A DNA stretch of 64,000 bases from Synechococcus elongatus PCC 11801 (GTDB lineage: Bacteria > Cyanobacteriota > Cyanobacteriia > Synechococcales > Synechococcaceae): positions 2,087,223 through 2,151,222 of the forward strand of contig NZ_CP030139.2 in NCBI RefSeq assembly GCF_003846445.2, in the 5' to 3' direction. The position numbers were made by a program, and so were the translations under genes. The notes under the pieces were generated by a model. The model worked only from the letters and a program-made list of their open reading frames with translations. It had not been told where the DNA came from and made no database searches. Positions 1 through 64,000 of the stretch are shown in pieces (position 1 is the first letter of the stretch; each line of letters starts with the position of its first letter).

Positions 1-634
1 AAAATAGCGAGCCACCGAACACGCCGGCAACGCCGAGCATGTGGAAGGGGTGCATCAAGATGTTGTGCTCAGCTTGGAACACGAACATGAAGTTGAAGGT
101 GCCGCTGATACCCAAAGGCATGCCGTCCGAAAACGAACCTTGGCCGATCGGGTAGATCAGGAAGACAGCGAAAGCAGCCGAGAGGGGAGCGCTGTAGGCA
201 ACACAGATCCAGGGGCGCATACCAAGGCGGTACGACAGTTCCCATTGACGACCCATGTAGCAGCTGATACCCAGCAAGAAGTGGAACACTACGAGCTGGT
301 AAGGGCCACCGTTGTAGAGCCACTCGTCGAGGCTAGCGGCTTCCCAAATCGGATAAAAATGCAGGCCGATGGCGTTGCTGGAAGGAACAACTGCGCCGGA
401 GATGATGTTGTTGCCATACATGAGGGAGCCGGCAACAGGCTCGCGGATGCCGTCGATGTCGACGGGAGGTGCTGCGATGAACGCAACGATGAAGCAGATG
501 GTGGCGGTCAGCAGGGTGGGGATCATCAACACGCCGAACCAGCCCACATAGAGGCGGTTGTCGGTGCTGGTCACCCAGTCACAAAACCGATCCCAAACGC
601 TTTCGCGACGTTGCTCGCGAAGAATGCTGGTCAT
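1..634 (-). CDS. psbA: Photosystem II D1 protein, form D1:1 (5' part, runs off window)
   Basis: D1 reaction-centre subunit of photosystem II in the thylakoid membrane; it binds P680, pheophytin, QB and the Mn cluster. About 211 N-terminal codons are present, starting with [17 protein letters not shown] at the ATG at 634. Tyr161 (FLIYPIG), Asp170 (GSFSDG) and His190/His198 ([12 protein letters not shown]) are all readable. Residue 130 (codon 247-245) is Gln in GRQWE. In S. elongatus Gln130 marks the D1:1 form made in ordinary light, whereas the high-light D1:2 form has Glu, so this is most likely psbA1. The 3' part lies outside the window. Identity is certain; assignment to copy 1 rests mainly on the one residue. 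Confidence 0.97.
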
Positions 635-790
635 ATCGATCTTTGGGTAAAGGTCAAGAGCTTTGTTAAAAACTCTTGCTTTTTAGGCTAGGGGAAGAAC
701 TCCTAAAAAGGTGTAAAAAAGCCTTAATTTTTGATTGAGTAAATGCTCGTTTCATGTAACAAAAACTTTGTAAATTTATGTAATACTGAG
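635..790 (-). promoter_or_regulatory. psbA leader and promoter region with stem-loop and HLR1-like box
   Basis: AT-rich stretch upstream of psbA. A stem-loop (CAAGAG 655-660 with CTCTTG 673-678, 12-nt loop) lies 20 bases before the ATG and would sit in the mRNA leader. Further up, TGTAAA (769-774) and TGTAAT (779-784), read on the minus strand as two TTACA units 10 bases apart, resemble HLR1, the site of the high-light response regulator RpaB. A third half-site, TGTAAC, lies at 755-760. I cannot fix the transcription start. Confidence 0.55.
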
Positions 791-889
791 GGCGATCGCC
801 AGTGGGTCCTGTTTTTAGGAGAGTCAGATCTGCTGTCTACACTGGAATAGAAGACGCTAACTCTAGCTGAGCGTAGGAGCGACACCCCT

Positions 890-1108
890 ATGGCGACCGA
901 TAAAGTGATTTGGGTGAACGAGCAATTCGATCCTGCGGGAATCCTCTATTCCTGCATCGCTACCTGTGACGAACAGCAGGCCCGTGACTGCCACGAGTCC
1001 TTTGAACGGAATCTGACACCAGAGCAGCGAGCCAATGGCTGGCGAGCTCAGCTACGGACCGTCGCTTCTTGGGATGAAGTGCCCGCTTCCTCACTCAAGC
1101 TCAGCTAG
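890..1108 (+). CDS. Small hypothetical protein, 72 aa
   Basis: Not recognised. A 72-residue soluble, rather acidic protein starting MATDKVIWVNEQFDPAG with two cysteines close together (YSCIATCDEQQ) and a third in DCHESFE. A TAGGAG-like ribosome site lies about 12 bases before the ATG, and codon use matches the neighbours. It is divergent from psbA, so it shares the psbA upstream region. No transmembrane segment or known motif is visible. The HIP1 octamer just after the stop and the hairpin at 1152-1180 mark its end. It is probably a real gene because of its ribosome site and isolated position. Confidence 0.7.
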   Translation: MATDKVIWVNEQFDPAGILYSCIATCDEQQARDCHESFERNLTPEQRANGWRAQLRTVASWDEVPASSLKLS

Positions 1109-1151
1109 GGTGCGATCGCGAGTTGCTAGGTCGTCTCCGTTGTACTTAAGA

Positions 1152-1180
1152 GGGGAAGGACAGAGGCAACATCCTTCCCC
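1152..1180. terminator. Hairpin between convergent genes
   Basis: A perfect 9-bp stem (GGGGAAGGA 1152-1160 with TCCTTCCCC 1172-1180, 11-nt loop) lies between the convergent genes ending at 1108 and 1203. There is no T-run on either strand, so it may be a bidirectional or factor-assisted terminator or only an mRNA 3'-end stabiliser. Confidence 0.5.
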
Positions 1181-1202
1181 GAAGTCTTAGGATTGAGTCC
1201 CG

Positions 1203-2345
1203 TTATTGCTGACGCAGCACGATTTCGGCGTCCCGTGTTTGTCCATTTAGGCTGGCGCTGGCTCGCACAACGTAGCGGGTACTGCTAGTCACAACGACTG
1301 GCCGTCTGACCTGTACGGAGAAGTTGCCATCCCGATCAGCAATCACCTCCCGATCGACCAAGGTAGTTCCACCGACATCGATCAGTCCTCCCAAGACGGC
1401 TGTGCTAGCCCGAACTTGAACGCGGACACGGGCATTAGGTTGGGTGCGCCCTGTCAGCGTAAAGCCTTGAGTGGTGATGCGCTCGCCATCTTGATGGCTG
1501 GTAAACACGGGCGTCAGGTCAGCGATTGATCCAGCATTGTCATAGTCGAGCCGAGTCACGCGACCGTTGCGCAGATTGACCTGACAATCGAACTGAAAAG
1601 GTTGCGTTTCGCGCCCTGCCACGGCCTCACCCCGCAGCCCTTCTGCCGCATTGGAGATGAAGTAGGACTGCAGACTATTGCGATCGATTTGGACACGTTG
1701 CCCAATGCGATCCCGCAGTGCTATTTGACAGGCTTGAAGAACGGCAGGGCTTATATCCGTTGGATTGTTGGCCGACAAGTAGTTATAGGTGAGGCGATTG
1801 ACCCGACCTGTGCGGGTGTTGACTTGACAGTCAAATTCAAAAGGACGGAAGTTCCCTGCGCGATCGAGCGTGCCTTCCCCCCGTAGTCCCTGTTCAGCAT
1901 TGGAGATGAAATAAGGGCGAAAAGTATCGCTACTGAGCTGAACGCGCTGCCCAATGCGATCGGCGAGGGCATCCTGGCAACGACGCCGGACATTGTCATT
2001 CACTGTGCCGTTGTTCCCAGAAGACTGGTAGTTGTACTCCAAACTAACTACTCGGCCATCGCGGACATTGACTTGACAGTCAAAGTCAAAGGGACGGAAG
2101 TTACCGCTACTGTCGAGATTGCCCTGTCCCCGAATGCCCTGTTCAGCGTTGGAAATAAAGTAGGGCGTCAGCGTATCTGTCTGAACCTGAATCCGTTGGC
2201 CAATCCGCTCGGCTAAAGCATTTTGACAGCGACGTAACAGGTTGGGATTCACCTCTGCGGCCTGGGCTGAGGTCGACGGGAGAAGTGCGATCGCCCCACC
2301 AAACAAGAAAACGGCGGTTGTCAGGGCTGTGATCCGTTGAGTCAT
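1203..2345 (-). CDS. Secreted protein with three 73-residue repeats and Ig-like C-terminus
   Basis: Uncharacterised exported protein of 380 aa. The ATG at 2345 is chosen because it gives a clean signal peptide (MTQRITALTTAVFLFGGAIA, cleavage near STSAQAAEV); the reading frame extends upstream without a better start. Three tandem copies of one unit follow. Each has C..AL..RIGQR near its start, PYFISNA or SYFISNA in the middle, and FDCQVN..GRV near its end. Each copy therefore holds exactly two cysteines, which suggests one internal disulfide per unit in the periplasm. The last 100 residues (GERITTQGFTLTGRTQPNA onward) look like an immunoglobulin-like beta-sandwich. No enzyme motif is seen. Role unknown; an envelope or surface role is inference. 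Confidence 0.8.
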   Translation of the reverse strand: MTQRITALTTAVFLFGGAIALLPSTSAQAAEVNPNLLRRCQNALAERIGQRIQVQTDTLTPYFISNAEQGIRGQGNLDSSGNFRPFDFDCQVNVRDGRVVSLEYNYQSSGNNGTVNDNVRRRCQDALADRIGQRVQLSSDTFRPYFISNAEQGLRGEGTLDRAGNFRPFEFDCQVNTRTGRVNRLTYNYLSANNPTDISPAVLQACQIALRDRIGQRVQIDRNSLQSYFISNAAEGLRGEAVAGRETQPFQFDCQVNLRNGRVTRLDYDNAGSIADLTPVFTSHQDGERITTQGFTLTGRTQPNARVRVQVRASTAVLGGLIDVGGTTLVDREVIADRDGNFSVQVRRPVVVTSSTRYVVRASASLNGQTRDAEIVLRQQ

Positions 2346-2541
2346 AGCGAGTACAGGGATCCCATGGTCTACTGCTGCCAGAATGCCCAGTCTGAGTTGG
2401 GGCTGCGACCGCAAACGAAGAGTTGCTGAGCCGCGCTGATGGTTGTTTCTCGTTGGGCAGTGGCTGTCCCCAGAAAGCTAGGCAAGTCAAGCAGGGTAAG
2501 GCATGCTGAGGCTAGACGTTCAATCTCTTAGGGGTTGTTTT

Positions 2542-2943
2542 GTGATCCCCCCGTCAATTGCTGTTGTTTCTGCTGTCGCGCTGATTCTCTATCAGGTTCT
2601 GGCCTTCAATGTTGGGCGCGCTCGGGTGCGCTATCAGGTCAAGCCGCCGCAAGTCAGCGGGCCACCCGAGTTTGAACGGGTTTATCGCGTTCAGCAAAAT
2701 ACGCTGGAGCAATTGGTCTTTTTCCTGCCTAGCCTGTGGTTGTTTGCAGGCTTCGTCAATGTGACTGCTGCAGCTAGTTTTGGTGGCATCTGGATCTTCG
2801 GTCGCATCCTCTACGCTTGGGGCTACTATCAAGCCCCCGAGAAACGAGGTCCCGGTTTTGGCATCAGTTTCTTGGCCGCCGCTGTGCTGGCGATCGGTGC
2901 TTTGATCGGCAGCTTGCTCGCCCTGATTCAGCCTGCCGCCTAA
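2542..2943 (+). CDS. MAPEG family membrane protein
   Basis: Small integral membrane protein with about four hydrophobic helices, in the family of microsomal glutathione S-transferases and eicosanoid enzymes. The signature region ERVYRVQQNTLEQLVFF matches the MAPEG pattern of charged residues, Asn and Glu used in glutathione binding. The family in bacteria is often glutathione-dependent, but the substrate cannot be read. I chose the GTG at 2542 (FVIPPS becomes MIPPS) because TAGGGG precedes it by about 7 bases and it places the first helix at the N-terminus; an ATG at 2503 would add 13 residues. It may share a transcript with the ATP-grasp gene starting 29 bases after its stop. Confidence 0.85.
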   Translation: MIPPSIAVVSAVALILYQVLAFNVGRARVRYQVKPPQVSGPPEFERVYRVQQNTLEQLVFFLPSLWLFAGFVNVTAAASFGGIWIFGRILYAWGYYQAPEKRGPGFGISFLAAAVLAIGALIGSLLALIQPAA

Positions 2944-2972
2944 TTTTTCACTGCAAGCGCAGGAGCCCAAAA

Positions 2973-4538
2973 ATGGATGCCGTGCAACAGTCGTTTCAGC
3001 AACTGCAAAATGAGCTGCGTCGCGATTGGTGTGGGCTGGAATCGGGTGGATTGACCAGTGACTACGACATTCTGGTCGTCCCCTCCCTTAGCCTCGATGC
3101 CCATGAGCTCCAGAAAATTTCAGGCGTTCTGTTTTACGAGGAACGTCTGCTGTTTTCCTTGATTCGACTGCGCGATCCGCGGACTCGCGTCATTTATGTC
3201 ACCTCGGAGCCATTGCCGCCCTTGGTGATTGACTACTACCTGCAACTGCTGCCGGGCATTCCCTTCTCCCATGCCCGCGATCGCCTGCTGCTGCTCTCGA
3301 CTTGCGATTCCTCACTCAAACCACTGACGCAAAAAATTCTGGAGCGACCCCGCCTACTGGAGCGGATTCGTCGCGCACTGCGCCCCGGTAGCTCATTTAT
3401 GACTTGCTTCAACAGCAGTCCGCTGGAACGGGAACTGTCAGTCGCCCTGCGGGTACCTTTGTTTGCCGCCGATCCGGATTTATTGGAATGGGGCACCAAG
3501 GCAGGGAGCCGATCGCTCTTTGCAGAATGCGGGCTGCCCCATCCAGCAGGCAGTCCACTGATGGATAGTGTGGAAGATCTGGCAGCAGCAGCAGCTGAAC
3601 TCTGGCAAGACCAGCCCCAAGCTCAGCGCTTTGTGATCAAGCTCAATCAAGGCTTTTCCGGTGAAGGGAATGCGTTGCTGGATTTACGCCCGATCGCTCA
3701 ACAATCACCCGATCGCGTTGGCTTAACCGCTGCCAGTCAGGCGATCGCCCAGCAGTTCCCGGTGATGCGCTTTCAGGCTGCTCATGAAACTTGGCAGAAC
3801 TTCAAGGGACGAATTGCCGATTTGGGCGCGATCGCCGAATTATTCATTGAAGGCGAAGTGAAGCGATCGCCCAGTGTCCAAGGCTGCATCCATCCCAGTG
3901 GGCAAGTGGAAATTCTCTCGACCCACGATCAAATTTTGGGCGGGCCAGATGGACAAATTTATTTAGGTTGTCGCTTTCCTGCCGATCCGGCCTATCGACT
4001 GCAGTTACAGACCTGGGGGCAAAAAATCGGTGAAGCTCTGGCTGAACGCGGCGCGTTAGAGCGGTTTGGTGTCGATTTTGTTGCGGTGCATCAGGGCGGC
4101 GATCACTGGGAACTAGAGGCGATTGAAATCAACCTAAGGAAGGGTGGCACGACCCATCCCTTCATGACCCTCAAGTATTTAACAAACGGCTACTACGATC
4201 GCCAGACTGGTCAGTTTTGCAGTGAACTCGGCCAACCCAAGTCCTACGTCGCAACAGATAACCTGCAATCGCCGCGCTATCGCGGACTGCTGCCGCAAGA
4301 CCTGATGGACATCATCGCGGCCAACCAACTCCACTTCGATAGCAGCACCAAAACGGGCACTGTGTTTCACCTCATGGGTTGCCTGTCGCAGTACGGCAAG
4401 CTAGGACTCACGAGCATTGGTAACAGTCCCGAGCAGGCACAAGCCATTTATGACGAAGTAGTGGCGGTGCTCGATCGCGAAACCGACCCGGCCACCAGCC
4501 CCACCGGTTCTGCCCTGCCACTCACTTGGGCTGTCTGA
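2973..4538 (+). CDS. ATP-grasp carboxylate-amine ligase, PGM1-related
   Basis: A 521-residue protein of the 'peptide ligase PGM1-related' cyanobacterial type. The ATP-grasp core is visible: [20 protein letters not shown] binds ATP, and [20 protein letters not shown] carries the Glu/Asn metal ligands. The N-terminal 180 residues ([16 protein letters not shown]) form the family's own domain. Such enzymes join a carboxylate to an amine with ATP hydrolysis; the substrates here are unknown. The ATG at 2973 is chosen because AGGAG lies 7 bases upstream. The same frame is open further back, but that would overlap the MAPEG gene. bioB follows within 50 bases, so co-transcription is likely. I see no evidence tying it to a natural-product cluster. 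Confidence 0.82.
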
Positions 4539-4585
4539 GGCGATCGGGGCACGAGTATGATCCTAAGGTCGCGATCGCGAGCACG

Positions 4586-5548
4586 ATGGAAGCTATCCGC
4601 CACGACTGGCCCCTCGACGAAATCGAAGCCCTTCTCAACACACCACTCCTCGAGTTAGTCCATCGTGCGCAAACGGTGCATCGCGACTATCAACCCGTTA
4701 ATGCCATCCAACTGGCAACGTTGCTCAGCGTCAAAACCGGCGGTTGCAGCGAAAACTGCGCCTATTGTCCTCAGTCAGCTCACTACAACACTGAGGTCGA
4801 TCCTCAATTCACCTTGCCGATCGAAACCGTTTTAGAACAGGCGGAACGCGCCAAAGCGGCTGGTGCTAGCCGTTTTTGCATGGGCTGGGCTTGGCGCGAG
4901 ATCCGTGACGGCGCCCAGTTCGACGCCATGCTGGAGATGGTCCAAGGCGTGCGTCAGTTGGGGCTCGAAGCTTGTGTCACTGCTGGCATGCTCAGCGATC
5001 GCCAAGCCGAGCGACTGGCAGAAGCGGGGCTCACTGCCTACAACCACAATCTCGATACAAGTCCCGAATTTTACGGCGAAATCATCTCGACCCGCACCTA
5101 CTCCGATCGCCTCGCCACTTTGGAACGGGTGCGGCAAGCGGGCATCAGTGTTTGCTGCGGCGGCATCATTGGCATGGGTGAAGGGCAGCGCGATCGCGCT
5201 GGATTGCTGCAGGTTCTTGCAACCCTCGATCCTCATCCTGAGAGTGTGCCGATCAATGCCCTAGTGCCAGTTGAAGGAACTCCTCTAGGCGATCGCGATC
5301 GCCTCGATCCACTGGATTTGGTGCGGATGTGCGCCGTCGCTCGGATTTTGATGCCGAAAGCACGGGTTCGCCTTAGCGCCGGTCGCACCGCCCTCAGCCG
5401 CGAAGCGCAAGTCCTCTGCTTCATGGCAGGTGCCAACTCGATCTTCTACGGCGACACCCTGCTGACCACGGCAAACCCAGCCTGCGAAGCTGATCGCCAA
5501 CTCCTCGCCGACATCGGTGCCCAAGCGCTTGAGGTGGTGACTGCTTAG
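4586..5548 (+). CDS. bioB: Biotin synthase
   Basis: Radical-SAM enzyme that inserts sulfur into dethiobiotin, the last step of biotin synthesis. The [4Fe-4S]/SAM motif is [14 protein letters not shown] (CxxxCxxC), preceded by the typical [29 protein letters not shown] and [10 protein letters not shown] are family landmarks that include ligands of the second cluster. Length of 320 aa is normal. The ATG at 4586 gives [10 protein letters not shown]; an in-frame TTG at 4526 would overlap the upstream ATP-grasp gene and is less likely. No other bio gene is nearby. Confidence 0.96.
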
Positions 5549-5581
5549 CCTTGACTAGCGATCCCACCCAAACACCAATAC

Positions 5582-5609
5582 AAAAAAAGGGGTAGGACAA
5601 CCTACCCCT
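5582..5609 (-). terminator. Rho-independent terminator of the ycf35-like gene
   Basis: Stem AGGGGTAGG (5588-5596) with CCTACCCCT (5601-5609), loop of 4, followed on the minus strand by a run of T (A-run 5582-5588 on the plus strand). It ends the minus-strand unit and also sits 40 bases beyond the convergent bioB stop. Confidence 0.88.
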
Positions 5610-5638
5610 CGAATGATGGAACGCCAAAGGAAGAGGAC

Positions 5639-5989
5639 TTATTGCAACACCAGCTTGACGTTGGCATTGCTTAGACCAGGCCGTTTGACCTCAGCCAAGG
5701 TTTTGTTGACGGCGTATTTTTGGTTGATCGCATTGATCAGCTCAGTCTGATTGTGCTTTTTGGCTACGCCCCAAAGGTCAGCGATCAAATCGAAGGAGCC
5801 ATCGCTATTGCGCGACCAGCCCAGATCGTAGTCGCCTTCCAGCGTGGCAACCAAGTCAGCCCGCACGCGCTGGCCGTTATAGCCCCGCACGTCGGCATTT
5901 TCTTGCACCGCAATTCCGAGATCGCGCAGCGACTGCTTCAGGATCACAGCATCACTGATCTTGGTGCGAAGGGTACTGAAGTGAGACAT
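5639..5989 (-). CDS. Ycf35-like DUF1257 protein
   Basis: A 116-residue protein starting MSHFSTLRTKISDAVILKQS, a hallmark of the DUF1257/Ycf35 family shared by cyanobacteria and red-algal plastids. Motifs seen are ADVRGYNGQ and GDYDLGWSRNSDGSFDLIAD. Function is not established. The ATG at 5989 is chosen from this conserved N-terminus and GGAG about 10 bases upstream; the open frame reaches back to 6049. It lies downstream of ycf46, 135 bases away on the same strand, and a terminator follows. Family members are often found beside ycf46, so a shared role is plausible inference. Confidence 0.88.
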   Translation of the reverse strand: MSHFSTLRTKISDAVILKQSLRDLGIAVQENADVRGYNGQRVRADLVATLEGDYDLGWSRNSDGSFDLIADLWGVAKKHNQTELINAINQKYAVNKTLAEVKRPGLSNANVKLVLQ

Positions 5990-6093
5990 CGGAAGAAACT
6001 CCTGTATCAACGGTGGAGAGAGGGAGAGTCCCAGGTTGCCCTTGAGCAAACCTGACGGGTGAGAAACTGCTGGTCTGTTGGGATCAAACCAGC

Positions 6094-6122
6094 CTTCCCC
6101 CTGTTGGGATCAGGGGAGAAGC
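6094..6122. other. Imperfect hairpin between ycf46 and ycf35-like genes
   Basis: CTTC and CCCCT near 6094-6102 can pair with AGGGG and GAAG near 6112-6121, leaving one bulged base, just beyond the ycf46 stop. The 12-mer CTGTTGGGATCA occurs twice in this gap (from about 6075 and 6101). There is no strong T-run, so it could be an RNA-processing site rather than a terminator. Confidence 0.35.
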
Positions 6123-6124
6123 CT

Positions 6125-7633
6125 TTAGAACTCCAATCGCTGGTATTCAGCGACGGAGGCCGCAGCGGGTCGAGCTCGCTGTCGAGCCCAGTCCCGCAAC
6201 GCTGCCACCTGTTCATTCATTGTCTTGGAGAGGGGCAGCGTGGACTTGATTGCGGCAATGATGTCGAGCTGCGTAAATTCGCGCTCTTGGGCAAAGGCCT
6301 CATACATAGCTGCAATCAAAGCTTGTTCAATCTCGGCACCTGAAAAGCCATCCGAGACTTTGGCGAGTTGCTCAAGGTCAAAGCGATCGAGGGGGCGCTT
6401 GCGCTTGGCAAGGTGAATGCGGAAAATTTCGGCACGTTCTTCCGGCGTGGGCAAATCGACAAAAAAGATTTCGTCAAAGCGCCCTTTGCGGAGGAACTCG
6501 CTGGGCAGCCGCTCGACTCGGTTTGCCGTCGCCATCACAAAAACGGGCGATCGCTTTTCCTGCATCCAAGTCAGGAAGGAACCAAAGATTCGGCTAGAGG
6601 TCCCGCCATCCGAGTCAGCTGATCCGGCAGAGCCTGCAAAGGCTTTGTCTAGCTCATCGATGAATAGAATCGCAGGCGCGATCGACTCGGCTGTCTTCAA
6701 GGCATTGCGCAGGTTGGCTTCCGAACGTCCGACCGTGGAACCGTCGTAGACGCGCCCCATATCCAGCCGCAGCAAAGGAAGTCCCCATAATCTTGAGGTT
6801 GTTTTGGCAATCAGGGACTTGCCGCAACCCGGCACCCCTAAGATCAGCATCCCTTTGGGTTGGGGCAAGCCGTAGCTGCGCGCTTTCTCGGAAAAAGCAC
6901 CCGATCGCTGCCGGAGCCAGTGTTTCAGCTCTTCCAGGCCACCAACCGCATCGAGCGTTTCATCCTCTTCTATGAATTCCAGAATGCCGTTACGGCGGAT
7001 CAGCTGTTGCTTCTCCGAAAGGATGACATCGACTTCAGCTTCCGTCAGGCGTCCGGCTGTCACTTGGGCCTTGCGATAGACTTTTTCAGCCTCATCGCGG
7101 GTCAACCCCAGGGTTGCTTTCAGCAGCTTTTCGCGACCGGATTCAGAGGGACGAGGCAGCGATCGCCGTTCAAGTTCGCGATCGAGTACCGATCCTAATT
7201 CCACCAGATCAGGCAAGGGGAAGTCGAGGACAACGACATCTTTCTCCAGTTCCACCGGCACCGTCTGCACCGGCGACATCAGAATGATGGTTTTATCAGT
7301 GGCTTTGAATTGGGCGATCGCATCCCGCAACCAGCGAGTAACGGCTGGCGACTCAATAAAGGGATGAAGATCTTTGAAGACGTAGATGCCGGAACCTTTG
7401 TGGCGCACCACCCACTCGATCGCCGCTTCGGGCGAGACGGTGCTGTGGTGGGCAACCTGTCGCGGCTGACCGTATTCAACAATGCCGTGAGTCACGGTCC
7501 AAAGAAACAGCTGCCGAGATCCACAACTCTGCGCCAGCGTTGCCAAAGAGCGCTCGCTGCGTTCTTCCTCAGAAGTCACTAAATAGATCAGCGGGTACTG
7601 CGCTTGTAGCAGGACGCCCAATTCTTCGCGCAT
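6125..7633 (-). CDS. ycf46: Ycf46-type AAA+ ATPase
   Basis: A 502-residue single AAA+ ATPase of the Ycf46 family, found in cyanobacteria and some plastid genomes. The N-terminal 200 residues (MREELGVLLQAQYPLIYLVT, then EERSERSL) are family-specific. The ATPase domain carries Walker A GVPGCGKS, Walker B ILFIDELDKA, sensor ATANRVERLP and the arginine finger region RKGRFDEIFFVD. Mutant work on the Synechocystis homologue slr0374 connects it to photosynthesis or inorganic carbon responses; its substrate is unknown. It lies between the upstream ribbon-helix-helix gene (77-base gap) and the downstream ycf35-like gene, all on one strand, which suggests one transcript. Confidence 0.92.
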   Translation of the reverse strand: MREELGVLLQAQYPLIYLVTSEEERSERSLATLAQSCGSRQLFLWTVTHGIVEYGQPRQVAHHSTVSPEAAIEWVVRHKGSGIYVFKDLHPFIESPAVTRWLRDAIAQFKATDKTIILMSPVQTVPVELEKDVVVLDFPLPDLVELGSVLDRELERRSLPRPSESGREKLLKATLGLTRDEAEKVYRKAQVTAGRLTEAEVDVILSEKQQLIRRNGILEFIEEDETLDAVGGLEELKHWLRQRSGAFSEKARSYGLPQPKGMLILGVPGCGKSLIAKTTSRLWGLPLLRLDMGRVYDGSTVGRSEANLRNALKTAESIAPAILFIDELDKAFAGSAGSADSDGGTSSRIFGSFLTWMQEKRSPVFVMATANRVERLPSEFLRKGRFDEIFFVDLPTPEERAEIFRIHLAKRKRPLDRFDLEQLAKVSDGFSGAEIEQALIAAMYEAFAQEREFTQLDIIAAIKSTLPLSKTMNEQVAALRDWARQRARPAAASVAEYQRLEF

Positions 7634-7710
7634 GGTGAATCTAGACCTCGCAAAGCGATGGACAGACCCTCAACAGGCTTTTGCTTGGTCAGTCGATCAA
7701 CAGTCCCGGT

Positions 7711-8052
7711 TTAGCAGGGAACTAGCTCTTCATCAGAAGCAATCGCTGTTGCAGGGGTGGACTCAACCGTGAGGCTGGAATCCTCTTGCAAAATGTTGGG
7801 CTGATGGCGCAGAGAGGTCAGTTCTCCGTGCTTCAGGACAACAGGGGAGGTGCAGTCTGGACAGTGATAAACCCGGAAGGTGCTGCCATGGGCATTGGTC
7901 GCTTCTTCCACGATCTCGGAATGCTCCAGATAAAACTGAAGTGCTTTCTCAGCGATCGCAGACATTGGCTCGAGATCCACGGCTGCCCGGATTTTGAGCT
8001 GCCGGTGCAGATCAGGGGGCAAATAGAACGTAACTTTTTGCTTGTCTTGCAT
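7711..8052 (-). CDS. Ribbon-helix-helix DNA-binding regulator
   Basis: A 113-residue protein. The N-terminal 45 residues have the form of a MetJ/Arc-type ribbon-helix-helix: a beta strand (KVTFYLPPDLHRQLKIRAAV) followed by two helices (MSAIAEKALQFYLEH). A CPDC pair (VYHCPDCTSPVVL) may bind metal or form a disulfide; the C-terminus is polar and probably disordered. The ATG at 8052 is chosen because the domain begins there and the promoter at 8090-8119 lies upstream; the frame stays open to 8094. It is the first gene before ycf46 and the ycf35-like gene. A perfect inverted repeat sits inside its promoter, so self-repression is plausible. Confidence 0.82.
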   Translation of the reverse strand: MQDKQKVTFYLPPDLHRQLKIRAAVDLEPMSAIAEKALQFYLEHSEIVEEATNAHGSTFRVYHCPDCTSPVVLKHGELTSLRHQPNILQEDSSLTVESTPATAIASDEELVPC

Positions 8053-8089
8053 GGAATCCGAGTGTTCTCTATACCCGGGTATGAATCGT

Positions 8090-8119
8090 ACCATAGACGC
8101 TTTAGCTGAAAAGCGTCAA
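8090..8119 (-). promoter_or_regulatory. Promoter with inverted-repeat operator, ribbon-helix-helix/ycf46 unit
   Basis: On the minus strand TTGACG (8119-8114) and TATGGT (8095-8090) form -35 and -10 boxes 18 bases apart. A perfect 8-bp inverted repeat, GACGCTTT (8096-8103) and AAAGCGTC (8110-8117) with a 6-base centre, fills the space between them. A repressor bound here would block RNA polymerase. The DNA-binding gene directly downstream is the natural candidate, which is inference. Confidence 0.6.
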
Positions 8120-8295
8120 GGCAGTACAACGGCATACTGGCAATTAATTTACATTTAGCAACAAATTAAAGCGCCAATACTCTCCGATCGCTGAGTCAAA
8201 AAGGGACGATCGCTCAGCTATGAAGACTGGTTGCAAGACCTCTCGGCTGATCCCCGCTGCATGCTAGGTTGCGAGCAGAGCCGAGGGTAGCGCAG

Positions 8296-9273
8296 ATGGC
8301 CACCAAGACGACCGCGCCAACGGGTGCCAGCTTGTCCTGGCAGGTGACGGCACCCCCCGCTGTGGATTTAGTGATATCCCTGCCTCAACCATCCTTAGCC
8401 TGCTTGTCAGGCACCGTCAGCATTGCGATTCGGGGTGGACGACTTCCCCAAGTGCGACCAGAGTCGTTGGCACTGTTAGTCGATGGCCCCAGTGACTTGA
8501 AATGGGAGCAAACCCCCAGCGGTTGGGTGGGCTGGCGCGAACGTCCAGGCTTGACTCAACTCCGCTGGCGGTTACCCGCTCACACGCAGCCCCATCCGGT
8601 GAACTGGGTGGTGAGCTTAGCCGATGTCGTGCTCGTGCAAGCTTGGGGGTTGTGGAATCACGATCTCTCGCCCAATGCCCAGGTCTTGGCAGAGCGACTG
8701 ATTCTCAAACATTGGCTGCGATCGCTACCCACCACACCCGAAGGCGCAGTGCTGGCTTCGACCACAGCCCCCACGGAGCGATCGCTGGACTGGGATCAGT
8801 CTCTCGCTGCACTTTTGCCGACGGTGTTAGCCGGTTATGAAGGCTGGCAATCCTTGGGGCTTGATCCCCAACGAGATTTTGTGGGAGCCAACCTGACGAG
8901 CGTTGATTGGCGCGGCAGTGATTGGAGTGGTTGTGACCTACGACGCACCAACTGGCGTGGTGCCAATCTTAATGATGTTGATTTTTCGGGAGCGGATTTG
9001 CGCCATAGCCGTTGGGCTGGAGCAGATCTTTCGGGAGCGTTGCTCAGTGATGCGCGCTTACGCGGGGCGGATTTCCGACGGGCGAGTCTCGCACTGGTCA
9101 ATCTGGCAGGCGCAGATCTCTCTCAGGCAGATTTGCGGGAAGCGAACCTGAGTCGAGCCAACTTAACGGGAGCCAATGTTGTCGGGGCTCGCTTTGGCAA
9201 TAATGTTGGACTCGAAGCTGAGCAAATCACCACCCTGCGCGATCGCGGTGCACTATTCGTCGTTGAGAGCTGA
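8296..9273 (+). CDS. Pentapeptide-repeat protein, 325 aa
   Basis: The first 190 residues are a non-repetitive, beta-rich region of unknown type, while residues from about 200 onward are a run of A(D/N)Lxx-type pentapeptides (GANLNDVDFSGADLRHSRWA and so on). Such runs fold as a right-handed quadrilateral beta-helix. The biochemical role of most cyanobacterial members is unknown. No signal peptide or membrane helix is visible, so it is probably cytosolic. The ATG at 8296 follows GAGGGTAG by about 6 bases and gives MATKTTAPTGASLSWQ; an in-frame TTG lies at 8269. Its last 21 bases overlap the convergent DUF39 gene. Confidence 0.85.
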   Translation: MATKTTAPTGASLSWQVTAPPAVDLVISLPQPSLACLSGTVSIAIRGGRLPQVRPESLALLVDGPSDLKWEQTPSGWVGWRERPGLTQLRWRLPAHTQPHPVNWVVSLADVVLVQAWGLWNHDLSPNAQVLAERLILKHWLRSLPTTPEGAVLASTTAPTERSLDWDQSLAALLPTVLAGYEGWQSLGLDPQRDFVGANLTSVDWRGSDWSGCDLRRTNWRGANLNDVDFSGADLRHSRWAGADLSGALLSDARLRGADFRRASLALVNLAGADLSQADLREANLSRANLTGANVVGARFGNNVGLEAEQITTLRDRGALFVVES

Positions 9274-10425
9274 GGGCGATCGCTGATCCTGCGGTTGGAA
9301 CTGGCGATCGCTAGGTAGACTCGCCACCGGCTCAGTCAGCAAAAACTCCCCGGCTTCAATCCATTGTTTGAGTAGTTCGGCCACTTGCTGCGATCGGTAG
9401 AGGCTGGCTAACGGCGCGGTGCGGATGCGCTGTCCCTCCAACGTGATGCTGCCGGACTTGAGCTTGGCGTAACTGACAAGGCCAAAGGTAGGTCGTACCC
9501 GCCGCGGAATCGAGAAGTCGACAATCGGCGCCACAATTTGGTCATCTGTGACCGCACAAGCAGCAACGACAGCTTCTGTGGTCACCGCCAAGGGGATGCC
9601 AACACCCAACATCAAGGAAGCGCCGTAGTTCTGGAAATAGCAGCCCCGCACCCAATCCGGTGACATTTGCTTGGCATCACCTATCAGCGCCAAGGTCGCC
9701 GCTGGACCCACCGGGGTGCGATTGGGTAAACGCTTTTGCAGCGGAAAATGCTGTGTACCCTCCCAAGCGATATAGCCGACCCCGCCCCCCAGAAAAATGC
9801 GGGTACCGATGCCAATGTTGGCCAGATCGGGGTCATTGAAGAGTGGCGCGATCGCCCCCGGATTGGCGTAGACCGCATTGCCCAGGTTCGGCAACAGTGG
9901 CCCCAGATAGGTGTAGAGGGTTTCATCGCCGCCATTCACCCCGACGATGAAGTTTTGGTAGAGATTACGAGGATTGAAGAGATAGAACTGGTTGATGCTG
10001 TCGTGATCGATCGTGGTTTCAAAGCTGCGGCGCGGATAGCAATCTGTTCCTTGCCCGATCGCCCGCAACCGCACTTTTTGACCCGCAATTAGATCGGCAA
10101 TGACCTGGCCGCCGCCATACTCTGCTTCCGGATCCTCACTTTCTTCGCTGGCACCCAAAAGTAAGTCTGCTGCGCCAAATCCTGAGTAGGCGCGCACATC
10201 ATTCAGCCAGCATTGGCGAATTTTGATCGGCGGATCAGTTTGACCGAGGTTAATAATTGCGCCCGAGGCTTCCATCGGCTCAAACGTACCGGTGGTGATC
10301 ACATCCACCTGCTGGGCGATCGCCTCGACTCCTAACTCTGGCGTACGCGCTTTGACCTCGGCCGCCGTCCAGACAACAGCGCGACCCGCCCGGATTTTTT
10401 CATTGATTTCTGCAATCGTGCGCAT
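9253..10425 (-). CDS. Homocysteine biosynthesis (DUF39/HcyBio) protein
   Basis: A 390-residue protein of the DUF39 family. Landmarks are VDVITTGTFEPMEASGA, FGAADLLLG, GVGYIAWEGTQHFP and the Cys-containing DWVRGCYFQNYGASL. Genetic work in methanogens (MA1821 type) links this family to making homocysteine from aspartate semialdehyde with sulfide, usually with a ferredoxin/CBS partner; whether the cyanobacterial protein does this is unproven. The ATG at 10425 (MRTIAEINEKI) is chosen over 10452 from the typical N-terminus. It is transcribed away from the tRNA-Leu gene at 10469. No partner ferredoxin gene is adjacent. Confidence 0.82.
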   Translation of the reverse strand: MRTIAEINEKIRAGRAVVWTAAEVKARTPELGVEAIAQQVDVITTGTFEPMEASGAIINLGQTDPPIKIRQCWLNDVRAYSGFGAADLLLGASEESEDPEAEYGGGQVIADLIAGQKVRLRAIGQGTDCYPRRSFETTIDHDSINQFYLFNPRNLYQNFIVGVNGGDETLYTYLGPLLPNLGNAVYANPGAIAPLFNDPDLANIGIGTRIFLGGGVGYIAWEGTQHFPLQKRLPNRTPVGPAATLALIGDAKQMSPDWVRGCYFQNYGASLMLGVGIPLAVTTEAVVAACAVTDDQIVAPIVDFSIPRRVRPTFGLVSYAKLKSGSITLEGQRIRTAPLASLYRSQQVAELLKQWIEAGEFLLTEPVASLPSDRQFQPQDQRSPSALNDE

Positions 10426-10468
10426 TTGGCAATCTGCCCAGGCGATCGCCACAGGTCATTTTGAATAG

Positions 10469-10792
10469 TGGGGGCGGAGGGACTCGAACCCTCACGACCT
10501 TTACAGTCAGCGGATTTTCATTCTCTCTGCAACTTTCGCTGCCATCGACAATGGCGATGTTGAGAATTGGACTATCCCTTTACCCTCGGCTGGATCCGCT
10601 AGGGTAGCTCCCGTCTAGTCTCTGCACCTTCTAAAGCTGTCAGTTATTTAGCTTTAGCTTGGCTCAGGATTGCCATGACTTTAATGTTTAAAGCTTTAGG
10701 TTTCCCTGAGTTTGAGAGCTGCCACTCGATCCCTTTCGCGATCGAGGCCCAGTTTTCTAAGTCCGCTGCGTCTACCGTTCCGCCACGCCCCC
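10469..10792 (-). tRNA. trnL-UAA: tRNA-Leu(UAA) interrupted by a group I intron
   Basis: 5' exon 10792-10759 (34 nt) and 3' exon 10518-10469 (50 nt) join to a class II tRNA of 84 nt. The acceptor pairs GGGGGCG with CGCCCCC, the T-loop reads GGTTCGAGTCC, and the anticodon stem-loop becomes GCGGA-CTTAAAA-TCCGC with anticodon UAA. The intron interrupts the anticodon between U34 and A35. The discriminator is A and CCA is not encoded. The same split tRNA is known from cyanobacteria and plastids. Confidence 0.97.
10519..10758 (-). other. Group I (IC3-type) self-splicing intron in tRNA-Leu
   Basis: About 240 nt, with no open frame for an endonuclease. The 5' exon ends in U and the intron ends in G, as for group I introns. 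Core elements are readable on the minus strand: GCAGAGACTAGACGG (R element) and AAGGGATAGTCC (S element). It should remove itself using guanosine. Confidence 0.95.
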
Positions 10793-10867
10793 TGATCAAT
10801 CCTCCTTATTCCACCATTGGCAAGGGCTTGGACGCAAGCGTTTAAAATCAAAGCCAAGCATCTGAGT

Positions 10868-11092
10868 ATGACTGTGACTCTGATCATTGCGGCCTTGTAC
10901 CTAGCGCTTGCGGGCGCTTACCTGCTGGTTGTTCCGGCGGCACTGTACCTGTATCTGCAAAAGCGCTGGTACGTTGCGAGCTCCTGGGAACGGGCGTTCA
11001 TGTACTTTTTGGTCTTCTTCTTCTTCCCGGGATTGCTCTTGTTGGCGCCGGTCCTCAACTTCCGGCCGCGATCGCGCCAGATCCCAGCCTAG
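10868..11092 (+). CDS. ndhL: NAD(P)H dehydrogenase (NDH-1) subunit L
   Basis: A 74-residue membrane subunit of the cyanobacterial/plastid NDH-1 complex, which takes part in cyclic electron flow, respiration and CO2 uptake. In Synechocystis this gene was found as ictA, needed for inorganic carbon transport. Two hydrophobic helices are visible ([20 protein letters not shown] and [20 protein letters not shown]). The ATG at 10868 is chosen from the family N-terminus [11 protein letters not shown]. The stop codon TAG abuts the ATG of the following DUF3007 gene, so the two are probably translationally coupled. The 76-base gap to the divergent tRNA-Leu must hold both promoters. Confidence 0.94.
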
Positions 11093-11422
11093 ATGCGACG
11101 CCTAGATATCCTGCTGCTGGGAGCAGGTTTGGTAGGAACGGGGGCGCTGCTCTACAGCGTCCTACAGCGCTTTGGCTTAGCGGAGTTTGATGCGGGAATT
11201 TGGAGCGAAGCCCTGCTGGTGGGCGGCGTGGTGCTCTGGAGCCTGACCTACGTTTTTCGAGTGCTAACTAAGCGGATGACCTACGCGCAGCAGTTGCGCG
11301 ACTACGAAGACGCCGTCTTGCAGAAACGCCTTGAAGAACTGTCGCCGGAAGAACTAGCCAAACTGCAGGCGGAAGTCGAAGCTGAGCGGGCAGAGCGATC
11401 GCAAGAGTCCTCACAGTCCTAA
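11093..11422 (+). CDS. DUF3007 membrane protein
   Basis: A 109-residue protein with two N-terminal membrane helices (ILLLGAGLVGTGALLYSVLQ and ALLVGGVVLWSLTYVF), then KRMTYAQQLRDYEDAVLQKR and a charged, coiled-coil-like tail. This is the DUF3007 family of cyanobacteria and plants. Its function is not known to me from sequence; an NDH-1 or thylakoid role is suggested only by the zero-gap position after ndhL. trpA follows 30 bases later on the same strand. Confidence 0.88.
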   Translation: MRRLDILLLGAGLVGTGALLYSVLQRFGLAEFDAGIWSEALLVGGVVLWSLTYVFRVLTKRMTYAQQLRDYEDAVLQKRLEELSPEELAKLQAEVEAERAERSQESSQS

Positions 11423-11452
11423 GATCAGACTTTGGCCGTCTTTGAACTGGGC

Positions 11453-12253
11453 ATGACTGCAATTTCTGACTGCTTTGCTGCACTGCGATCGCAGGGACGC
11501 TGCGCACTGATCCCGTTTTTGACGGCGGGCGACCCGGATTTAGAAACCACCCGTCAGGCATTGCTGGCCCTCGATCGCGAAGGTGCTGACCTGATCGAGT
11601 TGGGAGTGCCCTACTCGGATCCATTGGCCGATGGGCCGGTGATCCAAGCAGCAGCAACTCGCGCCCTACAAGCGGGAACGCGACTGGATGATGTCTTGGC
11701 CCTGCTCAAAGACGTGCGATCGCAGATCAAGGCACCAGTTGTCCTTTTTACCTACTGCAACCCAATTCTCAATCGCGGTTTTGAAACGTTCCTCGATCAG
11801 ATTGCAGCAGCAGGTGCGAATGGTTTGGTTGTCCCCGATCTGCCCTTAGAAGAGTCTCAGCGTCTCTCAGAAGTCGCAGCTGAGCGCGGCATTGATTTGA
11901 TTCTGCTGATCGCACCGACGAGTTCCGCAGATCGCATTACAGCCATCAGTGAACAAGCCCGCGGCTTCATTTACTTGGTTAGTGTCACCGGTGTAACTGG
12001 GATGCGCCAAGGGATGCAGTCCCGTGTTGCAGATCTACTGCAAGAAATTCGCCAAGGCACCGATAAGCCAATTGGTGTGGGTTTCGGGATTTCGGGAGCA
12101 GAGCAGGCTCGACAGGTACGTGATTGGGGTGCGGACGGCGTGATTGTCGGTAGCGCCTTTGTGAATCGCCTCCAAGAGCAGGGAGTCGAGGGAGTGGCAG
12201 CACTTTGCCGAGAGTTGCGGCAAGCGATCGATCGCCAGCCTGCGTTGTCCTGA
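11453..12253 (+). CDS. trpA: Tryptophan synthase alpha chain
   Basis: Splits indole-3-glycerol phosphate to indole and glyceraldehyde 3-phosphate, passing indole to TrpB. The TIM barrel shows [12 protein letters not shown], the catalytic Glu in [12 protein letters not shown] followed by LADGPVIQ, the second acid in [11 protein letters not shown], and the phosphate site [12 protein letters not shown]. Length of 266 aa is normal. The ATG at 11453 is used; a TTG at 11432 is in frame but gives an atypical leader. No other trp gene is in the window, as usual in cyanobacteria, where trp genes are dispersed. Confidence 0.97.
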
Positions 12254-12354
12254 GCCTGTATTGAGGTCACTGCAGACTTGCTCCTCGCTTCAAGCAGTGG
12301 TACGTGTCCACTCCCTCATTCTTTTGGCTGAATACCCTCGCGCTTGTGCAGTGA

Positions 12355-12393
12355 AAGTGCCCCTCCGTTGATGCTGGTTACGGAGGAGCACTT
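12355..12393 (+). terminator. Strong hairpin after trpA
   Basis: AAGTGC and CCTCCGT (12355-12368) pair with ACGGAGG and GCACTT (12380-12393), giving 13 bp with a single C/A mismatch and an 11-nt loop. No T-run follows. It lies 100 bases after the trpA stop in a 217-base gap that holds no gene, so it could end trpA transcription or be part of a small RNA. Confidence 0.5.
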
Positions 12394-12448
12394 GCTTGTG
12401 TGATTCAGTGAGAAGAACAGTCGAATGAACCTCTGAGCCTCGGTTGAG

Positions 12449-12474
12449 TTAGTTGAAGCGATCGCTTCAACTAA
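12449..12474. repeat. Perfect 26-bp palindrome centred on HIP1
   Basis: A gapless palindrome with GCGATCGC at its centre and arms TTAGTTGAA / TTCAACTAA. It overlaps the stop codon of the cation exchanger gene. It is far longer than the usual HIP1 octamer and could form a hairpin acting in termination. Confidence 0.7.
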
Positions 12475-13580
12475 GACTGAGCACGTCCTGAGGGCAATTT
12501 CCGCCAAGCTTGGTAAGCCGCGCTGACAGTGGTGATCGTTGCCATCGGCACAATCAGCAAGACCAAAACCCAGCGTAGGCTTGTGAGCAACGGATTTTGG
12601 AGTTCTTGCAGAACCAACTCTGCGAAATAGGCGCTGTAGGCACCCAGCAGGAGGATGCCTTCCCAGCGGCTGATGATGAAGCCACTGAAGAAAATGGGCA
12701 GGCACAACAAGGAAATACCGACCATGACGGGAAGGTCGATCTGAGCAGCCTGCGCTTCAACTGGGACACCGTTACTGGCAATGATTGCCGCGATACCCAA
12801 GACAATCAGCACGTTGAAAATATTGCTGCCCACCACGTTGCCGACGGCAATATCCCGCTCGCCTTTCAGACTCGCGACAACAGAAGTGGCCAGCTCTGGG
12901 AGTGATGTTCCGGCAGCCACAATAGTCAAACCAATAATGAGCTCGCTGATTTGCAGAGAGCGGGCGATCGCTACTGAGCTATCGATCAGTAACTTGGCAC
13001 CGAGAATGAGCAGACCGAGCCCCGCAGCGATCAACAGGATCTGTTGCCAAAGGGGCGGGCGATCGCTCAAACCATACTCTTCTGCGTATTCTGCCTGTAC
13101 CTCCGGATCAGGTTCTTCTCCGCCCTGGCGAATCTGGAAGAGGGTATACAAGACCCCCAAGACGACCAAGACAATTCCGTCGAGGCGGCTAATGCGACCA
13201 TCGAGGGCCATGCCATAGACCAAGCCTGCCGTCGCAATCATGATCGGTACATCTAGTCGCACCAACTGCTGAGCGACTTGTAGGGGGGTGATCAGGGCTG
13301 AGATCCCCAAGATGAACAGCACATTGAAGATGTTGCTGCCGACCACATTCCCCAGAGAGATATCATTCGAGCCTTCAAGGATGGCCTGCACACTGACGGC
13401 AAGCTCGGGAGTGCTGGTCCCGTAGGCCACGACCGTGAGACCAATCACCAAGGGCGATAACCCAACGAGGGCTGCAAGTTTTGAAGCACCTCGGACTAAA
13501 AACTCAGCGCCAGCTACGAGGATTACTAAGCCGAGCAGCAGAAGCAAAACATTGATCAGCATTGAGGCAATCGCCAACAT
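12471..13580 (-). CDS. Na+/Ca2+ exchanger family protein (YrbG-like)
   Basis: A 369-residue membrane antiporter of the cation/Ca2+ (CaCA) superfamily. Two inverted repeats each contain the ion-binding alpha motif: AYGTSTPELAVS followed by GNVVGSNIFN in the first half, AAGTSLPELATS followed by GNVVGSNIFN in the second. About ten hydrophobic helices and a central hydrophilic loop (QGGEEPDPEVQAEYAEEY) are visible. It probably exchanges Na+ or H+ for Ca2+ at the cytoplasmic membrane; ion choice cannot be read from the motifs. Start MLAIASMLINV at 13580, with a second Met at 13562. Convergent with trpA. Confidence 0.92.
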   Translation of the reverse strand: MLAIASMLINVLLLLLGLVILVAGAEFLVRGASKLAALVGLSPLVIGLTVVAYGTSTPELAVSVQAILEGSNDISLGNVVGSNIFNVLFILGISALITPLQVAQQLVRLDVPIMIATAGLVYGMALDGRISRLDGIVLVVLGVLYTLFQIRQGGEEPDPEVQAEYAEEYGLSDRPPLWQQILLIAAGLGLLILGAKLLIDSSVAIARSLQISELIIGLTIVAAGTSLPELATSVVASLKGERDIAVGNVVGSNIFNVLIVLGIAAIIASNGVPVEAQAAQIDLPVMVGISLLCLPIFFSGFIISRWEGILLLGAYSAYFAELVLQELQNPLLTSLRWVLVLLIVPMATITTVSAAYQAWRKLPSGRAQS

Positions 13581-13613
13581 GTCTCCTTCATCTTACGGAC
13601 GCGATCGCCTATA

Positions 13614-13635
13614 AAAAAACCCTGCCAAGGCAGGG
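13614..13635 (-). terminator. Rho-independent terminator of hli
   Basis: Stem CCCTGCC (13620-13626) with GGCAGGG (13629-13635), 2-nt loop, followed on the minus strand by a run of T. It lies 43 bases past the hli stop. Confidence 0.88.
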
Positions 13636-13678
13636 CTAAACGGTATTGCTCTCTGACTACTGACTGGGAAATCGAAAT

Positions 13679-13822
13679 CTACAGCAGGCCAATCTGCGAC
13701 AGGATGCCTTGGCCAGTCAACAATTCGGTGGCCAAACCAACAACGAAACCGATCATCGCCAGACGGCCATTCCAGGTTTCTGCAAATGCAGTGAAGCCGA
13801 ACTTGGTATTTTGCTCAGACAT
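13679..13822 (-). CDS. hli: High-light-inducible protein (Hli/Scp), 47 aa
   Basis: A one-helix relative of plant chlorophyll a/b-binding proteins; these bind chlorophyll and carotenoid in thylakoids and protect photosystem assembly in strong light. The protein begins MSEQNTKFGFTAFAETWNGR. The chlorophyll-binding ExxNxR motif is in AETWNGRLAMIGF, within the single helix (LAMIGFVVGLATELLTG). A very good ribosome site, GGGAGG, lies 9 bases before the ATG at 13822. An HLR1-like box lies upstream and a clear terminator downstream, so it is a single-gene unit. Identity as an Hli is clear; which paralogue is not. Confidence 0.95.
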   Translation of the reverse strand: MSEQNTKFGFTAFAETWNGRLAMIGFVVGLATELLTGQGILSQIGLL

Positions 13823-13853
13823 GACAGGGACCTCCCTACGGGGTGGTTTGGTA

Positions 13854-13871
13854 TCTGTAAATCAATGTAAC
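13854..13871 (-). promoter_or_regulatory. HLR1-like box (RpaB site) upstream of hli
   Basis: On the minus strand GTTACA (13871-13866) and TTTACA (13861-13856) form a direct repeat with a 10-base period, fitting the published HLR1 consensus (G/T)TTACA followed by W-W-N-N and a second copy. RpaB binding to HLR1 upstream of hli genes is established in this species. It lies 34 bases before the hli ATG. Confidence 0.75.
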
Positions 13872-13922
13872 GCAAGCGCTGGGAGATTTGCAACATTTCT
13901 TCAAGGATTTTTGCGTCAATCC

Positions 13923-16466
13923 CTAAAAACCGTTGCTAAGACTGACCGGCACTGGCTTAACACCCCAGATCTGCTCGCTGTAGTCGGCGATCGTGCGGTC
14001 GGACGAGAACTTGCCCGATCGCGCAGTGTTCAGCACCGACATTTGCCACCAGCGATCGGGATCGCGGTAAGCAGCGGCGGCCTCACGCTGACAGTCGATG
14101 TAGGACTGGTAATCCGCCATCAACATGTATTCATCCCGTTGCAGCAGATCGCTGACTAAGTCTTGGAACAGGTTGGGCTGATCGGGGGTGAAATGACCGC
14201 TGCTAAAGCGCTCGAGGACGGCTCTCAGTTCAGCATTGCTGCTCCAGAACTCGACGGGACGATAACCCCGACTTTGGCGTCGCGCAATCTCTTCAGCCCG
14301 TAGCCCAAACAGGAAGAAGTTCTCAGGGCCAACTTCCTCTCGAATCTCGATGTTGGCGCCGTCATAGGTGCCGATCGTCAAGGCTCCGTTCATGGTGAAC
14401 TTCATGTTGCCGGTGCCCGATGCTTCCTTACCCGCCGTCGAGATCTGCTCCGACAAATCAGCGGCTGGATAGATGCGCTGTCCTAAGGAGACGTTGAAGT
14501 TTGGTAAGAAGACAACTTTGATCCGCCCTTGGATGTCGGGATCATGGTTGATGATGCTACCTACAGCGTTGATCAGCTTGATGATCTGCTTGGCGCGGTA
14601 ATAACCAGGCGCTGCCTTGCCCGCAAAGATGAAGGTACGCGGCAACAGGTTGAGCTGCGGATTATGTTTCAGCCAGTTGTAGAGCGTCACGATGTGCATG
14701 ACAGCGAGGAGCTGTCGCTTGTACTCGTGAATCCGCTTGACTTGGACATCAAAGAGCGAACTGGGATCGACTTCAATCCGAGTCTGTTGGTAGATGTAGC
14801 GGCTGAGATCGACTTTGTTGTGATGCTTGACTTCGGCCCAGCGCTGCAGGAAGTCGCGATCGCCCACACTCTCTTCAAGACGGCGCAGCTGACTGAGGTC
14901 ATGAATCCAGTCATGGCCAATCTTCTCGCTGATCAAATTGGCCAAGCGAGGGTTACTTTGTAACAGCCAGCGACGTGGTGTCACGCCGTTGGTCATGTTG
15001 AAGAATTTCTCAGGCCAAAGCTCGTAGAAGTCGCGCAGGGTTTCTTGCTTGAGCAACTGGGTATGGAGAGCAGCGACCCCGTTGATGGCATGGCTTCCGA
15101 CACAGGCTAGATGTGCCATCCGCACCTGAGGTTCGGGTCCTTCCTCAATCAGCGACAGTCGCCGAGCGCGCGTCTCGTCGCCGGGATACCAAGCCCGCAC
15201 ATTGGCCAAGAAGCGCCAATTGATTTCGTAGATGATTTCCATCAAGCGCGGTAGCGTCCGCTGGAACATCCCGACTGGCCAGCGTTCTAGCGCTTCGGGC
15301 AGGAGCGTGTGGTTGGTGTAGGCAAAGGTGCGCTGAGTAATGGTCCAAGCACTATCCCAGGTTAGGTGATGCTCATCAATCAGCAGGCGCATCAGTTCTG
15401 GTACGGCCACGCTGGGGTGCGTGTCATTGAGCTGCACAGCGATCGCTTCATGCAGTCGTTCCAGATGCCCGTGATTGATCAGGTGCCGGCGAATAATGTC
15501 TTGTAGCGAGGCGGAGACAAAGAAGTACTGTTGCTCCAGCCGTAGCTCTCGCCCTTGGGGGGTGTTGTCGTTGGGATACAGTACCTTCGAGATTGTCTCG
15601 GAGGACATTTTGTCAGCGACTGCATCGTCGTAGTTGCCGGAGTTAAACGCCTCTAGATTCAGCTCGGTCGTGCCCTCTGCCTTCCAAAGCCGCAGCATGC
15701 TGACGTTGTTGGTGTCGTAGCCTGGAACGGGTGTGTCGTAGGGAATCGCCCGAATGACGCGATCGGGAATCCAAGAGACACAATAGCGACCCCGCGCATC
15801 ATGGTAGGCCTCAGTATGACCGCCCAACTTAATTTCAACGGCTTGTTCGCGCCGTTCTAGCTCCCAAGGATTGCCGAAGCGCAGCCAGTTGTCAGGAATC
15901 TCCATCTGCCAACCGTTATGGAGTTCTTGGTGGAAAATGCCGAACTCATAGCGGATGCCATAGCCGACTGCGGGGATGTCCAGCGTGGCCATCGAATCCA
16001 AGAAGCAAGCCGCCAGACGGCCCAAGCCACCATTGCCCAAGCCCGGCTCTTCTTCTTTTTCTAGCAATTGCTCAAAATCCAGCCCGACTTCTTCTAGAAC
16101 CTGCTGGACGCGATCGTGGAGATGCAGATTAATTAGACAGTTTTCGAGGTGCCGCCCCATCAAGAACTCGGCTGACAGGTAGCAGACCACCTTGACGTGT
16201 TGCTGCTGATAGGTCGAAAGGGATGCTAGCCAGCGTTGCAGCAGGCGATCGCGCACCATGTAGGCCAAGGCCATGTAGTGGTCACGGAGTGTGGCAATCG
16301 CCGAAGTTTTCCCCTGGGTGTAGTAGAGATGGGCTTCGTAGGCCCGCTTCAGGGTTTCAGGTGTTACGGAAGTCCGTTCGTCCTCGCAGACCAAGCCGCT
16401 GGGTTCTAGGTAGCTCGTTGTTGGGTCGTAGCTGAGTTGGGCGGTGGAATCACTCATAGGGGCCAT
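13923..16466 (-). CDS. glgP: Glycogen phosphorylase
   Basis: Releases glucose 1-phosphate from glycogen, the dark carbon store of cyanobacteria. Length of about 847 aa is normal for the maltodextrin/glycogen phosphorylase family. The pyridoxal phosphate lysine lies in EASGTGNMKFTMNGA. Other landmarks are YLSAEFLMGRHLENC, GNGGLGRLAACFLDS, QLNDTHPSVAVPELMR and VKRIHEYKRQ. The start is ambiguous: ATG at 16466 (MAPMSDSTAQ) begins two bases after the gap stop, and ATG at 16457 (MSDSTAQ) is nearly equal; the open frame further upstream overlaps gap. The tight spacing suggests gap-glgP is one mRNA with coupled translation. Confidence 0.96.
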   Translation of the reverse strand: MAPMSDSTAQLSYDPTTSYLEPSGLVCEDERTSVTPETLKRAYEAHLYYTQGKTSAIATLRDHYMALAYMVRDRLLQRWLASLSTYQQQHVKVVCYLSAEFLMGRHLENCLINLHLHDRVQQVLEEVGLDFEQLLEKEEEPGLGNGGLGRLAACFLDSMATLDIPAVGYGIRYEFGIFHQELHNGWQMEIPDNWLRFGNPWELERREQAVEIKLGGHTEAYHDARGRYCVSWIPDRVIRAIPYDTPVPGYDTNNVSMLRLWKAEGTTELNLEAFNSGNYDDAVADKMSSETISKVLYPNDNTPQGRELRLEQQYFFVSASLQDIIRRHLINHGHLERLHEAIAVQLNDTHPSVAVPELMRLLIDEHHLTWDSAWTITQRTFAYTNHTLLPEALERWPVGMFQRTLPRLMEIIYEINWRFLANVRAWYPGDETRARRLSLIEEGPEPQVRMAHLACVGSHAINGVAALHTQLLKQETLRDFYELWPEKFFNMTNGVTPRRWLLQSNPRLANLISEKIGHDWIHDLSQLRRLEESVGDRDFLQRWAEVKHHNKVDLSRYIYQQTRIEVDPSSLFDVQVKRIHEYKRQLLAVMHIVTLYNWLKHNPQLNLLPRTFIFAGKAAPGYYRAKQIIKLINAVGSIINHDPDIQGRIKVVFLPNFNVSLGQRIYPAADLSEQISTAGKEASGTGNMKFTMNGALTIGTYDGANIEIREEVGPENFFLFGLRAEEIARRQSRGYRPVEFWSSNAELRAVLERFSSGHFTPDQPNLFQDLVSDLLQRDEYMLMADYQSYIDCQREAAAAYRDPDRWWQMSVLNTARSGKFSSDRTIADYSEQIWGVKPVPVSLSNGF

Positions 16467-16468
16467 AC

Positions 16469-17530
16469 CTAAGCGGGGGTCAGTGAACGTGGCGCCGGGG
16501 CTGGCTGCTGCTCGATGCTTCGCATATAGCGAATCAGATCCAACATGCGATTGCTGTATCCCCATTCGTTGTCGTACCAAGCGATCACTTTGAAGAAGCG
16601 ATCGTTGAGAGCCATGCCAGCGGTGGCATCAAAAATGCTGGAGTGGGAATCGCCGATGAAGTCACTCGAAACGAGGTCATCCTCGGTATAGCCCAGAATG
16701 CCCTGCAGGGATGTTGCGGCTGCTTCTTGCATGGCTGCACAGATGGCTGTGTAGCTAGTGGCCCGCTGACTCCGAAACGTGAGATCCACCACAGAGACGT
16801 CGGCAGTCGGAACTCGTAGCGCCATGCCGGTTAGGTGGCCTTGGAGTTCTGGAAGGACTAACCCCACGGCTTTCGCTGCACCGGTGCTCGCAGGAATGAT
16901 GTTTTGGGCAGCGCTGCGACCGCCGCGCATATCTTTGCGACTGGGGCCATCCACAGTGGGTTGGGTCGCTGTGACGGCATGGATGGTTGTCATCAATCCG
17001 TCTTCAATGCCGCAGTGATCCTGCAACACCTTGGCTACAGGGGCGAGGCAGTTGGTGGTGCAACTGGCGTTGGAGACAATCCGATGGCGATCGGGGTTGT
17101 ACTGCTGATGGTTGACGCCGTAGACAAAGGTTGGTACGCGATCGGGGTTTTTCTCAGAAGTTGGGGCAGAAATCACCACCCGTTGAGCCCCTGCTTCGAG
17201 GTGGCGGCTGGCAGCTACATAGTCGGTGAATCGTCCTGTGGCCTCAATGACCACATCAACCCCGAGATCCCCCCAAGGAATGGCTGCTGGGTCCGTTTCG
17301 GAAAAGCATTGGATGCAGCGATCGCCGGCACAAATCCGATTCTCTTCTGCGCGTACCGACTGCTGTAAACGTCCGTGGGTTGAGTCGTAGTGCAGCAGAT
17401 AGGCGAGATTCTTGGCAGGAACGAGATCATTAATCGCCACAAAATCGAGTTGCGGATCCTCGAAGCCAGCACGCAAGCAGAGACGACCAATACGACCAAA
17501 GCCGTTAATTCCAACACGAATTCTGGACAT
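16469..17530 (-). CDS. gap1: Glyceraldehyde-3-phosphate dehydrogenase, glycolytic (Gap1 type)
   Basis: Oxidises glyceraldehyde 3-phosphate. The Rossmann start is [13 protein letters not shown] and the catalytic Cys lies in [18 protein letters not shown] after the second strand keeps the Asp that prefers NAD+ over NADP+, as in glycolytic enzymes, so this is probably the catabolic Gap1, not the Calvin-cycle Gap2. Length of 353 aa includes a short Pro-rich tail ([14 protein letters not shown]). It lies directly upstream of glgP, joining glycogen breakdown and glycolysis in one unit. The ATG at 17530 has a purine-rich AGG region upstream. Its promoter shares the 177-base gap with divergent natF. 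Confidence 0.95.
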
Positions 17531-17707
17531 AGTCGGCAGGAGAGGGGAATTGCCCTGACTATAGACAGGGGATCACGAGGGGCGATCAGCCTTAAGAGGA
17601 ATGAAAGAAAGCCGTAGTGCTTTGCAATGCTCCCCTCAGATAAAGTCCCGCTCAAGTTGCCTGAGCGATCGCTGGCTGGACTGGTAGAACCGGCAAGACA
17701 TGGTTGA

Positions 17708-18787
17708 ATGAAGGCGACCTGTTTATCTGGCTCACCCATGCCTGCGATCGCCTCGCGCTGTCTCTTATTACTGCTGTGTTTTGTGCCGCTCGCAGCATGT
17801 CGCAGCTTGGGGGGGAATGAGGCTGAGAGCAATAGTCGATTGAACCAAGTGCAGGCGCGGGGCAAGTTGCTCTGCGGAGTTGAAGGCCGACTGCCAGGCT
17901 TTAGTTTTCTGGATGCCCAAGGGAACTATAGCGGCTTAGATGTCGATATGTGTAAGGCGATCGCTGCAGCTCTGTTCAACGATCCCAACGCGATCGAATA
18001 TCGCAGTCTGGATTCTGTAGAACGCTTTCCAGCCTTGGCCAGTGGTGAAGTCGATCTTCTCTCACGCAATACGACTTGGACCTTGAGCCGAGATGCCAAA
18101 GGGGGCAACAACCTTGAATTTGCTCCGACGACCTTTTACGACGGCCAAGGGCTAATGGTGCGTCGAAATAGTGGCATCCGATCGCTGTCGGATTTTCAAG
18201 GGAAAGCAATCTGTGTAGAGACAGGCACCACCTCGGAACTCAACCTCGCCGATACGATGCGAGAGCTGGGCGTGAAGTATCAAGAAGTCAAATTCCCGAA
18301 TTCGGATGCCACCTACGCGGCTTATGCACAGGGGCGCTGTGAAGGGGTGACCTCCGATCGCTCGCAGCTCGCAGCTCGCCGCACGACCTTGTCCGATGCC
18401 GATCAGCACCAACTACTGGATGCGGTGATCTCTAAAGAGCCCCTCAGCCCAGCCACGATGAATAACGATTCCCCTTGGTTTGACGTCGTCAAATGGGTGG
18501 TCAACGCCACAATTCAGGCTGAGGAATTTGGCATCACTCAAGCCAACATCGATCAGTTCAAGACCTCGAAAAATCCGGAAATCCGTCGCTTCCTCGGGCT
18601 AGAAGGAAAGTTAGGAGAACAACTCGGCCTCAGCAATGATTTTGCCTATCGCGCTGTCAAAGCCGTCGGTAACTATGGCGAAATTTACGAGCGGAATGTT
18701 GGGCAGCAGTCCCCGCTGAAGCTGAATCGAGGCCTCAACCAGCTCTACAAGAATGGTGGCCTGCTCTACTCGCCGCCATTCCGTTAA
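17708..18787 (+). CDS. natF: Amino-acid ABC transporter, substrate-binding lipoprotein (NatF type)
   Basis: Periplasmic binding protein of the type 3 (amino acid) family. A lipoprotein signal ends in PLAAC, so it is probably anchored to the membrane. The domain then runs from LNQVQARGKLLCGVEGRLPG, with FSFLDAQGNYSGLDVDMCKA and ATYAAYAQGRCEGVTSDRSQL as typical ligand-region motifs. The gene order binding protein, two permeases, ATPase matches the N-II permease NatFGH-BgtA for acidic and neutral polar amino acids in Anabaena; substrate is inferred from that. The ATG at 17708 is used; a Met at 17738 (MPAIASRCLLLL) would give an even more standard signal peptide. Confidence 0.92.
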   Translation: MKATCLSGSPMPAIASRCLLLLLCFVPLAACRSLGGNEAESNSRLNQVQARGKLLCGVEGRLPGFSFLDAQGNYSGLDVDMCKAIAAALFNDPNAIEYRSLDSVERFPALASGEVDLLSRNTTWTLSRDAKGGNNLEFAPTTFYDGQGLMVRRNSGIRSLSDFQGKAICVETGTTSELNLADTMRELGVKYQEVKFPNSDATYAAYAQGRCEGVTSDRSQLAARRTTLSDADQHQLLDAVISKEPLSPATMNNDSPWFDVVKWVVNATIQAEEFGITQANIDQFKTSKNPEIRRFLGLEGKLGEQLGLSNDFAYRAVKAVGNYGEIYERNVGQQSPLKLNRGLNQLYKNGGLLYSPPFR

Positions 18788-18793
18788 TTGGCT

Positions 18794-19924
18794 ATGCCTT
18801 TTCGTCTGAAGTTGCAAGGATCGCTCTGGCGGGATGAGCGGGTCTGGCGCTGGGTCTGGCAAGGACTGGTGCTGGTGTTGGTGATTGCTGGCGCAATTTG
18901 GCTGGTTGATAACCTGCTTTACAACTTGTCGCAGCGCGGCCTGAGTCTGACCTTCGACTGGCTGGAGCAACCCGCAGGGTTCAACATTGGCGAGTCGGCG
19001 ATCGCCTACCAAACAGCAGATAGCTACGCTCGTGCGCTCGTTGTTGGGTTAGTCAATAGCCTGCGAGTCATTGCGATCGGATTAGTGCTGACGACGGTTG
19101 TTGGTACCCTCGCTGGCGTTGCGGCGTTCTCCGAAAACTGGTTACTACGGCAACTCAGTCGCGGTTATGTTGCAGTCGTCCGCAATACGCCGCTTCTCCT
19201 GCAATTGATCGTTTGGTATTTCCCGATTCTGCTGAGTTTGCCAGCAGCCCAGCAGCCTTGGCACTGGCTGGGCAGTCTTTACCTGAGTAAACAGGGGATC
19301 TATGTGCCTTGGCCCCAGACCCCCGGCTGGCTCATCTTAGTTATTGCAGTGGCCGCAGTCTCGTTCGCGGCTTGGCTGGGACGACGGCGATCACGACGGG
19401 ATCTGCGCTGGTTCTATGGGGCGATCGCTGCGATCGCCCTCCTGATGCTACTGACTCAACTGAGCTGGCCGCAACAGATTCAACCGGGACAAATTCGGGG
19501 CGGCTTGCGGCTATCGCTAGAGTTCACGGCCCTGTTGCTGGGCTTGGTCGCCTATACCGGTGCCTTTATCGCCGAAATCATTCGCGGCGGCATTCTGTCG
19601 GTGCCAGCAGGACAATGGGAAGCGGCAGCAGCCTTGGGGCTGACTCGAGGCCAAACCCTCTGGCAAATTGTGGTGCCCCAAGCCCTGCGGGTGATTGTGC
19701 CCTCACTCAATAGTCAGTACGTGGGCTTTGCCAAAAACTCAAGTCTGGCGATCGCGGTTGGCTATCCCGATCTCTATGCCACGGCTCAAACAACCCTAAA
19801 CCAAACAGGACGACCGGTTGAGGTGTTTGCGATTTTGATGCTGACCTATCTCGCTATCAATGCCGTGATTTCCCTAGGGATGAATGGCCTGCAAAATCGC
19901 CTGCAGCGCCGGGGAGTACGTTGA
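18794..19924 (+). CDS. natG: Amino-acid ABC transporter permease (NatG type)
   Basis: Membrane permease of the His/Glu/Gln/Arg ABC family, 376 aa. Helices are visible at LVLVLVIAGAIWLVDNLL and VIAIGLVLTTVVGTLAGVAA, and an additional hydrophobic region in the middle makes it longer than the simple 220-residue permeases. The EAA loop that docks the ATPase is EAAAALGLTRGQTLWQIVV followed by PQALR. It begins 6 bases after the natF stop (ATG at 18794; a TTG at 18788 is in frame), and its stop overlaps the start region of natH. Confidence 0.93.
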   Translation: MPFRLKLQGSLWRDERVWRWVWQGLVLVLVIAGAIWLVDNLLYNLSQRGLSLTFDWLEQPAGFNIGESAIAYQTADSYARALVVGLVNSLRVIAIGLVLTTVVGTLAGVAAFSENWLLRQLSRGYVAVVRNTPLLLQLIVWYFPILLSLPAAQQPWHWLGSLYLSKQGIYVPWPQTPGWLILVIAVAAVSFAAWLGRRRSRRDLRWFYGAIAAIALLMLLTQLSWPQQIQPGQIRGGLRLSLEFTALLLGLVAYTGAFIAEIIRGGILSVPAGQWEAAAALGLTRGQTLWQIVVPQALRVIVPSLNSQYVGFAKNSSLAIAVGYPDLYATAQTTLNQTGRPVEVFAILMLTYLAINAVISLGMNGLQNRLQRRGVR

Positions 19925-19925
19925 C

Positions 19926-21116
19926 ATGATGCAGTCAACAGACTGGACTCCGCCTCGGCTGACTCCGATTGCTTGGCTGCGGCAAAACCTGTTTAGTTCT
20001 TGGCTGAACAGTGTCATCACGCTGGTTTTGATCGCTGTGATCGCCGGGATCGTTGGCCGCTTGGGTTTCTGGATTACGACGGAAGCTCGCTGGACGGTGC
20101 TGGTCGACAACTGGACACTGTTTTTTGTCGGGCGCTATCCGGCTGCCGAGCAGTGGCGACTCTGGCTATGGCTAGTGCTGCTCAGCCCAACTCTTGGTCT
20201 GACTTGGGGCTGTCTGGCGACTGAAGCCTATCGCTGGCGCCGGCGATCGCTCTGGGGGTGGGCGCTCTTTGCGGCAGCAATTGCACTGATTCCTCTGCCT
20301 TGGTGGCCTCACAAGCTGGGACTGACGGCGATCGCTGCTGGTGTGCCAGCCACGAGTTGGTTCGCTCAGCGCTGTCGCGGTCAAGGCTGGCTCCGCTTGC
20401 TGCCCAGTCTCTGGGGCATTCTCTTTCTGGTGGGGCTGTGGATCCTGCAAGGAGGCTTGGGTCTACGGCCTGTGTCCAGCAATGACTGGAGTGGCCTCTT
20501 GCTGACCCTAGCAACAGCACTGCTAAGTATGGTGCTCTCCTTGCCGGTCGGCATTGTGCTGGCGCTGGGTCGCCAAAGCACGCTGCCAGCAATCCGCTGG
20601 CTATCGATCACCTACATTGAGCTATTTCGCGGACTCCCCCTGATCACCATCCTCTTCTTTGGACAGGTGATGGTGCCCCTGATGCTGGATGCAGAGTGGC
20701 GGATCGATCGCGTTCTACGGGCAGTTATTGGCCTGACGATTTTTCTGTCGGCATACTTAGCAGAAACGGTGCGAGGGGGTCTGCAAGCCATTCCCCATGG
20801 CCAGTTTGAAGCGGCTTCTGCCTTGGGGCTCAATCTGTTCCAAACCTATCAGTTCATTGTGCTGCCGCAGGCGCTCCGCATCTCCATCCCTGCGATCGTC
20901 GGACTCTTCCTCAACCTCTTGCAGGACACAACGCTGCTCTCAATCGTTGGCTTGCTGGAACTGCTCGGTATCAGTCGATCCATCTTGGCGAATCCGGCCT
21001 ACCTCGGTCGCTATGCTGAGGTCTATCTGTTCTTGGGTGTGCTTTACTGGCTGTGCTGCTATGGTCTGGCCCAGCTCAGTCGGCGCTTAGAACAACGACT
21101 TACTCCCCAGCGCTAG
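19926..21116 (+). CDS. natH: Amino-acid ABC transporter permease (NatH type)
   Basis: Second permease, 396 aa, partner of NatG. The EAA loop is EAASALGLNLFQTYQFIVL followed by PQALR, and the conserved stretch IELFRGLPLITILFF precedes it. Extra N-terminal helices fill the first 200 residues. The ATG at 19926 (MMQSTDWTPPR) lies one base after the natG stop; the Met at 19929 is equally possible. The frame reaches back to 19884, but that would overlap natG. ATP hydrolysis is supplied by bgtA, 18 bases downstream. Confidence 0.93.
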   Translation: MMQSTDWTPPRLTPIAWLRQNLFSSWLNSVITLVLIAVIAGIVGRLGFWITTEARWTVLVDNWTLFFVGRYPAAEQWRLWLWLVLLSPTLGLTWGCLATEAYRWRRRSLWGWALFAAAIALIPLPWWPHKLGLTAIAAGVPATSWFAQRCRGQGWLRLLPSLWGILFLVGLWILQGGLGLRPVSSNDWSGLLLTLATALLSMVLSLPVGIVLALGRQSTLPAIRWLSITYIELFRGLPLITILFFGQVMVPLMLDAEWRIDRVLRAVIGLTIFLSAYLAETVRGGLQAIPHGQFEAASALGLNLFQTYQFIVLPQALRISIPAIVGLFLNLLQDTTLLSIVGLLELLGISRSILANPAYLGRYAEVYLFLGVLYWLCCYGLAQLSRRLEQRLTPQR

Positions 21117-21134
21117 AACGATCAGTGTGAACGA

Positions 21135-21920
21135 ATGACCACTCTAGGACGGCAACCCGAACCTGTGACTGCGATCGCTTCAGCCCCAGAGACGATGATC
21201 CACGCCGAGGGGGTCGAAAAATGGTACGGCAATCAGTTCCATGCCCTCCGCGGCGTGAGTTTGACCGTGAAGCGCGGCGAAGTGGTTGTGATGATGGGGC
21301 CGTCGGGGTCGGGCAAATCGACCTTCCTGCGCACCCTCAATGCGCTCGAATCACATCAGCGCGGTGAAATTCGCATCGAAGGCCATCGATTAAGCCACGA
21401 TCGCCGCGATATTGCCACCATTCGCCAAGAAGTGGGGATGGTCTTCCAGCAGTTCAATCTGTTTCCGCACCTGACGGTGCTCCAGAACCTGATGCTGGCA
21501 CCCGTACAAGTGCGACGCTGGCCGGTTGCGCAAGCGGAAGCCACAGCCCGGCAACTGCTGGAGCGGGTGCGGATCGCAGAACAAGCAGATAAGTATCCCG
21601 GTCAGCTCTCCGGTGGACAGCAACAACGGGTGGCGATCGCCCGCGCCTTGGCGATGCAGCCGCGCATTCTCCTGTTTGATGAACCAACCTCTGCCCTCGA
21701 TCCAGAGATGGTGCGCGAAGTGCTGGATGTGATGCGCGATCTCGCGAGCGAAGGGATGACCATGCTAGTGGCGACCCATGAAGTTGGCTTTGCCCGCGAA
21801 GTTGCCGATCGCGTCATTTTGATGGCTGACGGGCAAATTGTTGAAGAGGCTCCGCCTGATCGCTTCTTTACAGCGCCGCAGAGCGATCGAGCTAAACAGT
21901 TTTTGGCACAAATTCTCTAG
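21135..21920 (+). CDS. bgtA: Amino-acid ABC transporter ATPase (BgtA type)
   Basis: ATP-binding subunit of the polar amino-acid family, 261 aa. Walker A is GPSGSGKST, the signature is [15 protein letters not shown], Walker B is [13 protein letters not shown], and the H-loop is [14 protein letters not shown]. The first 25 residues form a short extension. In Anabaena and Synechocystis, BgtA serves more than one amino-acid permease; whether it does so here cannot be read. The stop is 2 bases before the ATG of the pentapeptide gene, so translation is probably coupled. Confidence 0.95.
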
Positions 21921-21922
21921 CC

Positions 21923-22396
21923 ATGACAGGACTGTGGATTGGTTTACTGGCTTTGGCGATCGCCCCGCCCTTGCGAGGACCCGAGGCGATTCAAGCGCTA
22001 CTGACAACCAATCAATGCTTGGGCTGTAACTTCTATGCTGCAGACTTTCGGTTTCGCCGCTTGCCCAAGGCTCAGCTCGCCAAAGCCCTGTTGGCAGAAG
22101 CAGACCTGTCGTTCGTGGATCTGCGCGGAGCTGATTTGCGTGGCAGCAGTCTTGCCGGGGCTGATTTGACGGGTGCCGATCTGACCGGTGCAGATCTACG
22201 TGGTGCCAACCTCAGTCGTGCCATTCTGACGCGATCACGGCTGACGGGTGCCCAACTTGCAGGCGCGAATTTGCGCGAAGCCTATCTGTTAAATGCGATC
22301 GATCCCGATCTCCGGCAGGCCCAATTCTGTGAAGCCACCCTGCCCAATGGTCAATTCGGATCGTTCTGCCAACTGCCGCCACCCAGTGGTCGCTAG
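21923..22396 (+). CDS. Exported pentapeptide-repeat protein, 157 aa
   Basis: Begins with a hydrophobic signal-like segment (MTGLWIGLLALAIAPPLRGP), then a cysteine pair (NQCLGCNFYAADF), then about ten A(D/N)L-type pentapeptides (GADLTGADLTGADLRGANLS), ending in a Cys-containing tail (QFCEATLPNGQFGSFCQ). The beta-helix would therefore lie in the periplasm or thylakoid lumen, with cysteines at both ends. Function is unknown. It starts 2 bases after the ABC ATPase stop and ends 3 bases before the exonuclease start, so it is probably co-expressed with both; a role in amino-acid uptake is possible but unsupported. Confidence 0.86.
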   Translation: MTGLWIGLLALAIAPPLRGPEAIQALLTTNQCLGCNFYAADFRFRRLPKAQLAKALLAEADLSFVDLRGADLRGSSLAGADLTGADLTGADLRGANLSRAILTRSRLTGAQLAGANLREAYLLNAIDPDLRQAQFCEATLPNGQFGSFCQLPPPSGR

Positions 22397-22399
22397 CTG

Positions 22400-23170
22400 A
22401 TGCGCAGTCAGTGGCGGAGTCAAGATTGGCTGGCTTACTACCGCAGTCTTGCGACGGCGACTTTCACGGTAGTCGATGTCGAAACGACGGGCTTTCATCC
22501 ACCCCAAGCTCGGGTGATTGAGCTGGGAATTCTGCAGGCCACACTCTCCGAGGGGATCCAGTCCCAGCTGGCGGAGCTGATCAATCCGGGAGTCCCGATT
22601 CCTGAGGCGATCGCCCGGTTCACGGGCATCACGGCGGAGATGCTTGCTACAGCTGGGCCGCCAAAATCTGTATTGCCCCCTATGCTGCCGCAGCTCCAGA
22701 CTGGGATCCTGGTGGCGCATAACCTGGCTTTTGACTATCGCTTTCTGACGGCGGAATATCAGCGACTGGGTTTAAACTTTGAGCGATCGCCCGCGGAACA
22801 ACTCTGCACTGTACAAATGTCGCGCCAACTCTTGGCTGACTTACCGTCGCGGAGCTTGCCCCAACTGGTGCAGCACTTTGGCTTTCCGGTTGGCCAAAGC
22901 CATCGGGCAGCTGCGGATGTCGAAGCCTGCTGGCGACTTCTAGCATTGCTCTTGCAGCAAATCCAAGACAGTGACGATCAGGAAATCTTGCAGCGTCTTG
23001 GGCAGGAATGGTTACCGCTGCCGTTCGCTGCTCAGCTGCTGAATTGTTCCCGCAGTCAAGCACAAAAACAGCTAGAGACCTTGGCATCAGTTGAGCCGCG
23101 GTACTCTAGCCGCAATAGTACGCCTCTGTATCGGCGGGTTTGGGTGGAGGCGCTACTGCCCAATACTTAG
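22400..23170 (+). CDS. DnaQ-like 3'-5' exonuclease (DEDDh)
   Basis: A 256-residue protein with the exonuclease fold of the DNA polymerase III epsilon family. The catalytic acids are in FTVVDVETTGFHPP (Exo I), LVAHNLAFDYRFL (Exo II) and SHRAAADVEACWRL (Exo III, His and Asp). A C-terminal region after residue 190 (LPFAAQLLNCSRSQAQKQLE) is not part of the fold. It might act in DNA proofreading or RNA trimming; the main chromosomal epsilon subunit cannot be told apart from its paralogues here. It is the last gene of the natFGH-bgtA string and is convergent with cp12. Confidence 0.9.
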   Translation: MRSQWRSQDWLAYYRSLATATFTVVDVETTGFHPPQARVIELGILQATLSEGIQSQLAELINPGVPIPEAIARFTGITAEMLATAGPPKSVLPPMLPQLQTGILVAHNLAFDYRFLTAEYQRLGLNFERSPAEQLCTVQMSRQLLADLPSRSLPQLVQHFGFPVGQSHRAAADVEACWRLLALLLQQIQDSDDQEILQRLGQEWLPLPFAAQLLNCSRSQAQKQLETLASVEPRYSSRNSTPLYRRVWVEALLPNT

Positions 23171-23198
23171 CCGCGATCATTGCGGGTTCAGTGCGAGC

Positions 23199-23426
23199 CT
23201 AAACGTCATACATCCGGCATTCGTCGGCATTGGGGAACTCATCGCAGTAGTTGCGATAGGCTTTCTCCCGCAGTGTTTTTTCGGGATGGTGAGCGGCTTC
23301 TGCCTGCAGTTCTTCGAGGATGTCCCATGCGACGCGGCATTGTGGATCATCTTTGCCAAAGGTGGCGCAGGTTTGGCGTGCTTCGCTGCGAGCTTCGGTA
23401 ATGCGGTCTTGAAGTGTGAGGGTCAT
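23199..23426 (-). CDS. cp12: CP12, regulator of GAPDH and phosphoribulokinase
   Basis: A 75-residue, mostly disordered protein that in the dark binds the Calvin-cycle GAPDH and phosphoribulokinase into an inactive complex, under redox control. The core motif AWDILEELQAEAAHH matches the CP12 signature (AWD.VEELQAEAAH). Both cysteine pairs are present: C20 and C30 at the N-terminus and C61 and C70 at the C-terminus (NYCDEFPNADECRMYD). It is therefore the full redox-active form, not the truncated variant. It is a single gene, convergent with the exonuclease and 34 bases upstream of the sHSP-like gene's stop. Confidence 0.95.
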   Translation of the reverse strand: MTLTLQDRITEARSEARQTCATFGKDDPQCRVAWDILEELQAEAAHHPEKTLREKAYRNYCDEFPNADECRMYDV

Positions 23427-23460
23427 GATTCAAAGTCCTCAAGGGCTGAAAGTCATTGAT

Positions 23461-23916
23461 TCAGGGTGTCAGAAGGCGATCGCTCCACTGTCTGAGCTGC
23501 TGACCCAGACGATGACGGCCTCGTTGCCAGGCCTGTTTCCAGAATTCCCAGATCTGGGCTGATTGAGCGGCGAATGGGGCTTGAGACTGGGCTTTGATCA
23601 AGGTCACGACCCAGCGATCGCCTTCCACTGCAGTCAGGTACTGGTCTGCTCGCACGGCACAGGGCAAAGTCAACAATTGTTGTGCGAACTGCCAGCGATA
23701 GCCATAGGGACTGCAGAGTTGGCTATAGCCTTGCAGTCGTAAGCAGTCGTTCTGGATTTGAACCCGAATTGTTTCGGGATCCCACTGGTTGAGCGGGAGG
23801 CTGAGCCGCAGTGTGCTGGGTGTTTCCTCCATTTGCAGCGCTGCGTTCATCACAATCGGAGTCCAGTTGAGGGCAGGGTCGGCAATTCCTGATCGCCACT
23901 GCAGCAATCGCAACAT
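23461..23916 (-). CDS. Hsp20/alpha-crystallin-like protein (divergent)
   Basis: A 151-residue protein with no firm assignment. The central stretch reads like a small heat-shock or CS-type beta-sandwich: LRLSLPLNQWDPETIRVQIQ, then LRLQGYS, LLTLPCAVRADQYLTAVEGD and WVVTLIKA. This matches the order strand, 'LP..V....', strand of that fold, but the classic AxxxxGxL is missing. A basic, Trp-rich C-terminal helix (WKQAWQRGRHRLGQQLRQW) follows. The ATG at 23916 is chosen because GGAG lies 8 bases upstream. It is divergent from gyrA across a 232-base gap. Confidence 0.65.
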   Translation of the reverse strand: MLRLLQWRSGIADPALNWTPIVMNAALQMEETPSTLRLSLPLNQWDPETIRVQIQNDCLRLQGYSQLCSPYGYRWQFAQQLLTLPCAVRADQYLTAVEGDRWVVTLIKAQSQAPFAAQSAQIWEFWKQAWQRGRHRLGQQLRQWSDRLLTP

Positions 23917-24044
23917 CGTGAGGTCTCCACTGGAGAACACTTCGATCATTCCCCGGTTGATGGGCGATTGGGGGACGGGAAACCGAAGTGCAAGCAGAGG
24001 GGGTTACCGCTCAGCACGCGTCTCAGAAAAGAGGGGCCGCATGA

Positions 24045-24108
24045 TAGAATGAGCTTGCGAAGAAGCCTTGCAATAGCTTGATTTTGCGGCAGTTTAGGCC
24101 GCTTTTTT
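24045..24108 (+). promoter_or_regulatory. Terminator-like leader (possible attenuator or small RNA) before gyrA
   Basis: GCGGC (24086-24090) pairs with GCCGC (24098-24102) around a 7-nt loop and is followed at once by six T (24103-24108), a textbook intrinsic terminator on the plus strand. No plus-strand gene ends upstream; the nearest plus-strand gene is gyrA, whose ATG lies 41 bases downstream. A -10-like TAGAAT (24045-24050) precedes it. The RNA would therefore be a leader of about 50 nt that stops before gyrA unless the hairpin is avoided. Confidence 0.5.
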
Positions 24109-24148
24109 CGCTACTTTTCCCGACCTCAGTACTGGAGACAATCCGCCC

Positions 24149-26716
24149 ATGAGTGCCCAGGAGCGCATCATCCAGACTGACCTGCGCAACGAGATGTCGC
24201 GTTCCTACCTCGAGTACGCGATGAGCGTCATCGTTGGGCGCGCACTTCCCGATGCTCGCGATGGCCTCAAACCCGTTCACCGTCGCATTCTCTATGCGAT
24301 GTATGAGCTGGGCTTGACGCCCGATCGCCCCTTCCGGAAATGTGCGCGGGTCGTCGGGGAAGTGTTGGGTAAATATCACCCCCACGGCGACACAGCGGTC
24401 TATGACGCCTTGGTGCGCATGGCCCAAGATTTTTCGATGCGATCGCCGCTGATCGATGGCCATGGCAACTTTGGCTCGATCGACAACGATCCACCAGCCG
24501 CGATGCGGTACACCGAGTCGCGCCTCAAGCCGCTGACGACCGATGGCTTGCTGCAGGACATCGAAGCCGAAACCGTCGACTTCAGCGATAACTTCGATGG
24601 TTCTCAGCAAGAACCGACTGTTCTGCCGGCACGGTTGCCCCAGCTACTGCTGAATGGCTCCTCGGGCATTGCCGTCGGCATGGCGACCAACATTCCGCCC
24701 CACAATCCCGCGGAACTGATCGCCGGTGTGATTGCTCTGATCCATAACCCTGAGATCAGCGATCGCGAGTTGATGCGCCACATTCCGGGACCGGACTTCC
24801 CGACCGGTGGCCAAGTTCTGGGTGCGGCGGGTATTCGTGATGCCTACCTGACCGGCAAAGGCTCAATCACGATGCGCGGCGTGGCAACGATCGACACGAT
24901 CGAAGCGCCAGGGCGTCCGGTGCGCGACGCGATCATCATCACGGAGTTGCCCTATCAGACCAACAAAGCGGCGCTAATCGAGCGAATCGCCGACATGGTC
25001 AACGAGAAGCGCTTGGAGGGCATCTCTGACATTCGCGATGAGAGCGATCGCGATGGCATGCGCATTGTCATCGAGTTGAAGCGCGATGCCTATCCGCAGG
25101 TAGTGCTCAATAACCTCTACAAGCAGACGCCACTGCAGAGCAACTTCAGTGCCAACATGCTGGCGCTGGTGGATGGCGAGCCAGTTCTGTTAACGCTGAA
25201 GCGATCGCTGGAAGTCTTCCTCGATTTCCGGATTGAGACGATCGCCCGCCGGACTCGCTACGAACTCCGCAAAGCGGAAGAGCGCGACCATTTGCTGCAA
25301 GGTTTGCTGATTGCCCTCAGTAACCTCGACGCGATCATTGAGCTGATCCGGCGATCGGCAGATGCCCCGCGAGCCAAACAGGAACTGATCGACGTTTACG
25401 GGCTCTCTGAAGTTCAGGCCGATGCCATCCTGCAGATGCAACTGCGGCGACTGACGGCATTGGAAGCCGAGAAAATTGAGCAGGAACACCAAGAGCTACA
25501 GCGTCGGATTGAAGACTATCGCGATATTCTGGCGCGCCGCGAGCGAGTCCTAGAAATCATTGAAACCGAGCTGGGACAACTGCAGCAGCGTTTCCAAGAG
25601 CCGCGTCGCACCACCTTGCTGGAAGCTGACGGCGAGCTGGAAACGATCGACCTGATCGCCAATGAGAAGTCGATTCTGTTGCTGACGGAGCAGGGCTACA
25701 TCAAGCGGATGCCGGTCAACGAGTTCACGGCGCAGAGCCGGGGAACGCGGGGTAAAGCCGGCGCCAAAACTAAAGAGGATGACAGCGTTGAGCATTTCCT
25801 AACCTGCTGCGATCACGACAACATCCTCTTCTTCAGCGATCGCGGTGTGGTCTACAACCTGCCGGCCTACCGGATTCCGGCGGCCTCTCGCAATGCGCGG
25901 GGCGTGCCGATTGTGCAGTTGCTACCGATTCCTCGCGAAGAGCGGATCACCTCGATTGTGCCGGTCAGTGTCTTTAGTGACGACGAGTACTTGGTGATGC
26001 TGACCCAAGGCGGCTACATCAAGAAAACGGCGCTTTCAGCCTTTGCCAATATCCGCTCTAATGGTCTGATTGCGATCGCCCTTTCTGAAGGCGATCAGCT
26101 GCGTTGGGTGCGATTGGCGAAACCGGAAGACAGCATTCTGATTGGCTCCCGCAAGGGCATGACGATTCACTTCCGTGCCAGCCATGATGACCTGCGGCCG
26201 CTGGGTCGGGCAACGAGGGGTGTCCGAGCGATGTCCTTGCGATCGGGCGACACCTTGATCTCGATGGATGTGCTGCCAGCTTCTCTCACTGCGGATATGG
26301 CTGAGACTGGCGAGGAAGATGACAACGAAGAATTGGTAGAAGTTGTTGCTAGCCCCGGACCTTGGGTCTTAGTGGTCACGGCGCAAGGCTTGGGCAAACG
26401 GGTGCCCGTGCATCAGTTCCGGCTGCAGAAACGGGCTGGCCTCGGTTTGCGAGCGATCAAGTTCCGCAGCAAACAGGATGAGCTGGTTGCCCTGCGGATT
26501 GTTGAAAGCGGTGATGAACTGGTGATGATCAGCCAACGCAGCGTGATCATTCGCCAATCCAGTGATGCGATTCCGCAGCAATCACGGGCAGCAACTGGGG
26601 TTCGCGTTCAGCGTCTGGATAAGGATGATGTTCTCGCTGCAGTCGCTTTGGTGCCGCCAGGGGAAGAGGAAGTTGAAGATGGTGATGAGGGCGCGATCGC
26701 CAGCGACGAAGCCTAG
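24149..26716 (+). CDS. gyrA: DNA gyrase subunit A
   Basis: Cleaves and rejoins DNA to introduce negative supercoils together with GyrB. The catalytic tyrosine is in [12 protein letters not shown] and the quinolone-region motif is [20 protein letters not shown]. The C-terminal beta-pinwheel shows repeats with ILFFSDRG and [13 protein letters not shown]. The GyrA box, usually QRRGGRG, reads QSRGTRG here. Length of 855 aa fits GyrA better than ParC, and the acidic tail ([18 protein letters not shown]) is typical of GyrA regulation. The ATG at 24149 follows GGAGAC. A terminator follows the stop. Confidence 0.95.
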
Positions 26717-26754
26717 CAATTAGAACTTGATTGACTGCAATCGCAGGATGGATG

Positions 26755-26779
26755 AGGGGCTAAACAGCCCCTTGTTTTT
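26755..26779 (+). terminator. Rho-independent terminator of gyrA
   Basis: Stem AGGGGCT (26755-26761) with AGCCCCT (26766-26772), 4-nt loop, then TG and five T. It lies 39 bases after the gyrA stop. Confidence 0.9.
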
Positions 26780-26806
26780 GTGAATTAGGGCAGTTGACCA
26801 TGGGCG

Positions 26807-28096
26807 CTAGTCGTTCTCGAGCGAGTTGGGTAGGCCCTGTTCGGCAATCAGCCAGTCCATAAATTGCCGAGCGGTACGGCCCGATCGCCCGTTATGGCGA
26901 GTTGCCCATTGCTTGGCTCGAAATTCCAGCGTTTCCGAGGGCAACGTTAAGCCCACTTCGTTAGCTAAGTGGCGGACAATTGCTAAATATGTGTCTTGAT
27001 CAACAGGTTCAAAGGTCAGGGTCAGACCAAAGCGATCGCTGAAGGAGAGCTTCTCTTGGACTGAATCCCAAGCATGCACTTCCTTAGCTTCTGTTGGATT
27101 GGGTCGCTCATCGAAATACTCTCGTACCAGATGACGCCGGTTCGAGGTCGCATAGACAGCCACATTGGGAGGGCGAGCAGTGAGGCTGCCTTCCAAAACT
27201 ACTTTGAGGGCTTTGAAAGTTTCGTCGTCGTCTTCAAAGGACAAGTCATCCACGAAGATGATGAAGCGCAGGGCCGACTCGCGCAGTCGGTCCAAAATTT
27301 GGGGTAGGGCTTGTAAATCCGCTTTGCCCACTTCGATCAGTCGTAGGCCGCGATCGCCGTAGGCATTGACCAGCGCCTTCACCAATGAGGATTTTCCAGC
27401 ACCGCGACTGCCATAGAGCAAGACATTCTGGGCGGGTAGTCCTGCTAACAGAAATTCCGTATTGCGCTTAAGCGTCTCTTTCTGGAATTCATAGCCAGCG
27501 AGATCAGACAGGGCTACAGGGTCAGGATGCTCGATTCCTTGAAGCTGTCCCTGCTGCCAACGCAAGGCCCAATAGTGATGAAATAGGCCTACGCCCCGCC
27601 GCTGATAATGCTGAACCAGCTTCGGTAGTAGCTCGGCCCAATCCTCCATGGCAGCCCACTGGGCTTCGCGATCGCGGGGGGCTTCTAGGTGACAGGGCGG
27701 CAGAGCTGGGAGATTGCCAATCGCTTGCACCATCGGAGCCAGCAGGCTGGGATTAATTTCAGCCAGCTGCTGCAGCGTTTGGAGATCGTGGCGAACAATC
27801 GGCTGCCATAGCTCTGGCAAAGGACTGTGTGTGCCAAATTGCGCCCAGCGACTAAATTGATTGTCATCGCTGCGAATCGCTCGCATCAGCCATTGCGGCC
27901 AGCTCTGGCGATCGCTTAAGAGGCTACGGAGCCAACTGCTGTAGGCGCTGACAGCTGCGATAGGCTGCTGCTGAATCAACGCGTCGAGCAACTGCAAAAA
28001 CGCTTGACCGGCTGGGGCCTCTAGCACACCGGAATAAAAAATGAGTCCTGCAGCTTGGGCTCGAAGTCGTTGTAGGCGCCGCTGAGTCTCGCTCAT
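26807..28096 (-). CDS. DUF815-type AAA+ ATPase
   Basis: A 429-residue AAA+ protein. The ATPase module occupies the second half: ALSDLAGYEFQKETLKRNTE, Walker A LLYGSRGAGKSSLV, Walker B FIIFVDDLSFEDDD and sensor VAVYATSNRRHLV. The stretch ERPNPTEAKEVHAWDSVQEK and the end HNGRSGRTARQFMDWL are marks of the DUF815 family, widespread in bacteria and without an agreed role. The first 190 residues are helical and family-specific. The ATG at 28096 is used. It is divergent from the M20 hydrolase, which starts 120 bases away. Confidence 0.9.
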   Translation of the reverse strand: MSETQRRLQRLRAQAAGLIFYSGVLEAPAGQAFLQLLDALIQQQPIAAVSAYSSWLRSLLSDRQSWPQWLMRAIRSDDNQFSRWAQFGTHSPLPELWQPIVRHDLQTLQQLAEINPSLLAPMVQAIGNLPALPPCHLEAPRDREAQWAAMEDWAELLPKLVQHYQRRGVGLFHHYWALRWQQGQLQGIEHPDPVALSDLAGYEFQKETLKRNTEFLLAGLPAQNVLLYGSRGAGKSSLVKALVNAYGDRGLRLIEVGKADLQALPQILDRLRESALRFIIFVDDLSFEDDDETFKALKVVLEGSLTARPPNVAVYATSNRRHLVREYFDERPNPTEAKEVHAWDSVQEKLSFSDRFGLTLTFEPVDQDTYLAIVRHLANEVGLTLPSETLEFRAKQWATRHNGRSGRTARQFMDWLIAEQGLPNSLEND

Positions 28097-28215
28097 GCCA
28101 ACTCGTGAGTTGCAATTACTTGCAGCATACCCAACCGCGATCGCGCTGTCAGAAGCTCGAAAAGCCTTGGGATTGCCGTGCTAGCTTGGGGCAAAACCCT
28201 TGCCTGCTCACCATC

Positions 28216-29412
28216 ATGCTGCTGCTTAGTCAGGAGTTACCAGAAACGGTCCGTCCCGCGGTGCGCGATCGCCATTCGCAAATAGTGGCGTGGCGACAGC
28301 AACTGCATCGTCGGCCAGAACTGGGCTTTCAAGAGCAGGAAACAGCTGCGTTTATTGCCGCTCGACTAACCGAACTGGGTATTCCTTTTCAATCGGGGAT
28401 CGCAGGCACAGGGATCGTTGCCGAGATTGAAGGGCGGCGATCGGGGCCAACTTTAGCGATTCGGGCCGATATGGATGCCCTGCCAATTCTGGAAGCGAAT
28501 GAGGTGCCCTATCGCTCTGAAATTGATGGTCGCATGCATGCCTGTGGACATGATGGTCATGTGGCGATCGCGCTCGGAACAGCGGCTTGCCTGCAGGCCA
28601 ATCCTGATTTTGCCGGTCGCGTCAAAATCATTTTTCAACCGGCAGAAGAAGGGCCGGGTGGTGCCGCGCCGATGATTGCTGAAGGGGTTCTGGAGAATCC
28701 CACGGTGGATGCGATTATTGGCCTCCATCTCTGGAATTACCTACCGCTAGGAAAAGTGGGTGTGCGCAGTGGCCCGCTGATGGCGGCGGTGGAATTGTTT
28801 GATCTAACGATTCAAGGGCGCGGGGGACATGCTGCGATTCCCCAAAACTGCATTGATGCGGTGTTGGTCGCTTCGCAGATCGTGACGCTGCTCCAGAGTG
28901 TCGTTGCTCGCAATGTCGATCCACTTCATTCAGCAGTGGTGACGATTGGCTCGCTGCACGCGGGCACCACCTACAACGTCATCGCCGATCGCGCCCAACT
29001 GAAGGGGACCGTTCGCTACTTCGACGATCGCTATCAGGGCTTTTTACAAGAGCGAATTGAGCAGATCGTGGCAGGCGTTTGCAATAGTCACGGTGCAACC
29101 TACGAGCTGAACTATCGCAAGCTCTATCCAGCGGTCGTTAATGATTCTGCGATCGCGGATTTGGTGCGCAGCGTAGCCGAAGACGTGCTGGAACCGCCCC
29201 TTGGTGTCGTGCCCGACTGCCAAACCATGGGCGCAGAGGACATGTCCTACTTCCTGCAAAAGGTGCCGGGTTGCTACTTCTTTGTGGGCAGTGCCAACCT
29301 CGATCGCGGCTTAAATTTCCCGCATCACCATCCCCGCTTTGATTTTGACGAGACGGCCTTGGCGATCGGGGTGGAACTGTTTCTGCGCTGTGTCGAGCGT
29401 TTCTGTCGCTAA
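28216..29412 (+). CDS. M20D-family amidohydrolase
   Basis: Zinc peptidase-like hydrolase of the aminoacylase / IAA-amino acid hydrolase type, 398 aa. Metal ligands are in HACGHDGH, in the catalytic QPAEEGPGG and in NFPHHHPRFDFDE. The inserted dimer domain (GRGGHAAIPQNCIDAV) is present. Substrates of this family include N-acyl amino acids and hippurate; which one applies here is unknown. The ATG at 28216 (MLLLSQELPETV) is chosen over the long upstream extension from 28105, which has no family match. Its last 4 bases overlap the convergent DUF92 gene. Confidence 0.92.
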   Translation: MLLLSQELPETVRPAVRDRHSQIVAWRQQLHRRPELGFQEQETAAFIAARLTELGIPFQSGIAGTGIVAEIEGRRSGPTLAIRADMDALPILEANEVPYRSEIDGRMHACGHDGHVAIALGTAACLQANPDFAGRVKIIFQPAEEGPGGAAPMIAEGVLENPTVDAIIGLHLWNYLPLGKVGVRSGPLMAAVELFDLTIQGRGGHAAIPQNCIDAVLVASQIVTLLQSVVARNVDPLHSAVVTIGSLHAGTTYNVIADRAQLKGTVRYFDDRYQGFLQERIEQIVAGVCNSHGATYELNYRKLYPAVVNDSAIADLVRSVAEDVLEPPLGVVPDCQTMGAEDMSYFLQKVPGCYFFVGSANLDRGLNFPHHHPRFDFDETALAIGVELFLRCVERFCR

Positions 29413-30158
29413 ATCAGTAGGGCAAAGGCGATCGCGACGACTGCACCGATCAGAGTGTTGATCGCATTGACCAATTCATTGGTGAGCCACTGCAGTCGCG
29501 TTTGTAGCGTTGCACCAATCCAGCTCTCGGCAGTCGTGGCAATCAGTGCTGCCAGGACACAGATTGCGATCGCGTCGGTAGAGATCAGGTCAAACAACCA
29601 GCCAAAAATGGCCATCACTAGTGCTGCCACCAGTCCTGCGATGGTCCCTTCTAAACTGACAGCTCCTTCCGTCCCAGCCGGAACCGGTCGTAGGGTTGTG
29701 ATCAAAAACGTCCGTTTGCCAAAGGCTTTGCCGACTTCACTTCCTGCTGTATCAGCCAATTTAGTTGCGAAGCTGGCCACAAACCCTAGTTTTGCCAAGG
29801 TTGCGATCGCCGGGAAATCTTGCCAGTACCAAGCCGCAAGTGCTGCTGCTGTGCCGACTAGAGCGGAGCCCCAAACGTTTTCAGGGCCGCGCTTGCCTTC
29901 TCTGGCTTCAGCAATGCCTGCTGCTTCTTTGCGAGCTTTGCCCCAGCGAGTCAGCAGCGAACCAATCAGCAGATAGAGCAGCACCAAAACATAGCCCGCT
30001 GCCTGCAAGCTGCCCCAAATCAAAACGCCAAGAAAAGCAGCATGGAGATAGCCTTCACGGGTCAGCAACTTCGCTCGCGATCTCAGCCCGATGGTTAGCA
30101 AAACGCCATTGATCGCGATCGCAGTTAGCCAGTCGAGTTCCGTCTCAAGCAGTGTCAT
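29409..30158 (-). CDS. DUF92 membrane protein, VTE6-like phytyl-phosphate kinase
   Basis: A 249-residue protein with six or seven hydrophobic helices. The conserved family core is FVASFATKLADTAGSEVGKA, then GKRTFLITTLRPVPAGTEGA and VSLEGTIAG. The DUF92 family includes plant VTE6, which phosphorylates phytyl phosphate in the route returning chlorophyll's phytol to tocopherol, and cyanobacterial relatives are considered its orthologues. The kinase role here is therefore reasonable, but unproven from sequence. No phytol-kinase (VTE5) gene is nearby. Start ATG at 30158; the divergent VOC gene begins about 50 bases away. Confidence 0.82.
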   Translation of the reverse strand: MTLLETELDWLTAIAINGVLLTIGLRSRAKLLTREGYLHAAFLGVLIWGSLQAAGYVLVLLYLLIGSLLTRWGKARKEAAGIAEAREGKRGPENVWGSALVGTAAALAAWYWQDFPAIATLAKLGFVASFATKLADTAGSEVGKAFGKRTFLITTLRPVPAGTEGAVSLEGTIAGLVAALVMAIFGWLFDLISTDAIAICVLAALIATTAESWIGATLQTRLQWLTNELVNAINTLIGAVVAIAFALLI

Positions 30159-30208
30159 GGTTGGGGGCGATCGCTAGGATGAAGGGCAAAACTCTGACAG
30201 CAACCGAT

Positions 30209-30646
30209 ATGGCTGCAGCTCTGTTTCATTTGGCATTTCCAGTCAGCGATATCGCCTTGACCAAGCAGTTTTATGTACAGGGTTTGGGCTGCCGTGCTGG
30301 ACGGGAGTCGCCAACTTCTCTAATTTTGGAGCTGGCTGGTCATCAGATTGTCGCTCACCTAAGCCGATCGCCTCTAACGCCGCAGAATGGCATTTATCCA
30401 CGTCACTTTGGGCTGGTCTTTACGGACGAAGCCGACTGGCAGGCTTTATTAGAGCGGGCAGAGCAATATCGGCTTAGCTTTTATCAACCCGCGCGACTGC
30501 GCTTTCCCGATAGTCTGCTAGAGCATCGCACTTTCTTTTTGGAAGATCCCTTCCACAATCTGCTGGAGTTTAAGTTCTACCGCTACCCTGAAGCAATTTT
30601 TGGGGCGCAGGACTTTGCCTTGGTTGGCGATGCTATAGAGGCTTGA
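30209..30646 (+). CDS. VOC-family (glyoxalase-fold) protein
   Basis: A 145-residue single VOC domain. Its halves are FHLAFPVSDIALTKQFYVQG and then RHFGLVFTDEADWQALLERA, with a His near the start and an acidic residue near the end (EDPFHNLLEFKFYRYP) as probable metal ligands. The family includes glyoxalase I, dioxygenases and resistance proteins, so the reaction cannot be named. The start is uncertain: ATG at 30209 puts the domain at residue 5, and ATG at 30179 adds ten residues. Confidence 0.82.
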   Translation: MAAALFHLAFPVSDIALTKQFYVQGLGCRAGRESPTSLILELAGHQIVAHLSRSPLTPQNGIYPRHFGLVFTDEADWQALLERAEQYRLSFYQPARLRFPDSLLEHRTFFLEDPFHNLLEFKFYRYPEAIFGAQDFALVGDAIEA

Positions 30647-30679
30647 ATCCCACTTTGTGGTGATGACGAGAGGTCAAAA

Positions 30680-30695
30680 AGTAAACAGATGTAAC
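30680..30695. promoter_or_regulatory. HLR1-like box upstream of the 113-aa hypothetical gene
   Basis: TGTAAC (30690-30695) and AGTAAA (30680-30685) lie 10 bases apart; read on the minus strand they are GTTACA and TTTACT. This matches the HLR1 pattern with one mismatch in the second unit. It lies 91 bases before the ATG at 30786. Confidence 0.4.
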
Positions 30696-30785
30696 GAAAG
30701 TGATAAGAGTCTTGAAGCAGCGCGATCGTCGGCTCGATAATCAGGCTGCGTGGCAGTGAATCAATTGACAGGAGCAGAAAGTTCT

Positions 30786-31127
30786 ATGGTCCTCGGGAAG
30801 TTATTCGGTAAAAAAGAAAAATTCTTTCTCGAAATTGAGCCTACAACTTCTAGCTCAGAGTCCACGGCGGAAGAAGCCGCTCCTTCAGCTCCGGTGGCCG
30901 CGATAACTTCTGCAGAAGCACCAGCTGCGACTGCAGCGGTGACGACGACGCCTGAACCGGCAGCAGCACCTGCCTCCGCACCCGTCGCAGAGACGCCAGC
31001 CAAAGAAATTCCCAACGTCACCTTTGCGGCTGATCTCAGCGTGCCGGCCATCAACACAGGTCGTCGACTGCCAGGACCGAGCCTTGATCCCTTTGCCCAA
31101 ATCGCAAGCGAAGTGGTGCGCCGCTAG
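30786..31127 (+). CDS. Conserved hypothetical protein with Ala/Pro/Thr linker, 113 aa
   Basis: Not recognised as a named protein. The N-terminus MVLGKLFGKKEKFFLEIEP is positively charged and compact. A 55-residue low-complexity stretch rich in Ala, Pro, Thr and Glu follows (PAAAPASAPVAETPAK). The C-terminus (VPAINTGRRLPGPSLDPFAQ then IASEVVRR) looks conserved again. This layout suggests a linker between two short docking ends. The ATG at 30786 is chosen because the N-terminal block starts there and AGGAG lies about 11 bases upstream; an alternative start at 30750 is in frame. A strong terminator follows. Confidence 0.8.
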   Translation: MVLGKLFGKKEKFFLEIEPTTSSSESTAEEAAPSAPVAAITSAEAPAATAAVTTTPEPAAAPASAPVAETPAKEIPNVTFAADLSVPAINTGRRLPGPSLDPFAQIASEVVRR

Positions 31128-31169
31128 AACGACTCTCGGGCGATCGCTAACAATTTCTTGCATCTTCAA

Positions 31170-31199
31170 CAACCTCTCCAGTCAGAGAGGTTGTTTTTT
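31170..31199 (+). terminator. Rho-independent terminator of the 113-aa gene
   Basis: Stem CAACCTCTC (31170-31178) with GAGAGGTTG (31185-31193), 6-nt loop, followed by six T. It lies 43 bases after the stop. Confidence 0.92.
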
Positions 31200-31220
31200 G
31201 CGATCGCTTGTTCTGCTGAT

Positions 31221-31253
31221 AAAAAAGCCTACCCAGAACACTGGATAGGCTTT
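31221..31253 (-). terminator. Rho-independent terminator of clpC
   Basis: AAAGCCTACCCAG (31224-31236) pairs with CTGGATAGGCTTT (31241-31253) across a 4-nt loop. On the minus strand a run of T follows (A-run 31221-31226). It lies just beyond the clpC stop. Confidence 0.9.
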
Positions 31254-31284
31254 GAGCAATCAATGGCTGATGAGAGTTGAAGCG

Positions 31285-33759
31285 TTACTCAACTGCTTGG
31301 GGCAGGAGTTCGCGTTTCTCTTGTGCAATTACTTGCACTTTGCCTTCTTCACCAATATCAACGATGGCGGTGTCGCCTTCGCGGAGCTTGCCAGACAGGA
31401 ACTCCTCAGCCAAGGAATCTTCGAGCAAGCGCATGATCGCCCGACGGAGCGGACGTGCCCCGTAGCTGGGGTTGTAGCCCTCTTCCACCAAGCGGTCTTT
31501 GAACTTCTCAGTGACCGACAGGGTGATGCCTTTTTCCTGCATCCGGCCAAAGACCTCGCGCAACATAATGTCGGCAATTTCTTTGACTTCCGCTTTGTTG
31601 AGCTGACGGAAGACGATGATTTCGTCCAAGCGGTTGAGGAACTCAGGGCGGAAGTATTGCTTCAGCTCTTCGTTCACCAAGGAGCGAATGCGGTTGTATT
31701 GGTTCTCAGCTTCATCCTCACCCGAGAAGTCAAAGCCTAGACCGCCGCCACCCTTCTCGATCACCTTCGAGCCAATGTTGGAGGTCAGGATGATCAGGGT
31801 GTTCTTGAAGTCCACCGTCCGACCTTTGGCATCAGTCAAGCGACCGTCTTCCAGTAACTGCAAGAGCAGGTTGAAGACATCGGGGTGAGCTTTCTCGATT
31901 TCGTCGAGCAGCACCACGGTGTAGGGACGACGACGAACCGCTTCAGTCAGCTGGCCGCCTTCGTTATAGCCGACATAGCCCGGAGGCGAACCGATCAGCT
32001 TGCTGACGGTATGGCGCTCCATGTACTCCGACATGTCAAGGCGGATCATCGCCTCTTCGCTGCCGAAGAAGTAAGCCGCCAAAGCTTTAGTCAGCTCGGT
32101 TTTACCAACACCGGTCGGGCCGCTGAAGATGAAGCTGGCGATCGGACGGTTGGGGTTCTTGAGACCAACTCGGGCGCGACGGATTGCTCGTGAAACAGCT
32201 TTCACGGCTTCGTCTTGACCAATCAAGCGGCTGTGGAGGGTCTCCTCCATGTTCAGCAATTTGGTCGATTCCGACTCGGTCAGCTTGTTGACCGGTACGC
32301 CGGTCCAAGAGGCGACGATATGCGCGATATCTTCCTCAGTGACGATCGGCGAATCATCACTGCTGCTGGTGCCATCGGCCTTCTTGCTTTGGGCGATCGA
32401 GCGGATCTGGGTTTTGATCTCCATCTCGCGATCGCGCAGTTCACCCGCTTTGTCAAAGTCTTGGGAGCGGACGGCGTCGTCTTTGTCCTTGAGGACTTGC
32501 CGCAGTTCCTTGTCTAGTTCCTTCGCAGCAGGTGGCAATTGCGAGTTCATCAGGCGAACCCGTGAACCGGCCTCATCGATCAAGTCGATTGCCTTATCGG
32601 GCAGGAAGCGATCGCTGATGTAGCGATCGGCTAGCTTAGCTGCAGCCTCTAGCGCTTCGTCCGCAATTTTCAGCTTGTGGTGCTGCTCGTAGCGTTCGCG
32701 CAGACCCCGCAGAATCTCGATGGTGTCATCGACGCTGGGCTCGCCCACCATTACTGGTTGGAAACGGCGCTCCAATGCAGCATCGCGCTCGATGTGCTTA
32801 CGGTACTCATCCAATGTGGTCGCACCGATGCATTGCAGCTCACCCCGCGCCAGTGCCGGCTTGAGGATGTTAGCTGCATCGATTGCGCCTTCAGCCGCAC
32901 CTGCACCAATCAAGGTGTGGACTTCGTCGATGACTAGGATGACGTTCCCCGCCGAGCGGATCTCGTCCATGATTTTCTTGAGGCGCTCCTCGAATTCACC
33001 CCGATACTTGGTGCCCGCAACCAGCAGACCGATATCGAGGGTGACGACACGCTTGTCTTCCAAGATGTCCGGGATGTCACCAGTGGCAATCCGCTGCGCT
33101 AACCCTTCAGCGATCGCAGTTTTACCGACGCCGGGTTCGCCAATCAACACAGGGTTGTTCTTGGTACGGCGACCCAGAATCTGAATCACCCGCTCGATTT
33201 CTTTCTGACGACCCACCACCGGATCGAGCTTCCCATCCGCAGCCTGCTGCGTCAGGTTCGAGCCGAATTCATCCAAGGTTGGGGTTTTCGTCCGGCCTTG
33301 GCTACCACCACTGGAAACCTCTGCGGTCTCACCTAGCATGCGGATTACCTGTGTCCGCACTTTCGAGAGATCGACGCCCAAATTCTCGAGGACGCGAGCG
33401 GCAACACCCTCGCCTTCACGGATCAAGCCCAGCAGAAGGTGCTCGGTGCCAATGTAGTTATGCCCAAGTTGCCGAGCCTCTTCGAGCGACAGCTCAAGGA
33501 CACGCTTGGCACGCGGTGTAAACGGGATCTCCACCGCTACGAAACCCGAGCCACGGCCAATAATTTTTTCGACTTCGATGCGAGCATCCTTGAGGTTGAC
33601 ACCCATCGATTTCAGAACTTTGGCGGCAACGCCGGTGCCTTCACCGATGAGGCCTAGCAAAATCTGCTCGGTGCCGACGAAGTTGTGACCCAGGCGACGC
33701 GCTTCCTCCTGAGCCAGCATGATGACCTTAATGGCTTTTTCGGTAAAGCGTTCAAACAT
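31285..33759 (-). CDS. clpC: ATP-dependent Clp protease ATPase subunit ClpC
   Basis: HSP100 unfoldase that feeds proteins to ClpP/ClpR. Two N-terminal Clp_N repeats ([20 protein letters not shown] and [20 protein letters not shown]) bind adaptors. The two AAA modules carry [13 protein letters not shown] and [17 protein letters not shown]-type middle region ([20 protein letters not shown]) identifies ClpC, not ClpB. Length of 824 aa is normal. The start ATG at 33759 ([20 protein letters not shown]) is the family's invariant N-terminus. In cyanobacteria ClpC is essential and also takes part in phycobilisome breakdown with NblA. It ends at a clear terminator. Confidence 0.97.
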
Positions 33760-33902
33760 AGCTTCCCTGCCTGCGTGCCGGTAGGCCGATTCTAGCACAG
33801 GCATTTATAGGGCTTCGATCGCTGAAAACCCGCTCCAGTCTAGGAGTTTGGCGCGATTGCCCAACGATTTGGGTCGGTGATCCACACCTCTTTTCTACGG
33901 CA

Positions 33903-34502
33903 TTAGCCAGTGATGACTGGGAGCTGATGATCCTCTGTGCTATGGGCAAGCAGAAGTTTATCCAGATGCAGCTGCAAACCCTGTTGTTGAAGTCGCTGTT
34001 GGCGCTGCTGCCACTGCTGCGCGATCGCAACTTGAACGTCAGTCTCTCTCAATCCCTTGAGCCAGAGAATACGGGCTGCTTCACCCGTGTCGGCGTAGTA
34101 ATTCGGTCGTTGCCCCACTTCTTGGAAGCCCAGACTTTGATAGAGGGCAATCGCGACTTGATTGGAAGTACGGACTTCGAGGGTAGCCCAGGCCAGCTGG
34201 CGTTGAATTGCCGCTTGCAGTAGGGCCAAAAGCAGCAGTCCACCCCAACCTTGGCCCTGATGAGAAGGCGCGATCGCTAGCAAGGTGATGTGGGCCTCAT
34301 CGACGATCGCCCAGCTACAACCTAGACCCATCAAGGTCTCGTCCTGCCATAACCCCAGCAGATCACTCGCCTCGCTCTCGGCTTCTCGTTGATAGCCTTC
34401 GACTGACCAAAAGCCTCCCAATGTCTGCTCATCCAAATGGCGGGCAGCGATCGCGTCTGAAACAGTGAGGGGTTTCAGGCAGAGCAGCGCAGGATCGTAC
34501 AC
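33903..34502 (-). CDS. rimI: GNAT acetyltransferase, RimI-like
   Basis: Acetyltransferase of the type that modifies the N-terminal Ala of ribosomal protein S18. The acetyl-CoA site is LLAIAPSHQGQGWGGLLLLA, with LEVRTSNQVAIALYQSLGFQ and RPNYYADTGEAARILWLKGL as RimI-type landmarks. A Gln-rich, coiled C-terminal extension (QQWQQRQQRLQQQGLQL) is unusual for RimI. The GTG at 34502 (VYDPALLCLKPLT) is chosen because the frame before it would run into the lysA promoter; no ribosome site is visible, so the start is uncertain. It is divergent from lysA, only 47 bases away. Confidence 0.8.
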   Translation of the reverse strand: MYDPALLCLKPLTVSDAIAARHLDEQTLGGFWSVEGYQREAESEASDLLGLWQDETLMGLGCSWAIVDEAHITLLAIAPSHQGQGWGGLLLLALLQAAIQRQLAWATLEVRTSNQVAIALYQSLGFQEVGQRPNYYADTGEAARILWLKGLRETDVQVAIAQQWQQRQQRLQQQGLQLHLDKLLLAHSTEDHQLPVITG

Positions 34503-34549
34503 TGATAAACACAGGCAACTTACATATATATAGGTCTTGGACGCGTCCG

Positions 34550-35944
34550 ATGGTTTCCACTCCAGCTGCGCCCTCATTAAACCCTTCGTATCCGGCTTTG
34601 TTTGGGAACGATCGTCTTTCTAAATCCCCCAACCAAAATCTTTTTCCGCTGACGGCTAGTGTGACAGCAGAAGGCCAACTTGAAGTTGGTGGCTGTTTGG
34701 TGTCTGAGCTAGTTGATCGCTATGGTTCTCCGCTCTACATCCTCGACGAGCAGACTCTGCGTGCTGCTTGTCAGGCTTATCGATCCGCGTTGGCGCAGCA
34801 CTATCCCGGCGACGCGCTACCGATCTATGCCTCCAAGGCGTGGAACTGTCTTGCTGTCTGCGCTCTTGTGGCCCAAGAGGGGTTGGGTATTGATGTCGTC
34901 TCGGCTGGTGAACTCTACACCGCTCTACAAGCTGGTGTACCTAGCGATCGCCTCTACTTCCACGGCAACAACAAATCCCTGAGCGAATTGGCCATGGGGG
35001 TGGAAGCCGGTTGCACGATCGTGGTTGATAACTGGCAAGAGCTACGCAACCTCGAAGCGATCGCCGCAGAGCAGCAGCGGGAAGTGCGGGTGATGATCCG
35101 CTTTACTCCCGGCATTGAGTGCCACACCCACGAATACATCCGCACAGGTCACCTCGACAGCAAATTTGGCTTCGACCCCGATCAGCTAGATTCCTTGCTG
35201 GCTGCCTTAGTCGATCAGCCTTACCTCCGCTGCATTGGTCTGCATGCCCACATCGGCTCGCAGATTTTTGAATTGCAGCCCCATTCAGATCTGGCAGGGG
35301 TGCTTGTATCCGCCTATGGCAAAGCCTTGGCCCTAGGCTTGCCGATCGCTGAACTGAATGTCGGTGGTGGTTTAGGGATTCGCTACACCGAATCCGATGA
35401 TCCACCTAGTATTGAGGAGTGGGTTCGACAGGTTAGTGAAAGCCTTGTCGCGGCTTGCCAAGCAGCCAATCTGCCACTGCCCAAGTTGATCTGTGAGCCG
35501 GGGCGATCGCTGATTGGCACGGCTTGTGTTACGGCCTATCGCATTGGCAGCCGTAAGGAAGTGCCTGGAATCCGTACCTACCTGTCTGTGGATGGGGGGA
35601 TGTCGGATAATCCTCGTCCAATCACCTATCAGTCCACCTATCGTGCGGTCATTGCCAACCGCCTCAATGTGAGCGATCGCGAAACTGTGACAGTGGCGGG
35701 CAAGCACTGTGAGTCTGGTGATGTTCTGCTTAAGGATGCGGAATTGGCGCCCAGCCAGCCCGGCGATATTCTCGTGGTGCTGGCAACTGGTGCCTATAAC
35801 TACAGCATGGCTTCGAATTACAACCGGATTGCTCGTCCTGCGGCTGTTTTAGTGAACAATGGCGAAGCTCAAATTATTCTGGCGCGCGAGTCTTTAGAGG
35901 ACTTGTTGCGGCAGGATCGGTTACCAGTCGGGTTACAAGCTTAG
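34550..35944 (+). CDS. lysA: Diaminopimelate decarboxylase
   Basis: Last step of lysine synthesis, decarboxylating meso-diaminopimelate. The pyridoxal phosphate lysine is in IYASKAWNCLA; other fold III landmarks are LDSKFGFDPD, LHAHIGSQIFEL, NVGGGLGIRYT, CEPGRSLIG, the active-site Cys in GKHCESGDVL, and GAYNYSMASNYN. Length of 464 aa includes an N-terminal extension of about 30 residues (MVSTPAAPSLNPSYPALFGN) that is longer than in E. coli. The short gap to divergent rimI contains an AT-rich TATATATA. cdaA follows after 79 bases on the same strand. Confidence 0.96.
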   Translation: MVSTPAAPSLNPSYPALFGNDRLSKSPNQNLFPLTASVTAEGQLEVGGCLVSELVDRYGSPLYILDEQTLRAACQAYRSALAQHYPGDALPIYASKAWNCLAVCALVAQEGLGIDVVSAGELYTALQAGVPSDRLYFHGNNKSLSELAMGVEAGCTIVVDNWQELRNLEAIAAEQQREVRVMIRFTPGIECHTHEYIRTGHLDSKFGFDPDQLDSLLAALVDQPYLRCIGLHAHIGSQIFELQPHSDLAGVLVSAYGKALALGLPIAELNVGGGLGIRYTESDDPPSIEEWVRQVSESLVAACQAANLPLPKLICEPGRSLIGTACVTAYRIGSRKEVPGIRTYLSVDGGMSDNPRPITYQSTYRAVIANRLNVSDRETVTVAGKHCESGDVLLKDAELAPSQPGDILVVLATGAYNYSMASNYNRIARPAAVLVNNGEAQIILARESLEDLLRQDRLPVGLQA

Positions 35945-36023
35945 GCGATCGATCTGGCGCCGCGGCTGATTTCGATAACCCCGAGGCTACATTCCTCGGT
36001 GGGCAGATTCACGGTGCAAGGGC

Positions 36024-36944
36024 ATGGGAGACTGGCTGACTCAGACAGGGACATGGCTTAGTAGTGGCTCCGGCCTACTGCTACGCAATGCCTTAGATAT
36101 CAGCCTTGTCCTCATCCTCTTCTACGTCATCCTGGTGCTGATTGGAGAGCGGCGTACCCTTTGGATGGTGCGAGGCTTCATCGTGCTGATGTTGGCAGCC
36201 GCGATCAGCAGCCGACTCAACCTGACTTTGCTCAATTTTGTGCTCAATAACTTAGTGATTGGTTCTGCAGTGGCCATGGCAGTGCTGCTGCAGTCCGAAT
36301 TTCGGCGCTTTTTGGAGCAACTCGGGCGAGGAGAAATTGCCGCGTTATTTCGTCCCAATGCGCGATCGCAGCCGCGGGCTGGCAGTGTCGCTGAAGAAAT
36401 TATTGAAGCGGTCAAGGAGCTGTCGCAAAACCGGACGGGTGCCCTGATTGTCATTGAAGTCAGCTCGAGTGTGGATGAACGAGATTTCCTCAATCCAGGC
36501 GTGCGGATTAATGCAGAGGTCTCAAGTGAGCTCCTCCAGTCCATTTTTCAAACCAGCACACAGCTCCATGACGGTGCTGTCTTGATTTCCGAGAATCGAG
36601 TGGTTTCTGCAGGAGTGATTCTGCCCTTGTCAGAACAAGTTGTCTCACGGCGACTGGGCACGCGGCACCGAGCAGCACTGGGAATTACCGAGCGGCTCAA
36701 TCAATGTATTTGTATTGTTGTTTCTGAAGAGACTGGCTCGATCTCTTTGGCAGAGCAAGGAATCCTGAATCGTCCGCTGACTAGTAGTAAACTCAAGGCA
36801 TTGTTGGAAGAGCGCATGTCGCTTGCTGCCCAGCGGGAGGTCATTGCTCCCGATTTGCGATCGCTCAGTCGCCACCTCTATCGATCTAGTCTTTCGTTTT
36901 TCCGTCGCCTTGGCCTGTTGGGTTCTCGTCGAGGTCGTCCATGA
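36024..36944 (+). CDS. cdaA: Diadenylate cyclase CdaA
   Basis: Makes the second messenger cyclic di-AMP from two ATP. Three N-terminal membrane helices ([20 protein letters not shown], then [14 protein letters not shown] and [16 protein letters not shown]) are followed by the DAC domain with its DGA (LHDGAVLI) and RHR (GTRHRAALG) catalytic motifs. At 306 aa it is longer than Gram-positive CdaA, owing to a basic C-terminal tail ([20 protein letters not shown]). Cyclic di-AMP matters for night survival in S. elongatus. Its stop overlaps the uppS start by 4 bases (ATGA), so the two are translated together. Confidence 0.94.
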
Positions 36945-37696
36945 CCTCTGTGTCTGATTGCGATCTCCGTCAGCGTCCCGCGGACTTGGTGGCTGACCGT
37001 CTGCCTGCCCATGTCGCTGTGATTATGGATGGCAATGGACGTTGGGCGAAGCAGCGCGGTTTGCCTCGGATTATGGGACACCGTCGAGGCGTAGATGCTC
37101 TGAAGCAACTGTTGCGTTGCTGTGATGACTGGGGCATCAGTGCGCTAACGGCCTATGCCTTTTCCACTGAAAACTGGGGTCGGCCTCACGAAGAAGTTGA
37201 CTTCTTGATGACCCTGTTTGAGCGCGTTCTACGACGTGAACTCCAGGAGTTGATGGCCGAGAATGTGCGCATCCGCTTTGTCGGCGATCTGGAGAATCTC
37301 CCCACGTCGCTGCAGCGAGAAATCGATCGTGCCACGACAGCGACAGCCGGTAATGACGGTATTCGTTTCACCGTGGCAACCAACTACGGTGGCCGCCAAG
37401 AACTGCTCAAAGCCTGTCGTGAGATTGCAGCTCAGGTTCAACAAGGACGGTTGTCACTCGACGAGATCGACGAGCCGCTCCTTGCCAACCATCTCTACAC
37501 TGCCGGCGTAGCTGATCCTGATTTGCTGATTCGGACCAGCGGTGAAAAGCGGCTGAGTAACTTTTTGCTCTGGCAGTTGGCCTACGCGGAAATTTATGTG
37601 ACCGATACGCTATGGCCAGATTTCGATCGCTACGAATTCTATTTAGCGCTCCGTGACTTCCAAAGTCGCCAACGTCGCTTTGGACGTTTAACCTAA
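36941..37696 (+). CDS. uppS: Undecaprenyl diphosphate synthase (isoprenyl transferase)
   Basis: Adds isopentenyl units to farnesyl diphosphate to make the C55 carrier lipid for peptidoglycan and O-antigen. The signature [20 protein letters not shown] contains the catalytic Asp; [17 protein letters not shown] and [20 protein letters not shown] complete the cis-prenyltransferase pattern. Length of 251 aa is normal. It overlaps cdaA by 4 bases and is convergent with the DUF3143 gene 12 bases beyond its stop. The ATG at 36941 gives a short polar leader ([16 protein letters not shown]). Confidence 0.96.
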
Positions 37697-37708
37697 AACC
37701 AGTTGTGC

Positions 37709-37984
37709 CTAGGGACCACCTAGAATCACTGCTTCGAGATCAGCGCGGCTGAGCGAATACTTGTAGGTGCGAGTCAAATCTTGACCTGCTTCGCCTGCAG
37801 CCCGATAGCAAACAACAATTTGATCGGTTCCTAGCTCAATCTCGGCAGACCAGTCGGTTCGCTGCAGAGTCCAACAGTTGAGAACCTCAATATCTTGAAT
37901 GCTCCCTAGATTGCGCAGCCAGGTTTCAATCGCTGGCAGGCTGTGGTTGTAGAGCGGCGTTTCAGGAAGCGGCAGGGTTGTCAT
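37709..37984 (-). CDS. DUF3143 protein, 91 aa
   Basis: A small soluble protein starting MTTLPLPETPLYNHSLPAIE, which fits the cyanobacterial and plant DUF3143 family; function unknown. Also seen are LGSIQDIEVLNCWTLQRTDW and TRTYKYSLSRADLEAVI. The ATG at 37984 is chosen from this N-terminus; the frame is open further upstream inside the J-domain gene. It overlaps the 3' end of that gene by 23 bases and is probably translated from the same mRNA. Confidence 0.85.
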   Translation of the reverse strand: MTTLPLPETPLYNHSLPAIETWLRNLGSIQDIEVLNCWTLQRTDWSAEIELGTDQIVVCYRAAGEAGQDLTRTYKYSLSRADLEAVILGGP

Positions 37985-38531
37985 CGTTAGTTGTGAGAGA
38001 GGGTGTTTCAATCGCGATTGCAGCAGTGGGTAGCAAAGCCTCAACACTGGGCTGAGCGATCGCGTGCACAGTATCAATTGGCTCTGTGGCTTGGAACCAA
38101 CTCGGTGCTTGTAAGAGCTGCTCACCGCGCAGCAGACCCAAGCCAATTGTGAGCACCAGACAGCCAACCACCGTCAGCGAGAGTAAAAACAGCGCAAAAA
38201 TTTCGCCGGCTGAGAGCGATCGCTCTCGATCGCTGGCAGTGGACACCACCCGTCGCGGGCGAGTGCTAGGCGGAGTGATCGTGGCTGCACGAGCGGCAGC
38301 CCAACGATGTTGCTCACGCTGAAAATCGTAGAGTCGGCGTCGGTCAGGATCGCTCAGAACTGCGTAGGCTTCTTGGAGCTTTTGAAATTCTTGCAAGGCT
38401 GCTGTCAATGGCAGCGTCGTTGTATCGGGATGGTACTGCTTACTCAGCTCACGATAGGCCTGCCGAATATCGCGATCGCTGGCATTGGGGGAAATGCGAA
38501 GACGCGCGTAGTGGTCTGGGCTAGTCGTCAT
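37962..38531 (-). CDS. J-domain protein with membrane helix
   Basis: A 189-residue DnaJ-like co-chaperone. The J domain occupies residues 8-72 with the essential HPD tripeptide (YRELSKQYHPDTT) and the end LSDPDRRRLYDFQREQ. A single membrane helix near residue 125 (IFALFLLSLTVVGCLVLTIG) anchors it, and the polar C-terminus has no Cys-rich or substrate domain. It would stimulate a DnaK ATPase at a membrane, partner unknown. The ATG at 38531 (MTTSPDHYARLRI) is chosen over the open frame from 38579. Confidence 0.9.
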   Translation of the reverse strand: MTTSPDHYARLRISPNASDRDIRQAYRELSKQYHPDTTTLPLTAALQEFQKLQEAYAVLSDPDRRRLYDFQREQHRWAAARAATITPPSTRPRRVVSTASDRERSLSAGEIFALFLLSLTVVGCLVLTIGLGLLRGEQLLQAPSWFQATEPIDTVHAIAQPSVEALLPTAAIAIETPSLTTNDDNPAAS

Positions 38532-38835
38532 TGCAGAGTCAGCAGAAAGAAAGGCAGACACGCAGGCGCAGTGCTGCAATGAAACAGCCTGTATTTTAAC
38601 GGCTTCTGCGCTTCCTGTCGGGCGATCGCGCCGTCTAGCTGCTCATGTAGATTGATGTTTCTATGAAGAAAGATAGGCAATCCCCACCAGATACCCAGAC
38701 AGAATCTACTCTAAAAGTGAGACCTCAACTTCCCTCTGATCGTGGATCATGTCCAGTTTGAAAAGTGAGTGGGGATCGCGGGGCATTGCTGATAGTTCCG
38801 GCTCAAATCACTCTCAATTTCGGAGGTGAGCGGTT
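38532..38835. other. 304-base gap without a clear gene
   Basis: Holds the promoter of the J-domain gene on the left and the leader of the 47-aa gene on the right. Its last 16 bases contain GGAGGTG. A 32-codon frame starting near 38662 (MKKDRQSPPDTQTES) has no ribosome site and is not called. A HIP1-like GGCGATCGCG lies near 38620. No tRNA or strong hairpin was seen. Confidence 0.5.
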
Positions 38836-38979
38836 ATGCGAAAACTCAAAGCAGCTCTCAAGTCTGTTATTCACTTCCTATCGGAAGCTGCAGGTAGATT
38901 TTTTACTCCAGCTGAAGAAATTCCAGAAATTGGTGTTCAACCCTATAGCGAAGTGCCGCCTAACTCTGCTCAATCCTAA
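38836..38979 (+). CDS. Small protein, 47 aa
   Basis: Begins MRKLKAALKSVIHFLSEAAG and ends EIPEIGVQPYSEVPPNSAQS. An amphipathic basic helix in the first half is followed by a proline-rich tail, the shape of several short cyanobacterial proteins of unknown role. Support comes from a very strong ribosome site (GGAGGTG, about 8 bases before the ATG), an intact frame, and a hairpin 30 bases after the stop. I cannot name a function. It stands alone between the divergent J-domain gene and rsmG. Confidence 0.7.
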   Translation: MRKLKAALKSVIHFLSEAAGRFFTPAEEIPEIGVQPYSEVPPNSAQS

Positions 38980-39008
38980 GTTAGGGTCTCCTGTGCTTGA
39001 TTTTGCTG

Positions 39009-39038
39009 ACAGCCTCATCTCAGTTTGAGAGAGGCTGT
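39009..39038 (+). terminator. Hairpin after the 47-aa gene
   Basis: ACAGCCTC (39009-39016) pairs with GAGGCTGT (39031-39038), and TCTCA with TGAGA inside, making a stem of about 13 bp with one bulge and a 3-nt loop. Only two T follow, so termination is possible but not textbook. Confidence 0.55.
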
Positions 39039-39096
39039 TGGCTTGGAGGAGAACCAGCGATCGCCGTAGAGTGAAGAGATTGCATGGCGGCTGCTT

Positions 39097-39825
39097 GTGA
39101 CTTCTGGATTCCTGCTTGATGTTTGGACTTGGGCTAAAACACTGGGATGGCAGCCTTCGGCTCAGCAACAGCAGCAGTTTGAAGCGCTCTACCACGGCAT
39201 CGTTGCAGGCAATCAGCGGCTAAATTTAACGCGCATCACCGATCCCGCTGAGTTCACTGAAAAGCATCTCTGGGACTCACTTTACGGCCTACGTCCGTTG
39301 CTCACGGATAATTGGAGCGGCGAGATTATCGACATCGGTACGGGTGGCGGCTTCCCAGGGCTGCCCGCTGCGATCGCCTTACCTCAGAGTCAAGTGACAC
39401 TGCTGGATTCCACTCGCAAGAAAATTCAGTTCTTGCAAACCTTGGCGCAGGATCTGGGGCTTGCCAATGTGACTGCTCAGGTAGGTCGCGCAGAAGAATG
39501 GGGGCGCGATCGCCGGACACGGGCGCGTTACGACTGGGCCACGATTCGGGCTGTGGGCCCTGCCACCGTTTGCGCTGAATATTGTCTGCCCTTGCTCAAG
39601 ATCGGCGGCAAGGCAGTGCTCTATCGCGGGCAATGGACGGAAGAAGAGGCGATCGCGCTGGATCGCGCTGTTGCGATTCTTGGGGGCAAAGTGGTTGAAG
39701 TTGCTGCCACCTTTCTGCCCGAGAGTGGTGCGGAACGACACTGCATCACCCTTCAGAAAACGGCCCAGACGCCGGCGGCCTATCCTCGCATGGTGGGGTT
39801 GCCCAGCCAGAAGCCACTTGGCTAG
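39097..39825 (+). CDS. rsmG: 16S rRNA (guanine527-N7)-methyltransferase RsmG
   Basis: Methylates G527 of 16S rRNA, formerly called GidB. The SAM site is EIIDIGTGGGFPGLPAAIAL; also family-typical are NLTRITDPAEFTEKHLWDSL, TLLDSTRKKIQFLQ and ATIRAVGPATVCAEYCLP. Length of 242 aa is normal. The start is GTG at 39097; no in-frame ATG gives the complete N-terminus. Its stop overlaps the convergent MEKHLA gene by 4 bases. Confidence 0.95.
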   Translation: MTSGFLLDVWTWAKTLGWQPSAQQQQQFEALYHGIVAGNQRLNLTRITDPAEFTEKHLWDSLYGLRPLLTDNWSGEIIDIGTGGGFPGLPAAIALPQSQVTLLDSTRKKIQFLQTLAQDLGLANVTAQVGRAEEWGRDRRTRARYDWATIRAVGPATVCAEYCLPLLKIGGKAVLYRGQWTEEEAIALDRAVAILGGKVVEVAATFLPESGAERHCITLQKTAQTPAAYPRMVGLPSQKPLG

Positions 39826-40292
39826 TCGAGAAAGTACCAGTCCGTAAAAGTTGCTGCTTGACCACACGCTTGGCCATCGGGCTGGCAGAGTGTCCAAATG
39901 ATGGCGCGATCGATGCGAAAGCGACGGCCTTGGCTACTGATGCGGACGCCGCTGTAGTTATTGATATAGCCCTTAGCCAGTGCGTCACTCAGCATTTGCG
40001 ATCGCGTCTCTCGCTCATCCGGTTCGGCGGTTAAGCGTGAGGGCAACCCGCAGAACTGCGACCATTCCAGCTCCCAGAGATCCAACGCGGTCTGGTTGCC
40101 GTAGTTGAGCAGGGGATCAGCAGCGCCATTGTGCGACACCACCACGAAAGGCACATTGAACAAGGCTTCAGCCTCTTGAAGGCGATCGCCACTACGAGGG
40201 ATGAGCGAACGCCCGAGACATTGCTCATAGCTATCGAGCAGGATCTGGGTCCAGGCTTGAATCTCAGGCGTTTGCCAAGGCTGAAGACTCAT
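39822..40292 (-). CDS. MEKHLA-domain protein
   Basis: A 156-residue protein matching the MEKHLA/PAS-like domain that also ends plant HD-ZIP III factors. Recognised stretches are ILLDSYEQCLGRSLIPRSGD, FVVVSHNGAADPLLNYGNQT, ALDLWELEWSQFCGLPSRLT and GYINNYSGVRISSQGRRFRI. A sensing or ligand-binding role has been suggested for this domain, unproven in cyanobacteria. Start ATG at 40292 (MSLQPWQTPEIQ); a Met at 40304 (MDAAMSLQ) is equally possible. It follows the alpha/beta hydrolase by only 10-22 bases on the same strand. Confidence 0.85.
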   Translation of the reverse strand: MSLQPWQTPEIQAWTQILLDSYEQCLGRSLIPRSGDRLQEAEALFNVPFVVVSHNGAADPLLNYGNQTALDLWELEWSQFCGLPSRLTAEPDERETRSQMLSDALAKGYINNYSGVRISSQGRRFRIDRAIIWTLCQPDGQACGQAATFTDWYFLD

Positions 40293-40314
40293 TGCAGCAT
40301 CCATCGAAGTTGAG

Positions 40315-41196
40315 TTAGGAAATCGCGGGGGCTGGGTTCGCTGTCGTTTGCAACCAGCGTTGCAGGATCGGATTGACCTGATCGGGGGCTTCATCCATCG
40401 GACAATGCCCGACGCCCGGCAGCGCCACAAATTCGCTCACAGCGGGATAGTTGGCCAGTTCCCGTCCTTGGGCGATCGGTTCCCACGGATCGGCCTCTCC
40501 CCAGAGAATCAAAGTTGGGCAAGTGACTAGCGGCAGTAAATCTTGCGGGAGCGGCCCTTGGGAGTAGGTGACGAATGCCAGAAAGACATCCACTGCGCCC
40601 GGATCGCGGGCGGGAGCTAGTAACAGCTCGATCAGTTCATCTGTGACGGCAGATTTATCGGCGTAAGCCTGCTGCAAAATCCGTCGCAGCGATCGCGGCT
40701 GGGCCAAGCGTTGGAAGAAAAAGCCCCCAAACGGCTTCCATGCTAAGAGCTGTTGGAAGATCGGTACCCCAAAACGGCGTGGCCAAGCAGATTGCGCCAG
40801 ATAACGCTCGTGGAGCAGCCGTAGGGAGCAGTCCAGAAGTGCCAGCGATCGCACCAAAGACGGCTCATCCACGGCGGCTTGCAGCGCCACCACACAGCCG
40901 ATTGAGTTGCCCACTAAATCAGCGGGCTCTCCGATTACCTCGCGGATAAAGTCGCGAACCAGTGCTGACCATGTTTCAAACCGATAGGGTAAGTCTTCAC
41001 TGGGCTGCGGTTTGGCAGAACCTCCAAAGCCGAGCAGGTCGATCGCAAAGACCCGTTGTTGTTCGGCCAAAACTGGACTGTTCTGCCGCCAGTGGTCACT
41101 GCTGGCCCCAAAGCCATGAATGAGCAGTACCGGTGTTCCCTGACTGCCGAATTGCTGATAGCGAATCGTCTGTCCTCGCCACTGCCAGACTGCCAT
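40315..41196 (-). CDS. Alpha/beta hydrolase
   Basis: A 293-residue alpha/beta-hydrolase. The oxyanion region is LLIHGFGASSDHWRQN, the nucleophile elbow LVGNSIGCVVAL (Ser in GNSIG), the acid LILWGEADPWEP, and the His in LPGVGHCPMDEAP, so the catalytic triad is complete. The substrate is unknown; related plant and cyanobacterial proteins act on chlorophyll derivatives or lipids. The ATG at 41196 (MAVWQWRGQTIRY) is used because GGAG precedes it, 11 bases away; an ATG at 41274 would add 26 residues. It is divergent from the glycosyltransferase. Confidence 0.88.
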   Translation of the reverse strand: MAVWQWRGQTIRYQQFGSQGTPVLLIHGFGASSDHWRQNSPVLAEQQRVFAIDLLGFGGSAKPQPSEDLPYRFETWSALVRDFIREVIGEPADLVGNSIGCVVALQAAVDEPSLVRSLALLDCSLRLLHERYLAQSAWPRRFGVPIFQQLLAWKPFGGFFFQRLAQPRSLRRILQQAYADKSAVTDELIELLLAPARDPGAVDVFLAFVTYSQGPLPQDLLPLVTCPTLILWGEADPWEPIAQGRELANYPAVSEFVALPGVGHCPMDEAPDQVNPILQRWLQTTANPAPAIS

Positions 41197-41313
41197 TCGC
41201 TTGGGGACTCCTTCACCACGAGATTCCTGTGAGTTCGCGATCGCAACCTGTGTAGGGTTGGAGTCGCTTCGCATCTCACCGTAAGGTAATCCTAGATGTT
41301 CCTCGGAGGGGCA

Positions 41314-42507
41314 ATGGCCAACGTCAGCCTCTGCATGATCGTTCGCGACGAGGCGGAATTGCTGCCCCGCTGTCTGGCTTCGGTAAAAGACCAAGTAGAC
41401 GAGTTGATCGTGTTGGATACGGGTTCCCGCGATCGCACGCCCGACATTGCCACTGAAGCCGGAGCTAACCTCCTTCATACGGATTGGGCAGACGACTTTT
41501 CCGCAGCAAGAAATCAGGCGATCGCAGCAGCAACTGGCGATTGGATTCTGGTGCTGGATGCTGATGAGGAATTAATCCCTGAGGCTTGGACAGAACTGCG
41601 ATCGCAACTGGATCAACCCGAAGCCCTAGCTTTTACCGTCCTGCGCGAAGAAACCCAAGCGGGACAGGTGCCCTACTCGCGGCTGTCACGCCTATTTCGC
41701 AATCGACCCGAAATTCGTTTTCAGCGGCCCTATCACGAGCTGGTCGACGATAGCCTCCTTGCCCTGCAACAGCAGGACCCTAACTGGCGGGTTACGGCTT
41801 GGCCGACACCAGTGATTCGGCACTACGGCTATGGCCGCGATCGCCTGCAACAACGCGGCACTGCTGAGCGGATGCGCCGAAGCCTTGAAACGTGGCTGGC
41901 TGATCATCCTGAGGATGCCTATCTCTGCAGCAAACTGGGTGGACTACTCGTCCAAGAAGGAGATTTGAAAGCGGCGCAACGCTGGCTCAAACAAGGGCTG
42001 AAGCAAGGACGTCCAGAACCGGCGGTTCGCTATGAGTTGCTCTATCACCTAGCGCTACTGGAACGGCGGCAAGGCGATGTGGATGCAGCGATCGATCGCT
42101 ATCAAGCAGCGCTGCAAGAGCCGGTTGATGCAATTCACAAACTCGGTGCTTGGGTTAACCTCTCGCATCTCTACCGCGATCGCGGGCAGGTGGGGCTGGC
42201 CTACGATGCTGCACGTCAGGCTGTGGCAGCGGCTCCCAGTGCCACGGTTGCTCTCACGGCTTGGGGCTTGGCTGCGCGAGCGATCAGCAACTATCCCGAG
42301 GCGATCGCGGCCTATCAGCAGGCACTTCAGCTCGATCCCAACGATCCCAGCCTTTACCAAAATCTGGGCGCCGTCCTCTTCCAAGTCGGGCAACTGGAAG
42401 CTAGTTACGAAGCTTTCCGGCAGGCGATCGCGGGCTATGAGCAACAGGGCTCACCAGAGGCACAACGACTAGCACTGCGGCTGCAAGCCATGGGAATTCG
42501 GCTGTGA
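41314..42507 (+). CDS. Family 2 glycosyltransferase with TPR domain
   Basis: A 397-residue protein. The N-terminal 200 residues are a GT-A glycosyltransferase with VSLCMIVRDEAELLPRCLAS and the DXD-like metal motif WILVLDADEELIP. The C-terminal half is a set of TPR repeats (LAALERR-like helices ending in YQQALQLDPNDPSLYQNLGA). The family is common in cyanobacteria; the sugar and acceptor are unknown. The ATG at 41314 follows GGAGG by 4-5 bases; an earlier ATG at 41296 lacks this. Its stop overlaps the GTG of cobA (GTGA). Confidence 0.9.
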   Translation: MANVSLCMIVRDEAELLPRCLASVKDQVDELIVLDTGSRDRTPDIATEAGANLLHTDWADDFSAARNQAIAAATGDWILVLDADEELIPEAWTELRSQLDQPEALAFTVLREETQAGQVPYSRLSRLFRNRPEIRFQRPYHELVDDSLLALQQQDPNWRVTAWPTPVIRHYGYGRDRLQQRGTAERMRRSLETWLADHPEDAYLCSKLGGLLVQEGDLKAAQRWLKQGLKQGRPEPAVRYELLYHLALLERRQGDVDAAIDRYQAALQEPVDAIHKLGAWVNLSHLYRDRGQVGLAYDAARQAVAAAPSATVALTAWGLAARAISNYPEAIAAYQQALQLDPNDPSLYQNLGAVLFQVGQLEASYEAFRQAIAGYEQQGSPEAQRLALRLQAMGIRL

Positions 42508-43235
42508 CAGGCAAAGTTTATCTAGTCGGTGCTGGGCCGGGTGACCCCGAATATCTGACGGTGCAGGCACAGCAATGTCTGCAGTCGGCAGAGGTACTGA
42601 TCTACGACGCGCTGATCGACCCCCGAATCCTCGACTTAGTGCCAGCCAATTGCGATCGCATTGCCGTGGGCAAGCGGGGTGGTGCAGAGAGTACACCCCA
42701 AGCGGCTATCAATCAGTTGCTGGTTCAGCACTGTCAACGAGGACGCAGAGTGATTCGCCTCAAGAGTGGCGATCCCTTCGTCTTTGGCCGTGCCACCAGT
42801 GAGTTAGATGCGCTGGAGCGATCGGGCTGTGATTATGCCGTCTTGCCAGGACTATCGACTGCCTTGGCCGCTCCATTGCTGGCGGGCATCCCTATTACCG
42901 ATCCGGTACTGAGTCGTGGATTTGCCGTCTACACCGTCCATGAACCGGACGCCCTCAACTGGGAAGCACTGGCGCAACTGGAAACGCTGATCCTGCTGAT
43001 GGGCAGCCGCCACCTGCTGACGATTAGCCACGAGCTGATTCGTCATGGGCGATCGCCGGATAGTTCCGTGGCGCTGATTCAGTGGGCGGGACATCCGCAA
43101 CAGACTGTCTTGGAAGGCAGTCTCAGCCGCATAGCCCAACAGTGGGGCGATCGCCCGTTATCGCCTTGCGTGATTGTGATTGGCGAGGTGGTACGGTTGC
43201 GAAAGTACTGGGCGCACTACCGTTGCGATGGCTGA
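42504..43235 (+). CDS. cobA: Uroporphyrinogen-III C-methyltransferase
   Basis: Adds two methyl groups to uroporphyrinogen III, making precorrin-2 for siroheme and cobalamin. Landmarks are VYLVGAGPGDPEYLTVQAQQ, IRLKSGDPFVFGR, and the SAM site LPGLSTALAAPLLAGIPITD. Length of 243 aa is that of the stand-alone enzyme (SumT), without the CysG dehydrogenase part. The start is GTG at 42504, overlapping the upstream stop by 4 bases. hemD, which makes its substrate, overlaps its 3' end by 8 bases. Confidence 0.95.
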   Translation: MTGKVYLVGAGPGDPEYLTVQAQQCLQSAEVLIYDALIDPRILDLVPANCDRIAVGKRGGAESTPQAAINQLLVQHCQRGRRVIRLKSGDPFVFGRATSELDALERSGCDYAVLPGLSTALAAPLLAGIPITDPVLSRGFAVYTVHEPDALNWEALAQLETLILLMGSRHLLTISHELIRHGRSPDSSVALIQWAGHPQQTVLEGSLSRIAQQWGDRPLSPCVIVIGEVVRLRKYWAHYRCDG

Positions 43236-44022
43236 GCAGCCGCTGATCGGTAAAACCATTTTGACGACACGGGCAGCGGGGCAATCCTCGATGTTCGCTG
43301 CACAGTTGCGAGCTGCCGGTGCAGCTGTGATCGAGATGCCGACCCTAGAAATCGGGCCACCCAGCTCTTGGCAGCCCCTCGATGAGGCGATCGCCGCGAT
43401 CGCTGACTTCAACTGGTTGATTTTGGCCTCAGCGAATGCCGTTGAAGCAGTTCAAGAGCGGTTAGCGGCGCAGCAAAAAACATGGAGCGATGTTCCCTGC
43501 TCGATCGCCGTTGTCGGCCAGAAAACGGCTCAAGTATTGACTGCTCAGGGCGGTAAGACAGACTATGTGCCGCCGGAGTTTGTCGCTGAGTCATTGGTCG
43601 AGCATTTCCCTCAGCCCGTCACCGGTCAAAAGCTGCTCTTCCCTCGAGTTGAAACCGGCGGACGTGAGCAAATTACCCAAGCACTGCAAGCTCAGGGTGC
43701 GATCGTGACGGAAGTCCCAGCTTATGAGTCGCGGTGTCCTAGCCAGATTCCTGATGATGCATTGATTGCCTTGCGGCAGGCGCATTTGAACTTGATTAGC
43801 TTCACCAGCTCCAAAACAGTGCGTAACTTTTGTCAGCTGATGGAGTCGAATCTTGGCGCTGACTGGTCAGCCCGCATCTCGGGTGTGGCGATCGCTTCCA
43901 TTGGCCCCCAAACCTCAATCACCTGTCAGGAACTGCTAGGACGAGTTGAAGTTGAGGCCCAGGAATATACCTTGGATGGCTTGCTCCTAGCGATCGAACA
44001 ATGGGCGCGCCAAACCACCTGA
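43228..44022 (+). CDS. hemD: Uroporphyrinogen-III synthase
   Basis: Closes and inverts hydroxymethylbilane to uroporphyrinogen III, the branch point to heme, chlorophyll, siroheme and B12. The family is weakly conserved; visible marks are GKTILTTRAAGQSSMFAAQL, NWLILASANAVEAV, FPRVETGGREQI, ISFTSSKTVRNFC and ASIGPQTSITCQEL. Length of 264 aa is normal. The ATG at 43228 lies inside the cobA end (8-base overlap) and the stop lies 22 bases into coaE, so the three genes are one tight unit. Confidence 0.93.
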   Translation: MAEQPLIGKTILTTRAAGQSSMFAAQLRAAGAAVIEMPTLEIGPPSSWQPLDEAIAAIADFNWLILASANAVEAVQERLAAQQKTWSDVPCSIAVVGQKTAQVLTAQGGKTDYVPPEFVAESLVEHFPQPVTGQKLLFPRVETGGREQITQALQAQGAIVTEVPAYESRCPSQIPDDALIALRQAHLNLISFTSSKTVRNFCQLMESNLGADWSARISGVAIASIGPQTSITCQELLGRVEVEAQEYTLDGLLLAIEQWARQTT

Positions 44023-44621
44023 ACCCCGCTCAGCGACGCATTGGTTTAACCGGAGGAATTGCCACCGGCAAATCGACCGTCGCGGACTATCTGCGCGATC
44101 GCTATCAGCTACCGATTCTGGATGCCGATCGCTATGCCCGTGAGGTTGTGGCTGTTGGCTCGCCGGTTCTCCAAGCGATTCGCGATCGCTATGGGGCATC
44201 GATTTTGCTGGCAGACGGTCAACTCGATCGCCAAAAACTAGGGGCAATCATCTTTGCCGATCCGGCTGAACGGCAGTGGCTAGAACAGCAAACTCATCCT
44301 GCGATCCGCGCTTGCTTTGAACGAGATCTGGCACAGCTTGCGACGGCACCAACGGTAGTGATGGTCATTCCGCTTTTGTTCGAAGCTGGCCTTCAAGCTT
44401 GGGTGCAGGAAATTTGGGTGGTGGCTTGTCCACCCGAGCAACAACGCGATCGCTTAATTCAGCGCGATCGCCTATCACTCACAGCAGCCGAACAACGCCT
44501 TGCAGCCCAATGGCCGTTAACCCAAAAGTGTGAGCAAGCCGATATCGTGATTGATAACAGCCGCGATCGTACTTTTACTTTTCAACAGGTTGATCAAGTC
44601 TTAGAAAAATCGTTCGATTAA
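44001..44621 (+). CDS. coaE: Dephospho-CoA kinase
   Basis: Last step of coenzyme A synthesis, phosphorylating the 3'-hydroxyl. P-loop IGLTGGIATGKST, substrate motif ILDADRYAREVV and lid region RDRLIQRDRLS are present, with FADPAERQWLEQQTHP typical of the family. Length of 206 aa is normal. It overlaps hemD by 22 bases. The AT-rich toxin-antitoxin pair starts 34 bases downstream. Confidence 0.95.
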   Translation: MGAPNHLNPAQRRIGLTGGIATGKSTVADYLRDRYQLPILDADRYAREVVAVGSPVLQAIRDRYGASILLADGQLDRQKLGAIIFADPAERQWLEQQTHPAIRACFERDLAQLATAPTVVMVIPLLFEAGLQAWVQEIWVVACPPEQQRDRLIQRDRLSLTAAEQRLAAQWPLTQKCEQADIVIDNSRDRTFTFQQVDQVLEKSFD

Positions 44622-44655
44622 ATCTAAAACTTTTTGCAGATTTCTATTAGAGTCA

Positions 44656-44946
44656 ATGAAGCGATCAGAAGCAGTTACATTAGTCAAGTCACATCAGATA
44701 GAGCTGTTGAACCTCGGAGTTAAGTCACTGAGCCTCTTTGGCTCAGTTGCACGGGATCAAGCCAATTCAAAAAGCGACATTGATATTTTGGTTGAATTAG
44801 ATAACTCAATTGGATTCTTTGAGTTTTTTCAGATCAAGCATTACTTGGAAAAAATATTGGATGCTTCTGTTGATCTAGGTACAGTTGAGGCTTTAAAGGA
44901 GCATGCTAGACAACCTATCTTAGATGATCTAATTCATGTCTTCTAG
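44656..44946 (+). CDS. MNT-domain nucleotidyltransferase (MntA-type antitoxin)
   Basis: A 96-residue minimal nucleotidyltransferase. The catalytic pattern GS(x)9-10 D(x)D is complete in LSLFGSVARDQANSKSDIDI followed by LVEL. In the related MntA-HepT systems the MNT protein adds AMP to the partner HEPN toxin and silences it; that role here is inference. It overlaps the following HEPN gene by 11 bases. Base composition is clearly more AT-rich than the neighbours and no HIP1 octamer occurs in the pair, both signs of acquired DNA. Confidence 0.9.
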   Translation: MKRSEAVTLVKSHQIELLNLGVKSLSLFGSVARDQANSKSDIDILVELDNSIGFFEFFQIKHYLEKILDASVDLGTVEALKEHARQPILDDLIHVF

Positions 44947-45283
44947 ATCAGATCTGGCTAGGATTCAAGATATTCTTGATGCCATTCAAAGCATTCAAGG
45001 TAAGACTAGAAGCTTAAGCTTTGAGCAGTTTTGCCAAGATGAGATCCTCATCAAGGCTGTACTCTACGACTTAATTGTTATTGGTGAGGCAGCCAACAAC
45101 ATATCAAATGATATTCAGGCTTTAGCACCTGAGATTCCTTGGCGACTGATGAGTGATATGCGAAACATTGTGGCTCATGAATATTTTCGAGTGAATCTCA
45201 GGATTACTTGGTCTACTGTTCAAAGGAATTTGCAACCATTGATCACTCCGCTCCAGCAGTTGAAGGCAAAGTTAATAGACTGA
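44936..45283 (+). CDS. HEPN-domain (HepT-type, DUF86) toxin RNase
   Basis: A 115-residue helical protein. The RNase motif Rx4HxY is present as RNIVAHEYF, and the upstream region YDLIVIGEAANNISNDIQAL is typical of DUF86/HepT. Such proteins cut RNA and form type VII toxin-antitoxin pairs with MNT proteins. The ATG at 44936 overlaps the MNT gene. The catalytic Arg, His and Tyr are all intact, so it is probably functional. It ends 4 bases before the convergent glcD stop. Confidence 0.9.
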   Translation: MSSRSDLARIQDILDAIQSIQGKTRSLSFEQFCQDEILIKAVLYDLIVIGEAANNISNDIQALAPEIPWRLMSDMRNIVAHEYFRVNLRITWSTVQRNLQPLITPLQQLKAKLID

Positions 45284-45287
45284 TTCC

Positions 45288-46748
45288 CTAGTAGAGTTCA
45301 ACACCAGTAGGAATTGTTGTGACTGATCCGCGTTCGCCGCAGGTGCGGGGGGTTGGGAAAACTTTGGTGGGATTCGCGCGTTCGAGAGGATCGAAGGCAT
45401 GGCGGAGCCACTGCATCGTTTCTAAATCTTCGGGGTTGAACATGGCCGGCATATAGCAGCGTTTGTCAGCACCGATGCCATGTTCGCCCGAGATACTACC
45501 GCCGACTTTCACACAGAGCTTGAGGATTTCGCCACCCAAAGCTTCCACTCTTTCCAAAGCCCCTGGATCATTGCGATCGTAGAGAATCAGCGGGTGCAAA
45601 TTACCATCGCCAGCATGAAACACATTGGCGACACGGTAGCCATGTTGTTGGCCTAACTGCTCAATTTCATGCAATACAAACGGCAGCGTCGATCGCGGAA
45701 TCACGCCATCTTGCACGTAGTAACTTGGGCTAATCCGTCCGACGGCGGCGAAGGCTGCTTTGCGTCCTTTCCAGAGTCGCAGCCGATCTTCAGCATCAGT
45801 TGCGATCGCGATCGATCGGGCTCCATGTTGTCGGCAAACCGCTTCCACATCGCGGATTTGTTGCTCAACTTCTGAAGCGCGCCCATCCAATTCCGCTAAC
45901 AAGATTGCTGCTGCATCGCGGGGATAGCAATCGCTTTTCACCACGTCTTCAACGGCATTGATGCTGAAGTTATCCATTAGCTCCAGACCAGCCGGCAAAA
46001 TGCCTGCAGCGATGATTCCTGAAACGGCAGCTCCAGCCGCTTCGATACTACTGAAATCTGCGAGGAGAACTTGAACAGATTGCGGCAAAGGTTGCAGCCG
46101 CAGCGTCACTTCAGTGGCGATTCCGAGGGTGCCTTCTGAGCCGACGAAAATGCCGCAAAGATCGTAGCCGGGCAGATCAGCGATCGCGCCACCCACCTGA
46201 ATGACCGAAGCATCCGGCAGGACGAGTGTCAGTCCTAAGACGTGGTTATTGGTGACGCCATGCTTGAGGCAGTGCACTCCGCCGGAGTTTTCAGCCACAT
46301 TGCCGCCAATCGAGCAAACGCTTTGACTGGAGGGATCAGGTGCATAGAAAAAACCAGCCCCTGTTGTCGCTTGCGTCACCCAACTATTGATCACGCCGGG
46401 TTGAACACGAACGCGCTGATTATCGTAGTCAATTTCGAGAATTTGGCGCATCCGTGCCGTCACAATTAGCACCGAATCTTCCACGGGTAGCGCACCGCCC
46501 GAAAGCCCTGTGCCTGCTCCCCGCGCCACAAACGACAGATTGAATTGATTGCAAAGGCGCACAGCGGTCGCCACTTCTTCAGTACTGCGTGGCAACACCA
46601 CCAAGGGCGGCAGTTGGCGATGATTTGTCAGACCATCGCATTCGTAGACGAGTAATTCTTCGCGCCGCTCAACGACTTGCTCTCGCCCCAAGGCCTCACG
46701 AAAGGCTTGAGCGATCGCAGTCCAATTGGGAGCGGCAACGGCGGTCAT
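45288..46748 (-). CDS. glcD: Glycolate dehydrogenase subunit GlcD (FAD-linked)
   Basis: FAD enzyme that oxidises glycolate to glyoxylate in photorespiration, without making hydrogen peroxide. The FAD site is LSFVARGAGTGLSGGALPVE, and PSSQSVCSIGGNVAENSGGV, VFHAGDGNLHPLILYD and GSISGEHGIGADKRCYM are family landmarks. Length of 486 aa is normal. Related D-lactate dehydrogenases look similar, so substrate is inferred from its cyanobacterial context. It lies 29 bases downstream of ligA on the same strand. No glcE or glcF is adjacent. Confidence 0.9.
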   Translation of the reverse strand: MTAVAAPNWTAIAQAFREALGREQVVERREELLVYECDGLTNHRQLPPLVVLPRSTEEVATAVRLCNQFNLSFVARGAGTGLSGGALPVEDSVLIVTARMRQILEIDYDNQRVRVQPGVINSWVTQATTGAGFFYAPDPSSQSVCSIGGNVAENSGGVHCLKHGVTNNHVLGLTLVLPDASVIQVGGAIADLPGYDLCGIFVGSEGTLGIATEVTLRLQPLPQSVQVLLADFSSIEAAGAAVSGIIAAGILPAGLELMDNFSINAVEDVVKSDCYPRDAAAILLAELDGRASEVEQQIRDVEAVCRQHGARSIAIATDAEDRLRLWKGRKAAFAAVGRISPSYYVQDGVIPRSTLPFVLHEIEQLGQQHGYRVANVFHAGDGNLHPLILYDRNDPGALERVEALGGEILKLCVKVGGSISGEHGIGADKRCYMPAMFNPEDLETMQWLRHAFDPLERANPTKVFPTPRTCGERGSVTTIPTGVELY

Positions 46749-46777
46749 GCTGGTGGCTAGACAAACTGTTGCCTATG

Positions 46778-48823
<2,046 letters not shown>

Positions 48824-48940
48824 CTATCGGTATCCCTCGTTCAGTATCTCGCTCCCACCTAAAACGGGGAAATCTCTAAAGGCTGAGCCAATTTAGCGAT
48901 CGCGAGGCTATGCAGAAGACAAGGACGCTGAGCTAAGCCC

Positions 48941-49438
48941 ATGGCGACTTCTGCAACAAAACCCACTGTCGACCCGCGCCGCCGCCGTCTGGAGTTGGCG
49001 ATTAAACGCCAAGGGGCCAAGGCCGATGCGCTGATTGAGATTTTGCACGAGGCACAATCGCTCTACGGCTACCTCGATCGCGAACTATTGCACTGGGTGG
49101 CGCAGCAATTGGCTTTACCCCGCAGCACTGTCTATGGCGTTGCCAGCTTCTATCACCTGTTTCAGCTCAACCCCTCGGGACGGCATCGCTGCGATGTCTG
49201 CCTAGGCACTGCCTGCTATGTCAAAGGGTCGCAGGCCATTCTCGATCGCCTGATAGTGGAGTTGGGCATTCGCGAAGGCAAAACAACTGGCGATGGCGCG
49301 ATTTCCCTCGGGACGGTGCGCTGTGTCGGGGCCTGCGGAATCGCTCCCGTCGTGGTCTATGACGGTGATATTCAAGGCCGCCAAGAATCTGAAGCGGTCT
49401 GGCAACAAGTCCAAGCTTGGCAGCAGGAGGCGCACTAA
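48941..49438 (+). CDS. hoxE: Bidirectional hydrogenase diaphorase subunit HoxE
   Basis: A thioredoxin-fold [2Fe-2S] subunit related to NuoE. The four cluster cysteines are in [15 protein letters not shown] and [13 protein letters not shown]. Length of 165 aa is normal. It overlaps hoxF by one base (TAATG). The HoxEFU part passes electrons between NAD(P)H or ferredoxin and the HoxYH hydrogenase. In this window only hoxE and hoxF occur. Confidence 0.95.
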
Positions 49439-51042
49439 TGGATTGGGAAGATTTGGGGCGCTTGGCCAATGAGGAACTGACTCGCCAGAAGCCGATTCGT
49501 CTGCGCTGTTGTACGGCTACGGGCTGTCGTGCCAATGGGGCTGAGGCTGTTTTCAAGGCTGTTCAGCAAACGATCGCGGATCAAAATTTGGGCGATCGCT
49601 GCGAGGCAGTTAGCGTCGGTTGCTTGGGTTTATGTGGGGCTGGCCCTCTAGTGCAATGCGATCCCAGCGATCGCCTCTACAGTGACCTCCGTCCTGACCA
49701 AGCAGCGGATCTCATCGCGGCGGCTCAAGGGGAAACGACGGATTTACCTGAAGTTGATCAAACTCAGCCCTTCTTCAGTCAGCAACTGAAAATCGTTAAT
49801 CGCCACAGCGGTTTGCTCGACCCCGATCGCCTTGAGAGTTATCTGGCAGCGGGTGGCTATCGTGCTTTGATGCACGCCATCTTTGACCTGACACCCGCTG
49901 AGGTTGTGGAGATCATCCGGCTGAGTGGATTACGGGGGCGCGGCGGCGGAGGCTATCCCACAGGCTTGAAGTGGGCGACCGTTGCCAAAATGCCGGGCGA
50001 TCGCAAGTTTGTCGTTTGCAACGGCGATGAGGGTGATCCCGGTGCCTTCATGGATCGCAGCGTGCTGGAAAGCGATCCCCACCAAGTGATTGAGGGTATG
50101 GCGATCGCGGCCTACGCAGTAGGTGCGAACTTTGGCTATCTCTACGTGCGGGCGGAATATCCGCTGGCGATCGCACGGCTCAATCAAGCGATTCGCCAAG
50201 CTCGCCGCCATGGCTTGCTGGGCAGCAGCGTGTTGGATAGTCGCTTCAGCTTTGATCTAGAAGTGCGGATTGGAGCAGGAGCGTTTGTCTGCGGCGAAGA
50301 AACGGCACTCATCCACTCGATTCAGGGAGAACGTGGGGTGCCTCGGGTACGGCCGCCCTATCCCGCTGAATCCGGACTCTGGGGTTGCCCGACACTGATC
50401 AACAACGTCGAGACCTTCGCCAACATTGCCCCGATCGTGGAGCAAGGTGCAGACTGGTTTGCGGCGATCGGGACTCCGATGAGCAAGGGCACGAAAGTCT
50501 TTGCGTTGACCGGAAAGCTACGCAATAACGGCCTGATTGAAGTGCCCATGGGCATTCCGCTGCGGCAGATTGTCGACGGCATGGGCATTCCCGAAAGTCC
50601 CGTCAAAGCCGTACAAACGGGTGGCCCTTCCGGCGGCTGTATTCCCCTCGCCCAACTGGATACGCCGGTCGACTACGACTCACTCGTACAACTGGGATCA
50701 ATGATGGGTTCCGGGGGCATGGTGGTGATGGACGAGCACACCGATATGGTGGCGATCGCCCGCTTCTATATGGAGTTTTGCCGTTCTGAAAGCTGTGGCA
50801 AGTGCATTCCCTGCCGAGCCGGGACGGTGCAGCTGCACGAACTATTGGGTGCGATCGCGGAGGGACGAGCGACGGCGCTTGATCTGCAAAAGTTGGAAGA
50901 CCTCTGCCTCCTCGTCAAAGACACCAGCCTCTGCGGCTTGGGTATCTCCGCTCCCAATCCGGTTCTCAGTACGCTGCGCTGGTTCCGCCACGAGTATGAG
51001 TCGCGGCTAATCCCCGATCGGGCGATCGCGCCAACTCGCTAG
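49438..51042 (+). CDS. hoxF: Bidirectional hydrogenase diaphorase subunit HoxF
   Basis: A 534-residue NADH-binding diaphorase, the NuoF relative. An N-terminal 2Fe-2S thioredoxin-like domain ([15 protein letters not shown], then [15 protein letters not shown]) is followed by the NADH/FMN part [18 protein letters not shown] and [20 protein letters not shown], and the 4Fe-4S motif [12 protein letters not shown]. The ATG at 49438 is fixed by the overlap with hoxE. Downstream it meets convergent cinA (4-base overlap), so hoxU, hoxY and hoxH are not linked here. Confidence 0.96.
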
Positions 51043-52319
51043 TCGAGCCGGGATGAGTCTTCAGTGAGCAGCGATCGCCGCAGTTGATCGAGTGCATCGC
51101 CTGCGCTCAGTCGCCGCACCCAGTCCCGTCCACGCTCCGCACCCCAACGCCGCTCCACGCTGAAGCAGCCCGATGGCCCTGCAATGCCGATATAGACCAA
51201 CCCGACAGGCTTGGTTTCTGTGCCACCATCCGGTCCTGCAATGCCGGTAATCGAGATGCCCCAGGTCGTCCCTAAGCGCTGTTGAATGCCGATCGCCATC
51301 TGCTCTGCAACCGCTGCACTAACTGCACCAGATTCAGCCAAAGTTCCTGCCGAGACGTTGAGGAGCGATTGTTTGACGCGGTTGTCGTAGGCGATCGCAC
51401 CACCCCAAAACCATTGAGAGCTACCGGGAATGGTGGTGATCAGCTGACCGAGACCGCCGCCCGTACAGGATTCGGCGACTGACAAAGTCTGACCGCGATC
51501 GCGCAAAATCTTACCCACCACCGAGGCCAAGCTATCGCTGTCGGCACCGTAGCAATCCCTGCCTGCGATCGCCCGCAGTTCTTGTTCGATCGGAGCAATT
51601 AAGGCTTGTCCCTCCGCCTCGGAAGTGGCTGCCGCCGTGATCCGCAGCTTCACTTCGCCGTTGTTGGCGTAGGGAGCAACCGTTGGATTTTGAAGGTCAA
51701 AAAAGGGCGCTACCTTTTCGGCCAGAGCCGACTCGGAAATGCCCCAAAATCGCAGCAGCCGACTAACAAGGATTGAGCGACACCAACCGTTTTGATGGAG
51801 CCATGGGACTGCTGTTTCTGCCCACATCCGGCGCATTTCTGCCGGTACCCCCGGAAAGGTCATCAGCGTCAGGCCCGATCGCGGCGACCAAATCATGCCG
51901 GGGGCGGTGCCGCTGGGATTGGGCAGCAGTTCTGCCCCCACAGGTAACAGGGCTTGCTTGCGGTTGTTATCGGTCAAGACCCGCCCGCGCCGCGCAAACT
52001 TGGCTTCAATATCAGCGATCACCTCGGGACGCTCAGCCAAGGGCGTATCGAAACAAGCAGCTAAAGTCTCGGTGGTCAGGTCATCTGGGGTTGGCCCTAG
52101 ACCGCCCGTGAAAATCAGCAGCCCCGATCGCTCGGCCGCAATTTTGACCGCTGCCTGCAAGCGATCGCGGTTGTCGCCCACCACCGTTTGGAAGTAGTGA
52201 GGGATCCCCAGTTGCGCGAGCTCTTCGGCTAAAAACTGAGCATTGCTGTTGAGGATGTTGCCCAGCAGCAACTCTGTGCCGACACTGATAATCTCGGCGC
52301 AGTAACGGGGATCCGACAT
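51039..52319 (-). CDS. cinA: CinA family protein (NMN amidohydrolase / ADP-ribose pyrophosphatase type)
   Basis: Two-domain CinA, 426 aa. The N-terminal molybdopterin-binding-like domain ([47 protein letters not shown]) is followed by the PncC domain ([41 protein letters not shown]) that deamidates NMN in pyridine nucleotide salvage. The family name comes from a competence-induced gene, and a link to RecA is known in other bacteria. It starts 3 bases after the wecA-like stop. Confidence 0.94.
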
Positions 52320-52322
52320 GAG

Positions 52323-53402
52323 TTAAGTCCGAGGGAGAGAACGGCGCGATCGGCGGCGTGAGAGTACAAACAGAACAATCACCAGCAGCGTTGATGCGAT
52401 CGCATAGGCATAACCGCTGGGGATGTTAGCAAAGGCAAGTGCCCAGCTCCCAGCGCAGAGCGTTAACCCGTAAATCAAGACGACAGTGCGGCGATGGGAA
52501 AAGCCAGCGTCGAGTAAGCGATGGTGCAGGTGACGTTTATCGGCTTTGAACGGTGATTGGCCACTGCGGAGGCGATCGAAAATGACCGTCACCATGTCGA
52601 GCAGTGGCACCGCCAAAATCAGGAATGGGAGTAAGACCGCCACGGTTGCCAAGCTCTTGACCAGCCCAATGACCCCCACTCCGGCCAACGTGAAGCCAAT
52701 GAAGTAGGAACCGCCATCGCCCATGAAAATCTTGGCAGGATTGAAGTTGTAGCGCAGGAAGCCAAGGCAGCCACCAGCAAGGGCGGCAGCCACCAAAGCA
52801 GCAGCCGGTTGCTGCACCGCTAGCGCCACAATCAACAAAATGACAGCAGAAATCCCTGAAACACCGGCGGCTAGTCCATCGAGGCCGTCAATCCAGTTGA
52901 TGGCATTGGTCATGCCGACCAGCCAGATCACTGTTACAGGTAAGCTCAGCCATTCCGGCAAGACGTAAACACCGCCGACAAACGGAATCGTCAGCAAGTC
53001 AATGCGCACCCCAACCAGCCAAACCCCTGAGGCCACTGCCAATTGCGCTAACAATCGGGTGATTGGCGACAACGAGAAAAAGTCGTCGGCGAGGCCAATT
53101 AAGAAGAAGACCAAGCCGCCAATGGTGACGCCCCAGATTTCGTATTCGCGATCGGGAGGCAGAACACCGAAACCGCCCAGCCACCAAGTCAGGAGCAGGG
53201 CGGCAAGGGATCCCAGAAAAATTGAGATCCCTCCCAGGCGCACCATCGGTCGATGGTGAACCTTGCGCTCTCCGGGTTGATCAACAAGCCCCTGCTGCAA
53301 CCCAAGGCTGCGCACCAGTGGTGTCGTCAGGACGACGACCAAGGCAGAAACACAGAAGGCCAACAACGGGTACAGCGAAGCAGGCGCAGCCGGGGCTGTC
53401 AT
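52323..53402 (-). CDS. WecA/MraY-type polyprenyl-phosphate sugar-phosphate transferase
   Basis: Membrane enzyme of about 10-11 helices that transfers a sugar phosphate to the C55 lipid carrier. Landmarks are RKVHHRPMVRLGGISIFLG, FFLIGLADDFFSLSPITRL (the DDxxD-type acids), NAINWIDGLDGLAAG, FNPAKIFMGDGGSYFIGF and ADKRHLHHRLLDAGFSHRR. The HLHHRL loop is typical of WecA/TagO, not MraY, so the product is probably a lipid-linked GlcNAc (O-antigen or wall glycan); the sugar is inference. Length of 359 aa is normal. It lies 21 bases after glyA. Confidence 0.9.
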   Translation of the reverse strand: MTAPAAPASLYPLLAFCVSALVVVLTTPLVRSLGLQQGLVDQPGERKVHHRPMVRLGGISIFLGSLAALLLTWWLGGFGVLPPDREYEIWGVTIGGLVFFLIGLADDFFSLSPITRLLAQLAVASGVWLVGVRIDLLTIPFVGGVYVLPEWLSLPVTVIWLVGMTNAINWIDGLDGLAAGVSGISAVILLIVALAVQQPAAALVAAALAGGCLGFLRYNFNPAKIFMGDGGSYFIGFTLAGVGVIGLVKSLATVAVLLPFLILAVPLLDMVTVIFDRLRSGQSPFKADKRHLHHRLLDAGFSHRRTVVLIYGLTLCAGSWALAFANIPSGYAYAIASTLLVIVLFVLSRRRSRRSLPRT

Positions 53403-53423
53403 GATGGCAAGACGATAGAGGGC

Positions 53424-54707
53424 CTAAACCGCGACTGGCGTTGCGGGCGACAGATGTGGGTACAGCGGGAAGCGCGCACACAGCTCCAGCACTCGACGAC
53501 GACAGCTATCTTCCATGCTGCTGTCTTCGGGGTTGAGCAGGCGATCGGCAATGATATCTGCCACGATCGCAAATTCTGCTTCCTTGAAGCCCCGAGTCGT
53601 CATCGCTGCCGTACCCAGGCGAATACCGCTGGTGACAAACGGCGATTCGGGATCGAAGGGCACCGTGTTCTTGTTAGCGGTGATGTTGACGTCGCTAACC
53701 AGCAAGTCCGCGACTTTACCAGTCATGCCAATCGATCGCAGATCCACCAGCAAGAGGTGGTTGTCGGTGCCATCGGAGACGATCTTGAGGCCGCGTTCTT
53801 GTAGTTGTTTCGCCAAGGCTTGGGCGTTAGCAATCACCTGCGCTGAGTAGACTTTGAACTCAGGGCGGAGTGCTTCACCAAAAGCGACTGCTTTAGCAGC
53901 AATCACATGCTCCAACGGACCGCCTTGGGTGCCGGGGAAGACCGATTTATCCAGCTTTTTGCCGAGTTCTGCATCGCGAGTCAGAATCAAGCCACCGCGA
54001 GGACCCCGCAGAGTTTTGTGGGTCGTTGTGGTGACGACATCGCAATGAGGAATCGGGCTGGGATGCAAACCAGCTGCGACCAAACCAGCGATATGCGCCA
54101 TGTCAGCTAGCAAGTAAGCGCCGACTTCATCAGCAATCTCGCGGAATTTGGCGAAATCAATCTGGCGCGGGTAAGCCGAATAACCGCAGATGATCAGCTT
54201 GGGACGGTGCTGTAGGGCAAGCTCGCGAATGGCATCGTAGTCGAGGCGCTCGGTTTCGCGATTGACGCCATAGTGAACGGCGTTAAACCATTTGCCAGAA
54301 ACATTGACCGGTGATCCGTGGGTCAGGTGCCCGCCGTGGGACAGATCCATGCCCAAGAACGTGTCACCGGGTTGGAGCAGTGTCAGGAAAACAGCAAAGT
54401 TAGCCTGCGCGCCGCTGTGAGGCTGGACATTGGCATGAGCTGCGCCGAACAGTTCTTTCGCGCGTTCGATCGCCAGTTCTTCCGCTTGGTCAACGAACTC
54501 ACAGCCGCCGTAGTAGCGCTTGCTAGGCAGACCTTCCGCGTATTTATTGGTCAGCACCGAACCTTGAGCTGCCATCACTGCCGGCGAGGCGAAGTTTTCG
54601 CTGGCGATCAGTTCGAGGTGTTCTTGCTGGCGCTGCAGCTCTCGGCCAATGATGGCCGCGATCGCCGGATCACTTTGGGCGAGGAAGTCAAAGTTCGTCT
54701 CAGTCAC
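53424..54707 (-). CDS. glyA: Serine hydroxymethyltransferase
   Basis: Interconverts serine and glycine with tetrahydrofolate, central to one-carbon metabolism and the photorespiratory cycle. The pyridoxal phosphate lysine is in [20 protein letters not shown]; other marks are [34 protein letters not shown] and [13 protein letters not shown]. Length of 427 aa is normal. It heads the glyA-wecA-like-cinA string on the minus strand. Confidence 0.97.
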
Positions 54708-54894
54708 GGACAGATTCCTTGGAAAGCTTGTGGGCGGGTCAGAGGGATCGGCCGCAACAAAACCATCCTCAGCCCCGAGATGTTGCCAGAGTCTCTATCC
54801 TAACTTGGTTGCTTGGTTTCCTTGAGTTGCTCGGACAACTCCAAGTGGAGATTGGCTTTGACTACTCGCTGCTGAGCCTTAGGGGGCTGGTTGG

Positions 54895-55905
54895 CTAGGC
54901 CAGCAGGTTCTCAGTCGCGATCGCTGCATCCAGTAAAGCCAGACTTTGACTGAGATCCTCACTCCGTAGCAGTTGCTGACGCAGGTCTTGATGGTCGGGC
55001 TGATCAGCGAGATACCAACCTAAGTGCTTGCGAGCTTGCAGGAATCCTGCCACTCCTTTGTCCTCCCAGAGCAGCAGCAAATGTTCTCGTGCCAGTTGGA
55101 GTCGATCGCGAAGCGTCAATTCCGGTGTCAGCGCTCCAGTCTGAAGATAGCGATCGATCGCGCCAACCAAGCCCGGATTCCCGAGGCTGCCACGCCCGCA
55201 CATCACGCCATCTGCACTTGTTTGCTGGAGACAGGCGATCGCATCCGCGGGCGAGTTGATATCGCCATTGGCGATTACCGGAATCGAGAGTAGTGACTTG
55301 ACGCGTGCAATCCAGCGCCAATCGGCTTGACCGCTATAACCTTGACTGCGACTGCGGGCGTGGAGGGTCAGTAGTTGCGCACCCGCGTCCTCAAGCTGGC
55401 GGGCAAAGTCGAGAATCGTTACCTGTTCCCAGCCCAAGCGGGTTTTGACCGTGACGGGAATACTGACGGCAGCAGCAACCGCTTGCACGATCGCGATCGC
55501 TAGCTCTGGTTCCTGCAATAGAGCCGACCCACCCCGTTTGCGCGTCACTTTATTGACGGGGCAGCCCATATTGAGATCAATGCAAACGGCACCAGCCGCT
55601 TCTGCCTGTTGAGCTGCGGCGGCTAAAACCTCTGGTTGATAGCCAAACAACTGCGCCCCGATCGGTTGTTCAGACGGTAGAAATTGCCAGCGATCGCGCC
55701 CTTCTAGTTGCAGTCCCGCGTGAGCCATCTCGGCAAAAATGAGGGACTGTGGAGCCGATCGCCGTACCAATTGTCGGAAACTGCGATCGCTGACGCCCGC
55801 CAGCGGCGATTGCAAGACGCGACTATGCAGCGTCAGAGAACCGACTTGCAGTGGCGTTTGTAAATAGGCAGGAATTGCTCGGTCAGCAACGGCAAATTCA
55901 GCCAC
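54895..55905 (-). CDS. dus: tRNA-dihydrouridine synthase (DusB type)
   Basis: FMN enzyme that reduces uridine in tRNA. The catalytic Cys is in CIDLNMGCPVNKVTRKRGGS; QSPLAGVSDRSFRQLVR, LTLHARSRSQGYSGQADWRW and VIANGDINSPADAIACL are landmarks. The start is uncertain: a GTG at 55905 gives 336 aa, close to the usual length, whereas the ATG at 56028 would overlap ccmK3 by 46 bases with unlike sequence. No ribosome site decides it. It is divergent from ccmK3, so both promoters must overlap coding DNA. Confidence 0.9.
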   Translation of the reverse strand: MAEFAVADRAIPAYLQTPLQVGSLTLHSRVLQSPLAGVSDRSFRQLVRRSAPQSLIFAEMAHAGLQLEGRDRWQFLPSEQPIGAQLFGYQPEVLAAAAQQAEAAGAVCIDLNMGCPVNKVTRKRGGSALLQEPELAIAIVQAVAAAVSIPVTVKTRLGWEQVTILDFARQLEDAGAQLLTLHARSRSQGYSGQADWRWIARVKSLLSIPVIANGDINSPADAIACLQQTSADGVMCGRGSLGNPGLVGAIDRYLQTGALTPELTLRDRLQLAREHLLLLWEDKGVAGFLQARKHLGWYLADQPDHQDLRQQLLRSEDLSQSLALLDAAIATENLLA

Positions 55906-55982
55906 AGCAGTGAGGAAAGCACACTCTACCCATAGAATAAGTTGATGGCTCTTCCATCCCGCTGCGATCGGGGTTTTTGCTG

Positions 55983-56291
55983 ATGCCAATTGCTGTCGGA
56001 ACGATTCAAACCCTCGGATTTCCGCCAATTATCGCGGCGGCAGATGCGATGGTCAAAGCGGCTCGGGTCACCATCACCCAGTATGGATTGGCGGAAAGTG
56101 CCCAATTCTTTGTCTCGGTGCGGGGACCCGTTTCGGAAGTCGAAACGGCTGTCGAAGCAGGGTTGAAAGCAGTTGCTGAAACCGAAGGGGCAGAGCTGAT
56201 CAATTACATCGTCATCCCGAATCCGCAAGAAAACGTGGAAACGGTGATGCCGATCGACTTCACGGCTGAATCCGAGCCCTTTCGGTCTTAG
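55983..56291 (+). CDS. ccmK3: Carboxysome shell protein CcmK3
   Basis: A 102-residue BMC-domain protein of the beta-carboxysome shell. The domain reads from AVGTIQTLGFPPIIAAADAM to NYIVIPNPQENVETVMPIDF. The pore loop, usually containing Gly-Ser, reads LAESAQFF here, which is why it does not form simple hexamers on its own and is known to mix with CcmK4. The ATG at 55983 is chosen from the family N-terminus (MPIAVGT). The partner ccmK4 follows after 44 bases; the main ccm operon lies elsewhere. Confidence 0.93.
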   Translation: MPIAVGTIQTLGFPPIIAAADAMVKAARVTITQYGLAESAQFFVSVRGPVSEVETAVEAGLKAVAETEGAELINYIVIPNPQENVETVMPIDFTAESEPFRS

Positions 56292-56335
56292 GCCACGGAC
56301 TTTACAATCGACACTGCGACGCGAAGGAGTTTGAG

Positions 56336-56677
56336 ATGTCTCAGCAGGCAATTGGCTCGCTGGAAACGAAGGGCTTTCCCCCAATCTTGGCGGCAGCTGA
56401 TGCCATGGTCAAAGCTGGCCGAATCACGATCGTGAGCTACATGCGGGCCGGTAGCGCTCGCTTTGCAGTCAACATTCGGGGCGACGTCTCAGAAGTTAAA
56501 ACGGCGATGGATGCGGGCATTGAAGCCGCAAAAAATACCCCCGGTGGCACCCTCGAAACATGGGTGATCATTCCTCGCCCGCACGAAAACGTAGAAGCAG
56601 TCTTCCCGATCGGCTTCGGTCCAGAAGTGGAACAATATCGACTCTCAGCTGAAGGCACTGGCAGCGGCCGCCGCTAA
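56336..56677 (+). CDS. ccmK4: Carboxysome shell protein CcmK4
   Basis: A 113-residue BMC-domain shell protein. The domain runs from AIGSLETKGFPPILAAADAM to TWVIIPRPHENVEAVFPIGF. The pore loop RAGSARF keeps Gly-Ser with an extra Arg, which would alter the charge and selectivity of the hexamer pore. CcmK3 and CcmK4 form mixed hexamers and cap-like dodecamers that tune shell permeability, according to work on this species. GGAG lies 12 bases before the ATG at 56336. A terminator follows. Confidence 0.95.
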   Translation: MSQQAIGSLETKGFPPILAAADAMVKAGRITIVSYMRAGSARFAVNIRGDVSEVKTAMDAGIEAAKNTPGGTLETWVIIPRPHENVEAVFPIGFGPEVEQYRLSAEGTGSGRR

Positions 56678-56732
56678 ACCATTGAAGTTGCCCATTCACA
56701 GGCGACTTGAGAATTCCTCACCTAAAAGAGCT

Positions 56733-56760
56733 GAGCCGCGATCGCGTTTCGGCTCTTTTT
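56733..56760 (+). terminator. Terminator of the ccmK3-ccmK4 unit
   Basis: GAGCCG (56733-56738) pairs with CGGCTC (56750-56755), followed by a T-run. A HIP1 octamer sits in the loop. Confidence 0.85.
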
Positions 56761-56788
56761 TGTTTCATTGCAGCAAGGAGTGATCCCT

Positions 56789-57160
56789 ATGTCTGTTGTC
56801 ATTACTGACGAAACTCTCTGGGCAATCCTCAATGATCAGCTGTCGGATCAAGAGGCTCATGCCTTGGTCTGGCAAGCGTTGGGCTATGTATGGGATGAAC
56901 AGCAATCTTGTTGGGATGTAACAGCGGTCGCAGAGGAGTGGCGACAGGACTATCCAGAGCCACCGCAGTTTATTGAAAGCCGTCCTGCAACGGTGAAACT
57001 GACACGATCGATCCCTGCCCCCTACAAGCAACTGTTGAAGGAAGAGCTGGGCTTTGGTGGCTATTCAATCAACGAATTGATTCCCCGTAAAACCCGTCGT
57101 GCCACGATCGTGAATTGGCTGCTCGCCTATCGTCGCCAACAGGGAGCAGCAGCCCACTAA
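56789..57160 (+). CDS. DUF1823 protein
   Basis: A 123-residue protein of a cyanobacterial and plant family of unknown role. Visible marks are LNDQLSDQEAHALVWQALGY, VAEEWRQDYPEPPQFIESRP and YKQLLKEELGFGGYSINELI, with a basic C-terminal helix (RKTRRATIVNWLLAYRRQQG). The ATG at 56789 is chosen because AAGGAG lies 8 bases upstream. The terminator of the ccmK unit ends just before it, so it has its own promoter or reads through. Confidence 0.88.
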   Translation: MSVVITDETLWAILNDQLSDQEAHALVWQALGYVWDEQQSCWDVTAVAEEWRQDYPEPPQFIESRPATVKLTRSIPAPYKQLLKEELGFGGYSINELIPRKTRRATIVNWLLAYRRQQGAAAH

Positions 57161-57326
57161 CTGCGCTGAATCAGGGAGATCAATCAGCAAATCTTGAGTT
57201 TCTTATAGCTGCCTCTCGACTATCAGACAGAGAAAGCACAGGATTGATACAGTCCTCATAACTTGTGATGACTATAGAGTGTGGTAGTTCGCAAATGAGT
57301 CGATCGCATTAGTCAGGTAGCCTCAC

Positions 57327-58015
57327 ATGAGAGCGAATCTTCAGACTGCATTGGACAAGAGCATCCTTGATGACTTGTTCATGGTCTGCTTGGCACTGAT
57401 TGATGTGTTCCTGCTCTTCTTCGAGGTTTTGAGTGCCCATACGCCTGAGCAGACCTATGCGCTCCAAGTTGCTGACACGATCATTGCCTGTATTTTTCTC
57501 ACTGAATTCTGCGTCCGCTTTTTTTAGCCGAGAATAAGACTCTATTTTTTCGCAAATACTGGTGGGAACTACTCGCTTCTATCCCCATCAATGATCTACT
57601 TTTTCAGGCATTGAGGGGACTCCGTATCGTTCGCATCGTTCGTTTGCTACGATTGCTGCGTTTTATCCGTTTTCTGGTTCGCTTCCGAATTGTTCTCGAA
57701 GCCTCAGCACGCTTTGCGGAGAAAACCTACCTGCTCTACATCGCTACATTGGCAGCAATTGTGGTGATGTCGGCAGCACTCGGTTTCTACTATCTAGAAG
57801 TTAATGTTAACGAAAACGTCAATAGTCTCTGGGATTCTTTCTGGTGGACGATTGTCACAATTACTACGGTTGGCTATGGCGATATCTATCCAGTTACCAC
57901 GGCAGGCCGAATTCTCGCGATCGCCTTGATGCTGGGCGGAATTGCGACCTTTAGCTCAATTACAGCCGCGATCGCTGCCTATGCGATTAGCAAAAACAAA
58001 TCAACGGCTGAGTAG
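57327..58015 (+). pseudogene. Voltage-gated-type K+ channel, frameshifted at a T7 run
   Basis: Two frames together make one six-helix channel of about 229 aa. Frame 1 (57327-57527) gives helices S1-S2 and stops at FCVRFF. Frame 2 continues with FFLAENKTLFFRKYWW, the arginine-rich S4 (RIVRIVRLLRLLRFIRFLVR), and the pore with selectivity filter TITTVGYGDIYP before S6. The break lies in seven T (57519-57525), where one more T or a -1 slip would restore the frame. The TTTTTTT run is a possible slippery site. It may be a sequencing error, a real mutation, or programmed frameshifting; see findings. Confidence 0.85.
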
Positions 58016-58027
58016 TTTTCTAGGCAA

Positions 58028-59386
58028 TTATGAGTCAGCTTTTGGCGCTGACCAGTTTTCGTGGATCGTCTGACGACTGCGGGCGATCGCCAAAGCCCCA
58101 TCTGGCACATCTTTATTGATGGTGGAGCCAGCGGCGATCGTCACATCTTGACCGATCGTGACAGGAGCAACCAAAACACTATTCGCACCCGTTTTGCTGC
58201 GATCGCCAATTACGGTTGGGTGTTTGTTTACACCATCGTAGTTAGCGGTAATCGTACCAGCGCCGACGTTTACCCGTTGCCCCAAGGTGGCATCGCCTAA
58301 GTAGGACAGGTGAGCAACATTCGTGCGATCGCCGATTGTGGATTTCTTAACTTCGACAAAGTTACCAATCCGGCAGGCTTCACCGATCGTGGCTGCTCCG
58401 CGCAGGTGTGCAAAGGGACCAATCTTGCTGTTAGCTGCGATCGTGCTGTCGCTGATCACCGACATCTGAACCGTGACGCCATCGCCCAACTGACTGTTAG
58501 TAATCAGGCTGCCGGGACCGATCGTGCAGTTGTTGCCGATGACTGTATTGCCACGCAGATGGGTCTGGGGTTCGATCACCACGTCTGTGCCGAGTTGCAC
58601 GGTTTCATCGATCGTGATGCTGGCGGGATCGACGAGTGTGACGCCTGCCAACATCCATTGCTGACGAATCCGCTCTTGCAAAATGCGGAAGGAGTCGGCT
58701 AATTGCAGGCGATCGTTGATGCCCAGAATCTCTTGACTATCCGCCACTTCAACGGCTGACACCGGATCCAGATAAGTGATCGCTTCTGTTAAGTAATACT
58801 CCTGCTGGTCATTGGCAGTGCTCAGCTTTGGCAGCACAGCTTCCAGATCCGGCCAGCGGAAGCAGTAGACACCAGCATTGACACGAGGGTTTTGACGCTG
58901 GGCTGGTGTGCAGTCACGGTCTTCAATGATTTCGCAAACACGGCTGGTCGCATCGCAGAAGACGCGGCCATAGCCTTTGGGCTGGTTCAGTTGCGCTGTT
59001 AGGAGAGTCGCTGCAGCACCACTGCGTTGATGCCCCGAGACTAAGGCTTCGAGGGTTTCGCTCCGCAGTAGTGGCACATCACCGTTCAAAACGAGGAGAT
59101 CACCTAGGTAGCCCTTCAGGTGCGGCAAGAGTTGCTGAACTGCGTGACCGGTGCCCAACTGCTGCGTCTGCTCGACAAATTCAACATCGCTGCGATGGGC
59201 CAAAGACTCCCGCACGCGATCGCCCTGATAACCGACGATCACAAAGCAGCGATCGACGTTGAGTGGCGCCAGACTAGCCAACACGCGATCGAGTAAGGTT
59301 TGACTACCGAGACGGTGCAACACCTTCGGCAGCTGCGATTTCATCCGAGTTCCTTTGCCCGCAGCCAAGATGGCAACAGCAACCAT
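58028..59386 (-). CDS. glmU: Bifunctional UDP-GlcNAc pyrophosphorylase / GlcN-1-P acetyltransferase
   Basis: Makes UDP-N-acetylglucosamine for peptidoglycan and lipopolysaccharide. The pyrophosphorylase motif is [20 protein letters not shown]. The second half is a left-handed beta-helix of hexapeptides ([20 protein letters not shown]) with the acetyl-CoA region [14 protein letters not shown]. Length of 452 aa is normal. GGAGG lies 12 bases before the ATG at 59386, inside a possible small upstream frame. Confidence 0.97.
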
Positions 59387-59505
59387 GCGACAGCAAAGCC
59401 TCCGAACAAAATACTGAGGACAGGAAGAATCCAGGGGCAGAATATCACCGAAGAACGCCGTTCAGCAGTCGAGGCAACGGGAGATTGACCTTGAACAGCC
59501 CGCAT
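59341..59505 (-). CDS. Possible small membrane protein overlapping the glmU start
   Basis: A 54-residue frame starting [20 protein letters not shown] with one clear membrane helix ([20 protein letters not shown]) and a basic end. It overlaps the first 46 bases of glmU in another frame, and the glmU ribosome site lies within it, which would couple their translation. The single hydrophobic segment argues that it may be real, but there is no strong ribosome site of its own and no recognised family. Confidence 0.35.
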
Positions 59506-59627
59506 TGCGACAGTTGCGGACAGCTGTAGCTCAGGAGCAAAAGATGCCAAAGAAAACTGTCTAGCACGGCCAGATGGAAGACTTCAAGGCGCGAATCAAG
59601 GGATTTCTAGTGGGTTGGGATAATTAA

Positions 59628-60047
59628 CTAGATGCCAGCGCTTAGGATGCGATTGCAGCTCATTTTGCCAAATATCTCATTGCCCTTGGCTGCCACGTCT
59701 GAGCCTAGCAAAGCGTTGGATGGCAAGCCATGTTTGCGAAGAGCTGCGTTGGCAACAGCCGCTCTTTCAAGATTAGGCATCGATGGTTTGGCAATCAGCA
59801 TGCACTTCATGCTGGCGTAAACCCAGCCACCTCTATCCACAGAAGTGCCCATAAAGTCGCTGCGGTAGTAGGTCGGGATGCTGGCAAGGAATTCTGCATT
59901 AGATTTTTCATCTGCCGCAGCTTGAGCTTCTGCTCTTTGAGTCGTCAGCGCTTCTAGCTTTCTTTTTTCGCCGCTGGCATAGGTGAGCATGCCAAGAAAC
60001 AACACGCCAGCAATACTCAAGGCAATTGTCTGAGGACTATATTTCAT
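59628..60047 (-). CDS. Hypothetical membrane-anchored protein, 139 aa
   Basis: Not recognised. An N-terminal hydrophobic segment (QTIALSIAGVLFLGMLTYAS) is followed by a charged coil (RKLEALTTQRAEAQAAADEK) and a C-terminal part with two cysteines (YASMKCMLIAKPS and GKMSCNRILS). The ATG at 60047 (MKYSPQTIALS) follows AAAGGG by about 5 bases; the frame is open upstream without a better start. The orientation is likely N-terminus in, rest in the periplasm, which is inference. Confidence 0.65.
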   Translation of the reverse strand: MKYSPQTIALSIAGVLFLGMLTYASGEKRKLEALTTQRAEAQAAADEKSNAEFLASIPTYYRSDFMGTSVDRGGWVYASMKCMLIAKPSMPNLERAAVANAALRKHGLPSNALLGSDVAAKGNEIFGKMSCNRILSAGI

Positions 60048-60354
60048 CTGCCCTTTTCTCTGTACTTTTGGAATGGTGCCCGCAGCCAAACCGAAAGTTG
60101 TAACTAAGCTACAGGTAAGCGAGCAGTGGAGTTTAGTCGCGATCGGGGCAGCAGGTGTCATGCAGTAGCAAGTCCTCTGCTCTTGGAGTCAACCAACGAA
60201 TCTCTGTCCTAGTGAGGAGAGGAGAATTCACCCTGGCTGGAATGTGGAGCAGGCGATCGCCGAGTCTTCAAGCACTTCAGATGCGGTGATAGGATAGGCG
60301 AGAGACTTGCTACGGCGCGGGTTCTCGCCTGTTTTTCGCCTAACCGCTGCCACC
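60048..60354 (+). promoter_or_regulatory. secA upstream region with terminator-like hairpin
   Basis: A 307-base gap between the divergent hypothetical gene and secA. AGGCGAGA (60296-60303) pairs with TCTCGCCT (60323-60330) and is followed by GTTTTT (60331-60336), an intrinsic-terminator shape on the plus strand ending 19 bases before the secA ATG. No upstream plus-strand gene needs it. A -10-like TAGGAT (60290-60295) lies very close to the hairpin, so the true start of transcription decides whether the hairpin is in the leader. Otherwise nothing recognisable. Confidence 0.45.
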
Positions 60355-63201
60355 ATGCTGAATCTGCTGCTGGGCGATCCCAACGTCCGCAAAGTCAAAA
60401 AGTACAAACCCCTCGTCACCGAAATCAATCTGTTGGAAGAGGACATTGAACCCCTCTCCGACGAAGATTTGATTGCCAAAACAGCTGAGTTTCGCCAGAA
60501 GCTCGACAAGGTTTCCCACTCGCCAGCTGCAGAAAAAGAATTGCTGGCAGAGTTGCTACCTGAAGCCTTCGCTGTCATGCGCGAAGCCAGCAAACGCGTG
60601 CTGGGACTGCGCCACTTTGATGTGCAGATGATCGGCGGCATGATTCTGCACGACGGTCAGATTGCCGAGATGAAGACGGGTGAAGGGAAAACCCTCGTTG
60701 CCACCCTGCCGTCTTACCTCAATGCGCTGTCGGGTAAAGGTGCGCACGTCGTCACGGTCAACGACTACCTCGCCCGCCGCGACGCGGAATGGATGGGACA
60801 AGTCCATCGCTTCCTTGGTCTCAGTGTTGGTCTGATCCAGCAAGGCATGTCACCAGAGGAGCGCCGCCGCAACTACAACTGCGACATCACCTACGCCACC
60901 AACAGCGAACTTGGCTTTGATTACCTGCGCGACAACATGGCGGCGGTGATTGAAGAAGTGGTGCAGCGCCCCTTCAACTACGCTGTGATCGATGAGGTGG
61001 ACTCGATTCTGATCGATGAAGCCCGCACACCGCTGATTATTTCTGGTCAAGTCGATCGCCCCAGCGAAAAATATATGCGGGCGTCAGAAGTAGCTGCGAT
61101 GCTGCAGCGATCGACCAATACGGACAGCGAAGAAGAGCCGGATGGCGACTACGAAGTCGATGAAAAAGGTCGCAACGTCCTGCTGACTGACCAAGGCTTC
61201 ATCAATGCTGAGCAACTGCTGGGCGTCAGTGACCTCTTCGACTCCAATGACCCTTGGGCGCATTTCATCTTCAATGCGATCAAGGCCAAAGAACTATTCA
61301 TTAAAGATGTGAACTACATTGTGCGCGGTGGCGAGATCGTCATCGTCGATGAGTTTACCGGTCGGGTGATGCCGGGGCGTCGCTGGAGCGATGGCTTGCA
61401 CCAAGCTGTGGAAGCCAAAGAAGGCGTCGAGATTCAGCCGGAAACCCAAACCCTCGCTTCGATCACCTATCAAAACTTCTTCCTGCTCTATCCCAAGCTG
61501 TCGGGCATGACCGGTACGGCGAAGACAGAAGAGCTGGAATTTGAGAAGACCTACAAGCTCGAAGTAACGGTGGTGCCGACCAACCGGGTCAGCCGTCGTC
61601 GGGACCAGCCTGATGTTGTCTACAAAACTGAGATTGGCAAGTGGCGGGCGATCGCGGCTGACTGTGCTGAACTCCATACGGAAGGCCGTCCGGTTCTAGT
61701 GGGAACGACCAGCGTTGAGAAATCGGAGTTTCTGTCGCAACTGCTGAATGAGCAGGGAATCCCCCATAACTTGCTCAACGCGAAACCCGAGAACGTGGAG
61801 CGCGAAGCAGAGATTGTTGCTCAGGCCGGTCGCCGAGGTGCAGTCACGATTTCGACCAACATGGCGGGTCGCGGTACTGACATCATCTTGGGTGGCAACG
61901 CAGACTACATGGCACGGCTGAAGCTGCGCGAGTACTGGATGCCGCAGTTAGTCAGCTTTGAGGATGATGACTTTGGAATTGCCAGCGTTGCTGGCTTAGA
62001 TGGCGGTCGCCCTGCTGCTCAAGGCTTTGGGTCGCCCAACGGTCAAAAGCCGCGCAAAACTTGGAAAGCGTCGTCGGATATTTTTCCGGCGGAACTGAGT
62101 TCTGAGGCCGAAAAACTGCTGAAGGCAGCGGTTGATCTCGGGGTGAAAACCTACGGCGGCAATAGCCTGTCGGAACTGGCAGCCGAAGACAAGATCGCCA
62201 CGGCGGCTGAGAAGGCGCCGACGGACGATCCGGTGATTCAAAAACTGCGGGAAGCCTACCAGAAAGTCCGCCAGGAATACGAAGCCGTCACCAAGCAGGA
62301 GCAAGCCGAGGTGGTTGAACTCGGTGGTCTGCATGTGATTGGCACGGAGCGCCACGAGTCGCGGCGGGTCGATAACCAATTGCGCGGTCGGGCAGGTCGC
62401 CAAGGAGACCCTGGATCCACGCGCTTCTTCCTGAGTTTGGAAGACAACCTGCTACGCATCTTTGGCGGCGATCGCGTGGCCAAGCTGATGAATGCCTTCC
62501 GCGTTGAAGAAGACATGCCGATTGAATCAGGCATGCTGACGCGATCGCTAGAAGGGGCTCAGAAAAAAGTCGAGACCTACTACTACGACATCCGTAAGCA
62601 GGTGTTTGAGTACGACGAGGTGATGAATAATCAGCGTCGTGCCATCTACGCTGAACGCCGCCGTGTGCTGGAAGGGCTTGAGCTGAAAGAACAGGTGATT
62701 CAGTACGGCGAACGGACGATGGATGAAATCGTTGATGCTCACATCAACGTCGATTTGCCGTCGGAAGAGTGGGATCTGGAAAAACTGGTTGATAAGGTCA
62801 AGCAGTTTGTCTATCTGCTCGCAGACCTTGAGGCCAAACAACTGGAAGACTTGTCTCCTGAGGCGATCAAAATCTTCCTCCACGAACAACTACGGATTGC
62901 CTACGATCTCAAGGAATCTCAGATCGATCAGATTCAGCCAGGCTTGATGCGACAGGCTGAGCGCTACTTCATCCTGCAGCAGATCGATACGCTTTGGCGG
63001 GAGCATCTGCAGGCGATGGAAGCCTTGCGCGAATCCGTCGGTCTGCGGGGCTATGGGCAAAAAGATCCACTGCTGGAGTACAAGAGCGAAGGCTACGAGC
63101 TGTTCTTGGAGATGATGACGGCGATTCGTCGCAACGTGATCTACTCGATGTTCATGTTCGATCCGCAGCCCCAAGCTCGCCAACAAGCTGAGGTGGTCTA
63201 G
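60355..63201 (+). CDS. secA: Preprotein translocase ATPase SecA
   Basis: Motor of the Sec export path, acting at both cytoplasmic and thylakoid membranes in cyanobacteria. DEAD-motor motifs are [14 protein letters not shown] (Walker A) and [19 protein letters not shown] (Walker B); [16 protein letters not shown] and [17 protein letters not shown] belong to the second motor domain. An insert of about 100 residues between these is typical of cyanobacteria. The protein ends [15 protein letters not shown] and lacks the C-terminal Cys-rich zinc tail of E. coli SecA. The ATG at 60355 ([14 protein letters not shown]) is the family N-terminus. pyrD follows after 8 bases. Confidence 0.97.
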
Positions 63202-63209
63202 GTCCGCCA

Positions 63210-64000
63210 GTGGATTTCTATCGCCCGCTGCTGCGGCCGCTCTTGCTGTCGCAACTCAACGTTGACCCTGAGTGGCTGACGCGTAATGCGCTGGGGTTCT
63301 TGGCAGCTCTGGCACGATCGCGATCGCCCCTTGCCCTTGGATTTCGCCGCTACCTCCGCCAGACCTACGGATTCCAAGATCCCCGCTTGGCTATGTCCCT
63401 CTGGGGCTTGACCTTTGCAACGCCGGTCGGCTTGGCTGCAGGGTTTGATAAGGATGGTGTTGCTGCTCCGCTCTGGGCCGATCTTGGGTTTGGCTTTGCC
63501 GAGTTAGGCACGGTCACCGCCTTAGCCCAACCGGGAAATCCGCGGCCTCGCCTGTTCCGCATCCCACAAGACTTGGCTGCTTTTAACCGGATGGGCTTCA
63601 ACAATGCCGGTGCAGAAGCCTTGGCGAAGACGCTACGCGGCTACTTCCCCGAGGGACAGCGATCGATTCCAATCGGTATCAACCTCGGCAAGTCGAAGCT
63701 GACGCCACTGAGTGGCGCGGTTTCCGACTACGTCACCAGCTTCCGGACTTTGCGATCGCTCGGTGATTACTTCGTCGTCAATGTTTCCTCTCCGAATACG
63801 CCCGGATTGCGATCGCTACAAGCGGTGACGGAATTGGAGCCGATTCTGGCGGCTCTGCAGACGGAGAACACAGATCAGCGGCCACTCCTCTTGAAAATTG
63901 CGCCGGATTTGGCGGACGAAGAGGTTGTCGCGATCGCCCAGCTCGCCCAGCGTCAGCAGTTGGCAGGCATCATCGCCACCAACACGACGATCGATAAGTC
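63210..64000 (+). CDS. pyrD: Dihydroorotate dehydrogenase, quinone type (5' part, cut by window end)
   Basis: Oxidises dihydroorotate to orotate in pyrimidine synthesis, passing electrons to membrane quinone. About 263 codons are present, starting GTG at 63210 (VDFYRPLLRPLLLSQLN), 8 bases after the secA stop. Class 2 marks are the hydrophobic N-terminal quinone region, VGLAAGFDKDGVAAPLWADL, FGFAELGTVTALAQPGNPRP, FNRMGFNNAGAEAL, the FMN site and catalytic Ser in FVVNVSSPNTPGLRSLQ, and LLKIAPDLADEEV. The 3' part lies beyond the window. Confidence 0.95.
   Translation, partial: MDFYRPLLRPLLLSQLNVDPEWLTRNALGFLAALARSRSPLALGFRRYLRQTYGFQDPRLAMSLWGLTFATPVGLAAGFDKDGVAAPLWADLGFGFAELGTVTALAQPGNPRPRLFRIPQDLAAFNRMGFNNAGAEALAKTLRGYFPEGQRSIPIGINLGKSKLTPLSGAVSDYVTSFRTLRSLGDYFVVNVSSPNTPGLRSLQAVTELEPILAALQTENTDQRPLLLKIAPDLADEEVVAIAQLAQRQQLAGIIATNTTIDK

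Follow-up and report, generated by a model that had tools for sequence, protein, structure and literature searches.

A conserved promoter module and a probable ribbon-helix-helix autoregulator of the slr0373-ycf46-DUF1257 operon in cyanobacteria

Short tandem boxes are typical targets of ribbon-helix-helix (RHH) proteins, and the MetJ and omega-type RHH repressors bind as dimers to boxes of this sort that recur with a period of 7-8 bp; the Met boxes are palindromic. In Anabaena PCC 7120, TrcR (all0854) is an RHH autorepressor whose conserved operator, with an 8-bp consensus, lies over the -10 element and the start of its own promoter (PMC10272220).

The slr0373-ycf46-slr0376 operon of Synechocystis shows one of the strongest inductions by blue light and responds to iron, sulfur, nitrogen, salt, light (including high light), and oxidative stress (PMC7496141). 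Transcripts of the operon also increase at low inorganic carbon (PMC7283877), those of ycf46 and a slr0373-like gene go up under threonine toxicity in Microcystis (PMC12172450), and CRISPRi of slr0373 results in high fitness at 30% CO2 (PMC11782454). The literature searched names neither an operator nor a regulator for slr0373, and the controller of the operon is thus not known from it; the comparison presented here names a candidate regulator, a candidate operator, and the exact bases of the latter.

The operon and its head gene

The window (the whole stretch of 64,000 nt that was analyzed) carries on its minus strand a unit with an RHH gene at its head, followed by ycf46 and then by a DUF1257 gene:

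7711 to 8052, minus strand: RHH gene of the slr0373 family, 113 aa, with the strand KVTFYL, an invariant CPxC (C64, C67), and a C-terminal Cys113
6125 to 7633, minus strand: ycf46 (slr0374-type AAA ATPase), 502 aa; Pfam AAA, 5.5e-28; Walker A motif with a cysteine
5639 to 5989, minus strand: DUF1257 protein (slr0376-type by position), 116 aa; Pfam DUF1257, 1.7e-23
5587 to 5610, minus strand: intrinsic-terminator-like stem-loop and T run 3' of the DUF1257 gene, with a 10-pair stem of which 6 pairs are G-C (2.9 terminator-like stem-loops are expected by chance in the region)

A preliminary description of this DNA had reported these same genes, i.e., a 113-aa RHH protein with CPDC at the head of the unit (8052 to 7711) and, 3' of it on the same strand, a Ycf46 ATPase and a DUF1257 protein. 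It had also taken the two downstream genes to be poorly understood and of plastid type, although they are not entirely obscure. The 113-aa protein matches the NCBIfam equivalog NF052617 (slr0373 family) with 157.3 bits against a cutoff of 100, residues 2-113 aligning to positions 1-113 of the profile. This membership identifies the unit as a stress operon described in Synechocystis PCC 6803, slr0373-slr0374(ycf46)-slr0376, with the same head family, ycf46 in second place, and the gene order as published (PMC7496141), although the DUF1257 gene is equated with slr0376 by gene order and not by sequence. Furthermore, a second DUF1257 gene (G000:C1:132316-132624) outscores the one in the window, with 153 versus 83 bits, and the latter is consequently a paralog of Ycf35 rather than Ycf35 proper.

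In all 173 loci, ycf46 adjoins the RHH gene on the same strand, and in all 115 loci with enough flanking sequence, the third gene in order is the DUF1257 gene. The slr0373-family gene is present in a single copy in the window's genome and is carried by 99 of the 291 genomes sampled from the phylum; among those listed, it is absent from the sampled genomes of family f19, which are mostly 1.6-3.7 Mb in size. A pentapeptide-repeat gene (8299-9273, plus strand) is divergent from the unit in the window, and the sister genome L034 has the same neighbor.

On the 113-aa protein, all Pfam RHH models score below cutoff, and Pfam was thus rejected as proof of an RHH fold. In a PDB profile search, the RHH proteins 9kkd, 2kel, and 6sbw are among the top matches (E 0.025-0.35), which are weak singly but concordant; the sequence profiles point to CopG-family 9kkd and 2kel and to CdbA, none of them strong alone. 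CdbA also leads in Foldseek (prob 0.93), with CopG-DNA at 0.72. The AlphaFold monomer, whose mean pLDDT of 65 is mediocre, has helices at residues 13-26 and 30-43, which follow the strand KVTFYLPP in the pattern of an RHH fold. On the basis of these concordant, individually weak profile and fold matches, the protein is assigned to the RHH family. It is predicted to bind DNA as a dimer, by means of its paired strands, and the KxTxY strand is kept in 93 of 94 orthologs.

In the alignment used for the RHH gene (n=28), the orthologs start at MQDK, in agreement with the 113-aa start. An in-frame ATG at 8094 opens a 127-aa frame, whose extra residues (8053-8094, minus strand) would be a translation of the conserved palindrome region described below. 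Both points indicate that the 113-aa start is correct; a gene finder may nevertheless choose the wrong one.

All 94 of the diverse orthologs have the CPxC pair, and in 84 of them a cysteine lies within the last three residues, with two more having it a few residues earlier. A CPxC pair would suit a thiol or zinc switch, and redox or metal sensing by the RHH protein is possible. In Synechocystis, Cys269 of slr0374 (Ycf46) is 91.6% reduced in the light and 78.3% in the dark in vivo (PMC13214033), and such a light/dark response suggests that redox control fits the setting of the operon. The Ycf46 of the window has a cysteine at residue 270, within its Walker A motif GVPGCGKS, that appears to be the equivalent of Cys269.

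The promoter and the repeat in its spacer

Upstream of the RHH gene lies the sequence TTGACG-18 nt-TATGGT (8119-8090, minus strand), as the preliminary description had stated; it is the sole promoter-like match in 5400-8400 (one found, 1.0 expected). The promoter and the inverted repeat within it comprise the following:

8114 to 8119, minus strand: -35 hexamer TTGACG; TTGACA in 129 of 137 relatives
8090 to 8095, minus strand: -10 hexamer TATGGT; TAnnnT kept at the same place in orthologs
8096 to 8117, minus strand: inverted repeat GACGCTTT-tcagct-AAAGCGTC, specific to the genus

The repeat, too, is present as described, with perfect 8-bp arms and a 6-base center; it begins within the -35 hexamer and occupies the entire 18-nt spacer. 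The earlier proposal was that this repeat is the operator of the RHH protein, and several features are in accord with it: the arms are perfect, the repeat lies within the promoter, and GACGCTTT-N6-AAAGCGTC occurs once in the 2.80-Mb genome. In addition, the arms are identical in the sister genome L034, although the center differs. However, perfect 8-bp repeats with a center of 0-10 bases are not rare in the window (29 register hits versus 6-23 in simulated sequence), and consequently the interest of this one rests on its position and conservation. Among the 162 distinct orthologous promoters examined, it is found in two (L004 and L034), both from the window's genus, and it is absent from every promoter outside that genus despite the conserved protein with its KxTxY strand. 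Even within the genus, the conserved arms add little, since the two genomes barely differ anywhere in the proximal promoter, and the right part of the repeat can also be read as an additional 8-bp box (TAAAGCGT), in register with those discussed below. Thus, the conservation upstream of orthologs that the proposal called for fails beyond the genus, where the repeat was rejected as an ancestral operator, and it is very unlikely that the RHH protein uses it as its operator. The case is a warning against taking a conspicuous repeat in a single genome for the operator.

The conserved palindrome and the tandem boxes

Two other elements of the promoter, which the preliminary description had missed, recur well beyond the genus. 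A third entry is a possible extension of the second:

8071 to 8082, minus strand: perfect 12-bp palindrome ATACCCGGGTAT, at about +1 to +12 from the inferred start; the best operator candidate
8113 to 8144, minus strand: four tandem 8-bp boxes, ATTGCCAG TATGCCGT TGTACTGC CTTGACGC, the last overlapping the -35 hexamer
8097 to 8112, minus strand: possibly two further boxes in register, TTTTCAGC TAAAGCGT, which include part of the spacer repeat

The palindrome recurs across orthologous promoters as ATACCCGGGTA(T). Counted as present at 9/12 matches or more together with a -35 hexamer, it is found in 137 of 162 distinct promoters, and in 124 of these 137 the gap between the hexamer and the palindrome is 30-31 nt. 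Because this gap is nearly fixed, the palindrome sits on the expected start of transcription, which, judging from the -10 element, would be near 8083. The pattern TTGACR-N15-40-ATACCCGGGT has 72 matches in 291 genomes, 69 of which are at a slr0373-type gene. The window's genome contains a single exact copy of the palindrome and none with one mismatch, and most relatives that have it carry one locus per genome. In G303, ATACCCGGGTA occurs at several places besides the slr0373-type promoter, and these could be extra targets or chance matches. Among the 20 listed of 27 papers that contain TACCCGGGTA, none concerns the slr0373 operon; the matches appear to be incidental oligonucleotides or sequences.

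The departures from the common form are informative. Three promoters (L043, L173, and L160) have the symmetric variant TACCT/AGGTA, in which both half-sites have changed, and in L160 there is also a 3-bp spacer. In eight others (L028, L154, L155, L162, L164, L166, L168, and L186), the half-sites TACCC and GGGTA lie 3-4 bp apart. Retention of the dyad through such changes characterizes a symmetric DNA site. A single dimer would not usually accommodate half-sites at separations of both 0 and 3-4 bp; with the half-sites 3 bp apart, the distance between their centers is 8 bp, the same as the period of the boxes. In some orthologous promoters (L051, L055, L056, L188, and L191), the palindrome is not recognizable.

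The position of the palindrome, at or just past the inferred start, would also allow it to function within the 5' leader of the RNA, affecting stability or translation, rather than as a DNA operator. Against this, no intramolecular hairpin is possible in the common form TACCCGGGTA, which lacks a loop, the symmetric TACCTAGGTA variants preserve the dyad without any hairpin potential, and the spacing to the -35 hexamer is almost fixed. A role in the RNA therefore seems highly improbable.

The periodicity of the boxes was analyzed in 83 promoters less than 70% alike, anchored on the -35 hexamer. At positions -25 to +7, a period of 8 stands out with a z of 25 versus shuffles and far exceeds periods of 10 and 11. 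When the -35 box was left out and whole columns were permuted, a control in which relatedness is retained, the period-8 identity was 0.467 versus 0.238 in the permuted sets (0/400). The boxes of the window have 11/24 period-8 identities. The consensus, C-W-T-R-M-Y-R-K, is directional rather than palindromic. Scored with the box profile, the palindrome half-site CATACCCG ranks in the top 1% of 8-mers, a moderate fit, and the likeness between box and palindrome is only suggestive.

Models based on sequence only, each built from 39 sequences, were made of the 33-nt array and of a 54-nt block and used for a site search. The slr0373-type promoter comes out on top in nearly every relative, and in most of the relatives' genomes there is no second site with a comparable score. 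The window's own score is not independent, since the window is among the 39 sequences; the sister G291, which is outside the models, is matched by the 54-nt model at E 6.5e-5. Given the lack of a comparable second array site in most relatives and the small number of extra palindromes, the reading of these elements as those of a regulon was rejected.

Probable autoregulation, its alternatives, and known systems

The palindrome and the array together constitute a conserved site at the RHH gene's own promoter that is essentially single copy per genome. A site with one target, beside a DNA-binding gene with one copy, the two being kept together across cyanobacteria, argues for autoregulation by that gene. 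The slr0373-ycf46-DUF1257 operon thus probably has a dedicated autoregulator in the RHH protein, which most likely represses it from a private operator module. In the model proposed here, it would bind the palindrome TACCCGGGTA spanning the transcription start and probably also the four tandem boxes that end on the -35 hexamer. While bound, the protein would block RNA polymerase; under stress it would come off the DNA, with the invariant CPxC pair perhaps acting as the trigger. The places of the elements, at the start and at -35, suggest repression, as with TrcR; conservation alone does not distinguish a repressor from an activator. The earlier suggestion of autoregulation by this protein therefore stands, with strong indirect evidence from the palindrome and boxes, but not by way of the spacer repeat through which it had been argued.

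The different geometries of the two elements, inverted and direct, raise the possibility that the RHH protein binds the palindrome at +1 only and that another factor, perhaps a response regulator, binds the boxes. Direct repeats at -35 suit response regulators, a site like that of the response regulator RpaB lies just upstream in most relatives, and the fit of CATACCCG to the box profile is only moderate. However, most genomes lack a second site comparable to the array, which sets it apart from the sites of a global regulator, and a period of 8 is far stronger in it than one of 10 or 11. Division of the promoter between two factors in this way can be entertained tentatively.

The upstream site just mentioned is as follows:

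8148 to 8165, plus strand: degenerate HLR1-like (RpaB) site TTTACATTTAGCAACAAA, 13/16 match

An HLR1-like site with a match of at least 14/16 is present in 60 of 83 non-redundant relatives, nearly always at the same position and on the opposite strand; by chance, such a match occurs in 1/415 shuffles. This common, fixed placement, together with the response of the Synechocystis operon to high light and blue light (PMC7496141), would be expected if the operon were controlled mainly by RpaB, a high-light/redox response regulator, acting at HLR1, with only fine-tuning left to the RHH protein. Within the genus, however, the site is degenerate (13/16 in the window and 12/16 in the sister genome), and at an inferred position of about -82 to -65, it lies farther upstream than the activating range given for RpaB, -66 to -45 (PMC13421787). 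Primary control by RpaB is accordingly rather unlikely.

To return to autoregulation by the RHH protein, a further and still speculative version of it would have a single-target regulator read both the boxes over the -35 hexamer and the palindrome at the start, releasing both through a CPxC thiol/metal switch. If true, this would tie the Ycf46 operon to photosynthetic redox state in most of the larger-genome cyanobacteria.

How does this promoter of about 100 bp, conserved across cyanobacterial families, compare with the known systems? As with TrcR, there is a small cyanobacterial RHH protein with a conserved putative operator over its own promoter. However, the TrcR operator has a different sequence, ATACTACACTTGTATTAC, and TrcR has many targets, whereas the module here is single copy. 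Like a MetJ operator, the array consists of tandem boxes with an 8-bp period, but its boxes are directional where Met boxes are palindromic, and it is accompanied by a separate palindrome at the start site. A CPxC tail is not known from the MetJ or omega family. The array may thus work like a MetJ operator, yet it is not classed as one. RHH autoregulators are a known kind of regulator; what sets this locus apart is an operator module that is unusual and deeply conserved.
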